Shown here piece after piece: positions 1 through 64,000 of a DNA stretch of 64,000 nucleotides. Position numbers and translations under genes: made by a program. This DNA comes from a virus, in IMG/VR virus record IMGVR_UViG_3300023174_000040, positions 62,001 through 126,000 of that record, one strand, 5' to 3'. Numbering within the stretch: the first letter of the stretch is position 1; every line of letters begins with the position of its first letter. Below the pieces are notes generated by a model. The model made no database searches. It was not told the origin of the DNA and was given only the letters and a program-made list of their open reading frames with translations.

Positions 1-696
1 AGTTGTTATACTCTCATATGTTATAACACAGAAGGTTTATCAGATGGAGATGTAATAAGCATAAGAATTAAATTATATAATCAGGACAGAACTTATGGTA
101 ATTCTTACGCAAGCAGTTGTGATTCTTTTTTACAATATTCTACTTTATTAAGCCCAACACAGCCAAGAGCAGAGTATGTAGAAAAGATACTAAATATTCC
201 TGTTTATCAATCAACAAGCATACCCAGAACAGACAGTGTGACAGACTTTAGTTTAGTTGCTAATACTTTAGATGCGTCATATCCAGAATATTTATATTTG
301 TGGATTATTCATCCAAAAGAATATATGTTTTTAGATGAAAATATATATATTAGAATAGAATATACAAAAAACAATGGTTTAAATTGGAATTTTTTAATTG
401 ACGCCTATTCTTCTGGGGGATGGCACAGCTTCATCAACTATGGTTGGGTATTTTTTGATTTAAAATCACAAATATTTTATACTCAATATGAACGTGCATC
501 ATCACAGGAAAATCATAATTCTCCAATAAGTTATTGTGATACTGTTCAGTTTAGATGCGCCACAGTAGACAAAAGTGGAGAGGTCGAATCTTTATCTAAT
601 TGGACTTATTCAAATGTTTTTTCTACTTTAAGCCGTTTTGGAGAAGACTGTTCCAATCAAGTTGAATCTAAAAGCCTATACATCTCTTTTGACTAA
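1..696 (+). CDS. 5'-truncated protein, probable virion surface/tail component
   Basis: The reading frame is open from base 1 without a stop, so the gene begins before the window; the GTG at 238 is only an internal codon. About 231 residues are visible, rich in Tyr, Ser, Asn and aromatic residues, with a beta-rich look resembling fibronectin-like or adhesin modules. It ends 9 bases before the protease gene at 706 and probably shares its transcript. No family is recognised; the virion role is inferred only from its large protease neighbours. Confidence 0.6.
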   Translation, partial: SCYTLICYNTEGLSDGDVISIRIKLYNQDRTYGNSYASSCDSFLQYSTLLSPTQPRAEYVEKILNIPVYQSTSIPRTDSVTDFSLVANTLDASYPEYLYLWIIHPKEYMFLDENIYIRIEYTKNNGLNWNFLIDAYSSGGWHSFINYGWVFFDLKSQIFYTQYERASSQENHNSPISYCDTVQFRCATVDKSGEVESLSNWTYSNVFSTLSRFGEDCSNQVESKSLYISFD

Positions 697-705
697 GGAT
701 TTTTT

Positions 706-3700
706 ATGAATTTTGATCATTATGTTAAAAATTTATTTTTATTAAAAAAAGACGAAAATATAAAAAGTATTTCTGTTGGAGTAAAAACCATCTCTGGACA
801 ACCGTCCGAAGAAGAAGCAATAGTTTATTTTGTTGAAAAAAAAATTGATGAAAAAAAAATAGATCCTGATAAAATAATTCCAAAAACTTTAAAAATTAAT
901 GGCAAACAATATAAAACAGATGTTGTAGAAGGTAATTTTGAACTTATTGATTGTTATGCCTATAGCGATACTCAAAAACAATCTAATTATCTATGGTGTA
1001 CTGATTGTGAAAATCCTCCAGAATCTATACGTGCTCATAGAAAAAAAACAAGACCTTTAATAGGTGGAATTAGTATTGGAAATTCAACAATAGCAGGCGT
1101 AGGTTCAAATCTAACGGCTGGTGGTTATGGTTCTGCTGGTACATTAGGTTTAATTGCTATAGATAAAAGAGATGGCTGTGCAGTTGGAATAACTTGTGCC
1201 CACGTAGTTTGTTCTGATTATTTAATATCTAACGAAAAAAATAATGTAAATAATACAGCTGAACAAATTATTAATCAGCCAGCTTATTTTGACTGTCCTG
1301 GTGATATTTGCTCTGATACAGCTATTGGAAAAATAAAAAGACATTCCATAGCAAGTGCAAATCCAGATTATGAAAACTATATTGATTGTGCTTTAGTTTC
1401 AATAAATAATGGTTTATTAGATGAATCTTCTTTCGGTCAATTAGGATTTTCTTCACAAGAGTTAGATTGGGCCACAGAAGCAGAATGTAATAGTTTAATT
1501 ACCTCAAATATAAAATTATATAAAAGTGGTAGAACTACAGGCGCTATAGGAGGTGATGATTGTCCTATAGTTCCTTTTGCATTAAATGCATCATTAACGA
1601 CAGTAGCCCCTGCACAATATAAATATCCTAGTATTCTTTATCAGGGAGGTATAATTTTTAGGTATGCAGCAAATTCACCAGTGCCCGACCGCTGGGGCCA
1701 ACCGATGCCGAAAGAAGGGGTTGCAGTTGGGGGAGACTCTGGATCTGCTTTGATTGGGGATTTTAATGGAGTAAAAAAAATAGTCGGCATAATTTATGCG
1801 GCAGGCTCACAATATGATTATCAAGCAAATTTGAAAGTGGGTGTTTATGGCATAGCGTATCCAATATATAAACTGGCAGAAATTATGAATGTGGAACCAC
1901 TATCACAAACTCCTGGTAGAAATACTATAAATTATAGTAATTCAGAAAATTGGACATATAAAACTTTTGATTCTGATGAACCTTTTATTATTTTTGAAGG
2001 CAAAAAATATTGGCAGATAGGAACAGCAATAACTAGTGATACGCCCAAATTAAAATATGAAAAACCAACGACCAGTTTTTCTACAGAAACTTTTAAAATC
2101 TTTAAATTTTTAGATTCTAATTCTGCTAATTATTCCATACGAGATTATATGGGAGATCAATATAGTACTTTTACTACAAATGCATTTATAAACTATGTTC
2201 AAACAGTAGGAACTAATGGAGCCCCCAGTTATTATGGTACTTATGACCAATCTGGAAATGTTTTTGAATGGATAGACTCTTATGAAGCAAGTTTAGATGA
2301 TGTTAATACTGTGGGAATAAAACAAAGAGGTGGAAGTTTTGATTCTTTTTTTGACGAAATAGATAAAAATTATTATAGAATATTAGATGGAGCTTCTGAT
2401 AATTATTCTGTAGTTATCCCAAACGGAGGAGAAAGAATAAAAGGTGGACCAACGGTAGACGCAGGATTTAGACTATCTAGTAAAACCAATCCATTAAATT
2501 ATTTATTTAGAATTAATGAATTAACCAATGAGTTTGTGAATGTATCAGATGCTTCCAATCAGCCAGATTCAGATACTGGATTAGGAGTGGTTTCTTATAA
2601 TTATAGTATAATGAAATACACTGTGACTAATCAGGAGTATGTTGAATTTTTGAATTCAATAGACCCAGAGGGAACTAATTCAAGAAAGACATATCATATT
2701 GGAATGACATACGGGATAATAGATCAAAATTCTTATTCAATATTAACTAATAGCAGTAAACCAGGCGGTATAGATTTTATTAGCACCAATGGTAATGGAA
2801 ATAAATACAAAGTAAAATTAAATATGGCAAATAAACCAGCTATTTATGTTAGTTGGTATAGTGCTGCAAGATTTGCTAATTGGCTACACAATAGAGTTGA
2901 CAATCCTGATTCAATCGAAACAGAGACTGGCGCTTATAATCTTAATGGTATTTATTACAATGGATCTTCAAACCCCCCAGAGGCAAATTTTGAAGCAAGA
3001 TATAGAATACCAACAGAAAATGAGTGGTATAAAGCAGCATACTATAGTCCCATTAAAAATGTTTACCACAAATATGCAATGCAAAATAATAATATTCCTA
3101 GCAAGGTTTTTACAGCAATGTCTTATCAGCTATACAGGTTTACATTATTTGGATATGGATTATCTGATAAGGTTGTTTCTGGAAATGGTATGGAATTATT
3201 TCATCATTATAAATTTTATAGTAGCTATTTTCCAGAATATAATACGGGTACTTCTAGAATAAAGGGTGTTGAAGATTTGATTGATTCTGATGAAAATGAT
3301 GTTGGCACTGGGGTAGAGATTATATCTTCAAGTAATAATTCATTATTTTATACTCCAAATCAAATAAATTGTTTTAATAAAAATAAAAATATTTATATAT
3401 ATATGAATGAAAATTCCTCTCCTATAGCAACAATAAATTACGCAGAACCACTGGAAAAAACAGGTTTTGGATGGGATGGTATTTCTGGTGTCAATTTGAA
3501 AAATGGAAGCTTTAATGAATTTACATTTGTTACTATTAAAGATGGTATTAAAATTCAATATGATAGTTTTTTCAATAATCAAAATTTACATTTTTTAAAT
3601 TGGTCACAAGATTTTATTTCAGTAGAAATTTTACCAAAACCAATAAACTACAATAGATCATCAAATATCAAGAACGATTTTGGTAATTGGGGAATATTAA

Positions 3701-3735
3701 GAAGTGTCGTCAACAATAATATTTGGAATAATTAA
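706..3735 (+). CDS. Trypsin-like serine protease with rearranged SUMF1/FGE-type segments
   Basis: A 1009-residue multidomain protein. Residues about 120-395 look like a chymotrypsin-fold protease: a catalytic His in ITCAHVV, a likely Asp in DCALV and the Ser motif GGDSGSAL. Residues about 500-600 carry motifs from the C-terminal half of SUMF1/FGE domains (GNVFEW, RGGSF, GFRLSS). Residues about 610-800 carry motifs from the N-terminal half (YTVTNQEYVEFLN, VSWYSAARFANWL, YRIPTENEWYKAAYY), so the usual order is swapped. These C-type-lectin-like folds often serve as display domains. RBS AAGGA lies 7-8 bases before the ATG. Probably a secreted or virion-attached host-interaction protein; catalysis by the FGE part is not implied. 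Confidence 0.75.
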   Translation: MNFDHYVKNLFLLKKDENIKSISVGVKTISGQPSEEEAIVYFVEKKIDEKKIDPDKIIPKTLKINGKQYKTDVVEGNFELIDCYAYSDTQKQSNYLWCTDCENPPESIRAHRKKTRPLIGGISIGNSTIAGVGSNLTAGGYGSAGTLGLIAIDKRDGCAVGITCAHVVCSDYLISNEKNNVNNTAEQIINQPAYFDCPGDICSDTAIGKIKRHSIASANPDYENYIDCALVSINNGLLDESSFGQLGFSSQELDWATEAECNSLITSNIKLYKSGRTTGAIGGDDCPIVPFALNASLTTVAPAQYKYPSILYQGGIIFRYAANSPVPDRWGQPMPKEGVAVGGDSGSALIGDFNGVKKIVGIIYAAGSQYDYQANLKVGVYGIAYPIYKLAEIMNVEPLSQTPGRNTINYSNSENWTYKTFDSDEPFIIFEGKKYWQIGTAITSDTPKLKYEKPTTSFSTETFKIFKFLDSNSANYSIRDYMGDQYSTFTTNAFINYVQTVGTNGAPSYYGTYDQSGNVFEWIDSYEASLDDVNTVGIKQRGGSFDSFFDEIDKNYYRILDGASDNYSVVIPNGGERIKGGPTVDAGFRLSSKTNPLNYLFRINELTNEFVNVSDASNQPDSDTGLGVVSYNYSIMKYTVTNQEYVEFLNSIDPEGTNSRKTYHIGMTYGIIDQNSYSILTNSSKPGGIDFISTNGNGNKYKVKLNMANKPAIYVSWYSAARFANWLHNRVDNPDSIETETGAYNLNGIYYNGSSNPPEANFEARYRIPTENEWYKAAYYSPIKNVYHKYAMQNNNIPSKVFTAMSYQLYRFTLFGYGLSDKVVSGNGMELFHHYKFYSSYFPEYNTGTSRIKGVEDLIDSDENDVGTGVEIISSSNNSLFYTPNQINCFNKNKNIYIYMNENSSPIATINYAEPLEKTGFGWDGISGVNLKNGSFNEFTFVTIKDGIKIQYDSFFNNQNLHFLNWSQDFISVEILPKPINYNRSSNIKNDFGNWGILRSVVNNNIWNN

Positions 3736-3736
3736 A

Positions 3737-6700
3737 ATGAAAAGATATAATATAGCTTTAAAAAACAAATCAGATCAAGATAATTTTTGCAACGAAATGG
3801 TCTCTGTTGGGGCTACTAATAATTATGTTCCAGATAGATCTTGTGAACTTCTATCAAAATTTAAACACACATCAAATGCTACATTTATATTAACTGATGA
3901 TGAAGTAAAAAAATTGGAAAAAGATCCCAGAGTTTTAGCAATAAACCAACCATTTGCAGATAAAAATTATTTAATATTAACATGCGAACAACAAATAGAG
4001 GATGAAATTAAAAAATCTGAACCTCTTGGAATATTCAAATCTGATAGATTTTTTAAATATGAAAATCCTACAAAAAATCATCTTGATGCAATAAAAGAAT
4101 TAAAAAAAAGAATTTATAACCAACCAAATCAATCAATAAACACTATTCAATCATTGACATTAGAAGATAAAGAACTCACAATACAAAATTTGCCTGGTGG
4201 AGCAGATGTTGATATTATTATTTTTGATGAAGGACATCTAGATCCGGATAATCCAGAATATTCTATTAAAATTAATGGTATTGATAAAAGTAGAGTATTT
4301 CAAATAGACTGGTTTTCTCTTTTAGATACTGGAGTTTTTCCATCACGCACTGAAGATTTTCAGTATCCATATGGACCGACATATGCGGATCCCCCATACA
4401 GGAACCACGCATCTCATTGTGCAGGAATAGCAGCTGGAAAATTATTTGGATGGGCAAAAAAAGCAAATATTTATACCCTTTCTTATGGTTGGGTTGATAA
4501 TACAGGAAATTGGATAGGTCCAGAAGCGATACTAGAGTTTCATAACAACAAACCTATAAATCCTAGACACGGGAATAAAAATCCTACTATCGTAAACATG
4601 AGTTTTGGTTTTGCTGCATATAAGCCTATTAATAAAATTACTAAGGTCGTATATAGGGGAGTAACATATAATGCACCGAACGGAGGTTTCACTGGCGAAC
4701 AATTAGCTAATTATGGATTAATATCTTTTAATTCTTATATAATACATGGTGTAAGAGGTGATGCAACGATAGATAGTCAAATACAAGCAATGCTAGATGC
4801 AGGAATAATTTTAGTGGGAGCAGCTGGGAATTATTTTCATAAAATAGATGTGGTAGGAGGAGCTGATTATAATAATCATTACTATTATTTAGCGGACGGT
4901 CAAGAGCGAACAGAATACTATCATAGAGGATCTGGACCCACCTCAAATAATGGAGTAATTTGCGTAGGTAGTTTGTCTAATTATTTTAATGGATCTGAGG
5001 AATATAAGTCTGTTTTTAGTGAGACTGGACCTGGAGTGGATGTATATGCTCCGGGTGAAAATATTGTAAGTTGTATAGCAGGAAAATTTTCAGACAACAG
5101 TGATAAAGGCTATGACGGAGCCTGGTCCTCTTCTTATGTAGAACATCCAGATAATCCCAATTATAGAATAAGAAGAATGAGTGGAACAAGCATGGCTTGT
5201 CCTCAAGTTGTTGGAGCTTTGGCTTGCTATGCAGAGTCAAATAGAGAATTAACTCCAGAACAGGCAATGAATTTTATAAAAGATAATGCTATTTCTGCTA
5301 TAACAAGCGTAGGTTCAAATTATAATGATTTTAGAAATTTGCAAGGCGGAACAAATAAAATATTACATTATCCAAATATTAGTATAGCTACTTCTCTCTC
5401 AATCTTGACCAACGCTAGTTTTGAAACAACTACAGACGGAACTACCTCGCAATATATACCGGGATGGACTACGTATGGAGTTGCTAAATCTTCCATTTCT
5501 GTTGAGATTATTGACGGAGGCCCGGCACTAAAAATTTCCAGCACGAGCAAGGCATTCTGCTTTGAATTACCAATAGACCCTGCCCAAGACTATATTTTAA
5601 GCTTTAGAGCCAAAGCCAGTAATGCTAGACCGAAGGTAGAGTTTAATCCTACGTCTCCCTCACAATTCTGGATACCAGAACCAACACAATCTAATTTTGA
5701 CTGGAGGAATTTTACATTTACATGGTCCGCCTCAGCGAGAGGCAATGTAAAGGAAGTATGGATTGCTCTGCTACTGGAATGGGTTGGAAATGGGGCGACT
5801 GTATGGTTCAAGGATGTGAAATTAGAGCCTGTTGGCGGAGGCATCAATTCCATACCGAATTCTACCTTCTCGGAAACCGTGATAGAAACAACCGTGCCGA
5901 ATGGTTGGTCTATATATTCCGGAGTAGCGACAGTTTCGTTGGACCAGACCCAATCGACAAACAAATCTAGGAGTCTCAAGGTTAGCGGCGTCGGCCAGCC
6001 TGTAAGGATAGCTCAATCATTCAATTTGGATTCTGTCAAAACTCAAGGGATAAAGAGAGTAAAAATTTCTGCGTGGGGAAAATCAAATGGGCTCGGAAGT
6101 GATCGAGTAAAATTAGAAGTTTATGGAGCTAACACATCCTCTCCGACTATTTTAAATCTTTCCGGTGACACTGATTGGACAAAAGGAGAGATCATATTGA
6201 ATGTTGATCTCCAAAGTTCGTACCTTTTATTGTGGGTAAATGCTCCGAGACCGTTTTTGGGCGATGCATGGTTCGATGATATTCGTATAGAGGCTGTTGA
6301 AGATTCAGAGGTCGTGAATCTCCTTTCCAACCCTTCATTTTTACCTTCTGTTGCAAATCCTAATATTCCTGATTATTGGGGAGTTTGGGGAGATGCCACT
6401 TTAGGTATAGATCCTTGGACGCTTGATTTTTTTAGTATTGTAGATGAAATAAGTCCTGTAGCTTCTGCTGGCGTAATCAAAATAAGATATCCTTCTACAG
6501 GAAATTTTGTTCCAAAACCAGGCTCCAATCAACTTTCAATGTACTTGCTCACTGGCTCTCCACTATCGTTGGTTCCCGGAACCTATACTTTTTCAATTTA
6601 CGCAAAAGCGGATCGTTCAAATACTATTATTAATATCCAGCATCCATCAAAATTTTTTGCTACGGCACAGGTTGGTACAGAATGGCAGAGAATAACCGCT

Positions 6701-8389
6701 ACAAGTACGGACTTTGCTCTATTGCCATCAATTCATATTCAAGATCCAAATAGCACGGTTTGGTTTTCAGCTCCTCAGTTAGAAGCGGGCTCTAATGCTA
6801 CATCGTTCCGAAAGCCACCAGGCCAAGGAATTACTAGTAACCCAAGTCTCTCAAGTAATGTTTCTGCTACGCTAAAATCTACTATTCGAAACCATACTAT
6901 TAGTAAAATATACAGAGAAAGAGCAGCAAACGTAGTTCAACCGCTAACCATATATACAGAATATGATTATGTTCTAAATGAAACTAATGTTAGGGCAAGA
7001 TTGATCTGGTCTGGCAATGGTCAGACAACCATTCAGTGGAAACTCATAAGTGCTAATGGCACAGATTTAACAACAATACAATCAATAAATTTGAGTAAGC
7101 CAGGAATACACACATTCAATGTACCCATTTCTGGGTTGTCGGCTGGGGTCATTACAATTCAGGCTACGGCCTATTCTTCTGGTTCAGTAGTCGGCATGGC
7201 TTCAAATAACTTCAGAAAACTTAACAACGTGGCACGAGATGTTCGAGTGAATCGTTTCACTAGAAGTTTAAGAGTAAATAATGAACCATTTATTCCACTG
7301 TTTCTTCCAATCAACCCTACCGATGTTACAGATTGGCATTTGAATAGGTTTAAGACAGCAGGTTTTAATTGTTTAGTGGGAACACCAGGAACTCTACTTC
7401 AATCTGAAATTATAAACAACTCTGTACCACTCTCAAAAATTAATAACATAAATCAGCAGTTAGATAAATTGCATGCAGCAGGCATGGGTTTATTTTGGCC
7501 AATCCAATGGTCTCTCAATGACTGGTGGAATAATAAAAATTTTTATGATGGAAATATTTCGGGTTTAGCCAATACATATCAATGGATAGTCTCTACGTTT
7601 AAAAATCATCCCGCTATCTTGGGATGGTATATCATGGACGAACCTAGTGTATCTGATTGGGAAACCAACAGTGGTTTCTCTGAGTCAAATGTGAAAGATC
7701 TATGGCTTGCTGTTAAGACCTCCGATCCCGGCCGTCCGGCATACGTTAATTGGAATCATTCTTGGCAAATATCTCCTTATGGAGGATTTGAATGTACTGA
7801 CATATTGAGCCATGATGACTATTCTTTATCGGGAGAGACTTTTGATTATGGGGAATTATTATCTAATGTCAGGATGGTAAATAATTCTCAAGTAGGTCGA
7901 AAACCAACGTTCGAATTTATTTCGGGGTCGTATGACGAAGTTTTAATGAGACCATCTGCTGCGGCCCTGCGTGTTCATGCTTGGTTACATCTTGTTCACG
8001 GAACAAGAGGTTTTGGTTATTGGTCCAAGATTCCTATGGATCCTCAGGTATGGGCCGAAATGAGGACTTTCAATGAAAACTCTGCGGACTTACACAATCT
8101 TATTCTAGGAAATCCTGATGCTGTTTTGAGAACATCTAGTATTCCAAGTTCAACTATTCAGTATGCCATGTGGACGGTGGATGATTTTGCGTATTTGATC
8201 GCCGTGAATACTGCTTACTGTGATCAAACATTGAATATTGATGTCGCAAGCTTCTGCGAAAGGACGGTATCATCTGCAATTAAGCTTTATAGTTCAGGTA
8301 GTATTAATTCGGTTGATGGCATATTGAATGATAATATTGGACCATTAAATTATTGTGTTTATCGTTTCGTACTGGAACCAGGGACTTGA
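3737..8389 (+). CDS. Subtilisin-like (S8) protease with carbohydrate-binding and glycoside-hydrolase-like C-terminus
   Basis: About 1550 residues from the ATG at 3737; an upstream in-frame GTG at 3704 would overlap the previous gene. An N-terminal I9-like prosegment precedes a peptidase S8 domain with Asp (DIIIFDEGH), His (NHASHCAGIAAG) and Ser (GTSMACPQVVG) motifs, about residues 155-540. Next come three similar beta-sandwich segments with N.SF...PGW and WFDD/WFKDVKLEP patterns, as in CBM4/9-like carbohydrate-binding modules. The last 400 residues resemble a TIM-barrel glycoside hydrolase (WYIMDEPS gives a possible acid/base Glu). Composition becomes more GC-rich in the modular part, suggesting a mosaic origin. 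Likely a virion enzyme or depolymerase acting on the host surface. Confidence 0.75.
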   Translation: MKRYNIALKNKSDQDNFCNEMVSVGATNNYVPDRSCELLSKFKHTSNATFILTDDEVKKLEKDPRVLAINQPFADKNYLILTCEQQIEDEIKKSEPLGIFKSDRFFKYENPTKNHLDAIKELKKRIYNQPNQSINTIQSLTLEDKELTIQNLPGGADVDIIIFDEGHLDPDNPEYSIKINGIDKSRVFQIDWFSLLDTGVFPSRTEDFQYPYGPTYADPPYRNHASHCAGIAAGKLFGWAKKANIYTLSYGWVDNTGNWIGPEAILEFHNNKPINPRHGNKNPTIVNMSFGFAAYKPINKITKVVYRGVTYNAPNGGFTGEQLANYGLISFNSYIIHGVRGDATIDSQIQAMLDAGIILVGAAGNYFHKIDVVGGADYNNHYYYLADGQERTEYYHRGSGPTSNNGVICVGSLSNYFNGSEEYKSVFSETGPGVDVYAPGENIVSCIAGKFSDNSDKGYDGAWSSSYVEHPDNPNYRIRRMSGTSMACPQVVGALACYAESNRELTPEQAMNFIKDNAISAITSVGSNYNDFRNLQGGTNKILHYPNISIATSLSILTNASFETTTDGTTSQYIPGWTTYGVAKSSISVEIIDGGPALKISSTSKAFCFELPIDPAQDYILSFRAKASNARPKVEFNPTSPSQFWIPEPTQSNFDWRNFTFTWSASARGNVKEVWIALLLEWVGNGATVWFKDVKLEPVGGGINSIPNSTFSETVIETTVPNGWSIYSGVATVSLDQTQSTNKSRSLKVSGVGQPVRIAQSFNLDSVKTQGIKRVKISAWGKSNGLGSDRVKLEVYGANTSSPTILNLSGDTDWTKGEIILNVDLQSSYLLLWVNAPRPFLGDAWFDDIRIEAVEDSEVVNLLSNPSFLPSVANPNIPDYWGVWGDATLGIDPWTLDFFSIVDEISPVASAGVIKIRYPSTGNFVPKPGSNQLSMYLLTGSPLSLVPGTYTFSIYAKADRSNTIINIQHPSKFFATAQVGTEWQRITATSTDFALLPSIHIQDPNSTVWFSAPQLEAGSNATSFRKPPGQGITSNPSLSSNVSATLKSTIRNHTISKIYRERAANVVQPLTIYTEYDYVLNETNVRARLIWSGNGQTTIQWKLISANGTDLTTIQSINLSKPGIHTFNVPISGLSAGVITIQATAYSSGSVVGMASNNFRKLNNVARDVRVNRFTRSLRVNNEPFIPLFLPINPTDVTDWHLNRFKTAGFNCLVGTPGTLLQSEIINNSVPLSKINNINQQLDKLHAAGMGLFWPIQWSLNDWWNNKNFYDGNISGLANTYQWIVSTFKNHPAILGWYIMDEPSVSDWETNSGFSESNVKDLWLAVKTSDPGRPAYVNWNHSWQISPYGGFECTDILSHDDYSLSGETFDYGELLSNVRMVNNSQVGRKPTFEFISGSYDEVLMRPSAAALRVHAWLHLVHGTRGFGYWSKIPMDPQVWAEMRTFNENSADLHNLILGNPDAVLRTSSIPSSTIQYAMWTVDDFAYLIAVNTAYCDQTLNIDVASFCERTVSSAIKLYSSGSINSVDGILNDNIGPLNYCVYRFVLEPGT

Positions 8390-8504
8390 CGACACCTTCC
8401 ATGTCTAGCGTAAATGACCTCGATGGAAAAACATAAACAGACTGAGGCAAGTCAAGTGTGATATTTATGGGAAATTACTGTAACTAACAAACTATATTAT
8501 TTGG

Positions 8505-9170
8505 ATGCAAAACAAAGTTTGTTTTTTAATACCATCAACTTCAAATAAGTGCGATTATAAAAGTGTAGAATCTTCTACTTTATATTCCGAGTACTATAAA
8601 TCCATTAAAAAATTTGATATTGAAAAGTATAATTTTTTGATTGGCTTTGATAGCGATGATATCTTTTACAAAAATAATTTAGAAGAACTAAAGAAGTTGC
8701 TTCCAAATAACTTTGATTATTTTTTTATAGATAATCCTAAAAAAAGTTATGTTGAAATAGTCAATAAATTATCAATTATAGCTAAGAATTTCTACAATGC
8801 TGATTATCTTTTTGTGAATGGGGATGATCTCAATCTATCTAGATTAGATTTCATAGATTCTTTTATTGAATATATTAACTCCAATAAGCAGATAGGATTG
8901 GGACATGCCCAAGACTGCTCTAGCGTCTATGGTATTTGCACCAACCCTTTTGTTAGCATGGAACATGTCAACAGGTTAGGTTATTTTTATCCTAATGAAA
9001 TCAAGAATTGGTATTGCGATGATTGGATTCATTTACTATATCAAAAATTAGATAAAGTTATAAAAACAGAAGATTGCATAATAAAAAACAAAGTTATAGC
9101 AAGATATGATATTTTTAGTGTAAAAAATAGGTTAGATATTTTGGTTAATGAGGCATTTTCTAAGTTTTGA
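8505..9170 (+). CDS. GT-A type glycosyltransferase-like protein
   Basis: 221 residues. The N-terminus VCFLIPSTSN, followed by FLIGFDSDD and a DxD-like FVNGDDLN, resembles nucleotide-sugar-dependent GT-A glycosyltransferases. A later YCDDWIHLLY could contribute an acidic catalytic or binding residue. It lies alone between the large surface proteins and the first GGTACGGT motifs, with a 115-base gap upstream. A role in decorating a phage or host glycan is inferred; donor and acceptor cannot be read from sequence. Confidence 0.55.
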   Translation: MQNKVCFLIPSTSNKCDYKSVESSTLYSEYYKSIKKFDIEKYNFLIGFDSDDIFYKNNLEELKKLLPNNFDYFFIDNPKKSYVEIVNKLSIIAKNFYNADYLFVNGDDLNLSRLDFIDSFIEYINSNKQIGLGHAQDCSSVYGICTNPFVSMEHVNRLGYFYPNEIKNWYCDDWIHLLYQKLDKVIKTEDCIIKNKVIARYDIFSVKNRLDILVNEAFSKF

Positions 9171-9223
9171 AATATATTCTGTGTTGTCATTTGTTTTTTT
9201 TTGAAAAAGTTTCTGGACTTTTT

Positions 9224-9241
9224 GTTTCTTTTGGGTACAGT
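9224..9241 (+). promoter_or_regulatory. Variant copy of the GGTACGGT phage motif
   Basis: Reads GTTTCTTTTGGGTACAGT, two changes from the consensus GTTTCTTTTTGGTACGGT. It sits 70-80 bases before a hairpin plus T-run (9290-9316) and about 100 bases before a perfect copy at 9326, so it may start a short RNA. Confidence 0.45.
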
Positions 9242-9316
9242 TGACTGTTGCGACGATTGATCGTGTCAAGAGAGGTTAGAGTCTTATTGGGTTTCCCGCT
9301 GAAACGGAACCTTTTT
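9242..9316 (+). ncRNA. Candidate short RNA between motif and terminator
   Basis: A non-coding stretch bounded by a motif copy (9224-9241) and a terminator-like hairpin GTTTC-ccgct-GAAAC followed by a T-run (9291-9316). Inside, ACGATtgATCGT forms another small hairpin. No ORF is seen. This is inference from context only; the interval could simply be leader sequence. Confidence 0.3.
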
Positions 9317-9325
9317 AATCCTTTA

Positions 9326-9344
9326 AGTTTCTTTTTGGTACGGT
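9326..9344 (+). promoter_or_regulatory. GGTACGGT motif, probable phage promoter
   Basis: Reads AGTTTCTTTTTGGTACGGT, an exact consensus copy, 67 bases upstream of the HTH gene start at 9411. Downstream leader bases form hairpins GTCGtgCGAC and CCTCatgtGAGG. No sigma70 -35/-10 pair is evident nearby. Confidence 0.6.
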
Positions 9345-9410
9345 TGTTGGTCGTGCGACAGTCCTCATGTGAGGCTGGCACAAAGAATAGTTTTTAAAAG
9401 AGGTGTAATT

Positions 9411-9689
9411 ATGGCTCGTCCTAAGAAGTATGTTCGTGGTCGTCGTGCTGGTAAGAAGAGTGTTGATATGGAAACGTTCCTCACTACGGTTGCCAAGGTG
9501 GCTGCTGCTGGTGGTACGCAGTCGGAAGTTGCCGATAAACTCGGTCTGACCGCTGGTGCTGTCAGCCTGCGTTGCAAGGCTCTCCGTGATCGTGGTGTCA
9601 AGGTTCCGAAGTTCACCAAGGCTGGTACTGTCGGTCGCCGTATTGACGTTGCCGCCTGTAATGCTATTCTGGCCGCTGCGGCTGGTTGA
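9411..9689 (+). CDS. Small HTH DNA-binding protein (paralogue of 12562-12816)
   Basis: 92 residues with a basic N-terminus (ARPKKYVRGRRAGKK) and a helix-turn-helix core, SEVADKLGLTAGAVSLRCKAL. The gene at 12562 shares the pattern EVAD.LGL...AVS.R...LR.(R/K)GV, so the two are paralogues. Start chosen at 9411, since AGAGGTG lies 8 bases upstream; an in-frame upstream codon has no RBS. The gene is clearly more GC-rich than its neighbours (GGTCGTCGT-style codons). It is preceded by a GGTACGGT motif and followed by a tRNA-like element and strong terminator. Likely a small transcription regulator of the phage; target unknown. Confidence 0.7.
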   Translation: MARPKKYVRGRRAGKKSVDMETFLTTVAKVAAAGGTQSEVADKLGLTAGAVSLRCKALRDRGVKVPKFTKAGTVGRRIDVAACNAILAAAAG

Positions 9690-9696
9690 TCGTTAC

Positions 9697-9759
9697 AGCA
9701 GAGGTGGGGAGCCTGCAACAAGGTGGTTGTGGAACAGGTTCAATTCCTGTTATCTGCTT
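9697..9759 (+). other. tRNA-like element lacking a D-arm
   Basis: AGCAGA (9697-9702) can pair with TCTGCT (9753-9758) as an acceptor stem. A canonical T-arm follows: ACAGG, loop TTCAATT, CCTGT (9734-9750). Between them is only one hairpin, CAAC-aaggtg-GTTG (9716-9729), with no recognisable D-arm and no U33-type anticodon loop. It ends one base before a strong terminator. It resembles the insert inside tRNA-Asn at 28918-28977. It may be a degenerate tRNA, a tRNA mimic or a processing signal. Confidence 0.4.
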
Positions 9760-9799
9760 AAGACCCGCCCTAAATTGATTAGGGCGGGTCTTATCTTTT
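9760..9799 (+). terminator. Rho-independent terminator
   Basis: A perfect stem, AGACCCGCCCTAA (9761-9773) with TTAGGGCGGGTCT (9779-9791), followed by TTATCTTTT. It ends the HTH gene and tRNA-like unit. Confidence 0.9.
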
Positions 9800-9815
9800 A
9801 ATAAATCGAGATTTT

Positions 9816-10265
9816 ATGCTTAGTGATAAAATAAAAGTATTTCAAAATTGTGCAGGAATTAATTTCGCAAAAGACGGGTATTTATCCCCGGCTCTTATCG
9901 CTGAATATACAGATTCTGAAATCAATGTATATTCAGCAGATTTTAATTCGCCTGATGATAAAGAAAAATTTGCCGACTTTATCAGATATCAGATAATTGA
10001 AAAACAACTTGTTGAGTATCTTTTTGTTGCTGAATCTTGGATGAGTCTTTATGAAAAAGATGGATCTTTTGTTAAAAAGATAGAAGCAATAACAATGACT
10101 CACTGCAGCAAGTTTCTTCCATATGAAACAGGCTATTATTCGGAAATAGAAAGATTTTCCGAAGATACTGCTATTCTTAAAGAATGGGTTGAATTTGGTA
10201 AAACATATGGTAGTGAAGGTAATTTTTCTAATTTATTTCTTAAATGTTCTCACGAATGGAATTGA
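9816..10265 (+). CDS. Hypothetical protein
   Basis: 149 residues, acidic and soluble-looking, with no recognised motif. It begins just after the terminator at 9760-9799 with AAATCGAGATTTT before the ATG, and its end is 17 bases before the WGR-ligase start at 10283, so the two are probably co-transcribed. Function unknown. Confidence 0.65.
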   Translation: MLSDKIKVFQNCAGINFAKDGYLSPALIAEYTDSEINVYSADFNSPDDKEKFADFIRYQIIEKQLVEYLFVAESWMSLYEKDGSFVKKIEAITMTHCSKFLPYETGYYSEIERFSEDTAILKEWVEFGKTYGSEGNFSNLFLKCSHEWN

Positions 10266-10282
10266 ATAATAAAGGAATCATA

Positions 10283-11368
10283 ATGTCTGTGATCGAATCT
10301 GCCAATCTGTATTATAAAGAAGGCGCCAGTGACAAAGTTTATCACGCTACCATTGAAGATATTAGCAATGGGTATGTTGTGAATTTTAGTTATGGACGTA
10401 GGGGAAGTGCCTTGAAAACAGGTAGTAAAACCCAAAGTCCAACTACTCTCGAAGATGCCAAGACTATTTTTAATAATCTTGTAAAAGAAAAAACGAGCAA
10501 GGGATATAGGTTTGTTGAAAATGCCAATCCCTCTGAAATTCCTGTTGTGAGTGATGATCTGCCTGATACTCCCAATGAGATACAGTGCGTTCTCTTAAAT
10601 CCAATTAGTCAAGATGAAGCTGAAAAGCTTATTAATGATGATAATTGGGCTCTCCAGCACAAACTTGATGGTGTCCGGTTTATGCTGGGCAAGGAAAAGG
10701 ATCAGTCTCCCCACGGAATTAATCGTAAAGGCAAAAGGATCAGCATTCCTACTGTGATTTGGAATGTTGTCACTAAGTTTGATGATAATTTCTTAGTTGA
10801 TGGTGAACTAATTGGTGAGACTTTGCACGTTTTTGACATTCTCGAATATCGTAGCGAATGTCTCAGGAAGAAAAGTTTGATTGAGAGGATGAAATATCTC
10901 AAGACTTTGTTTAAGTACATTGAATCTGAGAATATTATTCATACTCCTCTTTATCTTGAAAAGAAAGAAAAGCGTGAGGTTTATGACAGTTTGCTTAAAG
11001 AAAACAAAGAAGGAGTTGTCTTTAAGCATATTGATGCTCACTATAATATTGGTCGCCCTGCAAGTGGCGGAAACTATTTGAAGTACAAGTTCTATAGCAC
11101 TTGTAGTTGCGTGGTAACTGATATTAATAAAAAGCGTAGTGCCGCTATTGGTCTTTATAAGGGAAAGAAACTTGTGAAGGCTGGTAACGTAACCATTCCT
11201 GTTAATTTCGATGTGCCGAATGTGGGCGAAATCGTAGAGGTAAAATACCTCTACGCCAGAAAGCAATCTGGTTCTCTGTATCAACCTATTTATTTGGGTG
11301 TTAGGAATGACATCTCAAAAGAAGAGTGCCAGCAAACACAATTAAAGTTTAAAGCAGAAGAAGAATGA
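10283..11368 (+). CDS. WGR domain-ATP-dependent DNA ligase fusion
   Basis: 361 residues. Residues about 5-75 are a WGR domain (YYKEG..KVYHATIED, VVNFSYGRRGSALKTGSK), a nucleic-acid-binding module known from PARPs and some bacterial ligases. A covalent nucleotidyltransferase domain follows: adenylation lysine in HKLDGVRF (motif I KxDG), GELIGETLHVFDIL (motif III region), EGVVFKHI (motif IV) and YLKYKFY (motif V), then an OB-fold-like C-terminus. The expected activity is ATP-dependent sealing of DNA nicks. Start chosen at 10283 because AAAGGAATC lies just upstream; an in-frame ATG at 10244 overlaps the previous gene. A second ligase-like gene is at 21719. Confidence 0.85.
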   Translation: MSVIESANLYYKEGASDKVYHATIEDISNGYVVNFSYGRRGSALKTGSKTQSPTTLEDAKTIFNNLVKEKTSKGYRFVENANPSEIPVVSDDLPDTPNEIQCVLLNPISQDEAEKLINDDNWALQHKLDGVRFMLGKEKDQSPHGINRKGKRISIPTVIWNVVTKFDDNFLVDGELIGETLHVFDILEYRSECLRKKSLIERMKYLKTLFKYIESENIIHTPLYLEKKEKREVYDSLLKENKEGVVFKHIDAHYNIGRPASGGNYLKYKFYSTCSCVVTDINKKRSAAIGLYKGKKLVKAGNVTIPVNFDVPNVGEIVEVKYLYARKQSGSLYQPIYLGVRNDISKEECQQTQLKFKAEEE

Positions 11369-11539
11369 TCAGTCTTTCTTTTTGAGGCTTTCATTCTCTA
11401 TCTGCAGTTTTCTGATTTGGCTTTCAAGTTCGTTGATTCCTCTTATGATTCGGAGAATTTGATCCCTTTTCTCTTCTTCATATGTGTTTGTTGCGATTCT
11501 TTTTAGTTCGCTCATATCCTGTGGCAAAATAGCTGGCAT
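11369..11539 (-). CDS. Small coiled-coil protein on the minus strand
   Basis: 56 residues from the ATG at 11537-11539, preceded on the minus strand by AAAAAGGAATTAT, a good RBS. The C-terminal half (LRIIRGINELESQIRKLQIENESLKKKD) is a clear heptad coiled coil. It converges tail to tail with the WGR-ligase gene, its stop immediately adjoining that gene's stop. The frame extends upstream but lacks a better start. Function unknown; possibly a small oligomeric adaptor. Confidence 0.55.
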   Translation of the reverse strand: MPAILPQDMSELKRIATNTYEEEKRDQILRIIRGINELESQIRKLQIENESLKKKD

Positions 11540-11591
11540 ATAATTCCTTTTTGTTAAAAATCTTCCTAAAAATAAGATAGTAAAAACAAAA

Positions 11592-11610
11592 GTTTCTTTT
11601 TGGTACGTTG
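11592..11610 (+). promoter_or_regulatory. GGTACGGT motif (one-base variant)
   Basis: Reads AGTTTCTTTTTGGTACGTT, one base short of consensus. It lies 36 bases before the GTG start of the Gp88-like gene at 11646, in a divergent gap with the minus-strand coiled-coil gene. Confidence 0.55.
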
Positions 11611-11645
11611 AAGACTCGACCTCTCCACGGACGGAACTAATAATT

Positions 11646-12398
11646 GTGATATACAAAAACAAAAGCAAAGCAATCAAAGAAACTGGCATTAGTTACTTGG
11701 GCAGCGTCAATATGACTGCCAAGCATTCTAAGGCATTTAAATATAACGAACTTACATATTCTTTGTATTTATCTCCTGCAAACACATCTGGATTTGAAGT
11801 TTGTGCAGGAAGAACAAAAGAATGCACAATTGCTTGTTTGCACGAATCTGGACTTAATCGCATAGATCAGAAGCAGAATAATATCAATAAGTCTAGAATT
11901 GCAAAGACAAGGCTCTTTTTTCAAGAGCGTGATTATTTCATGAGTTGGATGATTGATGAAATTGAATCAACAAGAAGTAAGGCTAAGAAACTTGGATATA
12001 ATTTTAGTGTAAGATTAAATAACACAAGTGATTTATCTCCTGAAATCTTTACACTTGGAGATAAGAATATTCTCGAGATATTTGATGACTGCCAATTTTA
12101 TGAGTATAGCAAGATTTATCGAAGAATTGCCTTAACTAAGAAATATAAAAATTATGATCTAACTTTTTCATATAGTGGAAATAATATTGAAGAATGTCAA
12201 AAGGCAATCAATATCGATAATACTAGAGTGGCTGTGGTTTTTAAAGATAAGTTGCCTGAAAAGTTTATGGATCATGAGGTTATTAGTGGGGATGAATATG
12301 ATATGCGTTATCATGATCCAAAAAACGTAATAATTGGTTTGAAATTCAAAAAGGTTAGAAACGAAATCGATCTTAATAACAATTCTTTTGTTGTCTAA
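11646..12398 (+). CDS. Gp88-like phage protein
   Basis: 250 residues matching the pattern of the phage Gene product 88 family: YSLYLSPANTSGFEVCAGRTKECTIACL, then KSRIAKTRLFFQERDYFM and a conserved VRLNNTSDLSPE. The conserved Cys residues (VCAG..ECTIACL) suggest a metal site or radical-type fold, but no activity is established for the family. GTG at 11646 is the most upstream start after the motif at 11592; ATG at 11712 is an alternative that still keeps the conserved core. Confidence 0.7.
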   Translation: MIYKNKSKAIKETGISYLGSVNMTAKHSKAFKYNELTYSLYLSPANTSGFEVCAGRTKECTIACLHESGLNRIDQKQNNINKSRIAKTRLFFQERDYFMSWMIDEIESTRSKAKKLGYNFSVRLNNTSDLSPEIFTLGDKNILEIFDDCQFYEYSKIYRRIALTKKYKNYDLTFSYSGNNIEECQKAINIDNTRVAVVFKDKLPEKFMDHEVISGDEYDMRYHDPKNVIIGLKFKKVRNEIDLNNNSFVV

Positions 12399-12561
12399 AT
12401 ATAAGTGTCCGCCACACACAACAGAAAAATCTCAAGAATCCACAGAAGAAAATTTTTTTCTAGATAGCCCCTTGTCTTTTGTTTTTTGTTGTGTATCGTT
12501 GATCTGAAGAGCATATCTGTGTGGTATGCGAAAGAACTAGAGACAAATGGAGGATTTCACC

Positions 12562-12816
12562 ATGTCCAAGAAAACAGCCGGCGATAAGAGAACATACGTC
12601 ACCATTGAGAATTTCCTCAGAGCGTATGAGAATCCTGCTTTTGGCTCTATTGGTGAAGTGGCAGACCATCTTGGCCTCAAGCCTAGTGCCGTGAGCCAAA
12701 GAGCTAGTAAGTTACGCCAGAAAGGTGTTGACCTTCGTAAGTTCAGTGGCAGTGGTCGCCCAAATGTTGTTGAAAAAGCAAACGAAATTCTGAAGCTGAT
12801 TCGCAGCAAGAAGTAA
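12562..12816 (+). CDS. Small HTH DNA-binding protein (paralogue of 9411-9689)
   Basis: 84 residues. GGAGG at 12549-12553 sets the ATG at 12562 as the start. The core IGEVADHLGLKPSAVSQRASKLRQKGVDLRKF is a helix-turn-helix resembling the 9411 gene product. It is preceded by 160 bases without a gene, containing an inverted repeat (ACACAACA ... TGTTGTGT, 12414-12496) that could be an autoregulatory site. It is followed by a perfect terminator. Likely a phage transcription regulator. Confidence 0.7.
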   Translation: MSKKTAGDKRTYVTIENFLRAYENPAFGSIGEVADHLGLKPSAVSQRASKLRQKGVDLRKFSGSGRPNVVEKANEILKLIRSKK

Positions 12817-12838
12817 GTTTGTAAAATAACTGAAATCC

Positions 12839-12888
12839 AATCCCCCATTGGTCATCTTAATTGCGACCAATGGGGGATTATTTTTTTT
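12839..12888 (+). terminator. Rho-independent terminator
   Basis: AATCCCCCATTGGTC pairs perfectly with GACCAATGGGGGATT and is followed by eight Ts. It ends the HTH gene transcript. Confidence 0.92.
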
Positions 12889-12956
12889 AGCATTGACAGA
12901 TCACCATTATTTTTGGTAGGCTCAAAGGTTTATTTGTTGCTCAAAGTCCCTGCCGT

Positions 12957-12974
12957 GTTTCTTTTTGGTACGGT
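12957..12974 (+). promoter_or_regulatory. GGTACGGT motif, probable phage promoter
   Basis: Reads GTTTCTTTTTGGTACGGT, 28 bases before the start at 13003. The short leader holds TTGTC-ccctgtccc-GACAA followed by the RBS AGAGGAAA. Confidence 0.65.
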
Positions 12975-13002
12975 TGTCCCCTGTCCCGACAAAGAGGAAA
13001 AA

Positions 13003-13116
13003 ATGTCTACAACTACTGCCCCTGTAAAAACGCCAGTTAGAAGCCCCGATAAGACACCCAGCAGCGATCCTTTTAAGAGTCCGAAACCAACTGTGATGCC
13101 CGAACCAAAAAACTAA
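13003..13116 (+). CDS. Short Pro/Ser/Thr-rich peptide
   Basis: 37 residues from ATG 13003 with RBS AGAGGAAA. The sequence is built of TP/SP/KP steps (PVKTPVRSPDKTPSSDPFKSPKPTV), a low-complexity, disordered, basic peptide. It lies directly after a GGTACGGT motif and abuts the next gene (TAATATG). It resembles basic disordered tails such as nucleic-acid-binding or scaffolding peptides, but no family is recognised. Confidence 0.55.
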   Translation: MSTTTAPVKTPVRSPDKTPSSDPFKSPKPTVMPEPKN

Positions 13117-13117
13117 T

Positions 13118-14131
13118 ATGTATAATAATTCTTTGCATGTGAATCCTGGTATTAGAAATTTTTGGACTAATCTCAGGAAGAATGATTCTGAATTTCATGT
13201 ATTCAAGAAAAATAGGAATCTAGTATATTTCGGTCACGATCTCAGTAAGAGTAGTTACGAGTTTGTTCAAGATAGAATGAACAATCTTGGGATAAAGTTT
13301 GACCATAATAATTTGACGATGAGTTTCCTTAAAGCCCTTGAAGTTGAAAAGGGCAAAGAAGAAGTTCTTAGGGATCTTGCAATCAAGGCAGTTTGTGAAG
13401 CATTTGAAATTCCAGAAGATTTGCTTGATGCGAGTCTCAATGATGATGAAAATATTGAAGTAAATAATACCGAAGAAAACTTCCCTGAAAATGTAGATTA
13501 TGATTCTCTTGATCAAAATATCAAAGATCTGATCAATAAAAGGATCTTGATCAATTCAATTATCCAAGGTGCCAGCATTCATGCTTTTTATACAATGCAC
13601 CATCTTGTGAAAAATGAATTGGATGAAGTATCCCCTGAATTGATTAAATTGTATGATGAAATCAGTGTGGGTACAGTTTTTTCTTATTGGAAGATTGACT
13701 ATTCAGCTATAGTTGATAAGATGGATCCCTCCATGCTGGTTCAGGGTAGTTCTAAGGTGGAATACGAAGAAGATTCAGATGAACCTTCTGTTGTTGCGGC
13801 CGCTAGAACATTTGCAGTTCTTTGCCAAGAATTAGTGAAGGGTGCAATTGAATGTATTGCACTTCATGGCAGCAGAGATATTTCGGAAGAAGAACTCAAA
13901 ATTGTTTATAGTTTTGCTGATAAAAGAAGCGACGAACCAAGATATATCCAAATTGGTTCAGAAGTTTGGCGTAAAATTCTTTGCCTGATCAAGCAGTATA
14001 GAGAAAATGAAAAGATTTCTCTTCCTGAGTTCATCATGAAAATCTGTGTTCTTGAGCCAAATGATATTGAAAATTTCTTTGAGTTCTTTATGTCTGGTGA
14101 GAATGATAAAGCTATTGCCCTCCTAGATTGA
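13118..14131 (+). CDS. Hypothetical phage protein
   Basis: 337 residues, acidic, mostly helical by composition. No motif is recognised. Its ATG begins two bases after the stop of the peptide gene, so both share one transcript from the motif at 12957. The 3' end carries CCCTC...GAGGG followed by TTTCTTTTT, where a weak terminator-like hairpin merges with the next GGTACGGT motif. Confidence 0.7.
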   Translation: MYNNSLHVNPGIRNFWTNLRKNDSEFHVFKKNRNLVYFGHDLSKSSYEFVQDRMNNLGIKFDHNNLTMSFLKALEVEKGKEEVLRDLAIKAVCEAFEIPEDLLDASLNDDENIEVNNTEENFPENVDYDSLDQNIKDLINKRILINSIIQGASIHAFYTMHHLVKNELDEVSPELIKLYDEISVGTVFSYWKIDYSAIVDKMDPSMLVQGSSKVEYEEDSDEPSVVAAARTFAVLCQELVKGAIECIALHGSRDISEEELKIVYSFADKRSDEPRYIQIGSEVWRKILCLIKQYRENEKISLPEFIMKICVLEPNDIENFFEFFMSGENDKAIALLD

Positions 14132-14140
14132 TTTGAGGGA

Positions 14141-14159
14141 GGTTTCTTTTTGGTACGGT
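14141..14159 (+). promoter_or_regulatory. GGTACGGT motif upstream of rIIA
   Basis: Reads GGTTTCTTTTTGGTACGGT, 52 bases upstream of the rIIA start. The pyrimidine tract directly follows the 3' hairpin of the previous gene, so one site could both terminate and reinitiate transcription. Confidence 0.62.
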
Positions 14160-14210
14160 AGAGTGTTGTCAGCGACGGACAAATAAAATTTTTACAAGGA
14201 GATCCATAAT

Positions 14211-16397
14211 ATGAAGATCAACACGAACGGTTCTAATCTCAAGACTAATAACTTTAATGCCGAATCCATTGAATTTGGAATTGGCGATGTTAGCACTATC
14301 ATTGATATCCTCCGAAATAGGCTTTATGCAAATCCTATTAGGACCTTGACCCAGGAATATCTTTGCAATGCACGGGATAGCCACCGTGATTCAGGCAATA
14401 GTGATACTCCGGTTTCTGTTACGCTTCCCACCAAGTTGGATAGCGTTCTTAAGATCAGGGATTATGGTACTGGTCTTAGTCCGGAACGTGTCAAGGATGT
14501 TTTCGTCAATTATGGAAGCAGCACAAAACGTGCCGATAATGTCCAAACTGGTGGTTTCGGTATCGGAGCCAAAAGTGCGTGGGCATACACCGATAGTTTT
14601 ACCATTCTTAGTTACTACAATGGTAAGCTTCGTTCATATATTGCCCATACCGGCAAGAATAGCAATGGTACTCTTGAACTCATTAGTGAGGATGACACCA
14701 ATGAACCCAATGGTGTCGAAGTTCAGATTCCAATTCGTGAGTCCGATATTGAACAGTTTGTCTATGCTGTTTATCGATGCACTTTCTTTTGGGATGTAAA
14801 GCCGGAATTGAAGGGAATCACCAAACTGGAGATTCCTGCTTCTTGGCTAGATTCTAGCAAGAATATTTCATTCAAGAACGGCAATTGGTTTATCCTTCAT
14901 AAGGATGATTTCATCAAGCGTCTTTTTGATTCTTATCACGCTGACATCTTTGTCCTTATTGATAAGATCCCATATAGCATCAATAAATTTGCATCTCATG
15001 AACTTTCTGCCAATGTAAATGCTCTCAGGAATTCTTCATATGCAACTCATATGAGTTTTGTTGAAGTTGATAACGGAATTCTTGAAATCAGTGCTACTCG
15101 TGAAAGTGTTAGCGACAAGGATGATAGCAAGAAGAAGGTAAATGATATTTGCGGTGAGGCCATCAAGAGTCTTGTATCTTGTGTTGATGATGAACTTGGC
15201 AAGGATTTTGCCACTATTGAAGAATATATCAAGTTCTACTTTAGTGTGAAGTGTATCTTTAACTTTGCATCACTTCCAACAAAGATTGAGTTTACCTTCA
15301 AGAAGGGTGGTTTTGATTATAAGTATAATAGCGGTCGTCTTGTTTCTACGAGTTTTGATGGTTGCCGTATCAATAAGTATCACCTCAAGCAACAGAAAAC
15401 TCGAAGCGTATTGAAGATTGAGGAAAACCATCCTATTGAGATTGATCAAGCCTTGAAGTCTTGTTTTATTCTTGATGATGGTCGAAACCCAAGATATACT
15501 ATCAAAGAAAAGATCAAGAAGTATTTTGCGGATAACCAGAGTGTTACTGCGGTATATTGCATCGAAGGTTATAACACCGATCAGCAAAAGCGTTTCACAG
15601 AACATCTTGGTGCTAAATATATGCTTGATCTTCCCCACAACAGGGTGAGTTACAAGCAAAAGAGAGAGGCTGGCAAGATTAGTTATCGGGAGATTATGCT
15701 TAGTAGTGCCTACAGCAGCAAGAAATTGGCTTCTGGCACTAAGAAGGATGTTACTCTCGATGAAATCGAAAGTTCATCTAATGAATTCGTTGTCGTTCCT
15801 TTCTCGGGCGACGAAATGTATCACGATGAAACTTTTGAAGATAATGTCAAGTTTATCATCAATCACGGCAAATATACCGTGATCAAGTGTTCTAAGAAGG
15901 ATTACGCCTTGATCGTTGGTTCTGCAGACAATGTTCATACTTACGAAGATGTAATTGAGAGTTTTCCTGATTATATCGAAGTGGATGATAAGGTTATTGA
16001 GAACTTTGTTTATCGTCAAGCAAGCAACACTCTTGATTTTATGAGGAAGTTCATTGATAGGGTCGAATGTCCCAAACTCAGGGAATACTTTGAAATCAAG
16101 GGTGGAATCAAGGAAACGGGTAGGGGCGGAATTCCGCCTGCTGCTCGTGCGGATATCCCCGACCGTATCATCAGCCTCTACCCACAGTATGCCACAATTA
16201 ATGGCAATCTTGATAAGATGAATAAATTGGAGAATGAAATCAACTCAAAGTATCCGCTTCTGAGGTGCATCTCGACCGGCATGAATTATGGTTATGGATA
16301 TTATGGTCACGGTCATGATCGTGATGAGGTTGGCCGTAAGAATAAGGAAATGAATGATCTTGTATTCTATATCAATAATAAGTCCAAGGTGAACTAA
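14211..16397 (+). CDS. rIIA: RIIA-like GHKL ATPase
   Basis: 728 residues, close to the 725 of T4 RIIA. The N-terminus has the Bergerat (GHKL) ATP-binding signature: LTQEYLCNARDSH (N-box), IRDYGTGLS (DxGxG), and GGFGIGAKSAWAYTDSFTILSYY, which closely follows the T4 RIIA pattern [23 protein letters not shown]. RIIA proteins with RIIB protect infected cells against prophage-encoded exclusion and act at the membrane or on DNA; the biochemistry is unsettled. AAGGAG lies 8 bases before the ATG. The C-terminal 60 residues are duplicated in the next gene. Confidence 0.85.
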   Translation: MKINTNGSNLKTNNFNAESIEFGIGDVSTIIDILRNRLYANPIRTLTQEYLCNARDSHRDSGNSDTPVSVTLPTKLDSVLKIRDYGTGLSPERVKDVFVNYGSSTKRADNVQTGGFGIGAKSAWAYTDSFTILSYYNGKLRSYIAHTGKNSNGTLELISEDDTNEPNGVEVQIPIRESDIEQFVYAVYRCTFFWDVKPELKGITKLEIPASWLDSSKNISFKNGNWFILHKDDFIKRLFDSYHADIFVLIDKIPYSINKFASHELSANVNALRNSSYATHMSFVEVDNGILEISATRESVSDKDDSKKKVNDICGEAIKSLVSCVDDELGKDFATIEEYIKFYFSVKCIFNFASLPTKIEFTFKKGGFDYKYNSGRLVSTSFDGCRINKYHLKQQKTRSVLKIEENHPIEIDQALKSCFILDDGRNPRYTIKEKIKKYFADNQSVTAVYCIEGYNTDQQKRFTEHLGAKYMLDLPHNRVSYKQKREAGKISYREIMLSSAYSSKKLASGTKKDVTLDEIESSSNEFVVVPFSGDEMYHDETFEDNVKFIINHGKYTVIKCSKKDYALIVGSADNVHTYEDVIESFPDYIEVDDKVIENFVYRQASNTLDFMRKFIDRVECPKLREYFEIKGGIKETGRGGIPPAARADIPDRIISLYPQYATINGNLDKMNKLENEINSKYPLLRCISTGMNYGYGYYGHGHDRDEVGRKNKEMNDLVFYINNKSKVN

Positions 16398-16408
16398 GGA
16401 GATAAGCC

Positions 16409-16750
16409 GTGATCAAAGAAATATGGACAATCATTTGTGGTGGAAGAAGCTTTGATAAGAACGATGAATTTTTTCAAACTAAACATACTTTTAGACTTGA
16501 AAAATATAAAGATAAAATCGAATGTGATATATTTAAGAACTACTACAAGGTCAAAGAAAATTTAATGTCCTTGATGAAGGAATTGAATGTCTTGGAGGAT
16601 AGGATCAACGACAAATATCCGCTGATGCTGTGTGCGGGCATAAGCCCGAAAGGTTCCTTCCGGTACGGTATGACACCAGAGCAGGTGGACGAGGAAAACG
16701 AAAAGATTCTGAAAGAATTGATCTTTTATATTAACTCTAAGAAATCATGA
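16409..16750 (+). CDS. Small protein duplicating the RIIA C-terminus
   Basis: 113 residues from GTG 16409, preceded by AAGGAG. Residues 50-113 (LNVLEDRINDKYPLMLC ... ILKELIFYINSKK) match the end of RIIA (MNKLENEINSKYPLLRC ... MNDLVFYINNKSK), indicating a partial gene duplication lying between rIIA and rIIB. A copy of the GGTACGGT motif is embedded in its 3' part. It may modulate RIIA assembly; this is inference. Confidence 0.7.
   Translation: MIKEIWTIICGGRSFDKNDEFFQTKHTFRLEKYKDKIECDIFKNYYKVKENLMSLMKELNVLEDRINDKYPLMLCAGISPKGSFRYGMTPEQVDEENEKILKELIFYINSKKS
16652..16669 (+). promoter_or_regulatory. Internal GGTACGGT motif before rIIB
   Basis: Reads GGTTCCTTCCGGTACGGT inside the coding sequence of the small gene (encoding SFRYG), 78 bases before the rIIB start. 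A hairpin CGGGCataaGCCCG immediately precedes it. Confidence 0.5.
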
Positions 16751-18072
16751 AATACTATCTTCTTTCTAATTCAATTGTTATAAATACTTCGGGTCAAACT
16801 TATACCATTAGCAATAATGACTATAGGTATGATAAGATTAAGACATACCTGAATGAAGGTAAGTTTGAATTGGTTGCGGATGCTATTAATCCTACCAAGA
16901 ATCTCAATAAAGATGGTTTCACGGTTATTGATGGACTTGTCCATTATGGCAAGGATCCTATCCCGAGCATATTGGGTAATCAGTTTCTTCTCTTCAAAGA
17001 AACAAGTTGGGTATTCAAAAGTCTTTTCAACTTCTGGTATAATCTGAAGAATAGGGTCGATGATCATGCTGCCTCTGAAATGATCCAGGCTCTTATTGAG
17101 AACAGTGCCTATCCTGTTACCGAGGATGGGTTCTATCTGATTTATTCAAACAACAATTCAGATCAGACAAATAGTGTTTTGAATAAAAAGAATCAATCTG
17201 ATTCTCATATTCATTTTTATAATATTGCTAATTGTCCCGAGAAATATTTCACAGCATTTAGCAATCGTAAAAATCTTGATGAGGTTCTTGAGAGTGTTTT
17301 CGGATTTAGTGCTAAGAAACTCAAGAAACTTGCACTGCAGAATATTTTCAAGCCTGATAATAATTTCTTGGACTATAGGTTTTTCTTTTTTGGAGAAGCC
17401 TTCAAGGATGCTCTTCATGCAGACAATCTTTATGAAGTTATTGAAAAGAATATCTTTAACGTTGACTTCGGAGATATTGCCGGCTATGGCGGTTTGAATA
17501 GTTTTATTAAAGATTACACAAGAGAAAAAGATGGATCTTACAATCAAAAGAAAATCCTTAATTTTCTCAAGAGTTCAACCCGTCAGGCCGCATTCATTGA
17601 AATCGGGGATCAATACCCAAGGTTGAAGGAAACCATTAACCTGGACGTTCAACAGGTTGGTCTTGTAAACAACGCAGATGAAATCCTTAACTATCTTAAC
17701 AAGGAAACTGCCAAGTTGCAGGATCCCGAATTCGATCTTAAAATCAAGGAAAATTTTCCTGACTTTTGGAGTCTCAATGAACATGAAGTTGACGATATGA
17801 GATTGTTGATGCCCAATACAAATTACGATCTCAAAGAGTGGACTAATATTATGCAGAACTGCATCCACGGTTATGCCGATAATGTTTTGAAGGCTAAGAC
17901 AGTTGTATTTGCAATCATGGACAAGAATACTAATGAAATGATTTATAATGTTGAAGTTGCAAGAAAGAACATTGTTCAGTTCAAGGCTCGTGGAAATAAT
18001 GAACCCAAAAAGGCAGATATGAAAAAGATTTGCAGCCTGTTGGCAGATCGTGGTTTGCTTTTCAAAGAGTGA
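16747..18072 (+). CDS. rIIB: RIIB-like protein with PcfJ-like C-terminal domain
   Basis: 441 residues versus about 310 in T4 RIIB. Residues about 60-140 carry the RIIB core: G(F)TVIDGLVHYGKDPIPS, then LFNFWYNLKNRVDDHAA and YPVTEDGFYLIY. The C-terminal 100 residues (NIMQNCIHGYADNVLKAKTVVFAI ... VQFKARGNNEPKKADM) resemble the PcfJ-like domain found in plasmid and phage proteins, so this is a fusion. The ATG overlaps the preceding stop (ATGA). With RIIA it probably protects the phage replication complex from host exclusion systems. Confidence 0.75.
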   Translation: MKYYLLSNSIVINTSGQTYTISNNDYRYDKIKTYLNEGKFELVADAINPTKNLNKDGFTVIDGLVHYGKDPIPSILGNQFLLFKETSWVFKSLFNFWYNLKNRVDDHAASEMIQALIENSAYPVTEDGFYLIYSNNNSDQTNSVLNKKNQSDSHIHFYNIANCPEKYFTAFSNRKNLDEVLESVFGFSAKKLKKLALQNIFKPDNNFLDYRFFFFGEAFKDALHADNLYEVIEKNIFNVDFGDIAGYGGLNSFIKDYTREKDGSYNQKKILNFLKSSTRQAAFIEIGDQYPRLKETINLDVQQVGLVNNADEILNYLNKETAKLQDPEFDLKIKENFPDFWSLNEHEVDDMRLLMPNTNYDLKEWTNIMQNCIHGYADNVLKAKTVVFAIMDKNTNEMIYNVEVARKNIVQFKARGNNEPKKADMKKICSLLADRGLLFKE

Positions 18073-18296
18073 TGGATAAACGAGCGTCAGCGATGAAAAC
18101 AACCGAATTAGAATTAACAAAAACTGAACTTCGTTATTTAGCCGACTTGGTTATCAACAACATACAAGATGGTAATTATTGGGGCAATAAAGATCAATTT
18201 ACCAAAAATCAAAACAAAGTTTTTTCCAAATTGTGTGAAATTGGTATTGAGTTTGGTTTTGATATAGACTCATGGGTGACTAGGGAGCATTATTAA
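18072..18296 (+). CDS. Small hypothetical protein
   Basis: 74 residues. The ATG at 18072 overlaps the rIIB stop (TGATG); an ATG at 18093 is an alternative. The helical segment LTKTELRYLADLVINNIQDG may be a dimerisation or DNA-binding helix, and the protein ends in WVTREHY. Last gene of the rII operon; function unknown. Confidence 0.6.
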   Translation: MDKRASAMKTTELELTKTELRYLADLVINNIQDGNYWGNKDQFTKNQNKVFSKLCEIGIEFGFDIDSWVTREHY

Positions 18297-18308
18297 AGTT
18301 AAACAATA

Positions 18309-18566
18309 ATGGCTAAAAAAAATAAACTCATGGCGGGCTCCAAAAAACAATTGGAGGCTCTTAAGGCAAAATACGGTCATAGCATCAATCATGTTGATGT
18401 TACCCTCCCAATGACTTACAACGAAGTCCTGAGTTATTTTGGGCCTCCATGCGAAGAATACGAGCCTCTGTGTGGCTGTTGTCGTGCTTGGGTTGAATGG
18501 CAAACCTCCGGCCAGAGAGTCACCATCACTCTTGAAAGAGACGAAGTCATAAAAATGATATATTGA
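18309..18566 (+). CDS. Small hypothetical protein with Cys cluster
   Basis: 85 residues, basic N-terminus (AKKNKLMAGSKKQ) and a cysteine cluster CEEYEPLCGCCRAWVEW that could bind zinc. It starts 13 bases after the previous stop without a strong RBS. Function not recognised. Confidence 0.55.
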   Translation: MAKKNKLMAGSKKQLEALKAKYGHSINHVDVTLPMTYNEVLSYFGPPCEEYEPLCGCCRAWVEWQTSGQRVTITLERDEVIKMIY

Positions 18567-18591
18567 TTAAATGTATTAAATGTGCTATAAT
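18563..18591 (+). promoter_or_regulatory. Sigma70-type promoter, leaderless start
   Basis: TTGATT (18563-18568), a 17-base spacer and TATAAT (18586-18591). The start codon at 18598 is about where transcription should begin, so the mRNA is probably leaderless. The -10 lies within an inverted repeat, ATGTGCT-ataata-AGCACAT, which could bind a repressor. Confidence 0.6.
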
Positions 18592-18597
18592 AAGCAC

Positions 18598-18825
18598 ATG
18601 CCAAAATACTATGTAAAATATAAAAATAAATCACTCATCACAGACCAATCAGATCCAGAAGAGGCAGCATATTGCCTTATTCTTATATTGGGTCCACAAT
18701 GGATATGCAGCCATTCAGACTACATTCATGTTGATGAACGTGGATTCAGAACAGAAGAAGCAGAAAATAAATTTGAATTTACAAGTTTATTAGAAAAAGT
18801 TTATAGAAAAAGGTATCCAGAGTGA
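18598..18825 (+). CDS. Small hypothetical protein
   Basis: 75 residues (MPKYYVKYKNKSLITDQSDPEEAAYC ... IHVDERGF). ATG 18598 follows the -10 box by six bases. Resembles small phage proteins of unknown function; no motif recognised. Its last codons overlap the terminator hairpin. Confidence 0.6.
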   Translation: MPKYYVKYKNKSLITDQSDPEEAAYCLILILGPQWICSHSDYIHVDERGFRTEEAENKFEFTSLLEKVYRKRYPE

Positions 18826-18844
18826 TCTGGATACCTTTTTTTTT
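18806..18844. terminator. Bidirectional terminator between convergent genes
   Basis: AGGTATCCAGA (18811-18821) pairs with TCTGGATACCT (18826-18836), with a T-run after it and an A-run before it. It therefore serves the plus-strand gene ending at 18825 and the minus-strand gene ending at 18849. Confidence 0.88.
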
Positions 18845-18848
18845 TAAT

Positions 18849-19097
18849 TTATTCATCGCTTTTGTAAATATTTTCTGCGAATGGGTTGTTTACTGCGACA
18901 ACCTTAACGTTATTATCTCCTATTGTAAGCATTCTAAAACGCTTAATTAATTGGTCTCTATTTGGCTCATCTTTTAGAGCAAACACAGCAATGTTCGAAT
19001 TGCTTGGCCAAGGAATTTTTTTGTTTATTCTTGAAACATAATAAACAAATGTTTCTTTATCCTTGCTTGAATCCACAATCTCTAAGTTATTGTTCAT
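18849..19097 (-). CDS. Small hypothetical protein
   Basis: 82 residues on the minus strand with a perfect AAGGAGGT eight bases before the ATG. Residues (ETFVYYVSRINKKIPWPSNSNIAVFALKDEPNRDQLIKRFRML) suggest a small alpha/beta fold. No family recognised. It is divergent from the GroES-like gene. Confidence 0.65.
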   Translation of the reverse strand: MNNNLEIVDSSKDKETFVYYVSRINKKIPWPSNSNIAVFALKDEPNRDQLIKRFRMLTIGDNNVKVVAVNNPFAENIYKSDE

Positions 19098-19167
19098 CTT
19101 TACCTCCTTGATAAAAGTTTGAACTACATAGTATTTATCCTTCTGATAATAATTTTGAAATTTACTC

Positions 19168-19196
19168 TTTACTAAAATAAAATTTTACACTATAAT
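19168..19196 (+). promoter_or_regulatory. Sigma70-type promoter for the GroES-like gene
   Basis: TTTACT (19168-19173), a 17-base spacer and TATAAT (19191-19196), 40 bases upstream of the start at 19237. Confidence 0.6.
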
Positions 19197-19236
19197 ATTT
19201 CAAGAACTCATTAATTTAAAAAGAAAGAAAGAAAAT

Positions 19237-19527
19237 ATGAGCAAAGTTAAACAGTGTTCACCATGTGGATATCAAGTATTACTTGAACTTTTAAGTGCCC
19301 AAGAAATGCTTGGCACAAAGATTATTTTAAATGAAGCCTCAAAGACAATGCGGGATTTCCAGGCAATTGTATTAGCGGTTGGACCAATGCTTAAAGAAGA
19401 TTATGGTTTTAAGGTCGGTGACAGAGTATTGCTATCTGGCACTGGCGTACCAGTCCCAAATTATGATGATAGTGAAAGAGATAAGGTTCTAATGGAACCA
19501 CAATCAATAAAAGCAGTTCTTTCTTGA
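19237..19527 (+). CDS. GroES/Cpn10-like co-chaperonin
   Basis: 96 residues, the length of GroES. Family features in order: PCGYQVLLELL, GTKIILNEAS in place of the mobile-loop region, AIVLAVGP, DYGFKVGDRVLLSGTG, and IKAVLS at the end. Phage co-chaperonins such as T4 gp31 replace host GroES to fold the capsid protein in GroEL. RBS AAGAAAGAAAG upstream. The mobile loop IVL-type motif is not obvious, so binding to host GroEL is inferred. Confidence 0.75.
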   Translation: MSKVKQCSPCGYQVLLELLSAQEMLGTKIILNEASKTMRDFQAIVLAVGPMLKEDYGFKVGDRVLLSGTGVPVPNYDDSERDKVLMEPQSIKAVLS

Positions 19528-19586
19528 TTTTTGATTTAAAAAAGACTATATTAAACTTTAACAATTTTTTAAAAAAGGAGTAAAAA

Positions 19587-19997
19587 ATGATTGATGTTTC
19601 TAATGTTAATGATGCGCTACCAATTTTAATGAAAGATGATTCAACGTTTGAATCACTTAAATCAGATTTCCCAGATATCCTTGCGGATTTAGTTACGTTT
19701 AGAACAAATCCAAACTGCAGTTGCAGAGGAAGAGTGGTCAAGTTCTTTACAACTAAATTAGAGGAATCCCCGGGAGTACTTAACAAGTATATTAAAGACC
19801 CTAATTCTCTAAATACTGAGCTTCAAAAAATAAAAACTCAGAGAATTGACAATAATTACTCAGGCAGAATTTTGACTGTCAGCAAGGGAGATGAGGCTTG
19901 GAAGACTTTTGCACAAGAAATTACAAGTGGTGGCAAGTATTTCCGTGCATTTAGTGTTGTTGAAAATGGAGATTCCCTAAAAGTATATTTTCTATGA
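19587..19997 (+). CDS. Hypothetical protein
   Basis: 136 residues with RBS AAAAAAGGAG before the ATG. Contains CSCRGRVVKFFTTKLEESPG, a Cys pair with basic residues. It overlaps the following membrane-protein gene by four bases. Conserved-looking phage protein of unknown function. Confidence 0.65.
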   Translation: MIDVSNVNDALPILMKDDSTFESLKSDFPDILADLVTFRTNPNCSCRGRVVKFFTTKLEESPGVLNKYIKDPNSLNTELQKIKTQRIDNNYSGRILTVSKGDEAWKTFAQEITSGGKYFRAFSVVENGDSLKVYFL

Positions 19998-20281
19998 TTT
20001 TCTTAATCTATTTAATAACTTGTTTGGGAGTTGCTTATGGTTGGAGCGATACTGATGCAAGTGTTCCTTTTAGGAACATGGTGGCAAAAGTTCCATACAT
20101 AAGGACAGCTTTATTGTGTCATGAATGCAGTAGTTTCTGGATCAGTTTATTTGTGAGTTTGTTTATCAATCCCCTCCAAGATGCTACATATCCAGGAGTG
20201 AGCAATATTTTTTCTGCTTTTTGTGGATTTTTTATAAATTTATATTTTGTCAGAAAAAAAATAATTCCATACAAGGATTAA
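19994..20281 (+). CDS. DUF1360-like small membrane protein
   Basis: 95 residues with two or three hydrophobic segments (MIFLIYLITCLGVAYGW; SFWISLFVSLFI; IFSAFCGFFINLYFV) and the signature LLCHECSSFW, which resembles the DUF1360 family of phage and bacterial membrane proteins. ATGA-type overlap with the upstream gene implies translational coupling. Function unknown. Confidence 0.65.
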   Translation: MIFLIYLITCLGVAYGWSDTDASVPFRNMVAKVPYIRTALLCHECSSFWISLFVSLFINPLQDATYPGVSNIFSAFCGFFINLYFVRKKIIPYKD

Positions 20282-20288
20282 TTTTACC

Positions 20289-20333
20289 GACAGCATAAAT
20301 ATTATAAAGGAAAATTATAATATTTATGCTGTC
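20289..20333 (+). promoter_or_regulatory. Perfect 18-bp hairpin over RBS and start codon
   Basis: The arms at 20289-20306 and 20316-20333 are perfectly complementary. The 9-base loop contains AAGG (the only RBS) and the right arm contains the ATG at 20326. It could repress translation of the GNAT gene by structure, or be a protein-binding palindrome; it lacks a T-run. Confidence 0.6.
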
Positions 20334-20922
20334 TTATTTTGAATTCTATAGCGAGCAAGGAAATCCAATAGTACAGAAGGGTCTGTTTAACAGAGCCACC
20401 AGTTTTAAATTATTGGATGAAGTAAATAAGCCGAAGCCCATATATGCCTCTAGGTGGATGATAAGAAGGGATATAGAGGCTGTTACTGAAATAGCCTGTC
20501 GTGGCAAGGCCCAATCTGAAAAGAAGCGAATAAAGAGAGATTTGGAAGATTCTTTAAGCGATCCTAATATGCTCGGATTGGTTTGTGAAGATAAAGATGG
20601 AGAAATAATAGGTTTTGTCATCTTTGCTTCAACAAATACATTTTATCAAATCTTGATTTTAAACACAAAAAAGGATGCAAAAAAAGTAATCGAAAGTTTA
20701 CTCTCTAGAATATTCGAAAAACTCGGCAGCCAAGGCACCCCAAGACAAAAATGTAAAGTGGTTGTAAAAGATAATAAAAATAGTCCATCTTGGTGGTATA
20801 AATTATTAAAGGATTACGGGTTCGATGGAAGAGAAGTAGGTGAACAATGGATGTTTACATACTATAGTCAAAAGGGTTTTGGAGATGACTTTGCTCAAGG
20901 ACTCCTTGAAGACAATAGTTAA
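20326..20922 (+). CDS. GNAT-type N-acetyltransferase-like protein
   Basis: 198 residues. The central part (IRRDIEAVTEIAC ... GLVCEDKDGEIIGFVIFAS ... NTKKDAKKVIESLLSRIF ... WYKLLKDYGFDGREVGEQWMFTYY) follows the order of GNAT beta strands and the C-terminal YKLGF-like element. The start MLSYFEFYSEQ resembles short aromatic leaders of phage internal proteins. The start codon lies inside an 18-bp hairpin. Substrate unknown. Confidence 0.6.
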   Translation: MLSYFEFYSEQGNPIVQKGLFNRATSFKLLDEVNKPKPIYASRWMIRRDIEAVTEIACRGKAQSEKKRIKRDLEDSLSDPNMLGLVCEDKDGEIIGFVIFASTNTFYQILILNTKKDAKKVIESLLSRIFEKLGSQGTPRQKCKVVVKDNKNSPSWWYKLLKDYGFDGREVGEQWMFTYYSQKGFGDDFAQGLLEDNS

Positions 20923-20929
20923 AGAAATC

Positions 20930-20947
20930 CTTTCCCTCCGGTACGGT
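20930..20947 (+). promoter_or_regulatory. GGTACGGT motif
   Basis: Reads CTTTCCCTCCGGTACGGT, 20 bases before the GTG start at 20968. The leader forms CCTGttCAGG just before the RBS AGGAGAGAA. Confidence 0.6.
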
Positions 20948-20967
20948 TCCTGTTCAGGAGAGAAGCC

Positions 20968-21507
20968 GTGCAAATTCTAGAAAACTATAAATTCAAATCA
21001 AAGTCTAGCGAAGTCTTTGTTAAAGACTATTCATTTAATAAATTCGTGAAAGACTTCCCTGAATTCTCTGATTTACTACTCAGAATGAAAACTCATCTGA
21101 AAAATAATCATAAATATTATCTTGTGGATCTAATCATTAAAGACCACAAGAAAAATCAAAAGACTTGTGTCGATGTTCGCTATCATGTTGATGGTGAATA
21201 TGAAAGCAATAATCAATATTGTCTTTGGGTTAGTGGGCCAAATAGAACTTTGTTCCCTAAAGAACAATTTAATTTAGAGAGTTTTCCAAGTTCAAGAAAC
21301 GACCAGAATAATTTTTTGGAATTGTTCCTCAAAGATAAGGAATCTTTCGAAGTGCCAGAGGAAACTTTTGTTGTATACTCCAGCAAAGATCCCCATAAAG
21401 GTGTGGTTTGCGAAAAGGATGGCCGACGAATCTTTGTGCGTTTAATGGCAACAGATTACATAAAGCCAAAGAATTTCATCAAGAAGGGTTTCTCTCAGGT
21501 ACGGTAG
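20968..21507 (+). CDS. Hypothetical protein
   Basis: 179 residues from GTG with RBS AGGAG. No domain recognised; the C-terminus FSQVR is encoded by the next GGTACGGT motif. Likely an early or motif-controlled phage protein. Confidence 0.65.
   Translation: MQILENYKFKSKSSEVFVKDYSFNKFVKDFPEFSDLLLRMKTHLKNNHKYYLVDLIIKDHKKNQKTCVDVRYHVDGEYESNNQYCLWVSGPNRTLFPKEQFNLESFPSSRNDQNNFLELFLKDKESFEVPEETFVVYSSKDPHKGVVCEKDGRRIFVRLMATDYIKPKNFIKKGFSQVR
21487..21505 (+). promoter_or_regulatory. GGTACGGT motif overlapping a gene end
   Basis: Reads GGTTTCTCTCAGGTACGGT and supplies the last codons of the upstream gene. It is followed at once by the hairpin AGTCTCT-tgtt-AGAGAGACT, 42 bases before the start at 21547. 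Confidence 0.58.
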
Positions 21508-21546
21508 TCTCTTGTTAGAGAGACTCAAAAAACAATAGAGAGAAAC

Positions 21547-21711
21547 ATGAAAGATAAAGATTGGATCGACCAGAAGGTTCTTGAAAAGGTCATTAAGAAG
21601 AATTACGTTAATAACAAGAATAGTTTTTGCAGCGAGTGCGGTGCGTATACAAAGGAAAAGGTTTGTAGGGATTGCCTTGTTGAAAATGAATACTTGGAGT
21701 ATGTAAAGTAA
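21547..21711 (+). CDS. Small zinc-ribbon protein
   Basis: 54 residues with RBS AGAGAGAAAC. Two Cys pairs, FCSEC and VCRDC, spaced 13 residues apart make a zinc ribbon; the N-terminus KDKDWIDQKVLEKVIKK is a charged helix. Found by reading the gap between motif and ligase-like gene. Possibly a small nucleic-acid or protein adaptor. Confidence 0.6.
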   Translation: MKDKDWIDQKVLEKVIKKNYVNNKNSFCSECGAYTKEKVCRDCLVENEYLEYVK

Positions 21712-21718
21712 AGTAATT

Positions 21719-22348
21719 ATGTACGATAGTTTTAAATATCTTTATCCGCCTCGCCCGGAAAATGCCCTGCCGCCGGATAGAATCCCGGTGTTTGAAAAGT
21801 CGGGGTATACTGGGCAATACAAGAAGAATGGCACTTGTAGCATCTTTGCAATCAATCATCCCAAAGATTTTATTGCAATGACTCGCCACAATGATAACCA
21901 TAAACAGTGGGAATTTTCCAACTATTTTAGGGATTGTTTCACAAAGTATCTTCCGGCCGATAAGTGGCACGTTCTTGTTGGTGAAGTAATTCACAGCAAA
22001 ACAACCAGCATCAAAGACACTGTTTATATCTTTGATATTATCGTATATAACTCCGAAGAACTTTATGGAAAGACTTTTACTGAACGGCAGAATCTTCTGA
22101 GGGATATTTTCCATCCTGAAAATAAAAAAGAAGAATACAGCCACTTTGAAATTGAGCCAAGATTTTGGCTTGCAAAAAATATCGAAGAAGGTATCCTAGA
22201 TCTCTTCAACAATATCAAAGATAAAGATGTTGATGAAGGCTTTGTGTTAAAAAAGAGAGATAGCGTCCTAAAGGATTGTGCTGGTCAAAAAAGCAATAAT
22301 AGTTGGCAAATAAAATTCCGTCATCCTTCAAGGAAGTATAGGTTCTAA
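21719..22348 (+). CDS. ATP-dependent ligase-like nucleotidyltransferase
   Basis: 209 residues containing the covalent nucleotidyltransferase motifs in order: YKKNG (motif I, Lys-x-x-Gly), LVGEVIHS (motif III), TVYIFDIIVYNSEELYGKTFTERQNLL (IIIa), DEGFVLKK (IV) and WQIKFR (V). No OB-fold domain follows, so it is a minimal core. It may be a DNA or RNA ligase or an adenylylating enzyme; substrate cannot be read from sequence. It follows a zinc-ribbon gene by seven bases and a GGTACGGT motif. The ligase at 10283 has a different architecture. Confidence 0.65.
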   Translation: MYDSFKYLYPPRPENALPPDRIPVFEKSGYTGQYKKNGTCSIFAINHPKDFIAMTRHNDNHKQWEFSNYFRDCFTKYLPADKWHVLVGEVIHSKTTSIKDTVYIFDIIVYNSEELYGKTFTERQNLLRDIFHPENKKEEYSHFEIEPRFWLAKNIEEGILDLFNNIKDKDVDEGFVLKKRDSVLKDCAGQKSNNSWQIKFRHPSRKYRF

Positions 22349-22349
22349 A

Positions 22350-23072
22350 ATGCTTGAGTTTTACAAGAACAGCGATATTCGGGAAGAACTCAAGAATATT
22401 CTCAGCGATAGGCAACTGATCAGTTCGCTCTTTAGAAGCGTTCCTGAACTTGAGTCAATTGGTTTCTCTGTAACCAATGAGTATGACGATAGCAACTATT
22501 ATGATAGTGTAAGACTTGAAAGCGTCAATGGTTATTCTTGGAATCCTTATGAAGATGATTATGATGATGATTATGATTCAAGCAATAGCCCTACCGGCAA
22601 GAAGTTAGACGAGGAAATTGCACGGGCTTGTGCGAGTTTAATTGAAGAAGTAGGCAAAGATTTTGGATACGGAGATGAAAACTCTCTTCTAAGATCGGAT
22701 TACACCTCGCCCAGTTCTACAACTAAGCCCTACAGAGAATTTAATAGGTTTATTCTCGATCTTGCTGCTGGAAATAAGCTAAAGGACGAATCTATTCTGG
22801 CTAAGATCGCATCAAAATTTGATCCAAAGTGGGCCTTGTATTACGCCTTTGATCATGGAAGAATGAACAAAGAAATTGAGGACAAGATCTTCCTTAAAAA
22901 GGGAAACATGAGGGAAGCCTACCTTTATAGTGTTCATGTTTTAAAGGATGTTCTTCCAAAGAACATTGAGGATTTTCATATTCTTAATTCTTTTGGAAAG
23001 AAAAAGGAATCCTCTGATCAGGAATATCTTAATAAGTATCTTGAATTCAAGAAAACATTAGTTGTTGAATAA
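22350..23072 (+). CDS. Hypothetical acidic protein
   Basis: 240 residues, one base after the ligase-like gene. It has a strongly acidic, Tyr-rich linker (YEDDYDDDYDSSN) and a helical second half. The 3' end overlaps the minus-strand nucleotidyltransferase gene by 55 bases. No family recognised. Confidence 0.65.
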   Translation: MLEFYKNSDIREELKNILSDRQLISSLFRSVPELESIGFSVTNEYDDSNYYDSVRLESVNGYSWNPYEDDYDDDYDSSNSPTGKKLDEEIARACASLIEEVGKDFGYGDENSLLRSDYTSPSSTTKPYREFNRFILDLAAGNKLKDESILAKIASKFDPKWALYYAFDHGRMNKEIEDKIFLKKGNMREAYLYSVHVLKDVLPKNIEDFHILNSFGKKKESSDQEYLNKYLEFKKTLVVE

Positions 23073-23425
23073 TTTTCAACCTTATCAAAAAATCTAACTT
23101 CGGCCAAATTTGATCCTACTACTTTTTTGTTTTCATATTCTTTTCCAATAACGATAATATTAACCCCTTGATCAGACAGTAGTTTCTCCATTTCCTCTTC
23201 ACTATCAAATACAAATACGCTATCTACGTGTTTGATGCTGAGGAGAAACTCTTTTCTATTTTCTTCTTTATTGAAAGGTCTATCTTTGCCTTTTAATAAA
23301 GAAACTCTTTGATCGCTATCTATTCCAACGATTAATCTGTCTCCAAGACTCTTTGCATATTCCATAAGTCTAATATGGCCTATATGTAAAATATCATAGC
23401 ATCCGTTAGTCCAAATTGTTTTCAT
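23018..23425 (-). CDS. hldE2: HldE C-terminal-type heptose-1-phosphate adenylyltransferase
   Basis: 135 residues. The cytidylyltransferase-like core is clear: IWTNGCYDILHIGHIRLMEYAKSLGDRLIVGIDSD with the nucleotide-binding HIGH motif, then the GKDRP...R.E.L loop. This family transfers AMP to heptose-1-phosphate in ADP-heptose synthesis. The ATG at 23423-23425 overlaps the stop of the kinase gene, so kinase and transferase form a two-gene operon, as in split RfaE systems. Other nucleotidyltransferases such as glycerol-3-phosphate cytidylyltransferase share the fold, but the kinase partner favours heptose. Confidence 0.75.
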   Translation of the reverse strand: MKTIWTNGCYDILHIGHIRLMEYAKSLGDRLIVGIDSDQRVSLLKGKDRPFNKEENRKEFLLSIKHVDSVFVFDSEEEMEKLLSDQGVNIIVIGKEYENKKVVGSNLAEVRFFDKVENYSTTNVFLNSRYLLRYS

Positions 23426-24162
23426 GGAGTTGATACTCCAAATTGACTGACTACCTTCAAAGAGCATTGGTTTGCGAATCTTATGCTCTTTTCTATATTC
23501 TTGGTTTTCATATAGCCCACAACAAATGCAGCAAGAAAAGTATCTCCTGCGCCGCAAACATCCCTAATCTCAACTTTCCTTGTTGGATATTTTTTTATTT
23601 TTTGTTTGTGGAAGTGTATTGCCCCATTCTCCCCGTCTGTAACTACTAGGTGGCAACAATCAGGGAATTTTAAGCCTTGAATGTTATTCAGGTATTCTTT
23701 TTGATTTACCTTCAAGAAGTCAATAAAGGATAAATCTTTTGGTTTTCTTTTTGTATCCATGAACCTAACAGCACTGTTTTTGCATATAAGTTCTAAATCA
23801 GGTTCTTGTAAAAACCCTTTGTTATAATCTGATATTACTATTGCATCATATTTTTGATGTTTGTATTTTTTAGTGTTTATTCTTTCGCAACTATCGTGAA
23901 CATCTTCTCTAAAGACTATTGAATTATATCTTGTATCAATAAATCTTCTTTTTATTATCTTTTGTTTATTTGTTATTAAATCCACATCTGCAGAAGGCAA
24001 TAAAGAAAGAATATTTCTAACGACATTTGCCGCCATGCCATCTGTCGAGTTCTTCTTTCCATTATTTTTAAAACACAATGCAGGGGCTTCTGGACATACT
24101 CTTTCGCATGTCCCGTAGATGTATTCGTCAGAGCAGGATTCGCCAACTACTAATATTCTCAT
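23422..24162 (-). CDS. hldE1: HldE N-terminal-type (PfkB) heptose-7-phosphate kinase
   Basis: 246 residues, shorter than the usual roughly 310. PfkB features: VVGESCSDEYIYG near the start, GGA-like DGMAANVV, and the catalytic DVCGAGDTFLAAF. RfaE/HldE features include ERVCPEAPALCF and SDYNKGFL. It should phosphorylate heptose-7-phosphate at C1 ahead of ADP-heptose formation. Some beta strands near residues 70-90 appear trimmed, so activity is not certain. Minus-strand operon with the adenylyltransferase; no phosphatase gene is seen nearby. Possible purpose: remodelling host LPS or making a glycan precursor. Confidence 0.75.
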   Translation of the reverse strand: MRILVVGESCSDEYIYGTCERVCPEAPALCFKNNGKKNSTDGMAANVVRNILSLLPSADVDLITNKQKIIKRRFIDTRYNSIVFREDVHDSCERINTKKYKHQKYDAIVISDYNKGFLQEPDLELICKNSAVRFMDTKRKPKDLSFIDFLKVNQKEYLNNIQGLKFPDCCHLVVTDGENGAIHFHKQKIKKYPTRKVEIRDVCGAGDTFLAAFVVGYMKTKNIEKSIRFANQCSLKVVSQFGVSTP

Positions 24163-24176
24163 ATCCCCATTTTTTG

Positions 24177-24204
24177 TTGACTATTTTAGTATCCACAGTA
24201 TAAT
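24177..24204 (+). promoter_or_regulatory. Sigma70-type promoter, near-leaderless
   Basis: TTGACT (24177-24182), a 16-base spacer and TATAAT (24199-24204); the ATG at 24211 lies six bases beyond, so the transcript is probably leaderless. Confidence 0.65.
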
Positions 24205-24210
24205 AATAGC

Positions 24211-24555
24211 ATGAAATGCCCAATTTGTCAACAAAAGATGGATCTCGTAGTTACTAGTCACAAAAATAAACCTTTTGTGGATAATAATCTATATCCAAAG
24301 ATGTGTTTTGCTTGCTATAGTGTTCCTAAAACCCTAAAGCAGACTCTAGATAAAGAAGGAAATATAAAAGAACAAATAGAATTGGAATATTCTATAGAAA
24401 ATCTACATTCAGCCCAAGAACTTTTTGATCAAGGTTCTGCTGATAATCTTAATCAGGCAAAAAAATCAGTGCAGAGTGTAAAAGCTTTGAATGTTTTAAA
24501 AGTAAAAAAAGAAACTAAGAAAGATAAACCAAAATTAGACTGCCACTTGATCTAA
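24211..24555 (+). CDS. Zinc-ribbon protein
   Basis: 114 residues. Cys pairs CPICQQKM and MCFACYS form a probable zinc site; the rest is charged and ends in a Lys-rich tail. Convergent with, and overlapping by 21 bases, the minus-strand 621-residue gene. Function unknown. Confidence 0.65.
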   Translation: MKCPICQQKMDLVVTSHKNKPFVDNNLYPKMCFACYSVPKTLKQTLDKEGNIKEQIELEYSIENLHSAQELFDQGSADNLNQAKKSVQSVKALNVLKVKKETKKDKPKLDCHLI

Positions 24556-26400
24556 GTGCTTATTAATTAGATTTTCTATTTTGGCATAGTCCGACATTCT
24601 ATAGTCTGTGTGCTTTTGGTTCATGCTCTTATTGTTATCGGGATGCAGATAATAATCTTTCAATAATTTGGCTAATTCTTTTTGACCTTCGGTTCCCTTT
24701 TTTTCAAAAATTTCATCAAACATTCTGCTTATAGAATCGTGCCATAATTTACTTACATTTTCTTTACCAAGCATCTTGATCATTCTAAACATGTAATCAG
24801 ATGGCCTGTCGCTTCGCCACCCGTTTTCGTTAAGAAGTATCGCAGAAACTGAGCCCATATTGAACACCGATCCAGCATCCAGGAACTCTTTAACCAGATA
24901 TTCCATATTTTCTCGAGAATCTCTTGCTCGAAGATATTTGCTCCTAAACACTGAGTCAACTTCACTTGGAAGCAAACCTTTAATATTTTCTCTTCCAAGA
25001 ATATTAAGTGTTTCTTTGATATTATCCGAATGAACAATCCAACCCACAATCTCTCCTGGGCTTGTTTTTAATTTACTTATTACTTCAGGCCCTAATAGTT
25101 TTGCCATTTCTGTTTTATTTGTAGACCTTTTTATAATTCCAATTATATGAATCCCTTGCATTTTAGTTAGATTATTTTTACCAATAATATCCACCATTTG
25201 ATATGTATCTAATTTTGTATCAAGCCTGCTATTTCCCGAATGGGACTTTGCTTTCGCCAGTGGCGGCGAATTAGAAATGAGATCATGAATTTGCGATCCA
25301 ACCAATTCGCCCGTATGGTCAGCGACCATTTTCTTAACAGCAGGATTATTGATATTTGATGAATTTATATTCCAAAGAAAATCATGCATATTAAATGAAT
25401 CGAAATTAATATTTAAATCCTTGATCATAGATGCTATCTTGAAAAAATCATCTCTACGATACACTCCGGAGTTATTGTTAATAATTTCCGCTAAATTCCG
25501 GCCTGATATATTTTTCTTTAGATCTTTATCTATTAATGGATTCAAAAATGTGGAACTATCAAATTTTAACCTGATGTTATAACAACTGCTTGCTCCGTTT
25601 GCATATTTCTTTAAAAAGTCATAATATTTCACATCTAATTCTTCAACATGGTTGTCTTCAACATCCATGAATTGATGACTATCTTCTCCCTCATCTAAAC
25701 AATTCACAAATTGATACACTGGTTTATCTTTATCATGGATAATATAAATATTATTTCCTAAGTAGCTTTCATGATAATCTCCATCTGGTGCTGCGGTACA
25801 CCATTGGGTCCCTTTACCATAACTGCATAATATTCTTTTTCTGGCTTTTATTTCATTTTCATCTTTTGGTAATCCGTGTTCTGTTCCACTTCCCAACGCC
25901 GGTAGAAAATAAAGTTTTAAATCAGCGTCTGTGGCAACCAATTCTATTAGCTTATCATCACCCTCTAGTGTCTCGCCACTTTTTCTTAATTTTCTTTCTT
26001 GTCTATTGCTTATCTCTTGACTTGCTTTTATGTATTCTTCAACTTTTTCTTTGATTTCTTGTCCAACCTTAAACCAACCTTTAACTCCTATTTCACTTTT
26101 AGGCAATTTGCCGCTATCAATCATTTTTTTGGCAACATTGATTGAAATTTCCAAATCTTCTTTTCTGTATCTTTTTACGCTCCAATAACCCATTGCAAAA
26201 CTAAACCAATTAAAGTTTTCAAGATTCTTTTCTTTTAAAACCTGAATTATGATATCCTTAGGAGGAAATAATACTATTTGAGGATGAGCATCCAAATATC
26301 TTTTTTCTTCTGGTTTGGCGTATTTTACTAGATTAGCCAGGTACGCATCAAAGTCAGAAGCTATATTTTCGTTTAAAAAGAACCAGTTCTTAAAATTCAT
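24535..26400 (-). CDS. Large hypothetical protein with PcfJ-like segment
   Basis: 621 residues. Residues about 185-270 (CSYGKGTQWCTAAPDGDYHESYLGNNIYIIHDKDKP ... QFMDVEDNH) resemble the PcfJ-like segment also seen at the RIIB C-terminus. The N-terminus MNFKNWFFLNENIASDFDAYL matches the short aromatic leader style (F..W....E) seen on phage internal proteins, comparable with the capsid-targeting peptide of T4. The rest looks alpha-helical. Function unknown; possible head-internal or host-takeover protein. Confidence 0.65.
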   Translation of the reverse strand: MNFKNWFFLNENIASDFDAYLANLVKYAKPEEKRYLDAHPQIVLFPPKDIIIQVLKEKNLENFNWFSFAMGYWSVKRYRKEDLEISINVAKKMIDSGKLPKSEIGVKGWFKVGQEIKEKVEEYIKASQEISNRQERKLRKSGETLEGDDKLIELVATDADLKLYFLPALGSGTEHGLPKDENEIKARKRILCSYGKGTQWCTAAPDGDYHESYLGNNIYIIHDKDKPVYQFVNCLDEGEDSHQFMDVEDNHVEELDVKYYDFLKKYANGASSCYNIRLKFDSSTFLNPLIDKDLKKNISGRNLAEIINNNSGVYRRDDFFKIASMIKDLNINFDSFNMHDFLWNINSSNINNPAVKKMVADHTGELVGSQIHDLISNSPPLAKAKSHSGNSRLDTKLDTYQMVDIIGKNNLTKMQGIHIIGIIKRSTNKTEMAKLLGPEVISKLKTSPGEIVGWIVHSDNIKETLNILGRENIKGLLPSEVDSVFRSKYLRARDSRENMEYLVKEFLDAGSVFNMGSVSAILLNENGWRSDRPSDYMFRMIKMLGKENVSKLWHDSISRMFDEIFEKKGTEGQKELAKLLKDYYLHPDNNKSMNQKHTDYRMSDYAKIENLINKHLDQVAV

Positions 26401-26452
26401 GATACTTTATTTAGATATTTGAGTTTGTTTTTATTCTCTGTATAATAGGGGG

Positions 26453-26689
26453 ATGACCTACACAGAAAAAGAATACGAACTGGCGATGAGATATGTTAAT
26501 GGTGACATAAACGATGTCCAGTTGAATTATTTAGCCGTTCAGGGCAAAACAACTGAAAAAAGAATAAGAGAAATAGCCGAATATGTCAATTTCGTGAGTC
26601 CGTTTTTAATTGCATCCGGACTAATCTTGGCTTTTCTGGCTTTTCACCTAGTCTTTTGTTTTCTATGTGTTGTTTTTAATTTCAAATAA
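26453..26689 (+). CDS. Small membrane protein
   Basis: 78 residues: a charged N-terminal half and one long hydrophobic hairpin (FVSPFLIASGLILAFLAFHLVFCFLCVVF). A TATAAT box at 26441-26446 precedes the ATG by six bases, the same near-leaderless arrangement as at 18598 and 24211. Function unknown. Confidence 0.6.
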   Translation: MTYTEKEYELAMRYVNGDINDVQLNYLAVQGKTTEKRIREIAEYVNFVSPFLIASGLILAFLAFHLVFCFLCVVFNFK

Positions 26690-26729
26690 CTAATTTTTTC
26701 CGGGAAATCGTAGACGACCGGCAAACTGC

Positions 26730-27101
26730 TCAGTCTCTTATATTTTCGATATTAAATAGCCAGTTCTTAAAACTCTCTCTCCAATACATAGTAGATGCTA
26801 CCGGACTACTGAGAGTATAGTCCATATTTCTTCCGCTATTCTTTACAAATCCTAATTTTTTGTAGAATCTATTCAAAGCTTCTTTCTTACCTTTATCTGC
26901 TTCTGGTCTGATCACAATAGGCTTACCAACTCTTTTTGCATAATCCTGCAACATTCTGATTATATCTGAACCAACACCACTGTTTTGTTTTTCCTCTGGT
27001 ATTTTGACTGTCTCCAATTCGATTTTATGTTTATCTTCAAATGCAGAAACATTTGCGAACGGGTATTTTTGATTTATTTTGTCCAAAACAAGGTCTAGCA
27101 T
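26730..27101 (-). CDS. GNAT-like acetyltransferase
   Basis: 123 residues from the ATG at 27099-27101. The order EEKQNSGVGSDIIRMLQDYAKRVGKPIVIRPEADKGKKEALNRFYKKLGFVKNSG is the GNAT acetyl-CoA loop (Q/R-x-x-G-x-G/A) and C-terminal FYxKLGF motif. The final residues ESFKNWLFNIEN repeat the aromatic F..W leader style, here at the C-terminus. A much longer frame upstream antisense to the secreted-protein gene is unlikely to be translated. Substrate unknown. Confidence 0.65.
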   Translation of the reverse strand: MLDLVLDKINQKYPFANVSAFEDKHKIELETVKIPEEKQNSGVGSDIIRMLQDYAKRVGKPIVIRPEADKGKKEALNRFYKKLGFVKNSGRNMDYTLSSPVASTMYWRESFKNWLFNIENIRD

Positions 27102-27145
27102 AATATTATCTATCTTTTTATTCAAAAAAAATACAGAGATTGCTC

Positions 27146-27173
27146 TTGACCCTGAACGCCTTTTTGCTACAAT
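27146..27173 (+). promoter_or_regulatory. Sigma70-type promoter
   Basis: TTGACC (27146-27151), a 16-base spacer and TACAAT (27168-27173), 40 bases before the secreted-protein start at 27214. Confidence 0.6.
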
Positions 27174-27213
27174 GCTCACTGTTCGAGGACGATTTTTAAC
27201 CAAAGGAGTAGAT

Positions 27214-27603
27214 ATGATTAAGTTTCTTAGTTTTGTTTCTTGTTTAGTGGTTTGTGCTGGATCGTATGCCGGCCAGACCAGTATTGATAGCACCGATACA
27301 TCAGTTTCGGTTCTCAGGACCGATAGCATTGCCCCTGCTGCAACAACTGCCGCCCCAGTTGCTATCGCTAATTGCTGCAACACTTGCAATAGTTGTAATG
27401 ATGGTTGCATCAACAACTGTGATAGTTGCTGCAAGAAGCGTGAAAGGGCTTTCAGCCGCTCCCGCACTCATACTGAGAATGTAACCTGCCAGAACTGCCA
27501 GCAGGTTAAAGAGGAGACGGATACCGTTGAGACTAGTCGCAAGCGACTCAATGGTAGTGTAATCAAGAGAAGTCGTAGCCGTACTTCCGTTTCGGTACGG
27601 TAA
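27214..27603 (+). CDS. Secreted Cys-rich, Arg/Ser-rich small protein
   Basis: 129 residues starting at 27214 with RBS AAAGGAG. MIKFLSFVSCLVVCAGSYAG is a Sec signal peptide. A cysteine cluster follows (CCNTCNSCNDGC, NCDSCC) and then a basic segment with SRSRT and KRSRSRTSVSVR. It differs from the neighbourhood in composition, being more GC-rich. The last codons are a GGTACGGT motif copy. Such Cys-rich secreted proteins could act in the periplasm or at the cell surface; no family recognised. Confidence 0.65.
   Translation: MIKFLSFVSCLVVCAGSYAGQTSIDSTDTSVSVLRTDSIAPAATTAAPVAIANCCNTCNSCNDGCINNCDSCCKKRERAFSRSRTHTENVTCQNCQQVKEETDTVETSRKRLNGSVIKRSRSRTSVSVR
27583..27601 (+). promoter_or_regulatory. 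GGTACGGT motif at gene end
   Basis: Reads ACTTCCGTTTCGGTACGGT, the least pyrimidine-rich copy. It encodes the last residues of the secreted protein and lies just upstream of the structured RNA at 27619-27724. Confidence 0.45.
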
Positions 27604-27618
27604 CTGCTTGTCCCGCCA

Positions 27619-27724
27619 CCCCCTTGCTCGTGTCTCCCGTGTTCAACCCGCACGGTCAACGTAGCATATCACGGTTCTCCTGCACAACCAGATATGCCGA
27701 GACTCCGAGCAAGGGGGTTTTTTA
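27619..27724 (+). ncRNA. Structured three-way-junction RNA ending in a terminator
   Basis: A 12-bp outer stem, CCCCCTTGCTCG (27619-27630) with CGAGCAAGGGGG (27706-27717), continues into GTCTC/GAGAC (27632-27636/27699-27703). It encloses two hairpins: CCGTG/CACGG (27637-27641/27651-27655) and GCATAT/ATATGC (27664-27669/27692-27697). A T-run follows. As a terminator it is far larger than needed, so it may be a small RNA or an elaborate 3' end. Confidence 0.6.
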
Positions 27725-27735
27725 TTTTAAAAAAT

Positions 27736-27933
27736 ATGAGAGAATTAAACTCTGAGGACTTGAGTAAGTTCGCAACCAATAACGGTTTCATCCTTAAAAA
27801 AAAAGATGAAGAATATGAACTTTATAGCAAAACAGAAGATAAGGTTCTGCTTTTCAAGAGTGTAAAAGAAACATTTAGAAGAATCTCTGACGAAATTAAT
27901 ACTTTAAAGAAAACGAAAAATGTCCTACATTGA
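27736..27933 (+). CDS. Small hypothetical protein
   Basis: 65 residues from ATG 27736 (MRELNSEDLSKFATNNGF ...). Lys/Glu-rich and mostly helical. Its end overlaps the next gene by 14 bases. Starting upstream at 27694 would place coding sequence inside the terminator stem, so the later ATG is preferred. Confidence 0.55.
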   Translation: MRELNSEDLSKFATNNGFILKKKDEEYELYSKTEDKVLLFKSVKETFRRISDEINTLKKTKNVLH

Positions 27934-28291
27934 CAACAGTAAGGAAATCAAAGAGACTATTCTCAAGTTGAATAGCCTATGTGAAGCAAATAAAGAAATT
28001 TATATCAATCAACTAGATCACAAGGCTAATCTTAGTTCTGCTCTTTTCAAGATCAAGAATAATCTTGAAAGGCTAGTTAAGAATCCAAAAGACTTGCCAG
28101 AAGTTATTTTCAATTGCTTTGAAATTGCAAAGCCATTGACACCATACTATAGCACCGATCTTGGTAAAAACAAAATTGATCAGCCATTGACCAACGAAGA
28201 AAAATTAGGTTTTCTTGAGAAGTTGGAAAAGTTTCAAGTCACAGATGAAATGAAAGAAAAATATAAAGGAACAGTCAATCAAGGAGGTTAG
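27920..28291 (+). CDS. Hypothetical helical protein
   Basis: 123 residues, soluble, largely helical (IKETILKLNSLCEANKEIYINQLDHKANLSSALFKIKNNLERL). Overlaps the preceding gene; ends in GAGGTTAG, which gives the RBS of the next gene. Function unknown. Confidence 0.6.
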   Translation: MSYIDNSKEIKETILKLNSLCEANKEIYINQLDHKANLSSALFKIKNNLERLVKNPKDLPEVIFNCFEIAKPLTPYYSTDLGKNKIDQPLTNEEKLGFLEKLEKFQVTDEMKEKYKGTVNQGG

Positions 28292-28292
28292 T

Positions 28293-28487
28293 GTGAACTC
28301 TGATTATCGGGTTGTAAATATTGGTGAGGTCAAGGACTATTTCATTATTCAAGAAGTTTACTATAATGATAATGAAGAAGTAATCAGTGCGACAAATGCA
28401 AGCCCCTGTGGAAATTCAATTGAAGAACTGGTACAATTTGCCGATTGTGTTTTAAAGGCAAGTAAAAAACCAGTCCTAAAATTGTAA
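28293..28487 (+). CDS. Small conserved phage protein (family with 54455-54691)
   Basis: 64 residues from GTG with RBS AAGGAGG. The layout NYRVV ... YFIIQEVYYND ... SIEELVQFADCVLKASKKPVLK matches the gene at 54455 (NYRVIKKA ... YIVHNVYHDE ... LKKMLEACKKSVIDY). This small-protein type is common in phages and bacteria. Function unknown. Confidence 0.6.
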   Translation: MNSDYRVVNIGEVKDYFIIQEVYYNDNEEVISATNASPCGNSIEELVQFADCVLKASKKPVLKL

Positions 28488-28541
28488 AGAAGGGGATAAA
28501 AGGTTTAAAGGTTGATTTTGGTTTGATTTAGGTTGATTTTT

Positions 28542-28818
28542 GGCCCAGTAGCTCAATTGGATAAGAGCAACAGCCTTCGTGAAATAGGAGTGCTTAAAGA
28601 GAAATCTTTAATGTAGAATCGCTTAAATTCGGTGAAGGCTTAACTGCTAATACCGAGCCAAGCCTAAGCAATTAGGAAGGTGTAGAGACTTAACAGGCGA
28701 CACCTAAAGTTGAAAGACAATGGTGAAGATAAAGTCCAGACCACAAACAGTAATGGTAGTGAAAACTATAGTGGTACCGCTAAGCTGTAGGTTCCAAGTT
28801 CGATCCTTGGCTGGGTCA
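28542..28818 (+). tRNA. tRNA-Arg(UCU) interrupted by a group I intron
   Basis: Exons 28542-28577 and 28780-28818. Acceptor GGCCCAG/CTGGGTC, D-arm GCTC...GAGC, anticodon stem ACAGC/GCTGT, T-arm CCAAG-TTCGATC-CTTGG and discriminator A are all present. Joining the exons gives loop CTTCTAA, anticodon TCT. The intron enters after U34, the same place as the cyanobacterial tRNA-Leu(UAA) intron. No CCA is encoded. Confidence 0.85.
28578..28779 (+). ncRNA. Group I intron (202 nt) in tRNA-Arg
   Basis: It follows an exon U and ends with G, as group I introns do. Core elements match the tRNA-intron class: AAATTCGGTGAAGGC with CCGAGCCAAGCC (P4/P5 region), then GGAAGGTGTAGAGACTTAAC and AGATAAAGTCCAG (P7/P3 region). 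Paired CTTAAAGA-gaaa-TCTTTAA forms P2. No ORF lies inside, so splicing should be RNA-catalysed. Confidence 0.85.
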
Positions 28819-28876
28819 TTTTGTTTTGTTTTGAAAAAGAGCAAAGTATTTACTATTAATATTTTGTAGTAATCAC

Positions 28877-29016
28877 ACAAGAGTAGCTCAACGGGTAGAG
28901 CGTTTGACTGTCCAAAGCCACTGAATTGAAGCTCAAAAAAGCTGGCAATCTATCGGGTTCAATACCCAAACAGTGGATTAATCAAATGGTTGCAAGTTCG
29001 AATCTTGCCTCTTGTG
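28877..29016 (+). tRNA. tRNA-Asn(GUU) with a 67-base insert in the anticodon loop
   Basis: Acceptor ACAAGAG/CTCTTGT, D-arm GCTC...GAGC, anticodon stem TTTGA/TCAAA and T-arm GCAAG-TTCGAAT-CTTGC. Removing 28912-28978 gives loop CTGTTAA, anticodon GTT. The outer tRNA body resembles bacterial tRNA-Asn. The insert is too short for a group I intron and its ends do not give a bulge-helix-bulge. How or whether it is removed is unknown. Confidence 0.75.
28912..28978 (+). other. Insert folding as a D-armless tRNA-like element
   Basis: Inside the tRNA-Asn loop, CCACTG (28918-28923) pairs with CAGTGG (28971-28976). Joined directly to the 3' strand is a T-arm GGG-TTCAATA-CCC, and the only other hairpin is AGCT-caaaaa-AGCT. 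The spacing T-stem(5)-loop(7)-T-stem(5)-acceptor(7) is that of a tRNA 3' half, so this looks like a nested, reduced tRNA. Confidence 0.5.
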
Positions 29017-29017
29017 C

Positions 29018-29161
29018 TTAGTTTTTTCTATCATGATAATCAACAACTTCTCTACACAATTTAACAAATTCTTCTGAACTTAAAGTGTGTTTTGCTAAAT
29101 TGGCCTCCTTGAGAACAAGTTGACAATTATCTAGTGTGTTTTCTCCACCACTGTCAACCAG
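29018..29161 (-). pseudogene. 3' remnant of an HNH endonuclease
   Basis: The minus-strand frame ends VDSGGENTLDNCQLVLKEANLAKHTLSSEEFVKLC, which resembles the C-terminal part of phage HNH homing endonucleases (GGENTLDN.QL...EAN.AK). The catalytic N-terminal half is absent, and further upstream the frame runs antisense to the next gene. Its stop codon begins one base beyond the 3' end of tRNA-Asn. Probably the remains of a mobile-intron endonuclease. Confidence 0.5.
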
Positions 29162-29187
29162 AGTCTCTAGTGGTGTTGGTTTTTTTA
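29145..29187 (+). terminator. Probable terminator of the tRNA pair
   Basis: ACCACT (29147-29152) with AGTGGT (29169-29174) forms a stem with a 16-base loop, followed by a run of seven Ts at 29180-29186. It lies downstream of the two tRNAs and immediately before the start codon at 29187. Confidence 0.5.
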
Positions 29188-29987
29188 TGCCTACTCCTGA
29201 AATGATTGAAAAGAGGAGGATTGAAGTATTAGAAATTCCTGAAGATATTTTGTCTGCTGCTCTTGGTAGCCCATCGGCCAAGAATCACAAGAATAAATAC
29301 CCAATCATCAATGATTGGGCTTCTAATCAGGAAGTCGTAAAAGCACATTATGAAAGATACCAGGAAGTTGTAAGCGATAAAAGCAACTTCTTTATCAGAC
29401 CCGTAAGTGCAAACTACACAAACAATATTGCAAAGTCACTTTTGAATAAAAGTAGCCATTGCATTCTTGCACCAATATTATTTGATGCTCCCAATCCTTA
29501 TTGGGAGAGTGATTATCATGATATTTTGAAGAAACATCCTGATTTGGAGAAAAAGCTAATTCTTGTCCATATCAGCGACATGGAGTATGATGAAAGAATT
29601 GAGCAAAAAGAGAAGCATTCTCCAAAGGTTAAAAAGTCTTTATATAATCGTGAAGAGAATTGTTCTTCAAAGGTTGAAGAGCCTGTTTTGAAAGCTAAAG
29701 ATTCTTCTGGATCAGGGACTATTCACGTTCCCATTCGTTCTAAACACCCTGCTCAAGAGAAAACCATGAATCGTGCAGATATGTTGGTCGCCAAGGTCTT
29801 CGGATTGATATCTGCTAATCCAAGCCTTAACAGGAAGGAAATTCATAATCGGTGTGGCAACAATTTTAAGGCTGGGGAGTTGGATACAACTTTGCAAACG
29901 CTTATCGCCCAAGGCCGTATCTACCTTAAAAAGGTCTTGACCCGTGGGCGACCTGCGGAGCGATTCTGGCCGATTGGCTTGGAATGA
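29187..29987 (+). CDS. Hypothetical protein with winged-helix-like C-terminus
   Basis: 266 residues from ATG 29187; an upstream frame to 29136 lacks a start context. The C-terminal 75 residues (MLVAKVFGLISANPSLNRKEIHNRCGNNFKAGELDTTLQTLIAQGRIYLKKVLTRGRPAERFWPIG) follow a winged-helix pattern ending in a basic wing. The middle is charged and disordered. The C-terminal part is more GC-rich than the start. Possibly a phage DNA-binding regulator; family unidentified. Confidence 0.6.
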   Translation: MPTPEMIEKRRIEVLEIPEDILSAALGSPSAKNHKNKYPIINDWASNQEVVKAHYERYQEVVSDKSNFFIRPVSANYTNNIAKSLLNKSSHCILAPILFDAPNPYWESDYHDILKKHPDLEKKLILVHISDMEYDERIEQKEKHSPKVKKSLYNREENCSSKVEEPVLKAKDSSGSGTIHVPIRSKHPAQEKTMNRADMLVAKVFGLISANPSLNRKEIHNRCGNNFKAGELDTTLQTLIAQGRIYLKKVLTRGRPAERFWPIGLE

Positions 29988-30041
29988 TCTGAGATTACGA
30001 TAAGTGAGCTAGAGTAATGAACGATGAATCTAAGGTGAATC

Positions 30042-30428
30042 ATGAAACCTAAACTAATCGAACTCTTGGAAGAAATCATAGAATCTGCTGATTCTTATTA
30101 CACAGAATCAAATCCAGAAGTTCCAGTAATACTGGAAAAAATAGTTTTTAATGCTGCTAGAGTGATTAAGATATTATCAAAGGATAATAAAAAAATATCT
30201 ATCACAGAAGGTGACACTCTAGCAAACATCCGAACTACAGATTCTTATCGTGAAATGCCAAGTGGTCCGCCGCCTTCTTTATCTAAAAATGCAGAGATTA
30301 AGAGTTTGAAACTTACTGATAAAGAAATTGAGGCGATTGAACTGTCGATGGTTAAGCGACTGGATTTGGATGCTATATACACTCTCCGCAATCTACTTGA
30401 AAGAACAAAGGGAAAACATGAGTTTTGA
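30042..30428 (+). CDS. Hypothetical protein with LTDKEIEAIE module
   Basis: 128 residues. The last third, LKLTDKEIEAIELSMVKRLDLDAIYTLRNLLERT, is repeated in the gene at 30857 (LKLTDKEIEAIDWAEMDAIL ... ATILRNLLERI), so the two genes share a duplicated module. Overlaps the following gene by 11 bases. Function unknown. Confidence 0.6.
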   Translation: MKPKLIELLEEIIESADSYYTESNPEVPVILEKIVFNAARVIKILSKDNKKISITEGDTLANIRTTDSYREMPSGPPPSLSKNAEIKSLKLTDKEIEAIELSMVKRLDLDAIYTLRNLLERTKGKHEF

Positions 30429-30567
30429 TGATTGGTTAAACTGTGATCGAAAAGGAGGCTCTTTCTCTGAAAATGTCAAAATTTTCATTGAACAAAAAAA
30501 CACAGATGGCATAATTAGCTTATTATCAGAAGCTTACAAACAAGGATATGATAATGGATGTTTTTGA
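30418..30567 (+). CDS. Small hypothetical protein
   Basis: 49 residues from the ATG at 30418 (MSFDDWLNCDRKGGSF ... EAYKQGYDNGCF), overlapping the previous gene. RBS AAAGGGAAA upstream. No motif recognised. A 26-residue ORF (30554-30634) follows but is too weak to call. Confidence 0.5.
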   Translation: MSFDDWLNCDRKGGSFSENVKIFIEQKNTDGIISLLSEAYKQGYDNGCF

Positions 30568-30623
30568 AGTTCTTCTAGACCCCCACCAAAACTTGCTTCA
30601 GAGGCTTAACTTACGGAATGTGA

Positions 30624-30857
30624 ATGATGACTAACCTACCAGAAATAGAAAAAATATCAGTAATGAGTCTTAAACCAGATGATATACTGGTTTTTAGTAC
30701 CGATGAAAAAATACCTAGTGCTGATTATGCAAGAATAGACCAAAAAATAACTGACTGGAAGATTCAGAGCAATATAGCAAACAAACATTTGATACTAAAT
30801 TCTCTAAAACTAGAAGTATTGTCAAAAGAACAGGCTCAAAAACTGGAAAATAACTAA
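30624..30857 (+). CDS. Small hypothetical protein
   Basis: 77 residues with two adjacent ATGs (30624 or 30627). Contains SVMSLKPDDILVFSTDEKIPSAD, a beta-rich start, then a helical region. TAATGA-type overlap with the next gene. Similar small proteins occur in many phages; function unknown. Confidence 0.55.
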   Translation: MMTNLPEIEKISVMSLKPDDILVFSTDEKIPSADYARIDQKITDWKIQSNIANKHLILNSLKLEVLSKEQAQKLENN

Positions 30858-31312
30858 TGATTAATGAACCTATTGCATGGGCGGTCATGCAACCCGATTC
30901 TTATTCTGTTTTCGTATCATATGATAAAGCGGTTGCTCATCGTGATATTTGTGCTGGTGGTGATATTATTCCTCTTTATCGTTCACCCAACCCTACCGAT
31001 AAAGAAATTGAACGATTGAAACTTACAGATAAAGAAATTGAGGCGATTGATTGGGCGGAAATGGATGCAATTCTGCAAGCGGCAAACGAAACCTCTCCAG
31101 ATCAGATTCAATTGTGGCAAAAAAGAGCCACCATCCTCCGTAATCTATTAGAAAGAATAATGGATGAAAACATAATACCCACAGATGATTGGAAAAATGT
31201 TGCTTTGAAACTTGGCGAATTATTGTCAACCCAAGGCCCAGAAAAGTATTATACTTTTACTCCAGAACAATGGTTTGAGTGGGCAAAATCTACAATAGAG
31301 GGAAACAAATGA
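30857..31312 (+). CDS. Hypothetical protein with duplicated LTDKEIEAI module
   Basis: 151 residues. The start EPIAWAVMQPDSYSVFVSYDKAVAHRD ... IIPLYRSP is a pattern seen in many phage proteins annotated as hypothetical. The middle repeats the LKLTDKEIEAI module of the gene at 30042. Overlaps both neighbours by a few bases, so translationally coupled. Confidence 0.6.
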   Translation: MINEPIAWAVMQPDSYSVFVSYDKAVAHRDICAGGDIIPLYRSPNPTDKEIERLKLTDKEIEAIDWAEMDAILQAANETSPDQIQLWQKRATILRNLLERIMDENIIPTDDWKNVALKLGELLSTQGPEKYYTFTPEQWFEWAKSTIEGNK

Positions 31313-31494
31313 ACGAAGATAATTTTATAGAATTGTCCGCACCCGTTTCTCTCAAGGATTTGACGAGAGAAGCAGAAGATTATTGTGAAGAACTAGGAGT
31401 TGAATATAATCCTAAAAAAATAATGGTTGGTACAGACTATGGAACTAGAGTAGTTTTATGGTATGATAATGAGGAAAACAATGATAAACAATGA
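31309..31494 (+). CDS. Small hypothetical protein (paralogue of 41565-41750)
   Basis: 61 residues, ATGA overlap with the previous gene. Residues LKDLTREAEDYCEELGVEYNPKKIMVGTDYGTRVVLWYDNEE match the gene at 41565 (LSKLIREAEDFCEEL ... TKIKISTDYGRKVVMYYEEEE). Each copy is followed by a paralogue of the KYKICK gene, so a gene block was duplicated. Function unknown. Confidence 0.6.
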   Translation: MNEDNFIELSAPVSLKDLTREAEDYCEELGVEYNPKKIMVGTDYGTRVVLWYDNEENNDKQ

Positions 31495-31681
31495 TGAAGA
31501 GTATCAACAAACAATATTTAATATTAATGAACAAAAACAAAGACTTATTCAATATTCTCAAAATTGGGAAAAAGAAGGCTATTCAAAAGAGCAAGTCAAA
31601 AAACTACTAGAGCCATTAGAGTCTTTTCATATAGGGCTTGTTGAAGAAGCCGAAAATTATATGAATGGAAAAAATAAATGA
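31481..31681 (+). CDS. Small coiled-coil hypothetical protein
   Basis: 66 residues from ATG 31481 with RBS GAGGAAAA. Mostly helical and charged (INEQKQRLIQYSQNWEKEGYSKEQVKKLLEPLESFHIGLVEEAE). Overlaps genes on both sides. Function unknown. Confidence 0.55.
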   Translation: MINNDEEYQQTIFNINEQKQRLIQYSQNWEKEGYSKEQVKKLLEPLESFHIGLVEEAENYMNGKNK

Positions 31682-31833
31682 AATATTATCTATTCACTAT
31701 ATTTTGTACCCTAATCTTAATGTTTTGGATATATGCTTTAGAAATTAAAGTGAACGATCTAGAAGAAAAAGTAAGAATTCAAAGAGTAGAAATTGATTCA
31801 CTAGTTAAAAATAAGGATTGGGTAGAAAAATGA
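31678..31833 (+). CDS. Small membrane protein with coiled-coil tail
   Basis: 51 residues, ATGA overlaps at both ends. One transmembrane helix (YYLFTIFCTLILMFWIYAL) and then a heptad segment (IKVNDLEEKVRIQRVEIDSLVKN). The layout resembles small phage inner-membrane proteins such as spanin-type or holin-associated subunits, but no lysis gene is recognised next to it. Confidence 0.55.
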   Translation: MKYYLFTIFCTLILMFWIYALEIKVNDLEEKVRIQRVEIDSLVKNKDWVEK

Positions 31834-32072
31834 CTAAATACAAAATTTGTAAATTTGTTGATGGTAACGGAAAAGAATGGTATCAAGTCAAGAAAAAAGG
31901 GTGGTTATTTTGGCGTTACTTGGATACATTTGAAAAAATGGCACTACGTTCTTATAGAGTTATTCTTAAACTTTCTAATGTAGAAGAAGCAAACAAATAT
32001 ATCGAAGAAGATAAATGGCGTGATAGATCATGGCAAGCTAAAAAAGTAGAATGTTGGAATTATAATGACTAA
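31830..32072 (+). CDS. Small KYKICK-family protein (paralogue of 41740-42216)
   Basis: 80 residues with an ATGA overlap. MTKYKICKFVDGNGKEWYQVKKKGWLFWRYLD matches the N-terminus of the gene at 41740 (MKYKICKLMGWDGSEWYQVKKKGWLFWNWVG). The aromatic-basic WYQVKKKGWLFW core is near-identical. Unknown function. Confidence 0.6.
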   Translation: MTKYKICKFVDGNGKEWYQVKKKGWLFWRYLDTFEKMALRSYRVILKLSNVEEANKYIEEDKWRDRSWQAKKVECWNYND

Positions 32073-32415
32073 AAATCAACCTAAAACATGGTTCATAGAT
32101 TTTGATGGCACTCTTGTGACTCAAAAAAGCCACATGAGTTCAGAAGATTTTATTCTTTCAACTACAAAATCCTTCTTTGAAGAAATAATAAAAGAAGAAG
32201 ACTTTGTAATTATTACCACCGCAAGAACATGCGATGATAAAGAAAGAATAGAAAAATTCCTTAAATATCATAATCTTAAATTTGATCTAATTGTTTGTGG
32301 AATCCCCAAAGGCTCAAGAATTTTAATAAATGACAAAAAGCCAGACGGGACTTTAACTGCTTATGCTCATAATTTAGAAAGAGACAAGGGAATTGATCTT
32401 TCCCTATTTGTTTAA
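32065..32415 (+). CDS. HAD-family phosphatase-like protein
   Basis: 116 residues. HAD motif I is WFIDFDGTLV, motif II ITTART, and a late motif III/IV region ILINDKKPDGT. It lacks a cap domain, so it belongs to the small HAD type seen in sugar- or nucleotide-phosphate phosphatases and polynucleotide phosphatases. Substrate unknown. Overlaps the previous gene by eight bases. Confidence 0.7.
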   Translation: MTKNQPKTWFIDFDGTLVTQKSHMSSEDFILSTTKSFFEEIIKEEDFVIITTARTCDDKERIEKFLKYHNLKFDLIVCGIPKGSRILINDKKPDGTLTAYAHNLERDKGIDLSLFV

Positions 32416-32453
32416 ATGAAAAATGTTGTATAATAAGTCAAAGGATTAAAAAA

Positions 32454-33149
32454 ATGCAAAGAAGAGATTTTCTAAAAACCAGTGCCTTATCATCAGGATT
32501 ATTTTTAAGTAATAATTTATTTAATAATAGTCATCAACCAAAAGATATTGATTTAATAATAGATGCTATAGAAAAACAAGCATCACTAAGTTATGTTCCT
32601 GTTTCTAGCGAATCACCAAAAGTTTTTAAATTATATGATTTTCAAAAAGAAATTATAAGAAATATTTATGAAAATGAACAAGTAATTATTATTAAATCTC
32701 GTCAAATAGGAATGTCAACAATTTTGAGAGCGATTGTAGAAATCAATGAGAAGCAATTTGTAAATTCTTCAAAATATCATTTTGATTTAAAGTATTATTT
32801 GGGCTTGCGTCATGATAGAAATATTTTCAGGAGGGTGGGTGATGAGTCGAGTGTCAAAAACATTTCCAAAGGCGAGAAGGCCATGGGTGTGATTGATGAA
32901 AATATTGCAGTTATTTGTAACCCGTCAGCCCTTATGCCTCTGCCATATATTAAAACTGTTATTGCTGGAAGTATTGATGGGCAAGGCCGTATGAAGTGGG
33001 TATACGATAATGCAGAAAAATACGGTTACAAAGTTTTTGTTTATCCGTATTATAAAACAACGCCTAGTTTAGAACGTTGTTTCTTGTATTTTAAAAAGAA
33101 CTTGTCTAAAAAGCATTGGCAACAAGAGTTTGAGTGCAAGTTTTCTTGA
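32454..33149 (+). CDS. Truncated terminase-like ATPase with Tat-like N-terminus
   Basis: 231 residues. Residues about 60-90 (KLYDFQKEIIRNIYENEQVIIIKSRQIGMSTILRAI) resemble the Walker A region of phage terminase large subunits. The C-terminus (TPSLERCFLYFKKNLSKKHWQQEFECKF) resembles the stretch before the terminase nuclease domain; Walker B and the nuclease are missing. The N-terminus MQRRDFLKTSALSSGLFLSNN is a twin-arginine-type leader (RRDFLK plus weak hydrophobic stretch). A TATAAT box lies at 32429-32434. Could be a decayed terminase or a domain reused elsewhere. Confidence 0.5.
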   Translation: MQRRDFLKTSALSSGLFLSNNLFNNSHQPKDIDLIIDAIEKQASLSYVPVSSESPKVFKLYDFQKEIIRNIYENEQVIIIKSRQIGMSTILRAIVEINEKQFVNSSKYHFDLKYYLGLRHDRNIFRRVGDESSVKNISKGEKAMGVIDENIAVICNPSALMPLPYIKTVIAGSIDGQGRMKWVYDNAEKYGYKVFVYPYYKTTPSLERCFLYFKKNLSKKHWQQEFECKFS

Positions 33150-33157
33150 GGACAAAA

Positions 33158-33730
33158 ATGAAAATAGAATATAATGAAAATCCATTAGCAAGTAAAGTAT
33201 TTCTTGACGATACTGAAAAACGGTTATTGTTTTGGAAATACAAATGGGACATGATCGGAGACAGTGTTTCTTGGATTGAATTTAACATAAAAGAAAAAAA
33301 AGAAACTAATTTGGATAATATCCAAAATAAATTGGCTGGTATTTCTGAAAAATTTATGGAAACAAAATATGATGAAGAATCTATAAAATATTTTATAGAA
33401 GAACTACAAAGTAGTCATTGTGGAGATTGTGTTTATGAGCCTCAAACTTGTGCAAAATGCTATGCGGAAGAACATCTTGGAATAGATAGCACACCCAACT
33501 TAAAACATTGGGGAGGAACGGCACGTAGGATCATGAGTGCATTTTCTAAAAACTCAACAATAGAACAGGCTATTGATATATTAAAAAATAAAAATTACGA
33601 CTCAGATGAATATAAAGATTCAGATGAATATAAAAATTGGTCTAAAGAACATATCGACAAGTGGAAACAAGAAGATATTTGGGCTATTGAATACTTAGAG
33701 TATTATAAAAAAGAGATATTGAAAAAATAG
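33158..33730 (+). CDS. Hypothetical protein with Cys cluster
   Basis: 190 residues from ATG 33158 (RBS GAGGA). A CxxC...CxxC group (CGDCVYEPQTCAKCYAEEHLG) suggests a zinc knuckle. A short tandem duplication encodes DSDEYKDSDEYKN. No family recognised. Confidence 0.6.
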   Translation: MKIEYNENPLASKVFLDDTEKRLLFWKYKWDMIGDSVSWIEFNIKEKKETNLDNIQNKLAGISEKFMETKYDEESIKYFIEELQSSHCGDCVYEPQTCAKCYAEEHLGIDSTPNLKHWGGTARRIMSAFSKNSTIEQAIDILKNKNYDSDEYKDSDEYKNWSKEHIDKWKQEDIWAIEYLEYYKKEILKK

Positions 33731-33772
33731 AATATTATGAAAACTCATTTAGCAAAGAAACAGGAGAATTAA

Positions 33773-34348
33773 ATGTCTAGAGTGGGTATTGATTTAGATG
33801 GTGTTTGTTATGATTTTGCCGGATCTGTGTGGCGATATCTTTCAGATATAGGACACGCATCGGCTGAAATTGCTTCTAAAACAGGGAATCCCTCAGACCC
33901 AGATATTTGGGACTTTTACAAAAAATGGGGTATGGATCTTGATGATTTTTTAAAGCATGTGCATGAAGGAGTAGATAAAGGTTATATTTTCAGAGGGCCA
34001 TGTAGATTAGGAGTTAAAGAATCATTAAATTTACTTTTAGAACATGGTCATACTGTTGTTATAGTAACCGATAGAAGCCAAGGTTCTACTCCTGAATCTG
34101 CAAAGTCTGCAACAACACAATGGCTTTTAGAACATGAACTTCCTTATCACGAACTCCATTTTAGTGTTGACAAAACTGGATTTGATACTGAATATTTTGT
34201 TGAAGATCGTATAAAAAATTATGATGCACTAGAAGCAGCAGGAATAAAAACTTATCTTGTGGATAGACCTTGGAATCAAGAAAAAGACAATAGAAGAAGA
34301 GTTGATGGAATTAGGCACTTTGTTGAAAAAATAATTTTTCAATATTGA
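33773..34348 (+). CDS. HAD-family 5'-nucleotidase-like protein
   Basis: 191 residues. Motif I is VGIDLDGVCYDF (nucleophile and acid Asp), motif II VIVTDRS and motif IV YFVEDRIKNYDAL. The layout matches NT5C-type 5'(3')-deoxyribonucleotidases common in phages, which dephosphorylate nucleotides. RBS CAGGAG upstream. Substrate inferred, not shown. Confidence 0.75.
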   Translation: MSRVGIDLDGVCYDFAGSVWRYLSDIGHASAEIASKTGNPSDPDIWDFYKKWGMDLDDFLKHVHEGVDKGYIFRGPCRLGVKESLNLLLEHGHTVVIVTDRSQGSTPESAKSATTQWLLEHELPYHELHFSVDKTGFDTEYFVEDRIKNYDALEAAGIKTYLVDRPWNQEKDNRRRVDGIRHFVEKIIFQY

Positions 34349-34349
34349 A

Positions 34350-34682
34350 ATGACAAAATTTCTAAGTCTAATATTTCTTGTTTTTTTAATTGGGTGCGAA
34401 CCCGGTGAATTTAGACAAGGCAAGGTTATAAATAAAGAGTTCTTAGCCGCACACAATGAAAAAGCGTCTGTGCTTGAGCCAAGTTTTGGATTTGGCTGGG
34501 ATGGTAAACCAAAAATAACTTGGAATATAGTTCAAAAAACTGTATTGATTCCAGACAGATTTTTAATTACAATAATGATACAAGACAAATCAGGCTGGTG
34601 GGGTGAAAAGATCTACTTGAGTAAAGAAGAATATGATTCTTTTACTTTAGGAGATCATTACCCTCATTTTGAAAAACCATGA
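34350..34682 (+). CDS. Small lipoprotein
   Basis: 110 residues with a lipoprotein signal peptide, MTKFLSLIFLVFLIGCEPG (lipobox FLIGC). The mature part is a short beta-rich domain with no recognised family. One base after the nucleotidase stop. Probably anchored in a host membrane; a superinfection-exclusion role would be typical for phage lipoproteins but is not shown. Confidence 0.65.
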   Translation: MTKFLSLIFLVFLIGCEPGEFRQGKVINKEFLAAHNEKASVLEPSFGFGWDGKPKITWNIVQKTVLIPDRFLITIMIQDKSGWWGEKIYLSKEEYDSFTLGDHYPHFEKP

Positions 34683-34686
34683 AATT

Positions 34687-35121
34687 ATGAAAACCTTAAT
34701 AGACTTTTTACCAGTAATTGCAATATTTTTAATATTGCTTTGGGCTTTGCGTTTACCAAGTTGTAGTCTTTATGATTATCTAAATGGAATAAAACCAAAT
34801 TCTATTAATGAAAAACAAAAACAAGGCGTTGTTGTGCATTGTAAAACTTGTAATGCAACGGGAGAGACCAATCAAGATGTTAATTTATTAATGTCTGAGG
34901 CGTCGTTTGCTATTTGGTATAATATTCATGTAAATTCAAACAAATGTGAAATTTGTTCAAAAAATAAACTTTGTGATGTTGCTCAACAAAAATATGATGA
35001 AATTATGGAAAAGTATAAAGAACTCGGACCAAAAATTGAAAAAGCAGTTTGTCCCGACTGTATGGGAATGGGAACTTACACCCAGTTTGATGGATATAGA
35101 TTTGGAAGAGAAAAATTATGA
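34687..35121 (+). CDS. Membrane-anchored zinc-finger protein
   Basis: 144 residues from ATG 34687. One N-terminal transmembrane helix (LIDFLPVIAIFLILLWAL) then Cys pairs VHCKTCNATGETN, CEICSKNKLC and VCPDCMGMGTYT, resembling the CxxCxGxG repeats of DnaJ zinc fingers. Function unknown; could be a membrane-bound chaperone-like adaptor. Confidence 0.6.
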   Translation: MKTLIDFLPVIAIFLILLWALRLPSCSLYDYLNGIKPNSINEKQKQGVVVHCKTCNATGETNQDVNLLMSEASFAIWYNIHVNSNKCEICSKNKLCDVAQQKYDEIMEKYKELGPKIEKAVCPDCMGMGTYTQFDGYRFGREKL

Positions 35122-35152
35122 ACGAACAAAACACTAAGAAAAGAAGATTCAA

Positions 35153-35653
35153 ATGAGATATTCAAATGACGTTATGGGAATGGTCAACTTCCCTGTTGAT
35201 TCTGAGGAATACAAATCCTCCGATGAAGGCGGAATGTTTGTTCAATTATGGTGCATAGAAGAAGAATTGCATTCTTGTGGAATTTGTTGTGGATATGATA
35301 GTATATTCACCACAAGGTCAGAAGTTTTAGTTGGAACAGAAACAGAAAAAAATACTGATAATTTTCATGAAATTGAAGAGGGCAAAAACCCTGTTGATTG
35401 GGAACAAAAGTTTTACTTAACAGAAAAATTGTTTGATAGACCTCTTGAAACTTGTGATGTTTGTAGATGTTCTTCAATTCCCCTAATTGCTTGTGTTACA
35501 ATGGGTAGCACAGGATGGAGTGGTTGGGATGGTGACGAATATTGGCGTTGTAAATATGAAGATTTAAATGACGCTGGACAAACAATATACAATTCACTTA
35601 AATCCGCATACCCAAAATCTAAACTTTTACTTGTAACTTGGTTGGACACATGA
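35153..35653 (+). CDS. Cys-rich hypothetical protein
   Basis: 166 residues with several Cys pairs (SCGICCGYD; ETCDVCRCSS) and a Trp/Gly-rich segment GSTGWSGWDGDEYWRC. Probably metal-binding. Overlaps the next gene by four bases. No family recognised. Confidence 0.6.
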   Translation: MRYSNDVMGMVNFPVDSEEYKSSDEGGMFVQLWCIEEELHSCGICCGYDSIFTTRSEVLVGTETEKNTDNFHEIEEGKNPVDWEQKFYLTEKLFDRPLETCDVCRCSSIPLIACVTMGSTGWSGWDGDEYWRCKYEDLNDAGQTIYNSLKSAYPKSKLLLVTWLDT

Positions 35654-36006
35654 AAATGAAAAAAATTAAAAGAAAACAAATAAAAGAATTAATAACCTCT
35701 GTGAGTCCTTGGGATTTGTCTGGAAGTCCAGAAGATATTTGTAAAAATTTAAGAACAACTCAAGATGCTTATTTAGAAGATCGAAATGATGTTATTGAAT
35801 CATGTTGGTCTTGGGAAAGTACTGCTTATAGTGATCATGGAGAATTTGAGTTAGTTATTACTAGACTAGAAAACGATAAAGAGTATAATGCTAGAGTTAA
35901 AGAGTTAATGAAAATTAAGGAAAAGAAGAAAGCCGATAAACAAAAGCAAGATGAATATGAACTACAGGAATATTTGAAACTAAAAAATAAATTTGATAAG
36001 GAATAA
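35650..36006 (+). CDS. Hypothetical charged protein
   Basis: 118 residues, ATGA overlap with the previous gene. Basic N-terminus (KMKKIKRKQIKELI), acidic middle and a Lys-rich helical C-terminus (MKIKEKKKADKQKQDEYELQEYLKLKNKFDK). Function unknown. Confidence 0.6.
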   Translation: MKMKKIKRKQIKELITSVSPWDLSGSPEDICKNLRTTQDAYLEDRNDVIESCWSWESTAYSDHGEFELVITRLENDKEYNARVKELMKIKEKKKADKQKQDEYELQEYLKLKNKFDKE

Positions 36007-36007
36007 T

Positions 36008-36187
36008 ATGAACTGGGAATGTAATCGTTGTGGCTATAGAGTTCAACCTGTTAAAGAGGTCGAACCTGATGGAATGGCTTGGCCTGCTGGTCGGGCTTGC
36101 TCTAGATGTCTGGGCGAAATGGTATATCGCCCAATTTATAAAGGTTTGGAGGTTTTCTTAAAATGTATAAAACAATATCGGATTTAG
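36008..36187 (+). CDS. Small zinc-ribbon protein
   Basis: 59 residues from ATG 36008, one base after the previous stop. Two pairs, ECNRCGYRV and ACSRCLGEM, make a zinc ribbon. Overlaps the next gene by 25 bases. Unknown role. Confidence 0.55.
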   Translation: MNWECNRCGYRVQPVKEVEPDGMAWPAGRACSRCLGEMVYRPIYKGLEVFLKCIKQYRI

Positions 36188-36399
36188 GTAAAAAAAGTGG
36201 ATGGAACGCTAGAGTATTTCAGTGGGAAGATTCTGATGAAGTAAGGCGTATGCTTCCAAATCCACAGGATCATTCAAAATGGTACTATGTAGATTTTTAC
36301 ATGACGAATGATTATACTAACGGCACTCGTATAGAAGGAACAAAAGAAGATCTACAAAGAATAGTAGACATGTTAAATATTGCAATTAAAAGAACTTAA
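36163..36399 (+). CDS. Small hypothetical protein
   Basis: 78 residues (YKTISDLGKKSGWNARVFQWEDSDEVRRML ... RIVDMLNIAIKRT), likely alpha/beta. RBS GGAGG lies 9 bases before the ATG at 36163. No family recognised. Confidence 0.6.
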   Translation: MYKTISDLGKKSGWNARVFQWEDSDEVRRMLPNPQDHSKWYYVDFYMTNDYTNGTRIEGTKEDLQRIVDMLNIAIKRT

Positions 36400-36400
36400 A

Positions 36401-36688
36401 ATGAAAAATAAAATTTTCTTATTGTTAGTCCTTTGTTTTATTGGATGTAATAGTACAAATAAAAAATTCTACAAATACTCTGTTAAATTAACCAGACCAG
36501 ATGGAGTTGTTCATAAAACTTTTATTATAGAAAGTACGAGTCTACCTATAATACATTCCGCCTATGGTGGGCAGTCTGAATTTTTTGAAGCAGAAAAATA
36601 TAATGGAAAATGGACAGGAGCATGGAACAGACATTTGGCTCCTGTTGGTTGGCTTGTTGAAATTGAACCGCTGATGGAGAATCAGTAA
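36401..36688 (+). CDS. Small lipoprotein
   Basis: 95 residues from ATG 36401. MKNKIFLLLVLCFIGCNST is a lipoprotein signal (lipobox CFIGC). The mature domain is beta-rich with GGQSEFFEAEKYNGKWTGAW. Second lipoprotein of this gene train; TAATG overlap with the next gene. Confidence 0.65.
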   Translation: MKNKIFLLLVLCFIGCNSTNKKFYKYSVKLTRPDGVVHKTFIIESTSLPIIHSAYGGQSEFFEAEKYNGKWTGAWNRHLAPVGWLVEIEPLMENQ

Positions 36689-37002
36689 TGAACTACGAAG
36701 AAGCAGTGAAATATAGTTTCTCTATTCCTTGGAAACTTGATGTTTGCCATGTTGGAGAAAGATGTTGGTGCAGACTAATCCTGCCAACTGAGGTTATTAA
36801 ATACACTCAAAAATATAGTACTGGAGAAGAAGAAACTGAACGAGAGATAGAGATAATGCCAGATGGCAGTATAGACAAAGAAACAGCAGAATACTTTGTT
36901 GATTTACACAATGAAAAACTTAAAAGAGACAAGCTCGTATCCGAAGGTATTGTAAAAGTTATAGAAACTCCTATTAACCAAGATTATGGAGAATCTCAAT
37001 AA
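36688..37002 (+). CDS. Small hypothetical protein (parent of fragment at 54333)
   Basis: 104 residues. Contains CHVGERCWCRLILP and the segment IEIMPDGSIDKETAEYFVDLHNEKLKRD, which reappears as a broken copy at 54333-54437. TAATG overlaps at both ends. Function unknown. Confidence 0.6.
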   Translation: MNYEEAVKYSFSIPWKLDVCHVGERCWCRLILPTEVIKYTQKYSTGEEETEREIEIMPDGSIDKETAEYFVDLHNEKLKRDKLVSEGIVKVIETPINQDYGESQ

Positions 37003-37331
37003 TGTTTAAAAATGACCACTCAGCAGTTCTTGGTTTTATAATCGGGGTACTTAGTGTGCCTCTTATGATGGGAGTATTATCTATTTTCATTAAAGATGAC
37101 AAAATTAATGAAATAGAATATAAATTTCAAGACACTCTAGAATTTATAGACAAAGATACAGGAGAAACTATTGAGAGATTTGACAACGTAGAATTTAGAG
37201 TCTTAGGCCCAGAGGGTTATATGTATATGGTTAAAATGATAACAGGCCCATCACCAGAAGTTTTGGTCATGAATCAATTTCCGCCAAATACTTATCTGAG
37301 ATTTTATCAAACACCAGAGAAAGTAAAATGA
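37002..37331 (+). CDS. Small membrane protein
   Basis: 109 residues with one N-terminal transmembrane helix (AVLGFIIGVLSVPLMMGVLSIFI) and an acidic soluble domain (FQDTLEFIDKDTGETIERFDNVEFRVL). Probably anchored with the domain outside the cytoplasm or facing it; topology not resolved. Confidence 0.6.
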   Translation: MFKNDHSAVLGFIIGVLSVPLMMGVLSIFIKDDKINEIEYKFQDTLEFIDKDTGETIERFDNVEFRVLGPEGYMYMVKMITGPSPEVLVMNQFPPNTYLRFYQTPEKVK

Positions 37332-37365
37332 ACTTAATAAGCGAATTAGGAAACAAAACAGAAAA

Positions 37366-37545
37366 ATGAGTAAATACTTTGTTCTTGAAAAAGATGATAA
37401 ATTTTTAGTTTGCGAAATTTTGGATTTTGGTTCTGAATTTCCTAACTCTTTTTCAACAAAAGAAGAAGCAGAAGAGATGCTTAAAATTAAAGAGCAAAGT
37501 GACAAAATTGCTAAAGATGTCGAGAGAATATTCAATGAACCATGA
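37366..37545 (+). CDS. Small hypothetical protein
   Basis: 59 residues (MSKYFVLEKDDKFLVCEILDFGSEF ... STKEEAEEMLKIKEQSDKIAKDVERI): a short beta hairpin then a long charged helix. Its end overlaps the next gene by 11 bases. Unknown function. Confidence 0.55.
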   Translation: MSKYFVLEKDDKFLVCEILDFGSEFPNSFSTKEEAEEMLKIKEQSDKIAKDVERIFNEP

Positions 37546-37768
37546 TGATATTTGGACAAAATCTCTCCAATTAAAAAAAGCAAGAAGAGAGCATATGTCA
37601 AAATGTATGGATAGTTATGATTCTAATATACACGATCCAGCATTAAAACAATTACAAGAAGAGTGTGAAAAATTGGGACACAAATTTGTTTTTCAACAAT
37701 TTACTGTTGGGCATTATGCGTATTACTCTTGTGATTATTGTGGTTTTGCAAAAATAGAAAAAGGATAA
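37535..37768 (+). CDS. Small Cys-containing hypothetical protein
   Basis: 77 residues from ATG 37535. Basic helical start (DIWTKSLQLKKARREHMSKC) and a C-terminal CDYCGF pair preceded by HKFVFQQFTVGHYAYYS. Typical small phage protein; possible metal site. Confidence 0.55.
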   Translation: MNHDDIWTKSLQLKKARREHMSKCMDSYDSNIHDPALKQLQEECEKLGHKFVFQQFTVGHYAYYSCDYCGFAKIEKG

Positions 37769-37772
37769 GAAA

Positions 37773-37991
37773 ATGAATTTCATATCAACATTTATTCAGA
37801 GTTTCATAGTATCGGTAGCATTTTTTGTGTTATTTATTTCAACTATAGGTCCAATAATTGCTAAAACTTTTAATTGGCACGGAGATGATCCTACTGCCTT
37901 ATTTGGACCAGAATGGATTTGGAACTGGGGTTTCTTTTTAACTATAGTTTTGTTCTTTATTGTAGCCTTATTTATTGAAAGGTCGAGGTAA
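37773..37991 (+). CDS. Small membrane protein
   Basis: 72 residues with two transmembrane helices (FIVSVAFFVLFISTIGPIIA and FFLTIVLFFIVALFI) separated by a Trp-rich loop. RBS AAAGGATAAG upstream. Could be holin-like in size, but no endolysin is recognised near it. Confidence 0.6.
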   Translation: MNFISTFIQSFIVSVAFFVLFISTIGPIIAKTFNWHGDDPTALFGPEWIWNWGFFLTIVLFFIVALFIERSR

Positions 37992-37994
37992 ACC

Positions 37995-38180
37995 ATGCCA
38001 AAGTGTATTATCGGACCAAATGGAGTAGCACATGGCTTAATGTGCAAAGATGGCAAATTATGTGGACAAAAAGGAAATATTCTACAAAGTTATTTAAAAG
38101 ATTCTAAGACAAAATCAGATCTACTCCTTATAGGTCCAATGTCATATGTTTCAAAAAAACCTTTATGGCCAATTTTGTGA
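37995..38180 (+). CDS. Small hypothetical protein
   Basis: 61 residues (MPKCIIGPNGVAHGLMCKDGKLCGQKGNIL ...), three Cys. No family recognised; lies just upstream of the prs-like gene. Confidence 0.5.
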   Translation: MPKCIIGPNGVAHGLMCKDGKLCGQKGNILQSYLKDSKTKSDLLLIGPMSYVSKKPLWPIL

Positions 38181-38233
38181 ATTCGCTATTTTACAAAAAA
38201 AGAAGATATTCAAAAATTAGTGGAGTAAAAAAC

Positions 38234-39193
38234 ATGATAACAATATTTGATGACAATAGAAATTTTTATCCTTATGAATTAATGAACTTCCCAGAAGGTG
38301 AAAGTTTTGTTAAACTAAATATTAATTCAAAAAACCCTGTAAATATACTTTGGAAGTATGAGAATGACCAAGAATTATTTGTTTTGGGTTTAATTATTGA
38401 TGTTATTTGTCACGATGGGGGTGTACTTAAAAATCTTTATATTCCTTATTTTCCTCACGCAAGACAAGATAGAAACACATCAAAAAATCAACCTTTTTCA
38501 CTAAGAGTATTTGTTGGATGTTTGAAGGAAATTCTTTTTGGCTACCTTACGAATGGGCCGTATCTGGAAAAAATAAAAATTCATAGTTTAGATATTCACT
38601 CTGGCGTTTTGAGTTCTCTAATTAACAATAATCCTTACTTAGTATGGCTATCAAACCCAGAGTTATTTAAATCATTAGATTCTTGTGAATTAATTCAGCA
38701 TTTTAATTTTAGCCATATAAATTGTATAATTTGCCCAGATAAAGGAGCGAAAGATAGATCAACACAATGGGCAGATAAATTAAACTTGCCAATTTTATAT
38801 TGCGAAAAAACAAGAGATCCAAGTACTGGTAGATTAAGTGATCCTGTTATTGTTAATATGGAAAATTTAAGGTCTGAATGGGCATACCTTCTAGTTGATG
38901 ATATTGGCACAGGATTTGGAACTCATATTCAATTGGCTAATTTTATTAAATCTAAAATTAATGTTCCAATAGAAATTTTTGTTTCTCATGCTGGATTTTC
39001 TAATGGAATCGAACCAGTATTAAATGTTTTTGATAGAATTTATACAACAAACAGTCTGGTCAAGGGACACAACAAAATATTAGACTTGCAAAGACAAAAC
39101 AACCCGCTACAATGGGGGAGTATATTTGTTGTTGATGTTGAAAAAATCTTTGAAAAACAAATGCAAGAGCGGCGAGGAGCAGACCATGAATAA
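38234..39193 (+). CDS. prs: Ribose-phosphate pyrophosphokinase (Prs)
   Basis: 319 residues, the usual length. Family features: LYIPYFPHARQDRNTSKNQPFSLR (ATP/Mg site with HARQDR), a metal-binding HSLDIHS, CIICPDKGAKDR, and the PRPP-binding loop LLVDDIGTGFGTHIQLA. It makes phosphoribosyl pyrophosphate from ribose-5-phosphate and ATP. The nearby Nampt at 39896 uses PRPP, so the pair forms an NAD+ salvage module. Start at 38234 has RBS GTGGAG; an upstream frame overlaps the previous gene. Confidence 0.88.
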   Translation: MITIFDDNRNFYPYELMNFPEGESFVKLNINSKNPVNILWKYENDQELFVLGLIIDVICHDGGVLKNLYIPYFPHARQDRNTSKNQPFSLRVFVGCLKEILFGYLTNGPYLEKIKIHSLDIHSGVLSSLINNNPYLVWLSNPELFKSLDSCELIQHFNFSHINCIICPDKGAKDRSTQWADKLNLPILYCEKTRDPSTGRLSDPVIVNMENLRSEWAYLLVDDIGTGFGTHIQLANFIKSKINVPIEIFVSHAGFSNGIEPVLNVFDRIYTTNSLVKGHNKILDLQRQNNPLQWGSIFVVDVEKIFEKQMQERRGADHE

Positions 39194-39644
39194 AACCGAC
39201 AACGAGCCGTCTCCTGGTTCTCACGGGTGGTATCGCATTGTCGTCGATAGTCAAACAGGCAAAGTCATCAGGCGAGAAGACTGCGGCGATTCTCCGCTAA
39301 AGGTTGAACGTGAAGCAAACGACGATGACGACAAATCGCACACGCTGATAGCGTCCGCTGTGGTTTCTCTTGTCGCCTCTCTTGTTACTTCGGCGTGTTT
39401 TATTTCTTGCCAACGGCAGGACGTTGACGGCCGACTTCATCCGGCTCTCTTGAAACTGACGGACCAACAGAACGACCTAAACATCCATGACATCCAGTTG
39501 GAGCGGCTGTGGAGCAATATTGTTCTCACCACAATCTCGGCCGCTTTGTCCCGTAGACCTCAAGCCAAGACGAAATCAAGCGTCTGCGACTTACCCACTT
39601 GGAGCGGCAGGTGCCTGATATTAGCCAAACTTATAAATTATTAA
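39186..39644 (+). CDS. GC-rich inserted membrane protein gene with probable frameshifted end
   Basis: 152 residues from ATG 39186, overlapping the prs end. The DNA from about 39170 to 39620 is markedly GC-rich, unlike both sides. The protein has a hydrophilic start, one transmembrane helix (TLIASAVVSLVASLVTSACFISC) and a region LLKLTDQQNDLNIHDIQLERL. Its last 40 residues look unnatural, while another frame over the same bases reads DEIKRLRLTHLERQVPDI and continues into the 39599 frame. A frameshift near 39555-39570 is likely. Probably horizontally acquired. Confidence 0.5.
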   Translation: MNKTDNEPSPGSHGWYRIVVDSQTGKVIRREDCGDSPLKVEREANDDDDKSHTLIASAVVSLVASLVTSACFISCQRQDVDGRLHPALLKLTDQQNDLNIHDIQLERLWSNIVLTTISAALSRRPQAKTKSSVCDLPTWSGRCLILAKLINY

Positions 39645-39877
39645 ATATTGCTCTTGAGAAAAGCTTAATAATTAGAGATTGTCGGCAGGTTTTCTGCGAT
39701 GAAAAATTGTATAATGAAATTTATGATATAATACAACACACTACTACCATTGACACACTAGATCAAATGGCAGATGAAGTGCATTGTTTGGCAAATAACG
39801 GTTATATTGATGATGATGCGGAGCGTTTTTTGATAATGAAAATTAGTGATCAAAAAATTTCACTTTCTAATACTTAA
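39599..39877 (+). CDS. Possible 3' portion of a frameshifted or mosaic gene
   Basis: The frame is open from a TAG at about 39551 to 39877, and no ATG exists in its 5' part; TTG 39599 is only a formal start. The first bases are GC-rich and coiled-coil-like (RLRLTHLERQV), then at about 39620 the DNA turns AT-rich (YKLLNIALEKSLIIRDCRQVF ...). Either the tail of the gene at 39186 after a frameshift or the remains of an older gene joined to it. Confidence 0.4.
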   Translation: MERQVPDISQTYKLLNIALEKSLIIRDCRQVFCDEKLYNEIYDIIQHTTTIDTLDQMADEVHCLANNGYIDDDAERFLIMKISDQKISLSNT

Positions 39878-39895
39878 AACAAAAAGGAGTTATAA

Positions 39896-41521
39896 ATGAA
39901 CACTTTGCCAATTTTACTCAGCGACAGTTACAAACAATTTCATTGGATGATGTATCCAAAAGGAATTACTAAATTGTATAGTAATATGACCCCAAGAAAT
40001 TTTAAGCACCTTAAAACAGATCGTGCATTATTTTTTGGGCTGCAATATTATATTAAGGAATACCTTATCACACAATGGAACGAAAACTTTTTCAAAAAAC
40101 CAAAAGAAGAAGTTGTTAAAGAATTTAAAAGATTTCATAAACATTTTAGTAACTATGATATGCCAACAGAGCATATTGAAAAATTGCATGATTTAGGCTA
40201 TATGCCAATTCTTATCAAAGCATTACCAGAAGGTAGTCTTGTTGAAGAAAAAGTGCCATTTTTTACTATCACAAACACCCACCCAGACTTTGCTTGGTTG
40301 GTTAACTTTCTTGAAACTCAAATGAGTACAAGTATTTGGGATTTTTGTGTTGTAGCAACCATTGCTTATGAATATCGTAAAATATTAAATAAATGGGCAA
40401 ATAAAACTTGCGATAATAGAAATTTTGTTCAATGGCAAGGTCATGATTTCGCACAACGAGGAAGAAGTAGCCAAGAAAGCACACTAAACCAAGCAGGACA
40501 TTTGCTTAGTTTTACCGGCACTGATACCATTCCCAGTGTTTTAATGCTGGAAAAATATTATAATGCCAATATGGAAAAAGAGTTAATCGCAAGTAGTGTC
40601 CCGGCTACAGAACACAGCATTATGACTAGTTATGGAAAAGAAAATGAAATTGATGCTTTTGAAAGAATCTTGGATCAATTTCCAACTGGTATTGTGAGCA
40701 TAGTTAGCGACAGTTTTGATCTGTGGCAAGTATGCACTAGTTTTTGTACTCAACTTAAGGATAAAATCTTAAGCAGAGATGGAAAAATGGTCATCAGACC
40801 TGACAGTGGAGATCCTGCTGATATCGTGTGCGGATTAAATATACTTAAATTTGATAATTTTAAAAAAGCCGAAGAATGTTTTCATTTTCATATAGATAAT
40901 GGTAAAAATCTGTTTATAGTTGATGACAAGTGCTACAAGGTTAAAATTCATTCTGGTAGTGAGTTTATCTACGAGCCATATAATCTAAACCCTTCGGAAA
41001 AGGGAGTTGTAGAACTTCTTTGGGACGTTTTCGGTGGTACAATTAACAGTAAGGGATATAAGGAACTAGATTCTCATATCGGAGTAATCTACGGCGATAG
41101 CATTAGCCGAGAAAGAGCAGAAGATATTTGCTCTAGGCTAGAAAAGAAAGGTTTCGCTAGTAATAATATCGTTTTTGGCATAGGAAGTTACACATATAAT
41201 TATAACACTAGAGATAGTCTTGGTATTGCTGTTAAAAGCACCTATTGCGAAGTAGATGGTATTCCTAGGGAGATTTTCAAAGACCCTGTAACGGATGACG
41301 GCGTTAAAAAGAGTGCAAGAGGATTACTGAAAATAGACTCAAATGAAAATAGAGACTATATTCTTAAAGATTGTGTTTCTAAAGAAGAAGAAACTCAAGG
41401 TTATTTGAAGCCAGTGTTTTCTGACGGCAAACTTTTAGTAGATGATGAATTGAGTGTCATTAGAACAAGAATAAACCATGCAGAACTCTGGCTCTGTCCA
41501 GCGATTAAAGATGAACAATGA
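39896..41521 (+). CDS. nampT: Nicotinamide phosphoribosyltransferase (Nampt)
   Basis: 541 residues with RBS AAAAGGAG. Family motifs in order: LLSDSYKQFHWMMYPKG at the N-terminus, YSNMTPRNF, a central HDFAQRGRSSQES and GHLLSFTGTDTIPS, SVPATEHSIMTSYG, SIVSDSFDLW and MVIRPDSGDP. The enzyme joins nicotinamide and PRPP to give NMN. Phage Nampt/Prs sets are known to rebuild NAD+ when bacterial defences (for example Thoeris- or SIR2-based) deplete it. An NMN adenylyltransferase is not recognised in the window, unless host-supplied. Confidence 0.9.
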   Translation: MNTLPILLSDSYKQFHWMMYPKGITKLYSNMTPRNFKHLKTDRALFFGLQYYIKEYLITQWNENFFKKPKEEVVKEFKRFHKHFSNYDMPTEHIEKLHDLGYMPILIKALPEGSLVEEKVPFFTITNTHPDFAWLVNFLETQMSTSIWDFCVVATIAYEYRKILNKWANKTCDNRNFVQWQGHDFAQRGRSSQESTLNQAGHLLSFTGTDTIPSVLMLEKYYNANMEKELIASSVPATEHSIMTSYGKENEIDAFERILDQFPTGIVSIVSDSFDLWQVCTSFCTQLKDKILSRDGKMVIRPDSGDPADIVCGLNILKFDNFKKAEECFHFHIDNGKNLFIVDDKCYKVKIHSGSEFIYEPYNLNPSEKGVVELLWDVFGGTINSKGYKELDSHIGVIYGDSISRERAEDICSRLEKKGFASNNIVFGIGSYTYNYNTRDSLGIAVKSTYCEVDGIPREIFKDPVTDDGVKKSARGLLKIDSNENRDYILKDCVSKEEETQGYLKPVFSDGKLLVDDELSVIRTRINHAELWLCPAIKDEQ

Positions 41522-41564
41522 AATTTGGCAACGATATTTAAAAAAAGAAAGAGAAAGATTTTAG

Positions 41565-41750
41565 ATGAATGAGGAAGAAGCCTGGGGCTGGGCATATAAT
41601 AATCCAACTCTTAGCAAGCTAATAAGAGAAGCCGAAGACTTTTGCGAAGAATTACGTAAGCCTTTAGACTACACAAAAATAAAAATCAGTACAGATTACG
41701 GAAGAAAGGTAGTTATGTATTATGAAGAAGAGGAAGAAAATGAAATATAA
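41565..41750 (+). CDS. Small hypothetical protein (paralogue of 31309-31494)
   Basis: 61 residues. LSKLIREAEDFCEELRKP ... KIKISTDYGRKVVMYYEEEE matches the earlier copy. Ends with overlap into the KYKICK paralogue, the same gene order as the first block except that two small genes are missing here. Confidence 0.6.
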   Translation: MNEEEAWGWAYNNPTLSKLIREAEDFCEELRKPLDYTKIKISTDYGRKVVMYYEEEEENEI

Positions 41751-42216
41751 AATTTGTAAACTAATGGGCTGGGATGGCAGTGAGTGGTATCAAGTTAAGA
41801 AAAAAGGTTGGTTATTTTGGAATTGGGTTGGGAAATGTGAAGGCCCAATAGAATTGCCGTTATTTGTTGAGTTAAAATTTTCTACTTTTGAAGACGCTGC
41901 GAAGTGGATAGAACAACATGAAAAATTGATTAATAATAGAAAACCAAAAATATTAGAAGAAGTTACATATAATGAATCAGTTGAACAGGCAAGTCGTTTA
42001 GGCTATATCAACAATCATAAATATGGAACGGAAAAAGTGGAAAAAGATTTTGCAGACACAGAGACTCTGATACTGCTGGAATTAGTTCAATTAAAAATTG
42101 CCGTAAGGTCTTTGCTGGATGATGTTAACGAAAGATACCCAGATAAAAATCCAAGAGAATGGACTTGCAAACATATGCAATTACTGGATGACTTAATACA
42201 GAAGGACGTTGTGTAA
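41740..42216 (+). CDS. KYKICK-family protein with extended C-terminus
   Basis: 158 residues from ATG 41740 (RBS GAGGAAG). The first 35 residues match the short protein at 31830; the extra 80-residue C-terminus (EKVEKDFADTETLILLELVQLKIAVRSLLDDVNERYPDKNPREWTCKHM) is helical and unique. Function unknown. Confidence 0.6.
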   Translation: MKYKICKLMGWDGSEWYQVKKKGWLFWNWVGKCEGPIELPLFVELKFSTFEDAAKWIEQHEKLINNRKPKILEEVTYNESVEQASRLGYINNHKYGTEKVEKDFADTETLILLELVQLKIAVRSLLDDVNERYPDKNPREWTCKHMQLLDDLIQKDVV

Positions 42217-42232
42217 GAAAGGCCAACAACAG

Positions 42233-42493
42233 ATGAAAATTCCTCATTCAAGAACAAGAGAGCAAATTATAATTTCAATGTGTTTTACTTATCGCCATGA
42301 TTATGGTCTTGCTAAAAGTCCCGGTGTTAGTGGAATGATTAGTGGCGGAATGACCGAAGAACAAAGAAAACTTTTGTATAATCAAATGGCTCAAATATTT
42401 GATAATGATATTGCTCCATATGTAGACTTGAAATGTTTTGGTGAAAATATTCCATGTTCAACTAAAAAATTTCGTGATCAACCATTTCACTAG
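42233..42493 (+). CDS. Small hypothetical protein
   Basis: 86 residues from ATG 42233 (MKIPHSRTREQIIISMCFTYRHDYGLAKSPGVSGMISGGMTEEQRKLLYNQM ...). The RREQI-plus-MCxTxRHDYGL layout is typical of small conserved phage proteins. No RBS consensus; a TTG start at 42209 is possible. Confidence 0.55.
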   Translation: MKIPHSRTREQIIISMCFTYRHDYGLAKSPGVSGMISGGMTEEQRKLLYNQMAQIFDNDIAPYVDLKCFGENIPCSTKKFRDQPFH

Positions 42494-42519
42494 TTCCAAA
42501 ATGATATGTGGAGAAAACA

Positions 42520-42822
42520 ATGAACACACTAATTAATGTGCTAGGAGGTATCAATATTATTCTAGCCGTCATGAGTTTTTTGCCATGTTTAATGGGAGGA
42601 CTAATGATATTTGATGCTCCTGGCTCAACAGAAAAAATATCGAATCATATAGTATCATTTTTGTTTTTAAGTTTTCCAGTAGTTTGTTTAGTTTGTGGAA
42701 TAATGTCTTTGTTTGTTAATAATAAATACCCCATTTATTTTGCACTATTTCCTATAGTTGAAGGAACAACATTCGTTTCAATATTGTATTTAATTTCATG
42801 GCAACGGAAAAGAATTAAGTGA
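42520..42822 (+). CDS. Small membrane protein
   Basis: 100 residues from ATG 42520 (RBS GGAGAAAA). Three or four hydrophobic helices (INIILAVMSFLPCLMGGLMIF; IVSFLFLSFPVVCLVCGIMSLFV; IYFALFPIVEGTTFVSILYLI). Unknown function. Confidence 0.6.
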   Translation: MNTLINVLGGINIILAVMSFLPCLMGGLMIFDAPGSTEKISNHIVSFLFLSFPVVCLVCGIMSLFVNNKYPIYFALFPIVEGTTFVSILYLISWQRKRIK

Positions 42823-42859
42823 AATAATAGGCCTAAACACATTACTTTAGAGGAATAAC

Positions 42860-43780
42860 ATGGATGAAAAAATCAAAATCACCACAGAAGGTAAATCTGT
42901 AGTTGCTACTCATAAAAATAAAGTTATTCGCAAATGGGATACTTTTTTCTACTTTAGCACAAAACTAGTGCTTCAATCACTTTCTCGGCCTTGGCATGAA
43001 AAGCAATTAACTGAAGAAGAATTTAAATCTAAAAATCCTCTCTTTTCTTTTGTTAAAAAAGATGTTTTATCAAAAGTATATCGTGCCTACTTAATAAAAA
43101 ATAATTACAGTTCTTTTAAAGAAGAATATGGAATAACCGCCTCTACCGCTAGAAAAATCATAAATTCAAAAATGAAGGAGATTTGGGTTGTAGACCCATA
43201 TCTTTTTACAAAGTTTTGTTTTAATTTAAAAAGAAAACCAAGCGCCGATAAAGTTCATAGACTCAGTGAGACAGTAGATCTATTAAAGCAAGTTAAAATA
43301 AAAAATCATTTACCTTTGGTTTTTTATTTTGGAGTCAAAGAATCCGAACTACCTTCTTTATTTGGTGAAGATTCTTGGAAAGAAATTTCCAAAAACAGTG
43401 AGTATAGAAACCATGTTTTGTGCAAAAGAGTTTGTAATATTTCTGCTGACTCTTTTTTGCCGCAAAATAGGTTAGAGTATGCTAAAAGATTCAAAGAATT
43501 TAACAAAATAAAAAAAACCGGTGCCCTAGAAAAATTTTATTACGAAAGCAATTTTGAATTGATTTATATTGTTTGTAACATATTTAAAATAAAAGAAATA
43601 AAAGATATCTGTAGTTCAAAATGCTTTGGTTTGCCTCTATGGGGTCAAGTTAACTCTAGTGATCACTATAATTTATTTGTATGTATAAAAGATTTCCTAG
43701 ATCTAGCTAAGAAGCATAAATATAAATACGATATCAATTGGACGAGAGAACAATGGGAAAAAACATTAAAAACCTCATAG
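42860..43780 (+). CDS. Hypothetical basic protein
   Basis: 306 residues, Lys-rich with an HTH-like stretch (SSFKEEYGITASTARKIINSKMKEIW) at about residues 90-115. It precedes the palindromic control region at 43783-43895. Could be a DNA-binding regulator; no family recognised. Confidence 0.6.
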   Translation: MDEKIKITTEGKSVVATHKNKVIRKWDTFFYFSTKLVLQSLSRPWHEKQLTEEEFKSKNPLFSFVKKDVLSKVYRAYLIKNNYSSFKEEYGITASTARKIINSKMKEIWVVDPYLFTKFCFNLKRKPSADKVHRLSETVDLLKQVKIKNHLPLVFYFGVKESELPSLFGEDSWKEISKNSEYRNHVLCKRVCNISADSFLPQNRLEYAKRFKEFNKIKKTGALEKFYYESNFELIYIVCNIFKIKEIKDICSSKCFGLPLWGQVNSSDHYNLFVCIKDFLDLAKKHKYKYDINWTREQWEKTLKTS

Positions 43781-43782
43781 AT

Positions 43783-43895
43783 GTGGCCAAAATAACGGCC
43801 AAAGTGAATTTTCCCGCTCGGTACATTTATGGTAATTTTAAGCCAAAATACTAGAAAATTTCCCGCTCGGGAAAGTGGCCAAAATAACGGCCAAA
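43783..43895 (+). promoter_or_regulatory. Paired palindromes: possible operator region
   Basis: Two exact copies of a 21-base repeat (43783-43803 and 43875-43895), each built on the inverted pair GGCC-aaaataac-GGCC. Between them are two copies of TTTCCCGCTCGG, the second extended to the perfect palindrome TTTCCCGCTCGGGAAA (43859-43874). Related palindromes lie at 44263 and 44334. The layout suggests operators for a dimeric repressor upstream of the gene at 43917. Confidence 0.55.
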
Positions 43896-43916
43896 TAATG
43901 GAGCTTGGAACAAAAA

Positions 43917-44219
43917 ATGAGTGACGTTCCTGAATTAGACCGTTTAATCGAAGAAAACGAAAATTTTCGATGCAATATGAAATGGCGTCGAAGAGACAGA
44001 TCTTCTAAACTCTTTATGTTATTCATGATTTTACTTTTTCCAGTATATTTTTTTAATATTTTTATTTTTGGTGTAGAAGTTGCATCGATATTAATGGTTG
44101 TACTTTTTATTTTATCTCTTTCGCCATTAATTTACGAATGTTCACTTGATATATTTGAAGGTCTTCTTAAAGATAGTTATAAAAATATGGACATGACTAA
44201 AAAGTATAATAGAAAGTGA
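43917..44219 (+). CDS. Small membrane protein
   Basis: 100 residues from ATG 43917 (an earlier TTG at 43905 is possible). Charged N-terminus then two transmembrane helices (LFMLFMILLFPVYFFNIFIFGV and VASILMVVLFILSLSPLIY). Lies directly downstream of the palindromic region, so likely controlled by it. Confidence 0.55.
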   Translation: MSDVPELDRLIEENENFRCNMKWRRRDRSSKLFMLFMILLFPVYFFNIFIFGVEVASILMVVLFILSLSPLIYECSLDIFEGLLKDSYKNMDMTKKYNRK

Positions 44220-44262
44220 AGATCTTTACAAAATAAAATTTTTGATTATACTCACCTATTAT

Positions 44263-44349
44263 GTTCCCGATCGGTATTGTTTTCGTTGTTTACAGGACGG
44301 AAATGGGGTAGAGTTGCTCCAGATGGCCTAAATGTTCCCGTTCGGGAAC
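44263..44349 (+). promoter_or_regulatory. Second palindrome cluster
   Basis: GTTCCCGATCGG (44263-44274) and the perfect palindrome GTTCCCGTTCGGGAAC (44334-44349) share the CCCG..CGGG core of the 43859 palindrome. They lie in the 170-base gap before the tRNA-like gene at 44393. Confidence 0.5.
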
Positions 44350-44392
44350 ACATCAGGCTCGAGAAGACCAAGGAATTCGAGGAAACCATCAT

Positions 44393-44492
44393 GGTGAATG
44401 TAGCGTAGTGGTAGCGTGAGGGAAGTTCCGAACTGCGACAGCAGAGTAGGCAAACAAATGCCCTTGTGGTGGTTCGATTCCACCCATTCGCC
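44393..44492 (+). tRNA. tRNA-like gene with an abnormal anticodon region
   Basis: An eight-base-pair-capable acceptor GGTGAATG/CATTCGCC, a D-arm with conserved AGTGGTA, and a T-arm GGTGG-TTCGATT-CCACC are clear. Counting the outer G-C as G-1 and C73 gives a tRNA-His-like acceptor. Between D- and T-arms lie about 50 bases with several small hairpins (AGTT-ccg-AACT, CTGC-gaca-GCAG, GGCA-aacaaa-TGCC) and no normal anticodon loop, so an insert of roughly 25 bases is likely. Anticodon not assignable. Confidence 0.5.
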
Positions 44493-44511
44493 CTGACCAA
44501 AGAAAAAAACA

Positions 44512-44700
44512 ATGACCGAAAAATTTACTGAATTCAAAGAAAGGCTATCTTCTATTGTTAAGGAAGAATATGCAAACGATTGGTTGCAAACCCCAAATAA
44601 AGCTTTTAACGGTAAAAAACCTATTGATTTAATTAATGAAGGAAATTTTGATCCTTTGTTTGAAATGCTGTATAGATTAGAGAGTGGAATACCGGGATAA
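44512..44700 (+). CDS. MbcA/ParS/Xre-type toxin-binding-domain protein
   Basis: 62 residues. WLQTPNKAFNGKKPIDLINEGNFDPLFEMLYRLESGIPG fits the C-terminal toxin-binding domain of Xre/MbcA/ParS antitoxins (formerly DUF2384). No N-terminal HTH and no RES/ParT-type toxin gene is next to it, so it may act as a free-standing antitoxin against a host toxin. Confidence 0.65.
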   Translation: MTEKFTEFKERLSSIVKEEYANDWLQTPNKAFNGKKPIDLINEGNFDPLFEMLYRLESGIPG

Positions 44701-44766
44701 ACAAAAGCAGAACCAAAATGATATCTGACTATCAAGTTGAAGCTGAAATAGAGCCGTGAGGTGAAA

Positions 44767-45645
44767 ATGACTAGTTACTCAGAAAAATATCACCAGTTCA
44801 TCTCAAACGTTACTTATGAGGATGTTGATTGTTTCATTAAAAATGGAACTATGATTAATGGGGAAAAGCCCAACAATATTCAAAAGATAGCTTTGTTTTC
44901 AATTATTAAGACAGAACCATATTATGCTTACTGCTATGCTAGGGATGTAATTAAAGACCGGTGGATTGAAGTTGAAGAAATCATAAAGAATAGCCGTCCA
45001 GAATATATCCATCATTATGCCAAAGATGTTATCAAGGGACGGTGGATTGAGTGCGAAGAGATTATCAAGAGTGATCCCCAGTATGCTTATCTTTATTCCA
45101 GAGATGTAATTAAAAATCGTTGGAATGAAGCAGAAGAGATTATTAAGACTGACCCATATTATGCCTATCTCTATGCTAGAGATATAATTAAAGATCGCTG
45201 GATTGAAGCAGAAAAAATTATTAAAACTAGTCCTGCATATGTTTACTATTACACCAAAGATGTCCTAAAAGATAGATGGATTGAAGCTGAGAGAGTTCTA
45301 ATCCACTATATGTATCTTTACGCCAAAGATATAATTAAAGGCAGATGGATCGAATCAGAAGGGATTATTAAAACTGATCCACGATATGCCTATTATTATG
45401 CTAGAGACGTAATCGAAGGTCGCTGGGTTGACGCAGAAGAAACCATAAAAACTAGTCCAGAGTATGCCTGTGGTTACGCTAAAGATGTAATTAAAGGAAG
45501 ATGGATTGAAGCAGAAGAAGTCATCAAGACTAGTCCAGAATTTCTTTATCAATATGCAGTCGAAGTAATCAAAGGAAGATTATCAGAAGAACTTGAAAGT
45601 GTTTTTGAAACACTCGAGTTTCCTTCCGGTACGGTTGGAGAGTAG
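44767..45645 (+). CDS. Tandem-repeat solenoid protein (YAxxYARDVIKGRWxEAEEIIK repeats)
   Basis: 292 residues from ATG 44767 (RBS GAGGTG). Residues about 45-285 contain nine or ten repeats of about 25 residues of the form (D/S)P.YAY.YA(R/K)DVIK(G/D)RW.EAE.IIK. Invariant Trp, Arg and Tyr positions suggest paired helices stacked in a solenoid, similar in concept to Sel1 or TPR arrays but with a distinct consensus. A related half-repeat lies in the gene at 62478. The last codons (FPSGTVG) are a GGTACGGT motif. Probably a protein-interaction scaffold. Confidence 0.7.
   Translation: MTSYSEKYHQFISNVTYEDVDCFIKNGTMINGEKPNNIQKIALFSIIKTEPYYAYCYARDVIKDRWIEVEEIIKNSRPEYIHHYAKDVIKGRWIECEEIIKSDPQYAYLYSRDVIKNRWNEAEEIIKTDPYYAYLYARDIIKDRWIEAEKIIKTSPAYVYYYTKDVLKDRWIEAERVLIHYMYLYAKDIIKGRWIESEGIIKTDPRYAYYYARDVIEGRWVDAEETIKTSPEYACGYAKDVIKGRWIEAEEVIKTSPEFLYQYAVEVIKGRLSEELESVFETLEFPSGTVGE
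45617..45635 (+). promoter_or_regulatory. GGTACGGT motif at gene end
   Basis: Reads AGTTTCCTTCCGGTACGGT, inside the last codons of the repeat gene and 43 bases before the start at 45679. Followed by GGAG...CTCC. Confidence 0.6.
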
Positions 45646-45678
45646 CGAACCTCCTAAACCTCCCATTAAATAATTAAT

Positions 45679-45939
45679 ATGCCTAAATTTGAAATTACTA
45701 TTGAGCGTGAAGTCCCTAGTGTTAGGGAACGTGCCAAGATTGTGGTAATTGCAGATAGCGTAGAAGATATTAAAGATAACTTTGATCTCGATATGATTAA
45801 TGATGATGATATTGAACTTGAGTGGGAAGAGGTTATGGAGGGTCACGGTGGATTTCCCTGTGATTATGATATTCATAGCATCGACCCCGTGGATGACTCA
45901 GTTGAGGCAGATATTGAACTAACTGATTCTGACGAATAA
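45679..45939 (+). CDS. Small acidic protein
   Basis: 86 residues with strong negative charge (DNFDLDMINDDDIELEWEEVMEGHGG; DSVEADIELTDSDE). Such acidic proteins can mimic DNA, a common phage anti-restriction or anti-defence strategy, but this is only suggested by composition. Flanked on both sides by GGTACGGT motifs. Confidence 0.6.
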   Translation: MPKFEITIEREVPSVRERAKIVVIADSVEDIKDNFDLDMINDDDIELEWEEVMEGHGGFPCDYDIHSIDPVDDSVEADIELTDSDE

Positions 45940-45950
45940 TAAAACAAACA

Positions 45951-45969
45951 AGTTTCCTTCCGGTACGGT
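45951..45969 (+). promoter_or_regulatory. GGTACGGT motif
   Basis: Reads AGTTTCCTTCCGGTACGGT, identical to the copy at 45617, and followed by TGAGA-gtag-TCTC; 35 bases before the start at 46005. Confidence 0.62.
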
Positions 45970-46004
45970 TGAGAGTAGTCTCCATAAAACAAAAGAAACA
46001 AAAC

Positions 46005-46367
46005 ATGAAAACAGTTACTAAAAAGCAAGTAATGATTGGTAATTTGGAAGTTGTTGGTGACGTTCATCTTCTTGAGCAGTGTCACGGCTGCTTGAGTCTT
46101 AATTGGCAGGGAAATGTTGAACGTGTATTGACGCCCACTACAACCAATACGTTCAACGTGCCTCCCGGCAAACGATGGTACGAGCCTATCGACAAGGGCG
46201 GAATCCCGCTGTATGGGTTTAACGAAGCCGGGAATGTAATTTGTTGTATGGTTCTTTTAGCCAAGGGTGAACAAGACCATAAGGGCAACAAGTACAATAG
46301 CGATGTTATTTTGGTTGCACCAGCCGAACGAACAGATACTTGGGGCTGGGACGTTTTGCAGAAGTAG
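46005..46367 (+). CDS. Hypothetical protein
   Basis: 120 residues from ATG 46005. Beta-rich: MIGNLEVVGDVHLLEQCHGCLSLNWQGNVERVL ... NVPPGKRWYEPIDKGGIPLYGF. One CxxC (QCHGC). No family recognised; directly follows a GGTACGGT motif. Confidence 0.6.
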   Translation: MKTVTKKQVMIGNLEVVGDVHLLEQCHGCLSLNWQGNVERVLTPTTTNTFNVPPGKRWYEPIDKGGIPLYGFNEAGNVICCMVLLAKGEQDHKGNKYNSDVILVAPAERTDTWGWDVLQK

Positions 46368-46401
46368 TGATCCCCATAATTTCATAGAAAGATAAAATAA
46401 T

Positions 46402-47328
46402 ATGTCAAAGGAAAGTGCAACAAAGAAGAAGTGTCCCACTTGCGGCAAGGGCATTTCAAGCAAGAAGATTGCAGATAGCCTAATGCCAGATAGCCTGACA
46501 AGTCTTGGGACTGTTGCTAGGCTCAATAAAGATCTCACTAATAAGATCAAGACCCTCACCAAGGATGAAGTGAGGTATATTGTCGATTACTATTATATGA
46601 TTCAAGAGAATCGTAAGCGAAGCACTAATCAGATCACCGCTTTTGGCAAGGATAAAGAGCCTCATGAACTCTTTAGTTTCTTGAACGATCAAACAGAAGT
46701 TCTTGAAACTCAAATCAAACGGGCTATGGATCACTGGACTGATAGTTTTTTGATTGCAAAGATTTTGAAGGATAAGGTTTACGGAATCGGTCCTGTGATT
46801 ACTGCTGGTCTTGTTGCTCATATTGACATCAATAAGGCAAAGACCGCTGGTGCTATTTGGCGTTATGCTGGTCTTGATCCCACAAGTAAGTGGGAAAAGG
46901 GTCAAAAGCGTCCCTGGAACGCCAGCCTTAAAACCCTGTGCTGGAAGGTTGGACAGAGTTTCATGAAGTTCTCTGGTAAGGAAGAGTGCTTCTATGGTAA
47001 GCTTTACAAGTCCCAGAAGGAGTTTCTTGTAAAAAAGAACCTTGAAGGCGGATTCAAGGAACTTGCTGATTCTGTCTTGAATTCAAAGAACTTCAAGAAC
47101 AAGGAAGTTATCGCTAAGTATAAGAGTGGAATTCTGCCAGATGGTCATGTGGATGCTATGGCAAGGCGTTGGGTGGTTAAGTTGTTCCTGAGTAATGTCC
47201 ATGAACTTTGGTGCAAGGTTGAGGGAATTGATTGCCCCAAGCCTTATGTCATGGCTCATTTGGGACACACCCATCATATCATTCAGCCAAATCTTTTGGA
47301 TATTGATGAGTATTTGAAGAAGGATTAA
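46402..47328 (+). CDS. IS110-type transposase C-terminal domain protein
   Basis: 308 residues. The segment DKVYGIGPVITAGLVAHIDINKAKTAGAIWRYAGLDPT ... ASLKTLCWKVGQSFMKF matches the helix-hairpin-helix and catalytic-serine region typical of IS110-family transposases, but the N-terminal DEDD RuvC-like domain is absent. Instead the start has a zinc knuckle, KKCPTCGKG. Codon use resembles the motif-controlled phage genes, suggesting a domesticated protein. Possible DNA-binding role in recombination or replication. Confidence 0.6.
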   Translation: MSKESATKKKCPTCGKGISSKKIADSLMPDSLTSLGTVARLNKDLTNKIKTLTKDEVRYIVDYYYMIQENRKRSTNQITAFGKDKEPHELFSFLNDQTEVLETQIKRAMDHWTDSFLIAKILKDKVYGIGPVITAGLVAHIDINKAKTAGAIWRYAGLDPTSKWEKGQKRPWNASLKTLCWKVGQSFMKFSGKEECFYGKLYKSQKEFLVKKNLEGGFKELADSVLNSKNFKNKEVIAKYKSGILPDGHVDAMARRWVVKLFLSNVHELWCKVEGIDCPKPYVMAHLGHTHHIIQPNLLDIDEYLKKD

Positions 47329-47331
47329 AAC

Positions 47332-47490
47332 ATGAATTACTATATTGAAAAGCATGATATGGAAATTATTCTTGATGCTTTAGAATGTCTGAGTGAACAT
47401 ATCAAGACTAATAACAATAGTCCATATCCTTGGACTGTTGAAGATGTTGATGCACTTTTTCAAAGTTTTGATAATAGCAGGTCAGAGTAA
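47332..47490 (+). CDS. Small hypothetical protein
   Basis: 52 residues (MNYYIEKHDMEIILDALECLSEHIKTNNN ... VEDVDALFQSFDN), acidic and helical; starts three bases after the previous stop. No family recognised. Confidence 0.55.
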   Translation: MNYYIEKHDMEIILDALECLSEHIKTNNNSPYPWTVEDVDALFQSFDNSRSE

Positions 47491-47536
47491 CAGATTATTG
47501 AAAAACTGTTTAAGTCAATGTCTGGGTAAGTAAACA

Positions 47537-47848
47537 ATGAATAAAAAGTTAAATTTTTTTAAAGATTTCACTTTAGGCGATGTCCTAAACAGTATAAATG
47601 AAAAATTTTTAGTTGATATGTCTAAAGATGAAGAAGAATACTTTCTCTGCCAAATAGAAATAGATAAAGTCGAACAGAATGATGTTGGAATTTTTGATGG
47701 AAAAAATTGTATGCGTTGTCTTTCCTCAAAAGATGTTCTTAAATTAATTGATCATATTTTAACAAAAGTCAAGAGTGAACCAGGTTTCTTGATTTTAACA
47801 TGCGTCATGAGTGAACCAGAAGCCCAGATAGGTTTATTGATAACATGA
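47537..47848 (+). CDS. Small protein ending in the 36-bp repeat
   Basis: 103 residues. The first 70 are an ordinary small phage protein (FKDFTLGDVLNSINEKFLVDMSKDEEEYFLCQIEID). The C-terminus is encoded by two units of the 36-bp repeat (47755-47818), read as ILT.V.SEP. This looks like repeat DNA captured at the gene end, or the source of the array at 50185. Confidence 0.55.
   Translation: MNKKLNFFKDFTLGDVLNSINEKFLVDMSKDEEEYFLCQIEIDKVEQNDVGIFDGKNCMRCLSSKDVLKLIDHILTKVKSEPGFLILTCVMSEPEAQIGLLIT
47755..47828 (+). repeat. Two units of the 36-bp-period repeat
   Basis: TATTTTAACA (47755), GAGTGAACCA (47773), GATTTTAACA (47791) and GAGTGAACCA (47809) are spaced exactly 18 bases apart, as in the main array. 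The variable bases next to the last block (gaagccca) are the same as in the array at about 50238. Confidence 0.85.
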
Positions 47849-47926
47849 AAAAATAGTAGAGATCCGGCCGATTCCTTTTACCATTCGGCCCGAGAATAAA
47901 GAAACAAAAAGAAAACCTTAAAAATT

Positions 47927-48382
47927 ATGAATACTATTAAAATAGCCGCTGAAAAAGACTTGAATGTTGTAAATAAAATTTTTGAATGTTGGGACTTTCT
48001 TAAACTTTATGGATTTGTTCACGAGTTTGATGAAGATGAAGAGCAAATTTTAAAGTTTCTAACCGAGACTAAAAAGACTATTGAGAATTTATCAAACAAC
48101 CCAATTCAGACATTGATGGAATCCGATCCACATAATGAAGTTGTAGAAATTAATTTAAGCGGAAACAACGACCCGCTCAAAAGTTTTGTTCAAAATTTAG
48201 AAGATACTAATAAGAACAAAGTATTTTTCTTTTATGCGGATGTTTACGACCAAGTTCCAAATTTTGATTGGCCTAAAATTTGGGAAAAAATTGCCAAAAA
48301 TACAATCGAAGCACTACTGATGGAAAAGTATGAAGTAAAGTGGATGACCGGCGGATACGTTGGCAAATTTCCGGTTGAATAA
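47927..48382 (+). CDS. Hypothetical acidic protein
   Basis: 151 residues, acidic and mostly helical (LTETKKTIENLSNNPIQTLMESDPHNEVVEINLS). A hairpin GGCCGA/TCGGCC (47866-47890) precedes it. No family recognised. Confidence 0.6.
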   Translation: MNTIKIAAEKDLNVVNKIFECWDFLKLYGFVHEFDEDEEQILKFLTETKKTIENLSNNPIQTLMESDPHNEVVEINLSGNNDPLKSFVQNLEDTNKNKVFFFYADVYDQVPNFDWPKIWEKIAKNTIEALLMEKYEVKWMTGGYVGKFPVE

Positions 48383-48384
48383 AA

Positions 48385-48460
48385 CCACATCGTCTGACTT
48401 GTGGTCAAAGATTGGAATTGTTTGGAACAATGTTATAAGTTAGACACCAGGTGATCTTTG
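48385..48460 (+). promoter_or_regulatory. Pseudoknot-capable structured leader
   Basis: Stem 1 CCACA/TGTGG (48385-48404) has a loop with GTCTGACTT (48392-48400) that can pair with AAGTTAGAC (48437-48445). A second stem, CAAAGAT/ATCTTTG (48406-48412/48454-48460), encloses hairpin ATTGTT/AACAAT. It ends 28 bases before the start at 48489. Could be a riboswitch-like or protein-binding leader. Confidence 0.5.
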
Positions 48461-48488
48461 AAAATCTTTAAATAAAGGAAAAGAAAAA

Positions 48489-48794
48489 ATGAACAATAAG
48501 ACTGGTTCAATGGTTTATGCTAAGATTACAGGTCGAGGTGAGTTTCCTATTGATATGTTAAGGTATGATTTGTGTAGTCCTGCAACAGAAGAAGATAGCA
48601 ATTTGATTCGCAGGACATTTTATGGTCTTAATTATAACTGGATTGTGATTGTTAAGCGACCTTTGCTTGAACGACGGCTTAAGAACAATCCTGTTTTTAC
48701 TTATGGTCGTTGGCAGAGTTTTGGTTGTAATATTGTTGAAGTTAATTCTTGTTACGAAAGTCGGATGGTAAAACCGGAAGTAATTGCCGGGTAA
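48489..48794 (+). CDS. Small hypothetical protein
   Basis: 101 residues with RBS AAAGGAAAAG. Pattern DMLRYDLCSPATEEDSNLI ... YNWIVIVKRPLLERRL, seen in small conserved phage proteins. Translation may be controlled by the structured leader just upstream. Confidence 0.6.
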   Translation: MNNKTGSMVYAKITGRGEFPIDMLRYDLCSPATEEDSNLIRRTFYGLNYNWIVIVKRPLLERRLKNNPVFTYGRWQSFGCNIVEVNSCYESRMVKPEVIAG

Positions 48795-48813
48795 TTTAAA
48801 ACTGGAGAAAAAA

Positions 48814-49140
48814 ATGCTAACCGAAATTAGTGTTGTTGCAAGCGATGATGAAACTTTTGAAAAGTATGGTGACGAAATAGACTTTAACATTGAAGTTGAA
48901 TGGGACGAATCAACAATAAGTTGGGAAAGTGATATTTGGAATACTTACGTTGGACCAACTGGAATTTTAGAAGAGTTTGTTGATGCTAAACTTAAGCAAG
49001 CCAAGTTAGATGGCGAACTTATGCCCCTGACTGAAGATCTTGAAAAGTTTGCAATCAAGAAACTGAGGGAGGGATGGCTTAAGGCCACAAATACATCAAA
49101 TGGCTATAGTGGTGAAATCTTAGATATGTATGAAGAATAA
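48814..49140 (+). CDS. Small acidic hypothetical protein
   Basis: 108 residues from ATG 48814 (RBS GGAGAAAA). Acidic (FEKYGDEIDFNIEVEWDESTISWESDIW) with a helical C-terminal half. TAAATG junction with the next gene. Function unknown. Confidence 0.6.
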   Translation: MLTEISVVASDDETFEKYGDEIDFNIEVEWDESTISWESDIWNTYVGPTGILEEFVDAKLKQAKLDGELMPLTEDLEKFAIKKLREGWLKATNTSNGYSGEILDMYEE

Positions 49141-49767
49141 ATGATAAAACAAGCAATGAACGAGTTGTCTATTGAAGAAATTCAAAAAAATTTGAATTTT
49201 ACTGTCCCCAATATCACAGATTTTGTAGAAAAATACAAAAATCATTTTGAAGAATTTCTAAAAGATCCGACAGAACTTGTCACAAAAATAATTCGTGCAA
49301 TAGTGTCTAAAAAAAATTATGAGCATTTAGCAGAAGAATTAGATTTGCCGCCTTCATATGTTTATAGTATTGGCGTAATGATGAAAAATAATTCAGAATT
49401 TATAAAAAATTCTAATTCATTTGAGTCTATGCTTTGTTCTTTTTCAAAAAATATAAATTACGAATCTTTTTTACATTCAACAAAAGCAAAAAAAGAAAGC
49501 GAATTTATAATCAATATTTACAATTTTGAATTTCCAGATTGGTTTGACGAATCTGAACCATTGGTGATAACTTATCCTTGTGATATTTCTAATTACTTTG
49601 AATTACAAGATAATTTACATTTGAGGATTTTTGAAAACAATCATTGGGAATGTCCTTTGAGAAATCAAACTGGAGATAAACATCATTACATTACTGCTGA
49701 AACCAATCTTCAAAAAGAAGAAATGTTGCAATTTTTATTGTTGGGCTGTAAATATTTATTTTATTGA
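49141..49767 (+). CDS. Hypothetical protein with HTH-like segment
   Basis: 208 residues; ATG 49141 adjoins the previous stop, ATG 49156 is an alternative. The stretch KKNYEHLAEELDLPPSYVYSIGVMM resembles a helix-turn-helix. The rest is not recognised. Confidence 0.55.
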   Translation: MIKQAMNELSIEEIQKNLNFTVPNITDFVEKYKNHFEEFLKDPTELVTKIIRAIVSKKNYEHLAEELDLPPSYVYSIGVMMKNNSEFIKNSNSFESMLCSFSKNINYESFLHSTKAKKESEFIINIYNFEFPDWFDESEPLVITYPCDISNYFELQDNLHLRIFENNHWECPLRNQTGDKHHYITAETNLQKEEMLQFLLLGCKYLFY

Positions 49768-49779
49768 GAAGAAAAATTT

Positions 49780-50184
49780 ATGAATATCGGAAAACTTATT
49801 AAAGAAAATCGCAAAAAATTAAATATGACCCAAAAAGAGTTGGCACAAACTCTTGGAATTAGTCATATCACAGTTTGCAGATGGGAAACTAATTTTATAG
49901 TTCCAACAAATTATAACTGGATAGTTCTACAAAATTTATTCGGACTACGAAAAGACAATTTAATAATGCCAACTAAAGGCTTTACACCAGTAAAAGTTAG
50001 AATTATTAAGCCTTTGAAAAAATTCAAGAAAATAAATAAAACCGCTGAAAGAAACAAACAAATTATCGAAAATTATAAAAAAGGAATACCAATAGACAAT
50101 TTAGCAAAATTCTACTCCATAAAGGAAAGTACAATAAAAAGTATTCTACTTAGTCAAAAAATAAAATTAAATGTAAGAGAATAA
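49780..50184 (+). CDS. XRE-family regulator with second HTH
   Basis: 134 residues. The N-terminus (IGKLIKENRKKLNMTQKELAQTLGISHITVCRWETNFIVPT) is a classic Cro/CI-type HTH. The C-terminus (IIENYKKGIPIDNLAKFYSIKESTIKSILLSQKI) is a second, resolvase- or sigma-like HTH. It directly precedes the 36-bp repeat array, which it could in principle bind. Confidence 0.75.
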   Translation: MNIGKLIKENRKKLNMTQKELAQTLGISHITVCRWETNFIVPTNYNWIVLQNLFGLRKDNLIMPTKGFTPVKVRIIKPLKKFKKINKTAERNKQIIENYKKGIPIDNLAKFYSIKESTIKSILLSQKIKLNVRE

Positions 50185-50840
50185 GATTTTGATTCCCAGC
50201 CAGTGGCTGGGATTTTAACAAGAGTCAAGAGTGAACCAGAAGCCCAGATTTTTTCATTTTGCCGGAGTGAACCAACCTGATTGATTTTAACAAGGACGAG
50301 AAGTGAACCATTATTAACGATTTTAACATGAACGTTGAGTGAGTCATCAGACTGGATTTTTACATACTGCCGGAGCGAACCAAGCCCGACGATTTTAACA
50401 AGGTGATCAAGTGAACCAGCGATGGTGATTTTTAACAAAAGAACCATCATTCGATATTTAACAAGGTAGTTGAGTGAACCAATGTGAGAGATTTTGCATG
50501 TATAGTGAGTGAACCTTCGACCCGGATTTTAACACTGATCAAGAGTGAACCTAGCCCTTCGATTTTAACAAGGTAGTTGAGTGAACCACAGTCGGGAATT
50601 TTAACAAATTTGGTGAGTGAACCATCATTCGATATTTTAACAAGGTAGTTGAGTGAACCACAGACCCGGATTTTAAACAGTGATCAACAGTGAACCAATT
50701 TGCTTGATTTTAACAAGGTGAAAGAGTGAACCTAGTGCCGGTATTTTAACAATGTGCGAGAGTGAACCAAATAAGAAGATTTTAACATGATGGTTTAGTG
50801 AACCTAGCTGTGCGATTTTAACAATGTGCGAGAGTGAACC
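50185..50840 (+). repeat. Tandem array with 36-bp period: two conserved 10-mers, two variable 8-mers
   Basis: About 18 units. Each is GATTTTAACA, eight variable bases, GAGTGAACCA, eight variable bases; the two blocks thus alternate every 18 bases. The first seven units from 50211 are exactly in phase; later ones have single-base indels (for example at 50427-50470 and 50500). On the minus strand a unit reads G-S-L-x-x-x-V-K-I-x-x-x, and frames of 98 and 72 codons exist but are broken by the indels. Third codon positions in the blocks are conserved, so DNA- or RNA-level function is possible. Confidence 0.85.
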
Positions 50841-50890
50841 AAAAAATTCTACTTGAAAAAAGTTTAAAAGTGTGTTAAAGTGAAAAACCA

Positions 50891-50909
50891 AGTTTCCCTC
50901 CGGTACGGT
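50891..50909 (+). promoter_or_regulatory. GGTACGGT motif within an inverted repeat
   Basis: Reads AGTTTCCCTCCGGTACGGT. TTCCCTCC pairs with GGAGGGAA just downstream, leaving GGTACGGTT as the loop. Lies after the repeat array and about 115 bases before the start at 51025; that leader contains no other gene. Confidence 0.6.
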
Positions 50910-51024
50910 TGGAGGGAACTTTGTGAGCGTGACTTGGGGCTGCCTCTCCTAAATCTATAGTCCGTAAAAAGTGTAAAAATAATCAGTGCAGAATAACCCA
51001 CAAACACTCAAAGGAGAAATTAAA

Positions 51025-51369
51025 ATGAAATGGACAAATTGTTATACGCAAGAAAGTGCCAAGTATATTGCTAACTGCCCTACTATTGCAAGGGCTTATG
51101 GATATTCCACCAATTATAAGCCTAATCAATCATACAAAATTTTAGAATTTAAAAATGGTCTTGGAGATATTTGGTGTGAAATACAAATAAAAGGTATTTT
51201 CTTTAATAAATGTTTTAAGTGTTGGCATCCGTCTGAATATGGCCCAACATCTTTTATACCATCCTTCAAAAGTAAAGAAGATATTAAAGATTTTTTCATT
51301 GCTCTTGAAAAAGAATATAGTAATTATAAATTAAAAAACACAATTACAATTCAAGAATCATCAATGTGA
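51025..51369 (+). CDS. Hypothetical protein
   Basis: 114 residues from ATG 51025 with RBS AAAGGAG. Residues WCEIQIKGIFFNKCFKCWHPSEYGPTSF include a Cys pair. No family recognised. Ends 12 bases before tRNA-Leu. Confidence 0.6.
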   Translation: MKWTNCYTQESAKYIANCPTIARAYGYSTNYKPNQSYKILEFKNGLGDIWCEIQIKGIFFNKCFKCWHPSEYGPTSFIPSFKSKEDIKDFFIALEKEYSNYKLKNTITIQESSM

Positions 51370-51381
51370 ACTCCAAAATAA

Positions 51382-51466
51382 GCTGAAGTGGCGAAACTGG
51401 CGAAACGCAGGGGACTTAAAATCCCCCACATTAGAAACACTGCGGGTTCGAATCCCGCCTTCAGCA
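51382..51466 (+). tRNA. tRNA-Leu(UAA)
   Basis: Uninterrupted: acceptor GCTGAAG/CTTCAGC, anticodon stem GGGGA/TCCCC with loop CTTAAAA (anticodon TAA), a long class II variable arm and T-arm GCGGG-TTCGAAT-CCCGC. Discriminator A, no encoded CCA. Confidence 0.92.
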
Positions 51467-51482
51467 CTGTAAATAAAAACAA

Positions 51483-51842
51483 GGGGGCGTAAAGGTATCG
51501 ACTGGATAAAAAGATTTATAACTGCATGTCGAGGTTAGTCGAACGGCCTCGTTAAAATTCGACTAAAGCCTTAACTGGCACTGTTAATTACGCAATGGCT
51601 GCCTGATAAAAAGGGCAACCACGAATCTAGGAAGCTAATGTTGGATGCGTCCTAAAATTCGTCGTCAAATCCAACTGGTTTTCTGGTGGTCAACTTACCT
51701 GAAAACGAGAAAATAGGTTGAGAGATTTTAAAGACTTTTGTTTATTGTAATCTTTAAAATCTATTTGAACAATAAACCAAACATGTGAAGAAGTTATATT
51801 TTGATTTATTTCAGGACAGGAGTTCGACTCTCCTCGCCTCCA
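51483..51842 (+). ncRNA. ssrA: tmRNA (ssrA)
   Basis: The 5' end GGGGGCG pairs with CGCCTCC at the 3' end, and a T-arm AGGAG-TTCGACT-CTCCT precedes it, forming the tRNA-like domain (GGGGGCGTAAAGGTATCGAC start). The tag frame ends ...NYAMAA before TGATAA (51604-51609); a plausible full tag is ALTGTVNYAMAA from GCC 51568. A long pairing TTAGTCGAA/TTCGACTAA lies just upstream of the tag. About 360 bases. It rescues stalled ribosomes and tags nascent chains. Confidence 0.9.
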
Positions 51843-51867
51843 TTTATAATTTCAACTAAAGGAAAAC

Positions 51868-52074
51868 ATGAAAAAAATCGTTAATAACAACAACAATCTA
51901 AAAATAAAAAAGATCGTTGGTTCTACCCTTTGCTTTTTGATTTTATCTTCTGCCGTTATTGCAATTGCAGGTATTTGGGGTGGATTGACAGGAGAAATTG
52001 TTTGGCAATGTCTCCTTACATTTGGTGTAGCAGGATCATCAATTGCCTTGGGTGCTGCTGTCTACTTTAAATAA
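51868..52074 (+). CDS. Small membrane protein
   Basis: 68 residues, Asn/Lys-rich start then two transmembrane helices (TLCFLILSSAVIAIAGIWGGL and LLTFGVAGSSIALGAAVYF). RBS AAAGGAAAAC. Sits between tmRNA and tRNA-Tyr; its last codons (ACTTTAAATAAT) recur inside the tRNA-Tyr D-loop. Confidence 0.6.
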   Translation: MKKIVNNNNNLKIKKIVGSTLCFLILSSAVIAIAGIWGGLTGEIVWQCLLTFGVAGSSIALGAAVYFK

Positions 52075-52078
52075 TATA

Positions 52079-52176
52079 GGTTGATTTCCCGACTTTAAAT
52101 AATCTGGATTGGTCAAAGGGGTTTGACTGTAAATCAAATGCTATTAGCTTCGCAGGTTCGAATCCTGCATCAACCA
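52079..52176 (+). tRNA. tRNA-Tyr(GUA) with enlarged D-loop
   Basis: Acceptor GGTTGAT/ATCAACC, anticodon arm TTTGA-CTGTAAA-TCAAA (GTA), class II variable arm and T-arm GCAGG-TTCGAAT-CCTGC are normal. The D-region CCCGA...GGTCAAAGGG fits tRNA-Tyr, but about 16 bases are inserted between CCCGA and TTGGTCAAA. The insert contains ACTTTAAATAAT (52092-52103), an exact copy of 52064-52075 at the end of the upstream gene. Confidence 0.85.
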
Positions 52177-52177
52177 G

Positions 52178-52324
52178 TTTATTTTTCCTCTGCCCTCTCC
52201 CTAGTGCCTCTCTCGCCCCACCGTTGGCCCTCTCCCGCCCGTTTCCCGCTTCTCGTTCCACAGACTCCATGAGCAGCAAAAACCTTCACAGTCACCTTTT
52301 TAAGAAGCTCTTTTAAGGGAAAAA
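52178..52324 (+). other. Gene-free GC-rich pyrimidine tract
   Basis: Bases 52190-52265 are rich in CCT/CTCCC steps and much more GC-rich than the surroundings. No ORF, tRNA or motif copy is seen. It may be a transcript 3' end or imported sequence. Confidence 0.35.
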
Positions 52325-52573
52325 ATGAAACCTATTGAAGTTGGATTTGATGGAAGTTTTCAGATATGGTCAAAACACTTACCATCTAAAACCACAGACA
52401 TAAGACTGGCAGAGTTGCCAACATCTGAAAACTTTTCAGAATCATCGAATCCAAATTTTCAATTACCCAATACATTTTTATGGATCAGATCAGAAGATCC
52501 AAGGTTATTATACAGAAACAAGGATGGCACACTTTATAATGTTAATTTTGAGTCTATAGCAAAATCTGTTTGA
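52325..52573 (+). CDS. Small hypothetical protein
   Basis: 82 residues (MKPIEVGFDGSFQIWSKHLPSKTTDIRLAELPTSENF ... TFLWIRSEDPRLLYRNKDGTLYNV), beta-rich. RBS AAGGGAAAA. Overlaps the next gene by four bases if TTG is used there. Unknown function. Confidence 0.6.
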   Translation: MKPIEVGFDGSFQIWSKHLPSKTTDIRLAELPTSENFSESSNPNFQLPNTFLWIRSEDPRLLYRNKDGTLYNVNFESIAKSV

Positions 52574-52824
52574 ATCAACCACTAAACAAGAAAGGACTTT
52601 TTGTTGTGAGTTCTGTTAAAGCCAGTAAGTCAGTAAGGAATTGGGTTGTTGCAACATACTGCGATTATGGTCAAGAGAATAAAAAGAGAGTTCTTAGACT
52701 TAGTTATAGTCTAAAATCAAGTAAGGGTGCTTGGGATAAACTCAAGAATTATTTCAGCAAGAATGGTTATCGTTGTTGGCAAGAGGATAAAAAGGGAAAT
52801 ATCCTAAACGACAGTAGGTCATAG
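52570..52824 (+). CDS. Small basic hypothetical protein
   Basis: 84 residues from TTG 52570 (TTGA overlap); GTG 52606 is an alternative. Basic beta-rich sequence (SVRNWVVATYCDYGQENKKRVLRLSYSLKSSKGAWDKLKNYF). Could bind nucleic acid; no family recognised. Confidence 0.5.
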   Translation: MNQPLNKKGLFVVSSVKASKSVRNWVVATYCDYGQENKKRVLRLSYSLKSSKGAWDKLKNYFSKNGYRCWQEDKKGNILNDSRS

Positions 52825-52827
52825 ATC

Positions 52828-53502
52828 ATGGAACATTTACAACAAAAATATTGTTTTTCATTATTAAAAAAATTCAATATTCCTATTGAAACAATAATAG
52901 ATGTGGGAGTATTTGTTGACACTCCTGTTTTAAGAAGTTTTTTCCCAGATAAAACTCACATATTATTTGAACCAATAGAAGAATTTCGGCCAATTATAGA
53001 AAATACATACAGAGATATTCAACACAAACTTTATAGTTTTCCTTTATATGAAGAAGACTGTGAAGTGAAAATGAAAATTAGTCTTGATGAAAATAAAAAA
53101 ATTAAACATTCAAGAATAACAAAAGAAGATTGTAAAAATTTTCGTGTAATGCAGGCTAAAAAGCTAGATTCAGTACTAAAAGACACCGATTTTAAAAAAC
53201 CTTACTTTCTAAAATTAGATGTCGATGATGCCGAATTAGAAATATTAAAAGGTGCAGTTGAAACTCTAAAATACTGTTCTGTTATACAGATAGAGATGCA
53301 CCCGAGAGATTTTCTGGAACGTTCTAATTTTATAGAACAACATGGTTTTAAATTGTTTGACATAGTGGATAATATTTACTATGAGGGACAATTAAGACAA
53401 TTCGATATGTTTTTTGTAAAAAGAGATATTTTAATAGAATATAATAGAGATTTTGAGAGTATGAAACTATTTGATCCAAATCTGTGGAAATCATTTAGAT
53501 GA
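52828..53502 (+). CDS. FkbM-family methyltransferase
   Basis: 224 residues. FkbM pattern: IIDVGVFVDTPVLRSFFPDKTHILFEPIEEFRPII, then RVMQAKKLDSVLK, PYFLKLDVDDAELEILKGAVETLKYCSVIQIE. These SAM-dependent enzymes usually methylate sugars or glycolipids. With the glycosyltransferases and hld genes it fits a glycan-modifying set. The canonical SAM loop GxNxG is replaced by DVGVFVD. Confidence 0.7.
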   Translation: MEHLQQKYCFSLLKKFNIPIETIIDVGVFVDTPVLRSFFPDKTHILFEPIEEFRPIIENTYRDIQHKLYSFPLYEEDCEVKMKISLDENKKIKHSRITKEDCKNFRVMQAKKLDSVLKDTDFKKPYFLKLDVDDAELEILKGAVETLKYCSVIQIEMHPRDFLERSNFIEQHGFKLFDIVDNIYYEGQLRQFDMFFVKRDILIEYNRDFESMKLFDPNLWKSFR

Positions 53503-53539
53503 AGTAGTATAATCCATCAAGGAAGATGGAGGTAGTAAT

Positions 53540-53791
53540 ATGAAGTACGGAAACTGTCTTTTTGGTGCATTTGTTTTATTGTGGACCGAAAGAAAAAATA
53601 ATCCACGATTTATAGTTAGGTACAGACCAGAGACCAGAATCCCGCACTTTATGGTAATTACCAAGGACTGTCTTTATCATTACAAGACTATTAAAGATAT
53701 TTTGCCTTGGCCACTATGCTATATTGTTTTCTTGGGAGAGTTTCAAAAACTTGAGCACGATAAAGAATACTTATTTCAAAAAAGAATATGA
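53540..53791 (+). CDS. Small conserved phage protein
   Basis: 83 residues (CLFGAFVLLWTERKNNPRFIVRYRPETRIPHFMVITKDCLYHY), a pattern seen in several phage hypothetical proteins. TATAAT at 53508-53513 and RBS ATGGAGG upstream indicate its own promoter. Confidence 0.6.
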   Translation: MKYGNCLFGAFVLLWTERKNNPRFIVRYRPETRIPHFMVITKDCLYHYKTIKDILPWPLCYIVFLGEFQKLEHDKEYLFQKRI

Positions 53792-53855
53792 AGAAATGTA
53801 TTGAAGTTTCTTGTAGTTTCTTGTATATTTGCTATTGAATTCAAGGAGTAATTAA

Positions 53856-54296
53856 ATGAAAAAAATAGTTGCAAAAAAGTGGATTAAGGCTCTTAGAAGT
53901 GGAAAATATAAACGAGGAGAAGGTTTTCTCAAGCACTTCAACAGCAGGAATCAACCAAGGCACTGTTGTTTGGGAGTTCTTTGTGAGTTATATAATGAGT
54001 CAATGAAAAATAATCACAAGAAAACTCTTGCGGTTAAAACCTCTAATAGTGGTCGGCCTGCCCACGCCGACCGTCCCGAAAATGGATATGTTATATTCGG
54101 TGGCAAATATGGTAATTTGCCTGCTAATGTAAGAAGGTGGGCAGGAATGAAAGACTCTAATGGTGGGTTTACTTACATAGGAAAAGATCAATATGGTGAG
54201 TATAAAAAATTTGAGAGTCTATCTATATTAAATGATACTGGTAAGACATTCAAAACTATTGCTAACATTATTGAAAATAATATAGAGAGCATATGA
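53856..54296 (+). CDS. Conserved phage hypothetical protein
   Basis: 146 residues with RBS AAGGAG. WIKALRSGKYKRGEGFLKHF ... HCCLGVLCELYNES ... LPANVRRWAGM ... FESLSILNDTGKTFKTIANIIE matches a widespread phage and bacterial hypothetical family. Function unknown. Confidence 0.65.
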   Translation: MKKIVAKKWIKALRSGKYKRGEGFLKHFNSRNQPRHCCLGVLCELYNESMKNNHKKTLAVKTSNSGRPAHADRPENGYVIFGGKYGNLPANVRRWAGMKDSNGGFTYIGKDQYGEYKKFESLSILNDTGKTFKTIANIIENNIESI

Positions 54297-54332
54297 GAGA
54301 CCTATCGCCAGAAGATATCAACGATTTGGACT

Positions 54333-54437
54333 GATGAGTTTGAATATATCATTCCAGATGGAAGTATAGATAAAGAAACGGCTGAATATGATTTACATAA
54401 TAGATCAGTAAAAGATTACAAGCATTACAAAAATTAA
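54333..54437 (+). pseudogene. Fragment of the gene at 36688-37002
   Basis: The frame reads DEFEYIIPDGSIDKETAEYDLHNRSVKDYKHYKN, matching EREIEIMPDGSIDKETAEYFVDLHNEKLKRDK of the 36688 gene product minus two residues. There is no start codon or N-terminal half, so it is a decayed duplicate. Confidence 0.6.
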
Positions 54438-54454
54438 GAATTAGGATTATATTA

Positions 54455-54691
54455 ATGAGTTGGAACTATCGAGTCATTAAAAAAGCAACCAAGATTCCTG
54501 GGGGAGGAATTGATATTACTTATATTGTGCATAATGTATATCATGATGAAAATCTAGACATTGTAAACATTGGTAAAATATCACTTCCCGTGTCAGATAA
54601 TGTCGAAGGATTAAAGCACAACTTGAAGAAAATGCTAGAGGCTTGTAAAAAGTCAGTTATTGACTATAATACTGGAGAAGAAGTGAATTAA
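54455..54691 (+). CDS. Small conserved phage protein (family with 28293-28487)
   Basis: 78 residues (MSWNYRVIKKATKIPGGGIDITYIVHNVYHDENLDIVN ... LKKMLEACKKSVIDYNTGEE). Same layout as the gene at 28293. The following 128 bases hold no gene. Confidence 0.6.
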   Translation: MSWNYRVIKKATKIPGGGIDITYIVHNVYHDENLDIVNIGKISLPVSDNVEGLKHNLKKMLEACKKSVIDYNTGEEVN

Positions 54692-54819
54692 CACTCACCT
54701 TTGAGTTGATCGCCAAGGGTAACGTTCTGTGCCTCTAATTCCTATGATCCTGCTATATGCTGGTTCGCTATGGTTCAATGCACAATAATGGGGGCGTTTT
54801 TTAATACAAAGTAAACAAT

Positions 54820-55083
54820 ATGAAAAATTTTAATTGTGGAAAATTTACTTTTGTTGTTTCTTCTCAACAAGCAGATGAAATAAAAAAACAACTAGTAAAT
54901 CTTGGTACTGATGAGAGCACTATTGACATAAAATTTGCATCGGGGCCAGAACAATATTTAGTAAAAATTGGCTCTAATAATTGCAATTTTGAATTTCCTG
55001 AGCCGTTAAAACATTTTTTTTATGACAATGAATGGACTAGTTTTAGAAAAATAATAAAATTATCAGATGGAACATATTTGTAA
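54820..55083 (+). CDS. Small hypothetical protein
   Basis: 87 residues (MKNFNCGKFTFVVSSQQADEIKKQLVNLGTDESTIDIKF ...), alpha/beta-like. Followed after eight bases by the next gene. No family recognised. Confidence 0.55.
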   Translation: MKNFNCGKFTFVVSSQQADEIKKQLVNLGTDESTIDIKFASGPEQYLVKIGSNNCNFEFPEPLKHFFYDNEWTSFRKIIKLSDGTYL

Positions 55084-55091
55084 AGGATAAT

Positions 55092-55361
55092 ATGAAAAAA
55101 TATAAAAGTATTGAAGTTCACGAAGATACATTTTGCGATATCTGTGGGAACTCATGCAAAGATAAATTGGGTAACTATGAAAGTGCATCCCTAAGTGCAG
55201 ATTGGGGATATTCTAGTGGTAAAGATGGAACCAGATATGACATTGATCTATGCGAAAAATGTTTTGATGAAACAATAGAGTTCTTGAAAAGCAAGACATC
55301 TCCATCTTTGCCATTAGATCCCCTTCCCCTGAAGGGTCACGACGCCCACAATGGATTCTAA
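55092..55361 (+). CDS. Small zinc-binding protein
   Basis: 89 residues. CDICGNSCKD at the N-terminus and LCEKCFDETIEFLKSK later form a probable treble-clef or zinc-ribbon site, as in small phage proteins. C-terminal Pro-rich tail is more GC-rich and overlaps the next gene. Confidence 0.6.
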   Translation: MKKYKSIEVHEDTFCDICGNSCKDKLGNYESASLSADWGYSSGKDGTRYDIDLCEKCFDETIEFLKSKTSPSLPLDPLPLKGHDAHNGF

Positions 55362-55746
55362 TATGCTCAATAAAGAAGCTGCACTTAATAGTTTTGTAGA
55401 AGTCAAGAAGATTCACCTTGATGTTTTACTTTGGGAAAGTAAGCCAAAGAGGCCGAGCGAAAAACTTTCTAAAACATTTGCTTTTGTGAGAATATTTATA
55501 AATGATTCTCTTGTTCACAAGTATGGACCAAAAGAACAATATCTAATGGAGAGAATCGGTGGAGAAGAAGAACAACGTTTATCATACATAGATGATTGTA
55601 AAGAATACCTGATAAAAGTTGGTTTTATAGATCCAAGATTCAGTGCAATTCAACATCTAACCCTCGATAATGACTTTTGCGAATGGAAAAATATACCTTT
55701 TTCTTCTAACATTAATGAAGTTAAACTAAAGAGGGAATTGGTTTAA
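55351..55746 (+). CDS. Hypothetical protein
   Basis: 131 residues from ATG 55351 (or ATG 55363), overlapping the previous gene. Soluble, charged, with WESKPKRPSEKLSKTFAFVRIFIND. No family recognised. Confidence 0.55.
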   Translation: MDSNMLNKEAALNSFVEVKKIHLDVLLWESKPKRPSEKLSKTFAFVRIFINDSLVHKYGPKEQYLMERIGGEEEQRLSYIDDCKEYLIKVGFIDPRFSAIQHLTLDNDFCEWKNIPFSSNINEVKLKRELV

Positions 55747-55786
55747 ATATTTGATATGAAGATCTAAAAATCAAGACCACCAGAAT

Positions 55787-56116
55787 ATGAACGATATGCT
55801 AAAAGAAAAAATAAGTGAAAAGCCAGTCAGGATGATTGAAAAGGCTTGCTATTTCAATCAAATGAGGTCAGATGGAGACACTTGGCGTATTCATGGCGTT
55901 GTGGATGGAACGGAATTGATGCCTAGTCGCCCAATCGGTTTCGATAAAGATAAAAATATATTCGAAACCAAGAACACAATTTACAAGGTTGTTTCTTGGG
56001 GTACTATGACCAAGTGCATTGACGAAGAATTCTGGAAGCAAGTAGAAGCTGATATTAAAGAGATTAGGCAGCGACTTAATAGCTACCACAATTTAAAAAG
56101 GTTCAGTCTTGATTAA
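55787..56116 (+). CDS. Hypothetical protein
   Basis: 109 residues (MNDMLKEKISEKPVRMIEKACYFNQMRSDGDTWRIHGVVDGTELM ... EEFWKQVEADIKEIRQRL). Beta-rich start and helical end. Overlaps the tilS start by eight bases, so probably coupled to it. Confidence 0.55.
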   Translation: MNDMLKEKISEKPVRMIEKACYFNQMRSDGDTWRIHGVVDGTELMPSRPIGFDKDKNIFETKNTIYKVVSWGTMTKCIDEEFWKQVEADIKEIRQRLNSYHNLKRFSLD

Positions 56117-56762
56117 GATTATCAAAGAAATTGTTTCAAAAGAAACTCATTGCTATGTTGCCGTAAGCATGGGTGTCGATAGCGTATCTTCTTTATTTTG
56201 GTTGAGAAGCAAGGGATACAACATTACTCCATTGCACTTTAATCATAATCTAAGAGAACAGAACCATGCCATGGAAAATAAGTTCCATGAACTTTGTGGT
56301 AAATTAGGATTAAAAGGTATTGTGGGCAGAGGTGAAAACTTAAAAACAGAAAAAGATTGCAGAGATGCCCGCTTAAATTTTTATAAAGAGGTTGTGGATT
56401 ACGAAGGTTATGTAATCACTGCTCATCATCTCAATGATTATGTGGAAAGCTATTTAATTAATTGTTTTCGTGGACAACCCAATCACAATCCTTTTGAATT
56501 AATTAGCGAGTTCGATGGATTCAAGATCATCCATCCTTTTCTATTAAGTAAGAAAAAAGATTTTCAAGAGTACGTTGACAGGAATAAATGGAACTGCTAT
56601 ACTGTGGAGGACGAAACCAATAAGGTTGTCAAAGGAAGCAGAAGAAATTGGATTCGTCAAATAATCATTCCAGAAATGAAAAAACAAAAGTTAAGTCTAG
56701 AAAAATATTGTTCAAGGAGAATTGAAAAGAACTTGAAGAATAAGACGGTAATTCTAGACTAG
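56109..56762 (+). CDS. tilS: TilS-like tRNA(Ile)-lysidine synthetase
   Basis: 217 residues, the minimal N-terminal domain. PP-loop VAVSMGVDSVSSLFWL (SGGxDS type with changed second and third residues), then LHFNHNLRE, ARLNFYKEV, VITAHHLNDYVESYLINCFRG and a C-terminal DETNKVVKGSRRNWIRQIIIPEMKK follow TilS. TilS converts C34 of tRNA-Ile(CAU) to lysidine so that it reads AUA. The TTG start overlaps the previous gene. The next gene, 16 bases on, is a tRNA with a CAU anticodon, the expected substrate. Confidence 0.85.
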   Translation: MIKIIKEIVSKETHCYVAVSMGVDSVSSLFWLRSKGYNITPLHFNHNLREQNHAMENKFHELCGKLGLKGIVGRGENLKTEKDCRDARLNFYKEVVDYEGYVITAHHLNDYVESYLINCFRGQPNHNPFELISEFDGFKIIHPFLLSKKKDFQEYVDRNKWNCYTVEDETNKVVKGSRRNWIRQIIIPEMKKQKLSLEKYCSRRIEKNLKNKTVILD

Positions 56763-56778
56763 CACAGTTGGTTAATTT

Positions 56779-57042
56779 CCGAAGGTAGCAAAACGGTTAA
56801 TGCAACAAACTCATGAATTTTCGTGCCATACGATTGGAAACTTCGTATGGGATGTCGTCAAATTCGGTGAAACCTAAATGCGTGAGCATATGGCAATGCC
56901 GAGCGAAGCCCGTAAGGGAACGTGTAGAGACTTAACGGCGACCACCTAAATCGTAAGATATGGTGAAGACAAAGTCCAAGGAGTGGTGAAAATCACACAA
57001 ACTTGAATTTGTAGACTGTGGGTTCGAATCCCACCCTTCGGA
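56779..57042 (+). tRNA. tRNA-Ile2(CAU) interrupted by a group I intron
   Basis: Exons 56779-56814 and 57006-57042. Acceptor CCGAAGG/CCTTCGG, D-stem GCA/TGC, anticodon stem ACAAA/TTTGT, T-arm GTGGG-TTCGAAT-CCCAC. Spliced loop is CTCATAA, anticodon CAT. The Ile2 rather than Met assignment rests on the adjacent tilS gene; elongator Met remains possible. The intron inserts directly after the anticodon. Confidence 0.82.
56815..57005 (+). ncRNA. Group I intron (191 nt) in tRNA(CAU)
   Basis: Starts after U and ends with G. P1 can form between exon CAU and intron GUG. P2 is CCATACG ... CGTATGG. Core: AAATTCGGTGAAACC with CCGAGCGAAGCC, then CGTGTAGAGACTTAACGGC and AAGACAAAGTCCAAGG. Strong similarity to the intron at 28578 indicates common origin. 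No ORF inside. Confidence 0.85.
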
Positions 57043-57045
57043 CGT

Positions 57046-57088
57046 AACACGAGGCCGCTTGACAATATCAAGCGGCCTCGTGTCTTTT
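57046..57088 (+). terminator. Rho-independent terminator
   Basis: ACACGAGGCCGCTTGA (57047-57062) pairs perfectly with TCAAGCGGCCTCGTGT (57068-57083), then CTTTTA. It ends the tilS-tRNA transcript. Confidence 0.92.
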
Positions 57089-57171
57089 AATAGCTCTTAA
57101 GGACATAAATTATGATTTGATTTCATAATTTATATAGTATTTAGCCCTCCATTTTATGCGTTGTATTATAC

Positions 57172-57199
57172 TTGAAAAACTTACCACCCAAGCTATAAT
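57172..57199 (+). promoter_or_regulatory. Sigma70-type promoter, near-leaderless
   Basis: TTGAAA (57172-57177), a 16-base spacer and TATAAT (57194-57199); ATG 57206 follows after six bases. An AT-rich palindrome ATAAATTATGA/TTCATAATTTAT lies upstream at about 57104-57133. Confidence 0.62.
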
Positions 57200-57205
57200 A
57201 AATCC

Positions 57206-57682
57206 ATGTCTCAAAAAAAAATACAAACTGAAGAACCTGATGAACACTGGTCTTTTTTAGATTTTAAAGATAAAGTTGTTTTGGATTTGGGTTGTGGCAA
57301 ATTTTATTCATCAATATCCACCGCCCAGTGGTTTTTGAATAAAGGCGCACTTAAGGTTATTGGTGTAGATTTAAGTAAAGAAAATATTGATAACGATAGG
57401 TTTGTATCTTATGCCAAGGCAATAAGATCCTCAAAAGATCTGGAATATTTTTTAAAATATGAGCCAGAAGTAATTAAGTGTGATATAGAGGGTGCCGAGA
57501 TATACTTTAGAGATATTCCCTCTTTGCCTTCTGTCAAGCAAATCGCTTTTGAGTATCACTGTCCTGCTACAAAGAAGGTTTGCGAAGAATCTTTCATTAG
57601 ATGGGGTTTTGAAAACATAGTTCAGTACCAACTTTTTAACGAGAGTACGGACAGAATTGGAGTATACTATGCTTCCAAATAA
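57206..57682 (+). CDS. SAM-dependent methyltransferase-like protein
   Basis: 158 residues. Motif I VVLDLGCGKFYSSISTAQWF, acidic turn VIGVDLSKENI, then VIKCDIEGAEIYFRDIPSLPSVKQIAFEYHC, which is the FkbM-like DxEGxE segment. Shorter than typical, so perhaps a compact sugar or lipid methyltransferase. Fits the local glycan-modification theme (GT at 57947, FkbM at 52828). Confidence 0.65.
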   Translation: MSQKKIQTEEPDEHWSFLDFKDKVVLDLGCGKFYSSISTAQWFLNKGALKVIGVDLSKENIDNDRFVSYAKAIRSSKDLEYFLKYEPEVIKCDIEGAEIYFRDIPSLPSVKQIAFEYHCPATKKVCEESFIRWGFENIVQYQLFNESTDRIGVYYASK

Positions 57683-57950
57683 ATCAGTCTTAATCTTATC
57701 TTCTTCTTTGGTTCTTGGCATCCTTTTTGTTTTCTTTTTGGAAACTAGGATATCTAGATCCACTATAGAAGAAAAACAAGCACTTTATCAAAGTGGTTTA
57801 AAAGAGGGCAAACTAGCCTTCTCTGCGAAAGAAAACATGTTTCCAATTGATGATAATATGGTTTATACCAATTGCACAACCTTCTTAAAATCAAAAGAAG
57901 AAGTTGAAGGATTTATAGAGGGATATACTTCTTTTTCAAAATCTAATTAA
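57669..57950 (+). CDS. Small membrane-anchored protein
   Basis: 93 residues from ATG 57669, overlapping the methyltransferase by 14 bases. One N-terminal transmembrane helix (SVLILSSSLVLGILFVFFL) and a soluble domain. Convergent with the minus-strand glycosyltransferase, overlapping by four bases. Confidence 0.55.
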   Translation: MLPNKSVLILSSSLVLGILFVFFLETRISRSTIEEKQALYQSGLKEGKLAFSAKENMFPIDDNMVYTNCTTFLKSKEEVEGFIEGYTSFSKSN

Positions 57951-58693
57951 TTTTTTATTATATCTTTGACTTCTATCTTTCCAAAGTAGGTATTGGGATC
58001 AGAGGCGTAATTGTTGGCCAAGTGATATGAATAGCACAATTCGCTTATTTGATTGTTTTCTATTCTAATCATGGGAGTTTTACCTAATCCCCACATAGGA
58101 TAAGAAGCAGCATTTTCTCTTGATGTATCTAGCTTAGTAAAATTTGGAGTTATGCTTTCTTTTAGTTGTTTCTTCGGCATAATCCAAAAAGCATGATATG
58201 GTTGTGATAAAGTCATGAAAGATTTACCATTAACTGATGTTGTATTGATTGATTGTTGACTGGTAATGTCAGTTACGAATTTCTTTCCATTGTGATGTTC
58301 AACTCTAATAAAAGATGGAACACGTCCCAATTTCCATAATTCATCAAAATTTGATATGTATTCATTGAATGCATCGTAGGTCACCAACATATCATCTTCA
58401 ACATACATGAAATAATCATAATTATCAATATTATCTATAAAGTGTTTTCTGTGCACCCATGTTAAATGATAAGGATGCTCTAAATTATGCACACATACTT
58501 TAGCGTTTAAATTTACATGTTTATTAGAATCTACAATAATATCAACATCTGCTTTGTAGGTAGCGTAATTATTCAATAATTGTTTTACGTAATCTATCCT
58601 TTTTTCAACATAGTGAAATGCAATGCAAACTAATATTTTAGATTTTACTTCCATGTGTTTATGTATTATTTTATAAAATTTTTTAAAAACCAT
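57947..58693 (-). CDS. GT-A type glycosyltransferase
   Basis: About 248 residues from ATG 58691-58693; ATG 58652-58654 (MEVKSKILVCIAFHYV) is equally plausible. KILVCIAFHYVEKRIDYVKQLLNNY starts a GT-A fold, and YFMYVEDDMLVTYDAFNEY carries the DxD metal motif. YHAFWIMPKKQL and AASYPMWGLGKTPMIRI resemble glycosyltransferases acting on host glycans. Transcribed away from the motif-driven gene at 58768. Confidence 0.7.
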   Translation of the reverse strand: MVFKKFYKIIHKHMEVKSKILVCIAFHYVEKRIDYVKQLLNNYATYKADVDIIVDSNKHVNLNAKVCVHNLEHPYHLTWVHRKHFIDNIDNYDYFMYVEDDMLVTYDAFNEYISNFDELWKLGRVPSFIRVEHHNGKKFVTDITSQQSINTTSVNGKSFMTLSQPYHAFWIMPKKQLKESITPNFTKLDTSRENAASYPMWGLGKTPMIRIENNQISELCYSYHLANNYASDPNTYFGKIEVKDIIKN

Positions 58694-58708
58694 CAAACTT
58701 GCACCTAA

Positions 58709-58727
58709 AGTTTCTTTTTGGTACGGT
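58709..58727 (+). promoter_or_regulatory. GGTACGGT motif, probable phage promoter
   Basis: Reads AGTTTCTTTTTGGTACGGT, exact consensus, 41 bases before the start at 58768, in a divergent gap. TTTTTGGT can pair with ACCAAAAA further down the leader. Confidence 0.62.
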
Positions 58728-58767
58728 CTGGTCGCAGCCTCCAACCAAAAATCAAAGGACTACAGAT

Positions 58768-59040
58768 ATGAAGATTGTTGCTGCTTTTATCCTGATGATC
58801 GTTGCTTGTGCTTCGGTTCACACTTCTTATGCTTCTGATCCCATCAAGATTAGCGACTCTGATATTAATAAGATTTTGAAGGCGAAGGAAATTGTTCGGG
58901 GAATGGTGAACTATCCCGATACCCTTGTTTTTCATGAGTTCGCCACCAAGGTTAATGGCAATACTGTGACGCTCAAGTTTACTGCGAAGAACGCATATGG
59001 AGTGTCTGAGACTCATACCAAGGACATTAAGGTTGACTGA
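58768..59040 (+). CDS. Small secreted protein
   Basis: 90 residues from ATG 58768 (RBS AAAGGAC). MKIVAAFILMIVACASVHTSYAS is a Sec signal peptide; the mature 65 residues (SDINKILKAKEIVRGMVNYPDTLVFHEFATKVNGNTVTLKFTAKNAYG) look like a small alpha-beta periplasmic domain. Followed by a perfect terminator, so it is a monocistronic unit driven by the GGTACGGT motif. Confidence 0.65.
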   Translation: MKIVAAFILMIVACASVHTSYASDPIKISDSDINKILKAKEIVRGMVNYPDTLVFHEFATKVNGNTVTLKFTAKNAYGVSETHTKDIKVD

Positions 59041-59082
59041 AGTTGGCATAATTAACTTTCTACAAAATTAGCCCGCAAGATC

Positions 59083-59119
59083 CGCTAGGCCCATAGAGAA
59101 ATTTATGGGCCTAGCGTTT
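59083..59119 (+). terminator. Rho-independent terminator
   Basis: CGCTAGGCCCATA pairs perfectly with TATGGGCCTAGCG, followed by a short TTT. It ends the secreted-protein unit. Confidence 0.8.
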
Positions 59120-59136
59120 GGGCATTTATACCTATC

Positions 59137-59640
59137 ATGAAAATTGAAAAAGATTGGATTACAAAGGCTGGTCTTAGAGCCATTGTAATATTTAACCAAA
59201 ATGGACAATATCGCTGTGGTTATGTGGGTGTAGAAAAAGATAGCGGCTACTATGGGGTGGAAAACACTGATATTGATGAATACTTAACTGTTCATGGTGG
59301 TGTTACATTTTCTAGCCATTTAAACGGCCTGCCGGAAAATATTTGGTGGATCGGTTATGATTGTGCCCACAGCGGCGATCTTGTTAAATGGACAGATTCT
59401 TGGTCAAAGGGAGTAGAACGCTCCTTGAAATACTGTGTAAAAGAATGTGAAAGCCTTGCACTTCAGCTTTCCTATATTCCAATGAAAAATTATTTTTATG
59501 CCATTAATATTTCAAAAGGCAAACTTCCAGAAGATATGCACAAACAAATGCTTCTTCTTTCATTGGAAGCTCCCAATGGTTGCTTTTTAAAAGATTACTT
59601 TGTAAAATCTTACTTTCAATTTATTGGAGAAAAAGTTTGA
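59137..59640 (+). CDS. Conserved phage hypothetical protein
   Basis: 167 residues. LRAIVIFNQNGQYRCGYVGVEKDSGYYGVEN ... VHGGVTFSSHLNGLPENIWWIGYDCAHSGDL is a pattern seen in many phage genomes. Function unknown. Overlaps the next gene through TTGA. Confidence 0.65.
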   Translation: MKIEKDWITKAGLRAIVIFNQNGQYRCGYVGVEKDSGYYGVENTDIDEYLTVHGGVTFSSHLNGLPENIWWIGYDCAHSGDLVKWTDSWSKGVERSLKYCVKECESLALQLSYIPMKNYFYAINISKGKLPEDMHKQMLLLSLEAPNGCFLKDYFVKSYFQFIGEKV

Positions 59641-60143
59641 ACAAGAGAGTTGCTAAAACTTTTCATCAACTGATGAAAAATGGCTGGTCTCCAGTAAGTT
59701 ACAAACATCATCCTGAGCATATCAAGAAAGCAATAAGTCTTGCTCACTTTCGGCCTGCTGCCAAACAGTGCTTTGCAAATAGTCAAAAACTATTAACCGA
59801 CCAGAATATAATTGAACTATTGTATGCGGAAGGTATTGTGGTTGGATTAAGTGGTATTTTTATTGAGCATGCTTGGGTAATAGATTCAAATGGTATCAAT
59901 CATGATATTACTTTGGACCCTGCTCCTAAAATAATTTGCAATCAAATTTTTTCTACCAAAGAGATTTACGCAAATATGGTGAAAACTGGTTGTTATACAC
60001 CATTGGATCAAAATTGGCTTGATATTATGAAGACCGCATGTTATTTTGGTGTTCCTACAAATCTTCCTCTAGGGGAAGTAGAAGAAAAAGTTAAAAATCA
60101 ATTTCAATTTCTCAAAGATATGAACCAAGAAATAGTGAAGTAA
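59637..60143 (+). CDS. Hypothetical protein
   Basis: 168 residues from TTG 59637 (TTGA overlap). AHFRPAAKQCFANSQKLL ... LYAEGIVVGLSGIFIEHAWVIDSNGINHDITLDP: a Cys and a later His-Ala-Trp-Val-Ile-Asp segment resemble papain-fold-like small enzymes of phages. Catalysis is not established. Confidence 0.55.
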   Translation: MNKRVAKTFHQLMKNGWSPVSYKHHPEHIKKAISLAHFRPAAKQCFANSQKLLTDQNIIELLYAEGIVVGLSGIFIEHAWVIDSNGINHDITLDPAPKIICNQIFSTKEIYANMVKTGCYTPLDQNWLDIMKTACYFGVPTNLPLGEVEEKVKNQFQFLKDMNQEIVK

Positions 60144-60144
60144 A

Positions 60145-60239
60145 ATGGAACACCTAAAAGACTTAAAGATTCTTCCTACCGATTATTTTGAGTATGGAGG
60201 ACAAATTGAACGATGGAAAGGTGAACTACCCACCCCCTA
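60145..60239 (+). pseudogene. 5' part of a gene interrupted by the TnpB element
   Basis: MEHLKDLKILPTDYFEYGGQIERWK is encoded up to about 60220, where the insertion sequence starts; translation then runs into the IS hairpin and stops. A matching 3' piece may be 61423-61459, which encodes GQSKFIRELWFL then a stop. Confidence 0.45.
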
Positions 60240-61425
60240 AAGGGAGTGGGCTTCAAGTTTCATAGCCTTGTCTAACGACAACGACTCCACTTGTTTTTGT
60301 TTATTGAGCGACTTGGTTCCCAAACCACTCATATTCAAACCTTGTTTTAGTATGTTGAGACTGGCGTTGTGGTCTCGGTCAATGTTCTTCCCACAAACGC
60401 ACTTCCATTCACGATCTTTCAGCGATAATTCTTGATTGATGTATCCACAATCAAAGCAAGTTTTACTGCTTGGGAAAAATCGGTCTATCTTAATCAGTGT
60501 TCGTCCATACCATTCTGCTTTGTAGGATAGTTGACGAACGAATTCTCCCCAACCGCAATTCATCACCGATTTTGCCAACTTATGATTACTCATCATGCCC
60601 TTTACATTAAGGTCTTCTACGCATATGATTTGGTTTTCGTCAATCAACTTTCTGGAAAGTTTATGCAAGAAGTCCGTTCTATTGTTGGTGATTTTTTCAT
60701 ATATCTTGGCTACTTTAAGTCTTTGTTTTCCTCTGGTGGTTCCTCCTTTTGTCTTTTTGCTCAATTGTCTTTGGTTGTATTTTAACTTTTTCTCTAACTT
60801 GTGGTAGTGTTTAGGGTTGTCAAAAACTTCGGCGTTGGAGCAAACAGCAAAGCTTTTGATGCCCAAATCAACACCTATTTTGTTTTTGTTTTTCTTGAGT
60901 TTATTTTGCTCAACTTCACAAGTAAGTGAAACAAAATACTTGTTTGTTGAAGTCTTGGATATGGTGATGAACCTTATCTCACCAAATTCACGATGGATGT
61001 TTAGTCTGATTCCTTCCTTGAATTTGGGAAAATATATTCTGTCATTCTTGACAGAGATGTGTTGTGGAACTCTGAAACTTTGCTTTTTGTGTTTTGACTT
61101 GAAGATTGGAAACTTGGTTTCTTTCCTGAAAAACTTGTTGTATGCTGTGTCCAAGTCACGCAATGTGTGTTGCAATGTTTGGCTGTTGACTTCCCTAAGC
61201 CAGTTGTATTCGGTCTTCTTTTTAACCTTGGTCAGTTCGTTGGCACAATCGTAGTAGTTCAATGTCTTCTTGTTGTCTAAATACTCTTCTTTTCGTCTGT
61301 TCAAGAAATAATTCCACACGAACCTTCTGCAACCAAAGTGTTGACTCAGTTTTTCTTTTTGGTCTTTTGTGGGTAGTAGTTGAAACTTAAACGATTTGAG
61401 CATACAATGGTATGTATGCAGGTCA
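60221..61425 (-). mobile_element. IS200/IS605-type solo tnpB element
   Basis: A single gene, tnpB, with no tnpA. The right end carries the hairpin CCCACTCCC-tttag-GGGGTGGG and the terminal GTAGTTCAC typical of these elements (around 60221-60250). The left end carries the imperfect palindrome GCATAC-aatg-GTATG (61403-61417), overlapping the tnpB start. It inserts between a short gene start and the tandem GGTACGGT motifs. Exact ends are inferred. Confidence 0.7.
60237..61403 (-). CDS. tnpB: TnpB RNA-guided nuclease (IS605 OrfB family)
   Basis: 388 residues, full length. The N-terminal OrfB HTH region (KSFKFQLLPTKDQKEKLSQHFGCRRFVWNYFLNRR) is followed by the split RuvC sites: Asp in GVDLGIKSFAVCS, Glu in ICVEDLNVKGMM and Asp in NIDRDHNASLNIL, with a zinc finger CFDCGY...CVCGK between. 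TnpB cuts DNA guided by an omega-RNA made from the element's 3' end, here about 60221-60400 on the minus strand. All catalytic residues are present, so it may be active. Confidence 0.9.
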   Translation of the reverse strand: MLKSFKFQLLPTKDQKEKLSQHFGCRRFVWNYFLNRRKEEYLDNKKTLNYYDCANELTKVKKKTEYNWLREVNSQTLQHTLRDLDTAYNKFFRKETKFPIFKSKHKKQSFRVPQHISVKNDRIYFPKFKEGIRLNIHREFGEIRFITISKTSTNKYFVSLTCEVEQNKLKKNKNKIGVDLGIKSFAVCSNAEVFDNPKHYHKLEKKLKYNQRQLSKKTKGGTTRGKQRLKVAKIYEKITNNRTDFLHKLSRKLIDENQIICVEDLNVKGMMSNHKLAKSVMNCGWGEFVRQLSYKAEWYGRTLIKIDRFFPSSKTCFDCGYINQELSLKDREWKCVCGKNIDRDHNASLNILKQGLNMSGLGTKSLNKQKQVESLSLDKAMKLEAHSL

Positions 61426-61460
61426 GTCCAAATTTATACGGGAATTATGGTTTTTGTAGA

Positions 61461-61476
61461 TTTTACTGGGTACGGT
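61461..61476 (+). promoter_or_regulatory. Variant GGTACGGT motif
   Basis: Reads TTTTACTGGGTACGGT, the weaker of two tandem copies lying 13 bases apart. Confidence 0.4.
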
Positions 61477-61489
61477 TGTTTTGAGAAGT

Positions 61490-61508
61490 AGTTTCCCTCC
61501 GGTACGGT
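61490..61508 (+). promoter_or_regulatory. GGTACGGT motif
   Basis: Reads AGTTTCCCTCCGGTACGGT, 22 bases before the start at 61531; the second of a tandem pair. Confidence 0.6.
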
Positions 61509-61530
61509 TTGAGACTGCGGGGACACCAAA

Positions 61531-61971
61531 ATGAAAATCATTTTCTTAGATGTTGATGGGGTTCTAAACACTCCAAAAACAATAAAAAAGTTTGGTTTTG
61601 ATTTTATTGATAACATTCTTGTGGCTCTTGTCGCAAGAATCGTCAGAGAAACAGAAGCAAAAATTGTTCTTTCTTCAACTTGGAGAGTTCAAGAAAAAGA
61701 TAAAAATATTGTTATTCAAGCACTCAGTCAACATGGACTTGAACTTTTTGATTGCACTCCTGTAATTGAAAGGTCAGGAGGATGGACAGAAGGTGGATGG
61801 GTCAGGAGAAATGAAGAAATACAGGCATGGCTAAATAACAATCAAGCACAAAAGTTTGCAATATTAGATGATTTTGATGATGCTTGTATTGAAGGAAGTT
61901 TTTTTCAAACCGATGAAAACATAGGATTGACCGTTCCGATTACAGAAAAAATTATTGAACACCTAAAATAA
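61531..61971 (+). CDS. HAD-domain protein
   Basis: 146 residues. Motif I FLDVDGVLN, motif II VLSSTWR, then WVRRNEEIQAWLNNNQAQKFAILDDFDD (motif IV). This is the small HAD type common in phages and bacteria (HAD_2/PF18143-like) with unknown substrate. Driven by a close GGTACGGT motif with a very short leader. Confidence 0.75.
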   Translation: MKIIFLDVDGVLNTPKTIKKFGFDFIDNILVALVARIVRETEAKIVLSSTWRVQEKDKNIVIQALSQHGLELFDCTPVIERSGGWTEGGWVRRNEEIQAWLNNNQAQKFAILDDFDDACIEGSFFQTDENIGLTVPITEKIIEHLK

Positions 61972-61975
61972 TATT

Positions 61976-62404
61976 ATGAAAAATCCAATGAAAAAGTCAG
62001 AAATTTTGGCGAGTCTTAAAAAGAATTATCCCAACACTGGATTCATTACTATCTCTTATGAGGGAAGTGGAGATAGTTTCAATGATTTCTACGACTGCAA
62101 TGCCTATGCTAAGTGTAGTTTGAAAAATCCTAAACTTTTGGATAGTTTTAGTGAAAAAGGCCGACCGCAAAGTGAAGACCTTAAAGATATAAGCAAAGAT
62201 CTTCATGAGACTAAAAACATTCTGGATAGTTGTATTTGGAGTGTTCTTGAGAGTCATGATGAAGTGAATTTTAACAACGATGGTTGCGAGGGCGAAATTA
62301 CATTTGATCTAGATAATGATAAGATCATTGTTTATAATCGTTACCGTGTAACAGAAACAGTGGACTCTCCTGACTACGAATACAAGGCAGGTGATTTTGA
62401 ATAA
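61976..62404 (+). CDS. Hypothetical protein (DUF6878-like)
   Basis: 142 residues. ITISYEGSGDSFNDFYDCNAY ... IWSVLESHDEVNFNNDGCEGEITFDLDNDKIIVYNRYRVTETVDSPDYE matches small bacterial and phage proteins of the DUF6878 type. Function unknown. Confidence 0.6.
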   Translation: MKNPMKKSEILASLKKNYPNTGFITISYEGSGDSFNDFYDCNAYAKCSLKNPKLLDSFSEKGRPQSEDLKDISKDLHETKNILDSCIWSVLESHDEVNFNNDGCEGEITFDLDNDKIIVYNRYRVTETVDSPDYEYKAGDFE

Positions 62405-62477
62405 TATAAATCCGGCTCCAGGCGTCATTAACGCAAATTATCTTAACAACAACAATCACTCAACCAATAATTATAAA

Positions 62478-63119
62478 ATGAATAATACTAAAGCGGCTCC
62501 CAAACTTTCCCCTAGTCAAGAAGCACTTGTAGCCGCCCTTAATGAAGGAAAGCGAAACAAGGATCTTGAAAAGATTATCCTTGAGGATGCTCAGTGCTGT
62601 GTTGATTATGCAAGGTATATAATCAAGGGTCGTTGGCCGGAAGCAGAAGATATCATTGTTAATGCCTCCCTTAATACTAAGGTGCTTGGAGAAAAGTCTT
62701 GGGGTCGTACCAAGACTTTAGTTTATGTTTATGCGAACTTGATTAAAGATCGCTTCCATAAAGCAGAAGAAAAGATGACTAATGATAAGAGTTGGTATGG
62801 GCATAATTACGCCTACACTAAACTTATTCTTAGGCTTAAGGGTGAAATTGTAGATTTCAATAAGCCCGGTATTGTTGTGTGGCTGATGGATGATATTAAT
62901 AAGGGTAAAATTGGCAAGCGAATCAAGACTGAAAAGAAGTGGGAAATTCTCGATCAACTCTACAAGAGAATTACCTTGTTCGCTTTTAGCCACCCAGGGG
63001 ATCGTAATATTAAGAAATATGTCAATGAGCAGAAAAAGTTCAAGCAATCTATGATGCTCGAACTTCGTCGGCAAGATAAAGATATGACTGTCGAACAGTT
63101 GATTGAAAAGTTGAAGTAA
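62478..63119 (+). CDS. Repeat-containing protein related to the 44767 solenoid
   Basis: 213 residues from ATG 62478; an in-frame GTG at 62391 would overlap the previous gene. Contains AQCCVDYARYIIKGRWPEAEDIIVN and VYVYANLIKDRFHKAEEKM, two copies of the YA..IIKGRW.EAE repeat that fills the protein at 44767. The C-terminal half is helical and basic. Probably a protein-interaction module. Confidence 0.6.
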   Translation: MNNTKAAPKLSPSQEALVAALNEGKRNKDLEKIILEDAQCCVDYARYIIKGRWPEAEDIIVNASLNTKVLGEKSWGRTKTLVYVYANLIKDRFHKAEEKMTNDKSWYGHNYAYTKLILRLKGEIVDFNKPGIVVWLMDDINKGKIGKRIKTEKKWEILDQLYKRITLFAFSHPGDRNIKKYVNEQKKFKQSMMLELRRQDKDMTVEQLIEKLK

Positions 63120-63211
63120 TGGAATATCCTGACTTACAACCTTGGTTTGATAATCCCTCTGATGAATATCATGAGTTGGTTTGTGTAGAAGAATTTCCAT
63201 ATGATGAATAA
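63119..63211 (+). CDS. Very small acidic protein
   Basis: 30 residues (MEYPDLQPWFDNPSDEYHELVCVEEFPYDE), with TAATG and ATGA overlaps to both neighbours. Short, but the double coupling supports translation. Confidence 0.4.
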   Translation: MEYPDLQPWFDNPSDEYHELVCVEEFPYDE

Positions 63212-64000
63212 GCGTGGAACCACCCTTGTTGAACTGCTGGTTAGCGTAACCATCATTGCAGTTTTATCTGGGCTGGTTCTCAGTGCTGTTCAAGCAACAA
63301 GAAAGTCTGCTGGTTACGTTGTTCATCTAAATTGGCTTAGACAGCGTAAATTAGATAATGCTCCCTATAGCAAGACATTAAAAATAGTCTTTATCGGTAA
63401 TAGCCATACATATTTCTCTGATATTCCAGGGGTTATTGTTGAGTTCGCAAAAACAGTAGGAGTGGAAATAAAGACTAAGGTAGTTGTTGTTGGGGGTCAA
63501 TCTTTAGAGGGTCATTGGAGTGGCCCTGATGCTCAAAACGCAATAACAAGTGAATTGAGTAATTTTGTTGTATTGCAAGATATTAGTCAGCGACCATATA
63601 CAGACCCGGATTTATATCAAGAATATGTAAAGAAATTCTGTGATCTGATCGACAATAAATCTGTTCCGATATTATACTTAGTTTGGGCACATAAAACTAA
63701 TTTATGGGTTCAAGGAAGTTTAACTGCTCAAGCTGTTCAAGCTATGAAAGACAATACCTATAGCGAAGTTTGTTTTGTTGGCGAAGCATGGAAAATAGTT
63801 CGTAATGAAAAACCAGATCTTGAATTATTTCTTGATGAAGTTCATGAAAATCCTACCGGGGCTTATTTGACAGCATGTGTTTTTCACAGTATAATTCATA
63901 GATTAGATCCAAGGGGATTGCCTTGCGAAGTTACTACTGAATCGGGGTCTACGGTTAGCGTTAGTCCTGAACTTGCAAATTATTTTCAAACAGTTGCTTG
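63204..64000 (+). CDS. Prepilin-type leader fused to SGNH-hydrolase-like domain (3' truncated by window)
   Basis: The frame is open to the end of the window (265 codons). MNKRGTTLVELLVSVTIIAVLSGLVLSAVQATRKSA is a type IV prepilin/pseudopilin leader (cleavage G-T, Glu+5), close to the RGFTLVELLVVIAIIGIL form common in Planctomycetota. An SGNH-like domain follows: KIVFIGNSHTYFSD (block I with Ser), VVVVGGQSLEGHW, and FLDEVHENPTGAYLTACVF (Asp-x-x-His block). Such enzymes hydrolyse esters of glycans or lipids. A phage gene with this leader is unusual. Confidence 0.7.
   Translation, partial: MNKRGTTLVELLVSVTIIAVLSGLVLSAVQATRKSAGYVVHLNWLRQRKLDNAPYSKTLKIVFIGNSHTYFSDIPGVIVEFAKTVGVEIKTKVVVVGGQSLEGHWSGPDAQNAITSELSNFVVLQDISQRPYTDPDLYQEYVKKFCDLIDNKSVPILYLVWAHKTNLWVQGSLTAQAVQAMKDNTYSEVCFVGEAWKIVRNEKPDLELFLDEVHENPTGAYLTACVFHSIIHRLDPRGLPCEVTTESGSTVSVSPELANYFQTVA

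Follow-up and report, generated by a model that had tools for sequence, protein, structure and literature searches.

A phage array of alternating 10-nt repeats and its Nop-domain partner as a very probable TIGR-TasA system

The stretch of viral DNA analysed here (the window, 64,000 nucleotides) carries an array in which two short repeats alternate around variable 8-mers, and a gene for a Nop-domain protein. With a probability of about 0.95, the array and the gene form a phage-borne TIGR-TasA system of the dual-repeat kind. TIGR (Tandem Interspaced Guide RNA) systems were described in 2025, and in TIGR-Tas a small protein finds matching DNA by means of paired guides (Faure et al. 2025, PMC12045711). 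The locus is a further member of this already known, young system. The identification follows from the dual-repeat grammar of the array, from a Tas gene whose family and fold are those expected, and from the conserved association between such arrays and Tas genes. Within the array, GAGTGAACCA serves as edge repeat and GATTTTAACA as loop repeat, and the 8-mers supply spacers A and B for about 17 tigRNAs.

Structure of the array

The main array lies on the plus strand at 50185–50841 and comprises 18 edge and 18 loop repeats, making about 17 complete edge-to-edge units. Direct parsing of the sequence confirmed the 18 units, the 36-bp period and the alternation of conserved and variable blocks given in the original prediction. 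The loop repeat GATTTTAACA or its near variants occur 18 times within 50211–50823, with the first copy at 50211–50220 and further copies every ~36 bp up to 50814–50823. The edge repeat GAGTGAACCA or its near variants likewise occur 18 times within 50229–50841, from the first intact copy at 50229–50238 to 50832–50841 at the same interval; one copy, near 50438, is degenerate (AAAGAACCA). The two repeats alternate every 18 bp and are separated by spacers of 8 bp, a few being 7 or 9 bp long. A typical guide (50239–50264, plus strand) consists of spacer A GAAGCCCA (50239–50246), a loop repeat and spacer B TTTTGCCG (50257–50264), and the same guide is carried by the related phage G002. Certain 8-mers recur in the array, AGGTAGTT three times and ATGTGCGA and TCATTCGA twice each, just as predicted.

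Conservation is concentrated in the repeats. Across 16 parsed units, information per column amounts to 1.0–2.0 bits in the edge and 1.1–2.0 bits in the loop, against 0–0.2 bits in spacer A and 0.1–0.8 bits in spacer B, which is the pattern of conserved repeats and variable spacers that characterises dual-repeat TIGR arrays. A search of the whole 323,267-base virus record for two blocks separated by eight bases, with up to two mismatches, returned 16 matches on the plus strand and none on the minus strand, and none were obtained for the control pattern read backwards. Two of the 16 fall in a second short piece at 47755–47818 of the window. They belong to an array remnant missed by the original prediction, which comprises two loop and two edge repeats (47755–47845, plus strand) and makes up the last ~30 codons of the ORF at 47537–47848.

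The array had been placed at 50185–50840; it is found there, except that the regular array starts only at 50211. The intervening stretch, 50185–50210, lies right behind the stop codon of an XRE gene and includes a hairpin derived from a degenerate first edge. This hairpin (CCCAGCCAGTGGCTGGG, 50194–50212, plus strand) folds with −14.9 kcal/mol (z −3.2), and an intact edge repeat occupies its place in G002. Across the units the array RNA folds no better than shuffled sequences (z +0.6 to +1.0), which fits a TIGR array of the dual-repeat and not of the stem-loop kind.

A protein-coding repeat, decayed or live, is scarcely credible as an explanation of the array. It would read G-S-L-x-x-x-V-K-I-x-x-x on the minus strand or I-L-T-x-x-x-S-E-P-x-x-x on the plus strand, and it would agree with the period of 36 bp, or 12 codons, and with the remnant at 47755, which closes an ORF in frame. 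However, each of the six frames contains 6 to 22 stops over 632 bp of the window array, and nearly every nucleotide of the repeats is fixed while the spacers are random. An intact minus-strand ORF in relatives, with its protein, had been named as the mark of a coding repeat; stops and indels interrupt the arrays in the 35 regions examined, a few short ones excepted. These observations, together with the frequent indels and with some 100 relatives bearing non-coding arrays, dispose of the decayed repeat gene suggested earlier.

Likeness to known TIGR arrays

TIGR arrays are described as two alternating repeats of 8–12 nt (edge and loop) with two spacers per unit, each of about 9 and sometimes 8 nt, and 36-nt tigRNAs, and are located up- or downstream of tas; the two spacers of SpTIGR together measure 16 nt (PMC12045711). 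With a 10-nt edge, a 10-nt loop, 8-nt spacers and a 36-bp unit, the window array shares with TIGR-Tas of the TasA type (PMC12045711) the alternation of edge and loop, the unit length and the two short variable spacers per unit, as well as its phage-borne location near a Nop-domain protein without a nuclease. It differs in having 18 units, where 5–15 are the most usual (PMC12045711), and in the distance of the main array from tas, 2.9 kb, behind an inserted gene cassette, with the remnant nearer.

The assignment of GAGTGAACCA as the edge is based on its place at the beginning and end of arrays, on its likeness to the closing repeat of the array in Salicola phage CGphi29, and on the inheritance of spacer pairs from edge to edge. 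In G001 (locus L009) the first repeat, GATTGAACCA, stands at the stop codon of tas and the last is GAGTGAACCA, the array of L029 starts with GCGTGAACCA, and the last repeat of the window array is GAGTGAACCA; these three arrays conform to the rule that a TIGR array starts and ends with an edge repeat, which may be truncated.

Several features count against the TIGR-Tas reading. Box D (UG) and box C (CCA) are reported for TasR repeats (PMC12045711), and a dual-repeat array would be expected to have them in both repeats or to have diverged in both together. In the window, by a consensus reading without covariation, the edge has UG..CCA and the loop UU..ACA, a U-A replacing the G-C pair, so that only the edge shows the reported boxes. 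A terminator scan recognised no rho-independent terminator 3′ of the array; such a terminator is typical of TIGR arrays, though not universal (Faure et al. 2025, PMC12045711), and we do not count it among the defining features.

Rfam gave no match to the array, DNA BLAST against phage records gave weak matches only, and a literature search on the array motif gave nothing relevant among the matches listed.

The window locus is like CRISPR-Cas in having repeats and variable spacers in an array that probably gives rise to guides, and unlike it in its two short alternating repeats and 8-nt spacers. No Cas family scored above its cut-off in scans of the genes near the array. The ORF at 49141–49767 matches type V Cas12k (E 0.004, well under the cut-off) and HTH_28 very weakly, and its product is probably a helix-turn-helix protein.

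The Tas protein encoded upstream

The partner of the array is the Tas protein encoded 2.9 kb upstream at 46402–47328 (plus strand). Family searches (NCBIfam), PDB searches and AlphaFold/Foldseek comparison characterise the 308-aa product as a Nop-domain TIGR-associated protein without a nuclease domain. The NCBIfam model NF052498 (TIGR_Tas_endo) matches it with 184.8 bits against a cut-off of 100, and a PDB sequence search finds TasH (1e-16) and TasR (8e-12). In a Foldseek search with the AlphaFold2 model (pLDDT 86.9, built on 33 sequences, residues 1–40 being of low confidence), the top 11 structures are all TasH or TasR, followed by the IS621 recombinase. Tas proteins consist of the Nop domain alone (TasA) or of a Nop domain joined to a nuclease (PMC12045711). 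In the product of 46402–47328 only the Transposase_20/Nop part was matched and neither an HNH nor a RuvC nuclease domain was found, which makes the system a TasA system.

The only relative found by tblastn among isolate phages is Salicola phage CGphi29, the published SpTIGR-TasH locus. It resembles the window in its 10-nt repeats and 8-nt spacers and in its homologous Tas protein (24% identity to window TasA), and is distinguished by an HNH nuclease domain and by its repeats, AAGCGAGCCA and AAGACAACCA. The repeat that closes the CGphi29 array resembles GAGTGAACCA.

PHROGs labels the window protein 'transposase', and the Pfam Transposase_20 model gives a partial match just under its cut-off. 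An identity as IS110 transposase was rejected: the IS110 NCBIfam model attains 26.7 bits, far under the cut-off of 140, and Pfam returns no match to a DEDD domain. The IS110/IS621 RNA-guided recombinases share a related RNA-binding core with the window protein (Transposase_20; Foldseek probability 1.00 to 8wt9); apart from the DEDD domain, they differ in using a single bridge RNA where the window has a guide array.

Related arrays and their association with Tas genes

A first scan of the collection for the order loop-spacer-edge-spacer-loop found L009, on a 187-kb contig and with an array of ~46 units, and L010, on a 251-kb contig, which is the array of G002. A wider scan for two edge repeats ~36 bp apart found at least 119 viral stretches in IMG/VR. 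The search for the array in relatives called for by the original prediction thus yielded arrays with the same edge, and their units and 8-mers were compared. The same edge-pair scan of bacterial and archaeal genomes (257 billion bases) gave 68 matches, three of which had at least 4 units. In these GTDB loci a Tas gene accompanies the real arrays in 3 of 3 cases and is present at none of the 65 chance matches. Three loci (L193, L203 and L209) that possess the same type of array and a Tas gene come from bins of Spirochaetales (two) and Candidatus Yanofskybacteria (one), and may each represent a provirus, a host locus or a misbinned phage. The edge GAGTGAACCA is common to the scanned phages, in part because the scans asked for it, and each phage has a loop repeat of its own (GATTTTAACA, GAGAGTTCCA, AAGAAACCCA, GAAAGTAACA and others).

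Among the matches listed, a Tas gene is present in the fetched flank of 56 of the 87 viral loci with at least 4 units, and the Tas gene and the array occupy the same strand in all 61 comparable loci, at a median distance of 34 bp. This constancy of strand suggests that the array acts as RNA. In the relatives listed, the 90th percentile of the distance to the nearest array is 325 bp, against 2.9 kb in the window. The remoteness of the main array counts against the TIGR-Tas reading and is softened by the remnant, which lies 427 bp from tas.

The array might instead work at the level of DNA: the XRE product or another phage protein would bind it as a series of operators, partition sites or origins, and the spacers would be neutral. 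Its regular spacing and near-invariant 10-mers would suit such a role, as would the HTH gene that ends just upstream. We regard this as very improbable, since the same array in G002 has no adjoining HTH gene, the partner that stays the same from phage to phage is a Tas protein matching the RNA-guided TasH and TasR, the orientation relative to tas is fixed, and spacers are kept between phages even where the loops differ, which is the opposite of neutral. The fixed strand also speaks against the protein-binding array or partitioning site that had been put forward. The XRE product encoded at 49780 is an unlikely partner of the array, given that the G002 array has no XRE gene and that the Tas gene is the constant neighbour across phages.

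Inheritance and re-pairing of guides

Under the TIGR-Tas reading the 8-mers are halves of stored guides, and of the four ideas in the original prediction a variable cassette store came closest, the system being TIGR-Tas. G002, with a Tas protein 99.3% identical to that of the window and flanks 96–98% identical, has identical or nearly identical guides for ~10 of the 16 parsed in the window, the others being new. G001, with a Tas protein 93% identical to that of the window and the same edge and loop consensus, has no guide or half-guide in common with it. Guide turnover is complete within 7% Tas divergence. G001 and G003 (Tas 63% identical) both carry the guide TATCCGCT/ACGGAAAA, and guides common to other phages occur despite loop repeats that differ at several positions; in these cases the guide has persisted longer than its loop.

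Inheritance keeps the edge-to-edge unit together: 10 distinct cases show an edge-spacer A-loop-spacer B unit passed on by itself, its neighbours differing on both sides, and no case shows this for spacer pairs across the edge. Half-spacers are reused with a new partner within arrays. We list 13 such cases, one of them entered twice because G002 and L010 are the same array, against ~0.2 expected by chance per kind of 8-mer identity. The partners of AGGTAGTT, for instance, are TCATTCGA and AGCCCTTC in the window and TCATTCGA and AGCCCGAC in G002. Some spacers occur in several different pairings, which would be surprising if a single site has to match both halves, and we count this against the TIGR-Tas reading.

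We tentatively suggest, as a possibility on the doubtful side of even, that the guides of phage TIGR arrays make up a selected and exchanged two-part population. Through recombination at the repeats, whole units and single half-spacers would pass from array to array or change places inside one, giving new combinations of A and B, and a few guides would persist across diverged Tas proteins and loops through a lasting common target outside their own genome.

Local history of the locus

In the window, tas is followed by the ORF at 47537 with the remnant, a 2.3-kb cassette that includes the XRE gene, and the main array. Positions 47756–47829 agree to 96% with the beginning of the main array in G002, and the G002 homologue of the ORF 47537–47848 has a different C-terminus. 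The window ORF continues directly into this copied array start, which accounts for its last ~30 codons. In G002, ~1.5 kb of other genes separate the homologue of ORF 47537 from the array, and ~1.4 kb lie between the end of the array and the next element common with the window. Gene content thus differs from G002 at both ends of the array, which identifies both ends as breakpoints of gene exchange.

Such a history could also be that of a relic TIGR array, its guides out of use and the locus persisting as a recombination hot spot that swaps gene cassettes. The degenerate state of several edges and loops, the split-off remnant and the change of gene content exactly at both array ends agree with this alternative. 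It is nevertheless unlikely, as the Tas gene is intact and 93–99% identical in the nearest relatives, most repeats are intact, and guides are held in common with the closest relative.

Neighbouring elements

The motif that the array had been said to precede, GGTACGGT, is an element separate from the array. In the form TTTCC[CT]TCCGGTACGGTT (core CGGTACGG) it occurs at 23 places in the 323-kb record, including 50901–50908 of the window, often near gene boundaries. All 23 copies are on the plus strand and none on the other, with 4.9 expected per strand, and the copy that follows the array folds into a hairpin. G002 has the same one-strand family, and G001 and G003 have no such family. The element is a candidate phage promoter or RNA-processing element.

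Proteins with repeats of the type Y-A-R-D-V-I-K-x-R-W-x-E-A-E are encoded near tas or the array in three phages (window 44761–45645; L009 3911–5218; L029 1684–4324). The window protein has no convincing family match in Pfam and PHROGs scans, and these proteins are possibly partners of the system or mobile repeat genes. Directly 3′ of the array, 51382–51845 contains a tRNA-Leu(TAA) and a complete tmRNA with the tag GTVNYAMAA. Further downstream are a putative FkbM-like methyltransferase ORF (52828–53502, assigned by eye, also in G002) and an ORF with a PP-loop motif (56109–56762) that by eye is putatively TilS-like (tRNA-Ile lysidine synthetase).

Searches for targets

Under the published rule, the top strand of a target was expected to show spacer B first and then spacer A in reverse complement, 0–2 bases apart, an order that we deduced from the reported 8-nt 3′ overhangs. 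In 18 phage records, no guide matches its own phage exactly, and matches with 1–2 mismatches stay at the level of shuffles. When every arrangement of spacers within 60 bp was considered for self-targeting, only array residues at distances of 16–20 stood out. Pooled over loci, matches with at most one mismatch number 395, against 282–302 for shuffles and 327–333 for wrong arrangements, a modest excess that is too weak for a claim of targeting. Other TIGR phages yielded no convincing excess of targets, and rival tas genes are not enriched (8 of the 395 matches, for 2% of bases). By analogy with box C/D RNAs, host rRNA and tRNA were searched in E. coli rrnB and its flanks, neighbouring genes included, and no target was found there.

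The guide TATCCGCT/ACGGAAAA has 41 matches in the whole of IMG/VR, as opposed to 23 for the wrong arrangement. Mostly these fall in unrelated genes, where in-frame codons spell T-E-K-A-D or G-K-x-A-D. From these in-frame contexts codon usage is the likelier reason for the excess, and we rejected the matches as real targets.

Proposed function and significance

From characterised TIGR-Tas systems we infer how the locus may work; the silencing step and the class of target are inferences of our own. The array would serve as a store of guides, transcribed rightward. The transcript would be cut inside each GAGUGAACCA edge repeat, giving tigRNAs of ~36 nt in which spacer A, the loop and spacer B stand in this order between two halves of the edge repeat. 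A dimer of TasA would bind each tigRNA, whose spacers A and B would pair with opposite strands of a DNA site of ~16 bp. As TasA has no nuclease, the bound sites would be bent or blocked instead of cut. By analogy with the characterised systems, such tigRNA-guided binding of DNA is probable in the window phage. The most likely use would be the silencing of genes or of replication in a competing mobile element or in the host, and we put the chances that silencing of rivals or host is the purpose of the window system at about even.

The authors of the TIGR-Tas description name the natural targets and the gain of spacers by arrays as open points (PMC12045711). The window locus and its relatives provide comparative material on both, and the widespread edge repeat GAGTGAACCA can serve as a simple DNA marker in searches for TasA loci.
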